Of a stretch of 9,560 bases of DNA, positions 1 to 9,560 are shown piece after piece (position 1 is the stretch's first letter; each line of letters opens with the position of its first letter). The translations under genes and the position numbers were made by a program. The notes under the pieces were generated by a model. The model saw nothing but the letters and a program-made list of their open reading frames with translations. It was not told the origin of the DNA and did not search any database. The stretch comes from a bacterium. Its GTDB lineage: Bacteria; Bacteroidota; Bacteroidia; Bacteroidales; Bacteroidaceae. Location: NCBI GenBank assembly GCA_004562975.1, contig SFQP01000037.1, positions 1 to 9,560 of the forward strand, written 5' to 3'.

Positions 1-1
1 G

Positions 2-1375
2 ACGGCTGCATCGTGCAGCGACGACAACGACGATTCTGCTGAAATTCCTCTTCCCGAAAAGCCGAAACCGGCGGAACCGGAAACACCGACGGAACTGGTG
101 CTGACAGGCGACACGGCCACGGGTGTATGGGCCAAAAACACCACGGTGAAAGTGGCTGGCCACCACGTGGTAGTGCCCGAAGGACAAAGCCTGACTCTGG
201 AGGAGGGCGTTACGGTGCTGTTCGACGATGGCGGTGTAGGAGCCAGCCACACTCCCATCGAACTAATTGTAGAAGGAAGCCTGTACTGCAAGGGCACGGA
301 GGAGAACCCGGTGCGCCTGACGGTGGAGGAATCGAAACGAACGGCTGAGAACGCTTTCGCCGGCCTGTGGGGTGGCATCGTGGCCACGGAGAAGTGTCCC
401 GAAATGCTGATTGACCACACCATCATCGAGTACACGGGCGGCGCGGTGTCACAGGATTCGCCCTCGGCCCTGAAGGGTATTTACACGCCGGGCGAGGATT
501 TCGACCCGCAGATTACGACGAACAACGTGAACGGGCGCTACGTCATCACCAACTCCACGTTGCGCTACGGGGTGAGCGACGCCATCTACATGATGGGCGG
601 TCAGGGCATCATCCAGCACAACACGTTTGCCGGAAACGGCGAAACGGGCGGCGAAGCGGTGAACGTGAAGGCGGGATGCAAGGTGGACGCTGCCTACAAC
701 CTGATGTTCGCGCCCAACACGAACGGCTTCAAACTTTCTTCTTCAGGACAAAATGACGAGGCCGGCCGCAAGCAGGCTCTCATCCGGGCTTACAACAACA
801 CCATCGTCAATGCGGGCTGGCGGCGCGACGGCGTGAAGGGCGGCAGCGTGTATGTGGAGAAAAACGCCTTGGTCAGCGTGTTCAACAACCTGATGGTAAA
901 CTGTAAATACAAGGCACAGACTCCGAAGTGGGGCAATCCGGCCATCGACGCGGGCTGTGCTACTGAAAGTGTCATCGACTACAACTTCTATGCTGCCGGA
1001 ACGGTGACCTCGGACCTGCCGCAGGATGTAGAGGAGGGCACGCTGAACAGTTTCCTCGGCTATACGTTGCCCAACAAGAACGTGTTCACGGACTACATTG
1101 ACCTGCACAGCCCTGTGGCCGCATCTGCCGGCGATGGAGCCACGAACCCGCTGTTCATCAACTTCGACCTGAACGCCGTGGCCCTGACCGACTTTGTGCT
1201 GAACCCGGCGTGGGATTTCCATGTGGCAGCCAACTCGCCCGTGCTGAAAGGGGCTTACAGCGGCAACGAAAGCCGGATGCAGCCTTACTTCGGACAAACG
1301 GGTCTGACGGTAGGCGGCGTGGCTTATACCACGGATGCTCCGACTGCACGCTTCGGTGCGTTCGGCACGAAGTAA
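2..1375 (+). CDS. Beta-helix surface lipoprotein, 5' end missing
   Basis: The frame is open from the window edge, so the start codon and most of the signal peptide lie outside; 457 residues are visible. The visible part begins T-A-A-S-C, a plausible end of a lipoprotein signal, with the lipidated Cys at residue 5 followed by S-D-D-N-D-D, an acidic stretch typical of surface-exported Bacteroidetes lipoproteins. Next comes a Pro/Glu-rich linker (about residues 14-34). The rest is rich in Gly, Asn, Val and short strands, with phrases such as GVTVLFDDGG, LIVEGSLYCKGTEENPVRLT and GLWGGI, which recur in right-handed parallel beta-helix proteins. Such proteins often bind or cleave polysaccharides, but I see no catalytic motif, so the substrate is unknown. 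The GTG at 98 lies after the Cys and is not the true start. The phosphoesterase gene follows after 40 bases, probably in the same transcript. Lipoprotein and fold calls are good; function is open. Confidence 0.8.
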   Translation, partial: TAASCSDDNDDSAEIPLPEKPKPAEPETPTELVLTGDTATGVWAKNTTVKVAGHHVVVPEGQSLTLEEGVTVLFDDGGVGASHTPIELIVEGSLYCKGTEENPVRLTVEESKRTAENAFAGLWGGIVATEKCPEMLIDHTIIEYTGGAVSQDSPSALKGIYTPGEDFDPQITTNNVNGRYVITNSTLRYGVSDAIYMMGGQGIIQHNTFAGNGETGGEAVNVKAGCKVDAAYNLMFAPNTNGFKLSSSGQNDEAGRKQALIRAYNNTIVNAGWRRDGVKGGSVYVEKNALVSVFNNLMVNCKYKAQTPKWGNPAIDAGCATESVIDYNFYAAGTVTSDLPQDVEEGTLNSFLGYTLPNKNVFTDYIDLHSPVAASAGDGATNPLFINFDLNAVALTDFVLNPAWDFHVAANSPVLKGAYSGNESRMQPYFGQTGLTVGGVAYTTDAPTARFGAFGTK

Positions 1376-1415
1376 GATTTCCGCATCTGATTTCATGAAA
1401 CCATAAAAACGACTT

Positions 1416-2348
1416 ATGCAACGTTTTTTCATCTATCTGCTTGGGGTGCTGCTCCCCGCCATGGCGTGGGGGCAGAACCCGGCCGAATGGCAAAAGCTGT
1501 GCGGCACACTGAACTTTTATCTCTGCAACGACATGGGTCGCAACGGCTACTACGATCAAAAACCGCTGGCGGAACTGATGGGCGAGATGGCAGAGACTGT
1601 AGACCCGGAGTGTGTGCTGGCAGCGGGCGATGTACACCATTTCTACGGGGTGCAGAGCACGACGGACCCGCTGTGGCTGACGAACTATGAGCTGATTTAT
1701 GCACACCCGGAACTGATGCTTCCCTGGCGCCCTATTCTCGGCAACCACGAGTACCGGGGCAACACGCAGGCGGTGCTGGACTACGCACAGGTGTCGCGCC
1801 GCTGGATGATGCCGGGACGCTACTACTCGCTGGTGTTCAACGAGAAAGGCGTGAGTGTGCGCTTCGTGATGATTGACACCACGCCGCTCATCGGCAAGTA
1901 CCGCCGCGACACGGAGGACTATCCGGACGCAGTCCAGCAGGACGAGGCGGAACAGCTGCACTGGCTGGACAGCACGCTGACGGCGGCACGGGAGCAATGG
2001 GTGGTGGTCATCGGACATCATCCCATTTATGCGGAAACGGGCAAGGACACGAAGGAACGCGCGGACATGCTGGCAAAGGTGGACCCGATACTGCGCCGCC
2101 ACCACGTGGACGTGTATGCCTGCGGCCACATCCACAATTTCCAGCACCTGCGCGCCCCGGGCTCGGACATTGACTATGTGGTGAACTCGGCGGCAGCCCT
2201 GAGCCGCAAGGTGAAGGAGGTGGAGGGCACGCGGTTCTGTTCGCCCGAAACGGGCTTCAGCCTCATTGCCGCCACTGACTCCACGCTCAACCTGCACTTT
2301 ATCAACAAGGAAGGACGGGCAATATATTCGGTGAAACGACGGAAATAA
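1416..2348 (+). CDS. Secreted metallophosphoesterase, purple acid phosphatase-like
   Basis: A 310-residue protein with an N-terminal signal peptide (hydrophobic residues 4-18, likely cut after AWG, residues 17-19), so it acts in the periplasm or outside. It hydrolyses phosphate esters, probably with a dinuclear metal site. The calcineurin-like motifs appear in order: D39 in NDMG, G71-D72, GNHE (109-112), GHH (200-202) and GHIH (237-240). Segments such as GVQSTTDPLW, PWRPILGNHEYRGN and VSRRWMMPGRYYSLVF align closely with mammalian tartrate-resistant acid phosphatase (ACP5), and the length also fits that family. One point is odd: the Tyr that binds iron in purple acid phosphatases (D+3 of GDxxY) is His75 here. 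The start is chosen because it gives a proper signal peptide. It probably shares a transcript with the lipoprotein gene upstream and ends at the hairpin just after the stop. The family is certain; the substrate is not known. Confidence 0.9.
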   Translation: MQRFFIYLLGVLLPAMAWGQNPAEWQKLCGTLNFYLCNDMGRNGYYDQKPLAELMGEMAETVDPECVLAAGDVHHFYGVQSTTDPLWLTNYELIYAHPELMLPWRPILGNHEYRGNTQAVLDYAQVSRRWMMPGRYYSLVFNEKGVSVRFVMIDTTPLIGKYRRDTEDYPDAVQQDEAEQLHWLDSTLTAAREQWVVVIGHHPIYAETGKDTKERADMLAKVDPILRRHHVDVYACGHIHNFQHLRAPGSDIDYVVNSAAALSRKVKEVEGTRFCSPETGFSLIAATDSTLNLHFINKEGRAIYSVKRRK

Positions 2349-2350
2349 CC

Positions 2351-2395
2351 ACAAAACGTCCGGGATTTGCGCTTGACAAATCCCGGACGTTTTGT
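2351..2395. terminator. Bidirectional intrinsic terminator
   Basis: A perfect 19-bp stem (2351-2369 with 2377-2395) with a 7-base loop starts two bases after the phosphoesterase stop codon. The outer stem is AAAA on the left and TTTT on the right, so it can end transcription on both strands: the phosphoesterase from the left and the minus-strand DUF3467 gene, which stops at 2496, from the right. I saw no other clear terminator between 2396 and 2495. Confidence 0.85.
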
Positions 2396-2495
2396 ATCAA
2401 ATGCCTGCGACCTCACGATGCAGTGGGGAGCAAGCGGAACGACGGTGAAAGAGGACGGCCTGAAGGGCCGACGGCTGTGCCCTTGGAAATGAGGC

Positions 2496-2825
2496 TTATG
2501 CCTTGCCCTCGGGTACACCGAAGGGAGTGGCGGTACGTCCGCCCTGAGGCTGCTCGGCTCCCGGAAGGTTGATGGGGCCAAATGCCTTTTCGTACTTCAT
2601 CACGTTGTCCTGCAAAGCGAAAAGCAGACGCTTGGCGTGCTCGGGAGCGAGGACGATGCGGCTCTTTACATTGGCCTTGGGCACTCCGGGCAGCACGCGA
2701 ATGAAGTCGAGCACGACCTCGGCGCTGGAGTGGGTGATGATGGCCAGGTTGGCATAGATGCCTTCTGCTACTTCGGGAGTCAGTTCAATCTTCAACTGAC
2801 CGTCGTTGTGTTCTTGATTTTCCAT
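2496..2825 (-). CDS. DUF3467 family protein
   Basis: A small soluble protein of 109 residues with no signal peptide. The body (ELTPEVAEGIYANLAIITHS, then SAEVVLDFIRVLPGVPKANV, then SRIVLAPEHAKRLLFALQDN) matches what I know of DUF3467, a short family common in Bacteroidetes whose function is not established. The C-terminal 30 or so residues are Gly/Pro-rich and probably disordered. The frame stays open another 30 codons upstream, but I chose the ATG at 2825: the protein then begins MENQEHNDGQ, as such proteins usually do, and the extension would run into the promoter region. It is transcribed away from the OmpA gene and has its own promoter at about 2901-2932. No role can be read from its neighbours. 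Confidence 0.85.
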   Translation of the reverse strand: MENQEHNDGQLKIELTPEVAEGIYANLAIITHSSAEVVLDFIRVLPGVPKANVKSRIVLAPEHAKRLLFALQDNVMKYEKAFGPINLPGAEQPQGGRTATPFGVPEGKA

Positions 2826-2900
2826 TGTCTTGACGTTTATAATGTATTGAATGTGAATGCAACAGGAATAAATTGCTCTGCCACAGGTTTCAAGGCTGGG

Positions 2901-2932
2901 CAAAAGTAAAGCCATTCAACGAATTAGGCAAG
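2901..2932 (-). promoter_or_regulatory. Bacteroidetes-type promoter for DUF3467 gene
   Basis: On the minus strand there is a -7 box TACTTTTG (2901-2908, consensus TAnnTTTG) and, exactly 20 bases upstream, CTTG (2929-2932, consensus TTTG). Transcription would start near 2895, giving a leader of about 70 bases before the ATG at 2825. The spacing and boxes fit the known sigma-ABfr pattern. Confidence 0.55.
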
Positions 2933-2988
2933 GGGCTCAACTAATATTTCCCATATTTTGGCCTAAAACACCAAATATGACAGTCAAG

Positions 2989-3021
2989 TTTTCCTAAAAA
3001 TGAAAAACAACCTTATATTTG
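2989..3021 (+). promoter_or_regulatory. Promoter of the OmpA-like gene
   Basis: A perfect -7 box TATATTTG lies at 3014-3021, with TTTT/TTTC at 2989-2993 about 20 bases upstream as the -33 element. Transcription should start near 3028, giving a leader of about 90 bases that is almost free of G, rich in T, C and A, and holds a loose repeat of TTTCCAAAC (about 3059-3085). An unstructured leader of this kind suits a highly translated outer membrane protein gene. Confidence 0.6.
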
Positions 3022-3117
3022 CACCGCATAATCTATAGAACTTCTTTTTTTCTCTTATTTTCCAAACAAACCCTTTCTTTCCAAACGAAACACAAACCTT
3101 TTAATTCACTATTAAAT

Positions 3118-4263
3118 ATGAGAAAACTCTTTACTCTTTTGGCTTTGGGCGCAACGGTGCTCACAGCCAATGCTCAGAAGTCTGTACAAGGTTCCAATTT
3201 CTTTGACAACTGGTCAGTAGGTGTGATGGGCGGTACCATCATCCCCACCAAGAACAATGACATTCCGGATGACTTCCGTGCCACCTACGGCGTGGAACTG
3301 AGCAAGCAGATTACGCCCGTCTGGGGTATGACGGCTCAGGTGATGGCTACGAACAACGTCACTGCTAGCCCCACCTTGATCGATGCCGCCACCGTCCACG
3401 CCTTGGGACGCATCAACGTGAACAACCTCTTCTGGGGTTACAAAGGCAGCCCCCGTCCGTTCGAGGTGGAAGTGGCCTTCGGCATGGGCTATGGCCGTAA
3501 CTTCTACACCGGCAATAAGGGCGATGATGACTACATCACTGCCAAAGGCGGCCTGAACCTGAACTTCAACCTGGGCGAAGAGAAAGCCTGGACGGTATCA
3601 CTGCGCCCGGCTATCGTGGTGGCCCAGGAAAACGTGGCCGCCAACACGGGTGCATTCATGAAACTGGACAACAGCGACCTGGAACTGACAGCCGCACTCG
3701 TGTACCACTTCAATAACAAGAGCAACGGCAAACGCTACATGACGTACATCCGCGCCTATGACCAGGCTGAGGTGGACGGACTGAACGCCCAAATCAATGA
3801 CCTCCGCGCTGAATTGGAAGGCAAGAAGGCTGAGGTGGCCCGCGAAACCGCACAGGTGCGCAGCCTGCAGAACCAGCTGAACGACTGCCGCAACCGTAAG
3901 CCGGTGGTAGAGAAGGAAATCATCACAAGCAGCACCAAGTCGCTCGAACAGACCGTGACCTTCCGTCAGGGCAAGAACACCGTGGACGCTGCACAGCTGC
4001 CTAACGTGGAACGCGTGGCTACTTTCCTCAAGAACCACAAGAACGCTACCGTCACCATCAAGGGTTATGCCTCTCCCGAAGGCAGTGCCGAAATCAACGA
4101 ACGCATTGCCAAGGAACGCGCCGAGGCTGTGAAGACAATCCTCGTTGAGAAGTACAACATCTCCGCCAAGCGCATCACGGCCGAAGGTCAGGGCGTTGGC
4201 AACATGTTCAGCGAACCGGACTGGAATCGCGTGAGCATCTGCACCATCGTAGAGGCTGAATAA
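3118..4263 (+). CDS. OmpA-family outer membrane protein
   Basis: A 381-residue outer membrane protein that links the outer membrane to peptidoglycan. Residues 1-19 are a signal peptide (cut after ANA, before Q20). About 22-200 form a beta-barrel-like part with alternating strands and frequent Gly and aromatic residues. About 215-257 are a Glu/Ala/Leu/Gln-rich coiled coil. About 275-381 are an OmpA C-terminal domain (GYASPEGSAEINERIAKERA, then AEGQGVGN and DWNRVSICTI). The family's Arg that contacts diaminopimelate is kept (R334), but the usual Asp partner in GY-x-D is Ser319. The frame is open upstream to 3019, but the ATG at 3118 is chosen because it gives a clean signal peptide and lies after the promoter. 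It is a single-gene unit with its own promoter and terminator and is probably strongly expressed. Confidence 0.93.
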   Translation: MRKLFTLLALGATVLTANAQKSVQGSNFFDNWSVGVMGGTIIPTKNNDIPDDFRATYGVELSKQITPVWGMTAQVMATNNVTASPTLIDAATVHALGRINVNNLFWGYKGSPRPFEVEVAFGMGYGRNFYTGNKGDDDYITAKGGLNLNFNLGEEKAWTVSLRPAIVVAQENVAANTGAFMKLDNSDLELTAALVYHFNNKSNGKRYMTYIRAYDQAEVDGLNAQINDLRAELEGKKAEVARETAQVRSLQNQLNDCRNRKPVVEKEIITSSTKSLEQTVTFRQGKNTVDAAQLPNVERVATFLKNHKNATVTIKGYASPEGSAEINERIAKERAEAVKTILVEKYNISAKRITAEGQGVGNMFSEPDWNRVSICTIVEAE

Positions 4264-4322
4264 TCCTGCCTATTGACACGGGCGACACGGCACTGCCGCC
4301 GTCCGTCTCTCCCTCACAACAA

Positions 4323-4364
4323 GCGCAGCTTTGGACTTTCACATTCCAAGGCTGCGCCTTTTTT
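4323..4364 (+). terminator. Intrinsic terminator of the OmpA-like gene
   Basis: A 13-bp stem (4323-4335 with 4345-4357, one G-U pair) and a 9-base loop are followed by six T residues (4359-4364). It lies 60 bases after the ompA-like stop codon and is a classical intrinsic terminator. Confidence 0.9.
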
Positions 4365-4664
4365 ATGCCGCCAATTCTCTTTCTCACCAAAAACGGACGG
4401 GAAGCTGCGAGCCGTGCATGAAGCCTTACAGATTGCCATTGTGCAGTCTGTCTGCATTTCGCTTAGCGTGAATAGTGGAATTTTGTTGCACCAACTATTA
4501 TCTAACCCTCAAAATCCCCGATTTCATCGCATATTTTACGCTTGGACATGGCATCCCAAAAGCATCTAAACAGGAAGCCGACCGGAATGCCGCAGCCATC
4601 AGAACGGCTGGACTGATGGTGTCCGTTGGCCTCTGCTATATACGTAAAATTTCCCGTTTTTGGG
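4365..4664. other. Intergenic stretch, no gene seen
   Basis: I find no convincing gene, RNA or promoter here. An ORF of 86 codons starts at 4475 but has no recognisable motif, no good promoter, and runs into the repeat cluster. The piece around 4576-4635, read as KQEADRNAAAIRTAGLMVSV, looks slightly protein-like and could be a decayed gene fragment, but this is weak. Confidence 0.4.
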
Positions 4665-4665
4665 G

Positions 4666-4946
4666 TTCACCCCTTCACAAAACAGGCGTTTCCGCCTCAT
4701 TCTCAGACATTCTGTGTGTGAAGGCTTGGGGTTGAAAGCATTCACCGAGGGTTCACAGGCTTCACCGCCCTGCCGAAGCGTTACTTGCGGAGAGACTACA
4801 AATTACTAATGGGGTAACGGAGATCAGCTGGAGTGGTGAACGGTCTGTGAATGCTTCACCGCCTGTGTGAATGCTTTGAAGCCTAAGCCTTCACACATAA
4901 AACCACTGAAAATCAACAAGAAACAATCATTTGGTGAAAGGGTGAA
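4666..4946. repeat. Cluster of TTCAC/GTGAA words
   Basis: The pentamer TTCAC or its complement GTGAA occurs 13 times in 281 bases: TTCAC at 4666, 4674, 4741, 4752, 4761, 4855 and 4890; GTGAA at 4718, 4836, 4847, 4867, 4934 and 4942. Chance predicts fewer than one. Many sit in longer words such as GCTTCACCGCC and CTGTGAA. No protein frame explains them. They could be binding sites or the trace of a mobile element. Confidence 0.7.
4715..4897. repeat. Pair of 31-bp imperfect inverted repeats
   Basis: The left arm at 4715-4745 (starting TGTGTGAAGGCTT) and the right arm at 4867-4897 (ending AAGCCTTCACACA) are inverted copies that match at 28 of 31 positions. They enclose 121 bases. I see no target-site duplication next to the arms and no transposase ORF, so a MITE is possible but not shown. 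A transcript could fold into a long hairpin with an inner domain. Confidence 0.7.
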
Positions 4947-5045
4947 CACTAAAAAAGGGGAAAAACACGTATATATGCGCACGAAAAATTTGTATTTGTC
5001 TACCTCAAATCGGAACGGAAGTTTCTTTCCACACTCAACTACCCA

Positions 5046-5192
5046 CAAGTCGGTGACTTGATGTTTCAACTCGGCGACTGGTCTTAGCAACTCGGCGACT
5101 TGTTCCCACAAGTCCTGGACTATTTTTTTCTAATCGGCGACTTGAAAAAACAAATCAGGGAGTTGTAACAACAGGACGGGGAGTTGTGAAAA
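5046..5192. repeat. Seven tandem 21-bp units with 15-bp core
   Basis: Cores begin at 5046, 5067, 5088, 5109, 5130, 5151 and 5172, an exact 21-bp period. The core consensus is CAAnTCGGcGACTTG, followed by 6 variable bases. Positions 1, 6, 10, 11 and 13 are identical in all seven. The first core is a perfect inverted repeat (CAAGTC, GGT, GACTTG); the later ones are less symmetric and decay towards the right. Read on the plus strand, most cores give Q-[VLI]-G-[DE]-L, a heptad pattern, but stops fall in the frame after units 2, 6 and 7. So it is either a set of helically phased protein-binding sites or a decayed heptad-coding repeat. Confidence 0.85.
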
Positions 5193-5195
5193 CCA

Positions 5196-5378
5196 ATGGT
5201 GGGAGTATCCAGAATGACGGTTCTGCAATGGAGAGCCAACGGAAAACCGGCAAGACGACTGAAAGGCATATCGGTTTCTTTACCATTCCGATATGTAAAT
5301 GCGAACAGGAAAAAGATCCGAATGACCACGGAAAAGAAATCGGAACAGGATGCCTATGGCGGTTTTACAGAAGGGTAA
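5196..5378 (+). CDS. Possible small HTH-like protein or remnant
   Basis: A 60-residue ORF in the same frame as the 21-bp array, starting just after its last stop codon. The first part (GVSRMTVLQWRANGK) resembles the recognition end of small helix-turn-helix or excisionase-like proteins (pattern VSrxTvxxWrxxGk); the rest is basic (RYVNANRKKIRM, then TTEKK). I do not recognise a family, there is no good promoter upstream, and the likeness may be chance. It could be the relic of a regulator from a lost mobile element. Treat it as a weak candidate. Confidence 0.2.
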   Translation: MVGVSRMTVLQWRANGKPARRLKGISVSLPFRYVNANRKKIRMTTEKKSEQDAYGGFTEG

Positions 5379-5383
5379 ACCAA

Positions 5384-5491
5384 CCAATAAATTAATGGAG
5401 GCTACCGTCTCTACGGGCCTCCATTAACCAACACAAAAACTAAACTAGACTTAACTAAACTATTTGATAGCGTTATCTCCCGACAACTAAG
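5384..5491 (-). ncRNA. Candidate small RNA of about 105 nt
   Basis: A good minus-strand promoter (5497-5528) points left into a region with no gene, and about 65 bases further a strong hairpin (5392-5427) followed by a U-rich run (UUUAUU) would end the transcript. The 5' part of the RNA has a near-palindromic GATAACGCTATC, then two copies of UAGUUUAGUU separated by 5 bases, a likely single-stranded segment, and then the hairpin. No open reading frame of note lies inside. I do not recognise the family; it sits just after aroC and could also be made by processing of aroC mRNA. Confidence 0.4.
5392..5427 (-). terminator. Hairpin ending the candidate small RNA
   Basis: An 11-bp perfect outer stem (5392-5402 with 5417-5427) continues, after a 2-base bulge, into a 4-bp inner stem (5405-5408 with 5413-5416) with loop CTCT. 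On the minus strand it is followed by UUUAUU, which suits termination of leftward transcripts; the plus side has no T run. Confidence 0.55.
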
Positions 5492-5496
5492 TGTTG

Positions 5497-5528
5497 CAAA
5501 TATAGGGCTTACTTGGAAGTAATGCAAG
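5497..5528 (-). promoter_or_regulatory. Leftward promoter downstream of aroC
   Basis: On the minus strand, a perfect -7 box TATATTTG (5497-5504) and CTTG (5525-5528) are 20 bases apart, the same layout as at the DUF3467 promoter. No minus-strand protein gene follows for more than 2 kb, so its product is most simply the candidate small RNA. Confidence 0.5.
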
Positions 5529-5562
5529 AAATTGCGAACTTTTCTTTACAAAACCCTGTTTT

Positions 5563-6636
5563 TTAACATTTACGAGTGTTATTAAGCATCAAATTGTCCG
5601 CAACAACCATGGCTGACATGGCTTCGACGATGGGTACGGCACGCGGCAACACGCAGGGGTCGTGCCGGCCCCGGGCCTTGAGCGTGATGGGTTGGCCGCC
5701 AGCCGTTACGGTTTGCTGCTCACGCAGGAGTGTGGCAACCGGCTTGAAAGCTACCCTGAAGTAGATGGGGCGGCCATTGCTAAGCCCTCCCTGGATGCCG
5801 CCGCTGTGGTTGGTGAGGGTGGTGATGCCCTCGGCTGATGGGACGAACAGGTCGTTCTGCTCGCTTCCACGGGATGTGACACCTGCAAAGCCTTCGCCAT
5901 ACTCAAAACCCTTGACGGCATTGATGCTGAGCATGGCAGCTCCCAAACTGGCATGCAACTTGCCGAAAACAGGCTCGCCCAAACCTACCGGACAACCTTC
6001 AATGACGCAAGTGATGATGCCGCCGATGGTATCGCCCTCGGCCTTGACCTGAGCGATGTACGCTGCCATCTCCTCGGCTTTGGCAGGGTCGGGACAACGC
6101 ACGGGATTTTGCTCGATGCGGCCGAAATCGTAATGTTCCCAACTTTCAGTGAGTGCTATGGGGCCGACCTGGGAGGTATAGGCGGTGATGCGGATTCCAT
6201 AGGGACGCAGAAACATCTTGGCAAAAGCTCCTCCCACGACACGGGCCACGGTTTCACGGGCCGAGGTGCGGCCGCCACCGGTATGGTCGCGCCAACCGTA
6301 TTTGGTCTGGTAGGTGAAGTCGGCGTGCGAGGGGCGGAATACGTCGCGCAGGTTGTCGTAGTCGGACGAATGCTGGTTTTCATTGCGCACCAAAAAGCCG
6401 ATGGGACAGCCCGTGGTGCGTCCTTCAAAAACACCTGAAAGCAGCTCTACACGGTCGGACTCCTTGCGAGCCGTGGTGAGAGCACTCTGACCGGGGCGGC
6501 GACGGTCAAGCTCTGACTGGAGGAAATCGGCATCGACCGTGATGCCGGCGGGCATTCCATCGATAACACCACCAATGCCGGGACCATGGCTTTCTCCAAA
6601 GGTAGTCAAACGGAATAGTTGACCGAAGGTGTTCAT
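5563..6636 (-). CDS. aroC: Chorismate synthase
   Basis: A full-length (357 residues) cytoplasmic enzyme for the last step of the shikimate pathway: it converts 5-enolpyruvylshikimate 3-phosphate to chorismate with loss of phosphate, using reduced FMN as a catalyst that is not consumed. The family signatures are present: [16 protein letters not shown] (14-29) with H17; RRRPGQ (45-50); RPSHADFTY with H104; [18 protein letters not shown] (120-137); and [20 protein letters not shown] (321-340). H17 and H104 correspond to the two catalytic His residues. The ATG at 6636 gives the standard N-terminus. It starts 18 bases after the slyD stop, so the two are probably co-transcribed. It needs a flavin reductase from elsewhere; no other shikimate gene is in the window. 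Confidence 0.97.
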
Positions 6637-6654
6637 TGTAAATAGGGGAAATTG

Positions 6655-7332
6655 TTATGCTTCATGTGTTCCGTGATGTCCGCAGCAGCATCCGTCGCCG
6701 TGGCCTCCTTCGTGTCCGTGGTGGTGACCGCAACAGCCTTCCGCGTGCTCTTCGCCATGACCGTGATGTCCACAACCGCAGTCGCTGCCACCACAGTCGC
6801 CGCCACAATCGTCGCAACCGCATCCACAACCTTCACCACTCAACATATTGATGAAACCTTGGATTTCTTCATTGGTAGCGTCGCGCAAGGTTACGACTGT
6901 TCCCTTGAAATGCAGGGCCTTGCCAGCCAAGGGGTGGTTGAGGTCAATGACTACGGTCTGGTCTTTTACTTCAAGTACCAGTCCCTGGAAACGGTTGCCG
7001 TCTGTATTGACCAAAGGAAGAACTGCACCCGGATAGATCATGTCACGGTCGAAATGCCCATTGACGCTGAATTTTTCTTTCTCCAACTCGAGCACGTGTT
7101 CTTCTTCATAGGCTCCGTAGGCTTCTTCTTCTGTCAATACGAAGTCGAAGGACTCGCCTACGCTGTGACTCAGGATTTGCTCTTCAAAGCGTTCAAGGGT
7201 TACGCCCATACCGGAAATGAACTGATAGGGATGTTCTACCGGGGCTTTCTCTACCATCTCGTGAACGCCTTGTTCGTTATCGACATACAACTCGTAGGCT
7301 ACAGTTACGTACTTGTGGGAAATCTGTTCCAT
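6655..7332 (-). CDS. slyD: SlyD-like FKBP prolyl isomerase with metal-binding tail
   Basis: A 225-residue cytoplasmic peptidyl-prolyl cis-trans isomerase and chaperone. The FKBP core is split, as in SlyD: residues 5-72, an insert-in-flap chaperone domain (about 73-128, opening AYGAYEEEHV), and the return to the core with LNHPLAGKALHF (131-142). Residues 166-225 form a low-complexity tail with 12 Cys and 12 His: a Cys-rich first half (CGCGCDDC type) and a His-rich second half (GHHHGH type). In E. coli SlyD a similar tail binds nickel and helps hydrogenase maturation. No nickel enzyme lies nearby, so the client metal is unknown; zinc or copper buffering is also possible. The gene is 63 bases after dnaX and 18 bases before aroC. 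A long ORF on the other strand is only a mirror of this gene. Confidence 0.92.
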   Translation of the reverse strand: MEQISHKYVTVAYELYVDNEQGVHEMVEKAPVEHPYQFISGMGVTLERFEEQILSHSVGESFDFVLTEEEAYGAYEEEHVLELEKEKFSVNGHFDRDMIYPGAVLPLVNTDGNRFQGLVLEVKDQTVVIDLNHPLAGKALHFKGTVVTLRDATNEEIQGFINMLSGEGCGCGCDDCGGDCGGSDCGCGHHGHGEEHAEGCCGHHHGHEGGHGDGCCCGHHGTHEA

Positions 7333-7395
7333 ATAAATAAAAATGTTTGTTAATTGGTTGCTATTTCATTCTGTAAAGGAGCTGCTAACCGTTAA

Positions 7396-9321
7396 TCAGG
7401 CTAACTCCAAATTTAACTCGTTGCAGAGCAGGTCTAAAGCTGAGCTTCGCTTGCGCATGTCCTGCAACATCTCCAAACGGCTGAAACTCCGCGGGACTTC
7501 GCCCTGAGGTTGCACAAAACGCAGGGTTATATAGTCGTTGCGCAGATTGGTCCGCAGATAGTTCATCAGGGAAATCTGGATGTTGCGCATATAGTCCTCA
7601 ACAAGACTGTTTTCCACTTCTACCTCTACCACGTAGTCGGAAGTGACCTTGAGTTGCATGGCACGCATACGGCCGGCTGTGGCACTGTCTGTACGGGGCA
7701 ACTGGTTGGCAAAACGATGCCAATAATATTCCAAGGTGTCTAATTGGAAAGGTGAATTTAACTTGGCCGCCGGAGCAGAAGAGGAAATTGAACCTACAGG
7801 GGCGGAAGTGGTGTCAGCTTGGGGAGATGAGGGGGATACGGGAACTGCTGCGTTCGTGGCTCCGGAAGGGACGGCTTGTGACGCTGCCCGTGAACGCAAA
7901 GATAGGGTCTTCGCAGGATTTCTACGGACAGGAGCTGTTGTTGCACCACTCGCTACCTTTTCCAGTGACGAGAGATGGGGTATGCCAACCGCATTGGTCG
8001 AACCGGAAGAAGAAGTGAGTGAGGGCTGGGACTCCTGTACTTGGGAAGCTTGTTGAGGTGTATCAGATATCGAAACTGCATAGGAAGCTGACTGCCGGTC
8101 TGATACTTGTGGCTGATTGCTGACCGGCTGCTGGCCAGAGGGGGCTGCTGCCGCAGGGGCAGCGGCAGCGGTGAAGAGGGGTTTTAAACGTCGCACAGGG
8201 CGACGCCCACAAGAACCGTCATCATCATCGGAACAGGCCTGGGCTATTTCAATGAGAGTGAGTTCAACAAGCAACCGCTTGTTGCGTGCTGCCCTGTAAT
8301 TGATGTCACAGTCATTGCACAGCTTGAGTGCTTTATACAGCACCCTGGGCTTGCAACGCATGGATTGCTCATGGTAACGCTTGCGGAGCTGGTCACTTAC
8401 CTCCAAGAGCGGAAGGGTTTGCTGGTCGCGGCTCATAAGCAGATTGCGGAAGTGGGAGGCTAAACCGCCAATAAAATAGTTGCCTTCAAAACCTTTATTG
8501 ATAATGCCTGCTAATCGGACCAAGACTTCTGGTATCTTCTGCTCCAATATTTCGTCTGTCATGGCGAAATAGTGGGCATAGTCCAACACATTAAGGTCTT
8601 CAATGACTTTCTGATAGGTGATGTTACCACCACAAAAACTGGCGACTTGATCAAAAATGGACAAAGCATCGCGCATTCCACCATCTGCTTTCTCGGCAAT
8701 GACGTGCAATGCTTCTGGCTCACAGATATAACCCTCCTGATCAGCGACATATTGTAAATGTCTGACTGTATCAGCCACTGTCATACGGGCGAAATCATAG
8801 ATTTGGCAACGACTTAAAATGGTCGGCAAAATCTTATGCTTCTCCGTCGTGGCCAGAATGAAAATGGCATGGGCAGGGGGTTCCTCTAAAGTTTTGAGAA
8901 ACGCATTGAATGCCGCAGCGGAAAGCATATGCACCTCGTCAATGATGAAAACCTTATACTTTCCGACCTGAGGCGGTATCTGGACCTGCTCTATAAGTTC
9001 TCGGATGTCTTCAACGGAATTATTGGAAGCTGCGTCAAGTTCATGAATATTATAAGAACGATTTTCGTTAAATGCAACACAACTTTCACATATGTTGCAA
9101 GCCTCTCCGTCTGCTGTGGGGGAAAGACAGTTGATGTTCTTGGCGAATATACGAGCGCAGGTTGTCTTGCCAACTCCTCGAGGTCCGCAGAAAAGGTAAG
9201 CATGTGCCAATTTCCCCTGCAAAATTGCATTCTTCAACGTCACGGTCAAAGAATGCTGCCCTACGACACTGTCGAAATTAGAAGGGCGGTATTTTCTCGC
9301 AGAAACAATATACTTGTCCAT
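7396..9321 (-). CDS. dnaX: DNA polymerase III subunit gamma/tau
   Basis: The 641-residue ATPase of the clamp loader, which opens the beta clamp and, in its long tau form, ties polymerase cores to the DnaB helicase. Seen in order: the Walker A motif GPRGVGKT (46-53); a zinc site C65, C75, C78, C81; Walker B with DEVH (128-131); TLEEPP (144-149); sensor 1 LATTE (156-160); the SRC arginine finger (R171); and sensor 2 GGMRDAL (R217). The collar domain runs to about 362. Residues 363-380 are a charged hinge, about 381-530 a Pro/Ala/Ser/Gln-rich flexible linker, and the last 115 or so residues a folded tau C-terminal domain of the Bacteroidetes type. A candidate -1 frameshift site at codons 379-380 could yield a 419-residue gamma form. 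The ATG at 9321 gives the usual MDKYIVSARKYRP start. It lies downstream of an rRNA operon with its own likely promoter. Confidence 0.97.
   Translation of the reverse strand: MDKYIVSARKYRPSNFDSVVGQHSLTVTLKNAILQGKLAHAYLFCGPRGVGKTTCARIFAKNINCLSPTADGEACNICESCVAFNENRSYNIHELDAASNNSVEDIRELIEQVQIPPQVGKYKVFIIDEVHMLSAAAFNAFLKTLEEPPAHAIFILATTEKHKILPTILSRCQIYDFARMTVADTVRHLQYVADQEGYICEPEALHVIAEKADGGMRDALSIFDQVASFCGGNITYQKVIEDLNVLDYAHYFAMTDEILEQKIPEVLVRLAGIINKGFEGNYFIGGLASHFRNLLMSRDQQTLPLLEVSDQLRKRYHEQSMRCKPRVLYKALKLCNDCDINYRAARNKRLLVELTLIEIAQACSDDDDGSCGRRPVRRLKPLFTAAAAPAAAAPSGQQPVSNQPQVSDRQSASYAVSISDTPQQASQVQESQPSLTSSSGSTNAVGIPHLSSLEKVASGATTAPVRRNPAKTLSLRSRAASQAVPSGATNAAVPVSPSSPQADTTSAPVGSISSSAPAAKLNSPFQLDTLEYYWHRFANQLPRTDSATAGRMRAMQLKVTSDYVVEVEVENSLVEDYMRNIQISLMNYLRTNLRNDYITLRFVQPQGEVPRSFSRLEMLQDMRKRSSALDLLCNELNLELA
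7408..7438 (-). promoter_or_regulatory. Possible internal promoter for slyD-aroC
   Basis: Within the last codons of dnaX, the minus strand has TAAATTTG (7408-7415), a full -7 match, with TTTA (7435-7438) 19 bases upstream. It would start a transcript near 7401 with a leader of about 70 bases to the slyD ATG. The box is made by codons of the dnaX C-terminus (ELNLEL), so chance is possible. Confidence 0.4.
8147..8188 (-). promoter_or_regulatory. Candidate -1 frameshift signal in dnaX
   Basis: The minus strand carries the slippery heptamer T TTA AAA (8182-8188) in the correct phase: CGT TTA AAA CCC in the dnaX frame. Twelve bases later comes a perfect 8-bp GC-rich stem, GCTGCCGC with GCGGCAGC (8147-8154 and 8162-8169), with a 7-base loop. 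After a -1 slip, 39 new codons follow before TGA at 8063-8065, giving a protein of 419 residues, close to the 431 of E. coli gamma. The hairpin falls in an alanine-coding run, which makes GC stems easy to form by chance. The 12-base spacer is longer than the usual 5-9. Confidence 0.4.
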
Positions 9322-9389
9322 AAAAATCTATTTGAATAACGTGGCTGTCAATCTAATACAGGACATCGCACTCATTACTTATGAAGTGG

Positions 9390-9397
9390 CAAAAGTA
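9390..9397 (-). promoter_or_regulatory. Possible -7 box of the dnaX promoter
   Basis: TACTTTTG on the minus strand is the same -7 octamer as at the DUF3467 gene. It would start a transcript near 9384, with a leader of about 60 bases. I see no good -33 element at 19-21 bases upstream, so the call rests on one box and on the fact that an rRNA terminator separates dnaX from the gene before it. Confidence 0.4.
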
Positions 9398-9460
9398 AAT
9401 GTTTTTTCTCAAAAGAAGACGAAAAAGTAAGATGTAAGAAGGCAAAAAGTTGAAGTATGG

Positions 9461-9505
9461 ACAAAAAGCAAATCCCTCCCCCGGGACTGGCCCGGAGAAG
9501 GGAAT
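9461..9505 (-). terminator. Terminator of the rRNA operon
   Basis: A 12-bp stem (9474-9485 with 9491-9502, two G-U pairs when read on the minus strand) with a 5-base loop is followed on the minus strand by a T-rich run (TTTGC then five T). It lies about 20 bases after the 3' end of the 5S gene and would end the leftward rRNA transcript before dnaX. Confidence 0.8.
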
Positions 9506-9521
9506 GCGACTTGATTTGAAA

Positions 9522-9560
9522 AAAGGGGGCGGCGACCTACTCTCCCGCTTGCGCAGTACC
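9522..9560 (-). rRNA. rrf: 5S ribosomal RNA, 3' end only
   Basis: The minus strand reads GGTACTGCGCAAGCGGGAGA followed by GTAGGTCGCCGCC, the conserved 3' part of bacterial 5S rRNA (helices IV and V and the end of helix I). The rest lies beyond the window. The exact 3' end, within a run of C and T, is uncertain by a few bases. It implies that a 16S-23S-5S operon lies to the right, transcribed towards dnaX. Confidence 0.9.

What the first reader, a model, noticed from the sequence alone, without database searches (positions are those of the whole stretch)
5046..5192. Seven near-palindromic 15-bp cores at an exact 21-bp period
The cores (CAAnTCGGcGACTTG) repeat with no slippage for seven units while the 6-base spacers are unrelated. 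A 21-bp step is two helical turns, so all cores lie on one face of DNA, as in iterons or operator arrays, and core 1 is a perfect inverted repeat. A rival reading: 21 bp is also seven codons. In the plus frame the variable core positions 4, 9 and 12 change mostly V/L/I, silent Gly, and D/E, which looks like coding constraint for a heptad QVGDLxx. Stops after units 2, 6 and 7 would then mean decay. Either way I know no named system with this array.
Basis: partly seen in the sequence, partly recalled or inferred. Interest (0 to 1): 0.75.

Follow-up and report, generated by a model that had tools for sequence, protein, structure and literature searches.

The report
Helically phased palindrome array between genes
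The window carries seven near-palindromic 15-letter DNA boxes spaced exactly two turns of the helix apart, a worn member of a widespread and apparently undescribed class of between-gene arrays in Prevotella-like bacteria that looks like a set of docking sites for an unknown DNA-binding protein.

Summary
The array is real: seven 15-bp cores at an exact 21-bp step (5046-5186); its score is 260 against a maximum of 175 in 300 shuffles. It is very unlikely to be coding: the heptad frame has three stops, and sister arrays have a 22-bp step. The window's core pair recurs in 4 of 58 congeneric genomes. It belongs to a larger class. In Bacteroidales stretches not picked for the motif, 49 of 103 intergenic tandem arrays (period 13-40) have a period of 21 or 22, against 2 at 20 and 4 at 23; E. 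coli gave none in 200 kb. Units are often near-palindromic and the motif is specific to a genome or small clade. In congener G456, 26 of 28 TTCTCNNCGCGNNGAGAA arrays span four units and 82 of 83 steps are 22 bp; flanks are unrelated and gene orientation does not matter. Its degenerate inner positions pair less than chance, so hairpins are not what is selected. Best reading: dyads on one DNA face, bound side by side by an unidentified protein. Main rival: a MITE-like minisatellite, true for copies in G448 and one G453 locus, not for 78 other arrays tested.

The parts
5046..5186 (+). Array of seven near-palindromic 15-bp cores, consensus CAANTCGGCGACTTG, exact 21-bp step
5046..5060 (+). Unit 1 CAAGTCGGTGACTTG, 6 of 7 self-complementary pairs
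5067..5081 (+). Unit 2 CAACTCGGCGACTGG, 5 of 7 pairs
5088..5102 (+). Unit 3 CAACTCGGCGACTTG, 6 of 7 pairs
5109..5123 (+). Unit 4 CAAGTCCTGGACTAT, 5 of 7 pairs; variant core AGTCCTGGACT, close to variants in G453, G448 and G001
5130..5144 (+). Unit 5 CTAATCGGCGACTTG, 5 of 7 pairs
5151..5165 (+). Unit 6 CAAATCAGGGAGTTG, 5 of 7 pairs
5172..5186 (+). Unit 7 CAGGACGGGGAGTTG, 3 of 7 pairs, degenerate edge unit
5386..5494 (-). Neighbour, not part of the array: sRNA gene like Bacteroides BTnc049 (RF04179) between aroC and the array
   Evidence: 65.5 bits, E 1.9e-11, below the gathering score 81.9; its 18-nt signature found in 26 of 32 sequences downstream of aroC, L001 and L219 being the same locus
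5563..6636 (-). Neighbour: aroC (chorismate synthase), convergent with the OmpA-family gene; array about 371 bp beyond its end
   Evidence: (PF01264)
3118..4263 (+). Neighbour: OmpA-family outer-membrane protein gene

Best explanation
The array is a partly worn member of a class of intergenic, helically phased dyad arrays in Prevotellaceae-like Bacteroidales. Shown: a step of 21 or 22 bp (two B-DNA turns) shared by arrays with unrelated motifs, frequent near-palindromy of the units, lineage-specific motifs dispersed over a genome, intergenic position, and in G456 nearly always four units. Inferred: each unit is a double-stranded binding site for a dimer of a sequence-specific protein; two-turn spacing places the dimers side by side on one face so that a small oligomer binds cooperatively or wraps about 85 bp. 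Because copies lie beside genes in all orientations, I infer a chromosome-wide role (domain organisation, bridging or a roadblock) rather than control of single operons. The motif and its recogniser would change together between species.
For: Period: in stretches not picked for the motif, 49 of 103 intergenic arrays of period 13-40 are 21 (19) or 22 (30), against 2 at 20, 4 at 23, 8 at 13 and 9 at 14. With picked stretches 108 of 165. E. coli K-12, 200 kb (about 28 kb intergenic): none. Dyads: over seven sets 61 of 115 arrays of period 20-23 reach p<=0.05 under column permutation, against 6 of 30 at periods 16-19 and 24-40; by set 16/28, 4/8, 0/17 (G001), 33/50, 1/1, 3/7, 4/4. Window array z 3.8. 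G456: 26 of 28 arrays span four units (25 with all four seen), 82 of 83 steps are 22; contexts tandem 16, convergent 5, divergent 4, edge 3, against 103, 28, 20 for all gaps of 120 bp or more. Unit arms 1.4-2.0 bits per base (helped by the motif search that found them), flanks mostly 0-0.5. Inner pairs, not part of that search, are complementary in 41 and 38 of 104 units where 55.6 and 52.6 are expected. G001, 39 distinct arrays: steps 21 or 22 in 76 of 77 same-orientation neighbours, all 29 orientation switches in one sense (one array seen twice removed). Orthologous array G453/G447: 71 of 85 identical (80 of 105 over five units), flanks 75 of 157 and 29 of 73; neighbours are homologous. Window motif pairs in 4 of 58 congeners, reversed-pattern control 0.
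Against: No recogniser was identified. Motif change within one genus is faster than I would expect for a conserved regulator. In G001 the single units are oriented rather than palindromic: 0 of 17 arrays pass the unit dyad test. The closest congener by aroC, G459, has 1 array of 21-22 bp among 20 in 300 kb, so the feature is dispensable. In G448 (4 of 4 copies tested) and at one G453 locus the array sits inside long inverted arms, as in a mobile element. Copies in G456 are slightly more alike than shuffles (best pair 35 of 42 variable columns, null mean of the best 32.9, largest 36), and direct repeats of 5 or more at their edges are twice as common as in a mismatched null (8 of 28 v 80 of 560). 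The synteny test found no co-occurring arrays: 717 shared gaps without, 3 with on one side only. The window's own genome is not held, so the number of copies in this species is unknown.
Confidence: 0.5

Rival explanations
1. The arrays are minisatellites in or derived from non-autonomous mobile elements (MITE-like, as BrickBuilt of Porphyromonas gingivalis); they spread selfishly and have no cellular role.
For: In G448 the array is the centre of a dispersed element of about 420 bp, 5 copies aligned, with long inverted arms in 4 of 4 copies tested, and the same at G453 L205 (arms 121 nt, 82% complementary). A 339-bp element with 114-nt inverted arms (73%) lies 70 bp from the window array. Some G001 arrays share ~300-bp flanks. 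Motif families differ between congeners. Edge direct repeats of 5 or more in 8 of 28 G456 arrays against 80 of 560 in the null.
Against: No inverted arms beside 32 G001, 26 G456 and 20 other dyad arrays, nor beside the window and G447 arrays. No near-identical copies in G456: best pair 81 of 90. Conservation is confined to the array. Four-unit span in 26 of 28. G447 has the orthologous array without arms.
Confidence: 0.3
2. RNA-level or single-strand hairpins: the arrays act as terminators or as structured RNA.
For: The window array folds better than shuffles on both strands (z -3.1 and -4.5); G001 arrays run as a left block then an inverted right block, giving long stems.
Against: Inner pairs in G456 are less complementary than chance. 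Gene context is neutral in G456 and only mildly convergent in G001 (10 of 32 arrays with two neighbours, against 33 of 188 gaps). None of 3 terminator-like sites in 4250-5600 falls in the window array. A two-turn step is not needed for RNA. No Rfam match.
Confidence: 0.12
3. Mutational by-product: palindromes promote slippage that yields two-turn duplications; no function.
For: Some arrays are plain minisatellites of near-identical units (L018, 9 units), and edge units are degenerate in G001.
Against: Near-fixed four units in G456, units within an array differing, and the same motif at many loci.
Confidence: 0.12
4. Decayed coding repeat for a heptad coiled coil (QVGDLxx).
For: 21 bp is seven codons; the arrays in G447 and G453 are open in one frame (QIAELEK-like) and a weak 141-bp ORF is called over the G453 array.
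Against: Stops in the window, upstream parts that differ, no ATG before the array in the G447 frame, weak or negative hexamer scores, and sister arrays at a 22-bp step.
Confidence: 0.03

Closest known systems
BrickBuilt minisatellite/MITE of Porphyromonas gingivalis (PMC4596501; abstract, section 5 and search passages read)
   Same: Same order (recalled); dispersed intergenic tandem arrays with a near two-turn unit (23 nt), genome-specific motif, conserved and variable sites within the unit.
   Different: BrickBuilt has 1 to 22.8 repeats, and leader and tail with inverted ends. Here the step is mostly 21 or 22, units are often near-palindromic, number is often about four, and most arrays tested have no arms.
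REP/REPIN elements with RAYT transposases (recalled; for PMC3116915 and PMC3733652 only the title and start of the abstract were seen, in listings)
   Same: Short palindromic units, dispersed, intergenic, genome-specific.
   Different: Strict 21/22-bp step; Y1 transposase family not found in G001, which has 167 unit pairs, nor in G453.
Two-turn operator pairs such as ARG boxes bound by ArgR (recalled)
   Same: Palindromes of about 15-18 bp, about 21 bp apart, one DNA face.
   Different: Many loci per genome, about four boxes, orientation-neutral. One ArgR in each of six congeners, also where arrays are almost absent.
Plasmid iterons (recalled)
   Same: Direct repeats spaced about two turns.
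   Different: Setting beside aroC, dnaX and an OmpA-family gene, no Rep gene found in the window, many loci per genome in congeners, palindromic units.

Membership tests
BrickBuilt MITE | 23-nt tandem unit | tested here: not met
   Window step 21; G456 step 22
BrickBuilt MITE | Leader and tail with inverted ends around the array | tested here: not met
   no inverted arms for window, G447, 0 of 32 G001, 0 of 26 G456, 0 of 20 other dyad arrays; present for 4 of 4 G448 copies and G453 L205. BrickBuilt's own leader and tail sequences were not searched for
BrickBuilt MITE | Expansion and contraction of unit number between strains | not testable with these tools
   One genome per species held; window genome not held
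REP/REPIN-RAYT | Y1-type RAYT transposase in the genome | tested here: not met
   PF01797: none in G001 and G453, 1 in G448, 1 in G459, 3 in G397. Completeness of these assemblies is not given; the window's genome could not be tested
REP/REPIN-RAYT | GTAG or CGTC tag at one end | not tested
   No formal test made
Operator array of an oligomeric repressor | Dyad boxes two turns apart on one face | tested here: met
Operator array of an oligomeric repressor | A known binder of the boxes | tested here: inconclusive
   Only ArgR was checked: one in each of 6 genomes whatever the motif or array number
Iteron origin | Adjacent replication initiator gene | tested here: not met
   Twelve window ORFs scanned against Pfam: OmpA, Metallophos, DUF3467, FKBP, chorismate synthase, DnaX-type clamp loader, or no hit; no plasmid Rep
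Coding heptad repeat | Open frame kept in relatives with coding signal | tested here: not met
   (open inside the array in two congeners, coding signal weak or negative)
Known structured RNA | Rfam match | tested here: not met
   none at E<=1 in 4960-5260; none at gathering score in the window

The most novel reading that the evidence does not exclude
Many Prevotellaceae-like genomes carry a chromosome-wide set of roughly four-box, two-turn-phased binding stations whose palindromic code is rewritten from species to species together with an unknown protein: a fast-evolving, possibly chromosome-organising recognition system with no known counterpart.
Probability: 0.33. Interest if true: 0.92.

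Novelty: new variant of a known kind. Interest (0 to 1): 0.72.

Why it matters
Arrays with an almost fixed number of dyads at two helical turns (6 in the first 100 kb of G456 looked at), with a motif that changes between congeners, imply a trans-acting factor that is both chromosome-wide and fast-evolving. I know of nothing like it in Bacteroidota. It can be tested at once in cultured Segatella or Prevotella. If it turns out to be mobile instead, it would define a large family of elements beyond BrickBuilt.

Tried and rejected
Core-pair searches in a 393-genome sample of the order (up to 2 mismatches, 0 of 393) and in viral contigs (exact, 0), and blastn in plasmids and phages (only chance-level short matches) found nothing; the motif is lineage-specific. 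RAYT transposition was tested and not supported. ArgR as binder was checked and not supported. A sequence-independent test of inverted-repeat spacing gave peaks at 20-22 and 42 in L002-L080 but little in the single genomes. A first dyad test on unit consensuses was blunt (3 of 24 intergenic arrays of 21-22 bp significant) and was replaced by the column-permutation test on whole arrays. Conserved position in the genome could not be shown. Downstream of aroC, arrays of 21-23 bp occur 250-490 bp away in several congeners with different motifs (window, L001/L219, L242, L226, L216), one of 26 bp (L214) and one at 1228 bp (L218), but only the window and L242 pass the dyad test, so this is only suggestive. 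Literature: searches showed no description of such arrays in titles and abstract starts except BrickBuilt; most subscription papers are not in that library.

Rows dropped before counts: arrays with strong self-similarity at periods 1-11, overlapping weaker periods, and arrays mostly inside called genes. Stretches of G001 (L163-L181), G456 (part of L284-L303), G443 and G448/G453/G447 (L194-L200, L205, L211) were picked because they hold the motif; one search repeats the period count without them. In one search the window and L001 arrays were added by hand.

Full report
What is there. Seven 15-bp cores with consensus CAANTCGGCGACTTG lie at 5046-5186, each exactly 21 bp after the last, with 6-bp spacers that show no common sequence. 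The block scores 260 in a column-pair count where 300 dinucleotide shuffles of the window reach at most 175. Six of seven cores have 5 or 6 of 7 self-complementary pairs; 1.7% of all 15-mers of the window reach 5. The seventh is worn. The array lies in the 1.3-kb gap between an OmpA-family gene and aroC (PF01264), which point at each other. Between array and aroC is an sRNA gene like BTnc049.

Relatives. The window's own assembly is not held. The aroC scan gave 80 loci of Bacteroidales; the nearest, L001, lies in genome G001. In the genus of G001 (58 genomes; it also holds G003 and G002, whose records are titled Alloprevotella sp. and Prevotellaceae bacterium), a pair of window-type cores with up to 3 mismatches occurs in 4 genomes: G447, G448, G453 and, weakly, G439. 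The reversed pattern occurs in none. G447 has five CAAATCGCCGAGTTG-type units, G453 a mixture of TCGGCGA and GTCCAGGAC types as in the window. The G447 and G453 arrays lie between homologous neighbours (82, 76 and 92% identical). Aligned, the array is 71 of 85 identical (80 of 105 over five units), the flanks 75 of 157 and 29 of 73. This is one pair of sequences, and gene conversion could also do it.

A class, not a single case. A scan for ungapped tandem arrays of period 13-40 in intergenic DNA (at least 32 of 45 positions matching, simple repeats removed) gave 43 in loci L002-L080: 17 at 22, 8 at 21, 2 at 23, 1 at 20. Arrays of period 20-23 occur in 24 of these 79 loci, and in 15 of 79 they pass the dyad test. 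In all stretches that were not picked for a motif, 49 of 103 arrays are 21 or 22: 25 of 43 (L002-L080), 7 of 13 (S. copri G397), 3 of 7 (G001), 11 of 11 (G456, 100 kb), 1 of 20 (G459), 2 of 9 (G448, G453, G447). Including picked stretches it is 108 of 165. E. coli K-12 gave none in four 50-kb stretches; that is one species and about 28 kb of intergenic DNA. The dyad test (column permutation, p<=0.05) is passed by 61 of 115 arrays of period 20-23 and 6 of 30 of periods 16-19 and 24-40 (sum of its seven sets). An earlier run gave 16 of 29 intergenic and 3 of 7 coding arrays of 20-23, 2 of 16 other intergenic arrays and 2 of 30 other coding arrays of period 16 or more. An isolate genome (Segatella copri, G397) shows such arrays as well, so they are not artefacts of metagenome assembly.

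One genome, one or a few motifs. In G001 the pair AGCTCAGGACT-N10-AGCTCAGGACT occurs 167 times with up to 2 mismatches, the reversed pattern never, and in none of the 57 other congeners. In 553 kb I found 39 distinct arrays (one search lists 40, one of them twice, in L001 and L173). Without the duplicate, neighbouring units of one orientation are 21 (66) or 22 (10) apart, once 48. All 29 orientation changes run from the left block to its inverse, never the other way. In S. copri two motifs recur, GCACAACAGCTGTTGTGC often at a 22- or 44-bp step. In G456 a pair of TTCTCNNCGCGNNGAGAA occurs 235 times with up to 3 mismatches, the reversed pattern never; G443 has three pairs and the other 56 genomes none.

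Architecture in G456. In 474 kb there are 28 such arrays: 26 span four units (in one of them an inner unit is missing), one three, one five; 82 of 83 steps are 22 bp and one is 44. Units were found by motif and end units added in phase, which favours the 22-bp step at the ends. In the first 100 kb, not picked for the motif, 6 of 6 arrays have exactly four units, all 22 apart. They lie between genes without clear preference for orientation: 16 tandem, 5 convergent, 4 divergent and 3 at contig edges, against 103, 28 and 20 for all gaps of 120 bp or more. The arms carry 1.4-2.0 bits per base, in part because the search asked for them; flanks fall mostly to 0-0.5, apart from the adjoining base (1.1) and one position (0.8). 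The two inner degenerate pairs, which the search left free, are complementary in 41 and 38 of 104 units where shuffling predicts 55.6 (sd 4.3) and 52.6 (sd 3.9). Selection for hairpins would give an excess; here there is a deficit. At variable columns, copies are only slightly more alike than shuffled ones (mean 26.0 v 25.25; best 35 v 32.9, largest 36). So these look like old sites, not recent copies of one another. The same genome holds further families at 21 and 22 bp.

What it most likely does. Shown: geometry, frequent symmetry, dispersal, near-fixed number in one genome. Inferred: binding of a dimeric protein to each dyad, side by side on one face of the helix because of the two-turn step. 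Indifference to gene orientation argues against promoters and terminators and for a chromosome-wide role. I give this about 0.5. The window array is a degenerate, longer member of the class, and I cannot say how many such arrays its species has.

The case for mobility. In G448 the array is the middle of a dispersed element of about 420 bp (5 copies aligned) with long inverted arms (4 of 4 tested copies), and one G453 array has 121-nt arms. Beside the window array lies a separate element with 114-nt inverted arms (4637-4975). In G456, direct repeats of 5 or more at array edges are twice as common as in a mismatched null (8 of 28 v 80 of 560), which I did not follow up. But inverted arms are absent around 32 G001, 26 G456 and 20 other dyad arrays, the G447 array and the window array itself. 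I read the G448 and G453 cases as arrays caught in mobile elements, or elements built on them. The opposite order, arrays as remnants of such elements, is the main rival (0.3).

Other rivals. RNA: the array folds better than shuffles on both strands, but any array of mutually complementary units should, and the inner-pair deficit and context in G456 speak against it. Coding: stops in the window, weak or negative coding signal in congeners, 22-bp sisters. RAYT-driven REPINs: no Y1 transposase in G001 or G453. ArgR: one copy in each of six congeners regardless of arrays.

Against my reading. No binder is known. G001 units are oriented more than palindromic (0 of 17 arrays pass the unit dyad test). 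G459, the nearest by aroC (84%), has 1 array of 21-22 bp among 20 in 300 kb, so whatever the arrays do is dispensable or lineage-bound. Position is not shown to be conserved beyond G447/G453. Gene calls come from my own simple hexamer caller, so context counts are approximate.

Known relatives. BrickBuilt of P. gingivalis (PMC4596501; abstract, section 5 and passages) is the closest described thing. Its 23-nt unit, very variable repeat number and leader/tail differ. Of PMC5771137 I saw search passages only. Ten literature searches (listed under tried and rejected) showed no other description.

Noticed in passing
window 5386-5494 (-): Full-length match to the Bacteroides sRNA BTnc049 (RF04179), below the gathering score; an 18-nt stretch is nearly invariant in 26 of 32 sequences downstream of aroC (one locus twice), followed by a terminator-like stem that varies between species.
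   Followed up: partly
window 4637-4975: MITE-like element: 114-nt inverted arms, 73% complementary, ends like TATACGTA; similar arms occur in G453 (L205 12536-12990) and G448.
   Followed up: partly
L285:2433, L289:2991, L293:3210, L300:2538 (G456): Second array family in G456 at a 21-bp step with AGAT...ATCT dyads, besides the 22-bp TTCTC family; L292:2320 looks like a third (GTATCC..GGATAC type, 22 bp), as does L242 downstream of aroC.
   Followed up: partly
L109, L163, L176, L181 (G001): Some G001 arrays adjoin a repeated ~300-bp sequence with a strong GGCGTCCGAAAAA...TTTTTCGGACGCC stem.
   Followed up: partly
L018 10213-10444: Nine-unit 22-bp array (unit AGAAACTGAAAAGTTCTGCAGC) directly downstream of aroC; an ordinary-looking minisatellite with near-identical units.
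   Followed up: no
G001 contig ends (L104, L109, L111 and others): 7 of 39 arrays lie next to a contig or stretch end, so these repeats may break short-read assemblies.
   Followed up: no
window 6655-7332 (-): FKBP-type isomerase gene with a long His/Cys/Gly-rich tail; the tail's repeats in relatives probably explain several coding 21-bp tandem hits just upstream of aroC (inference).
   Followed up: no
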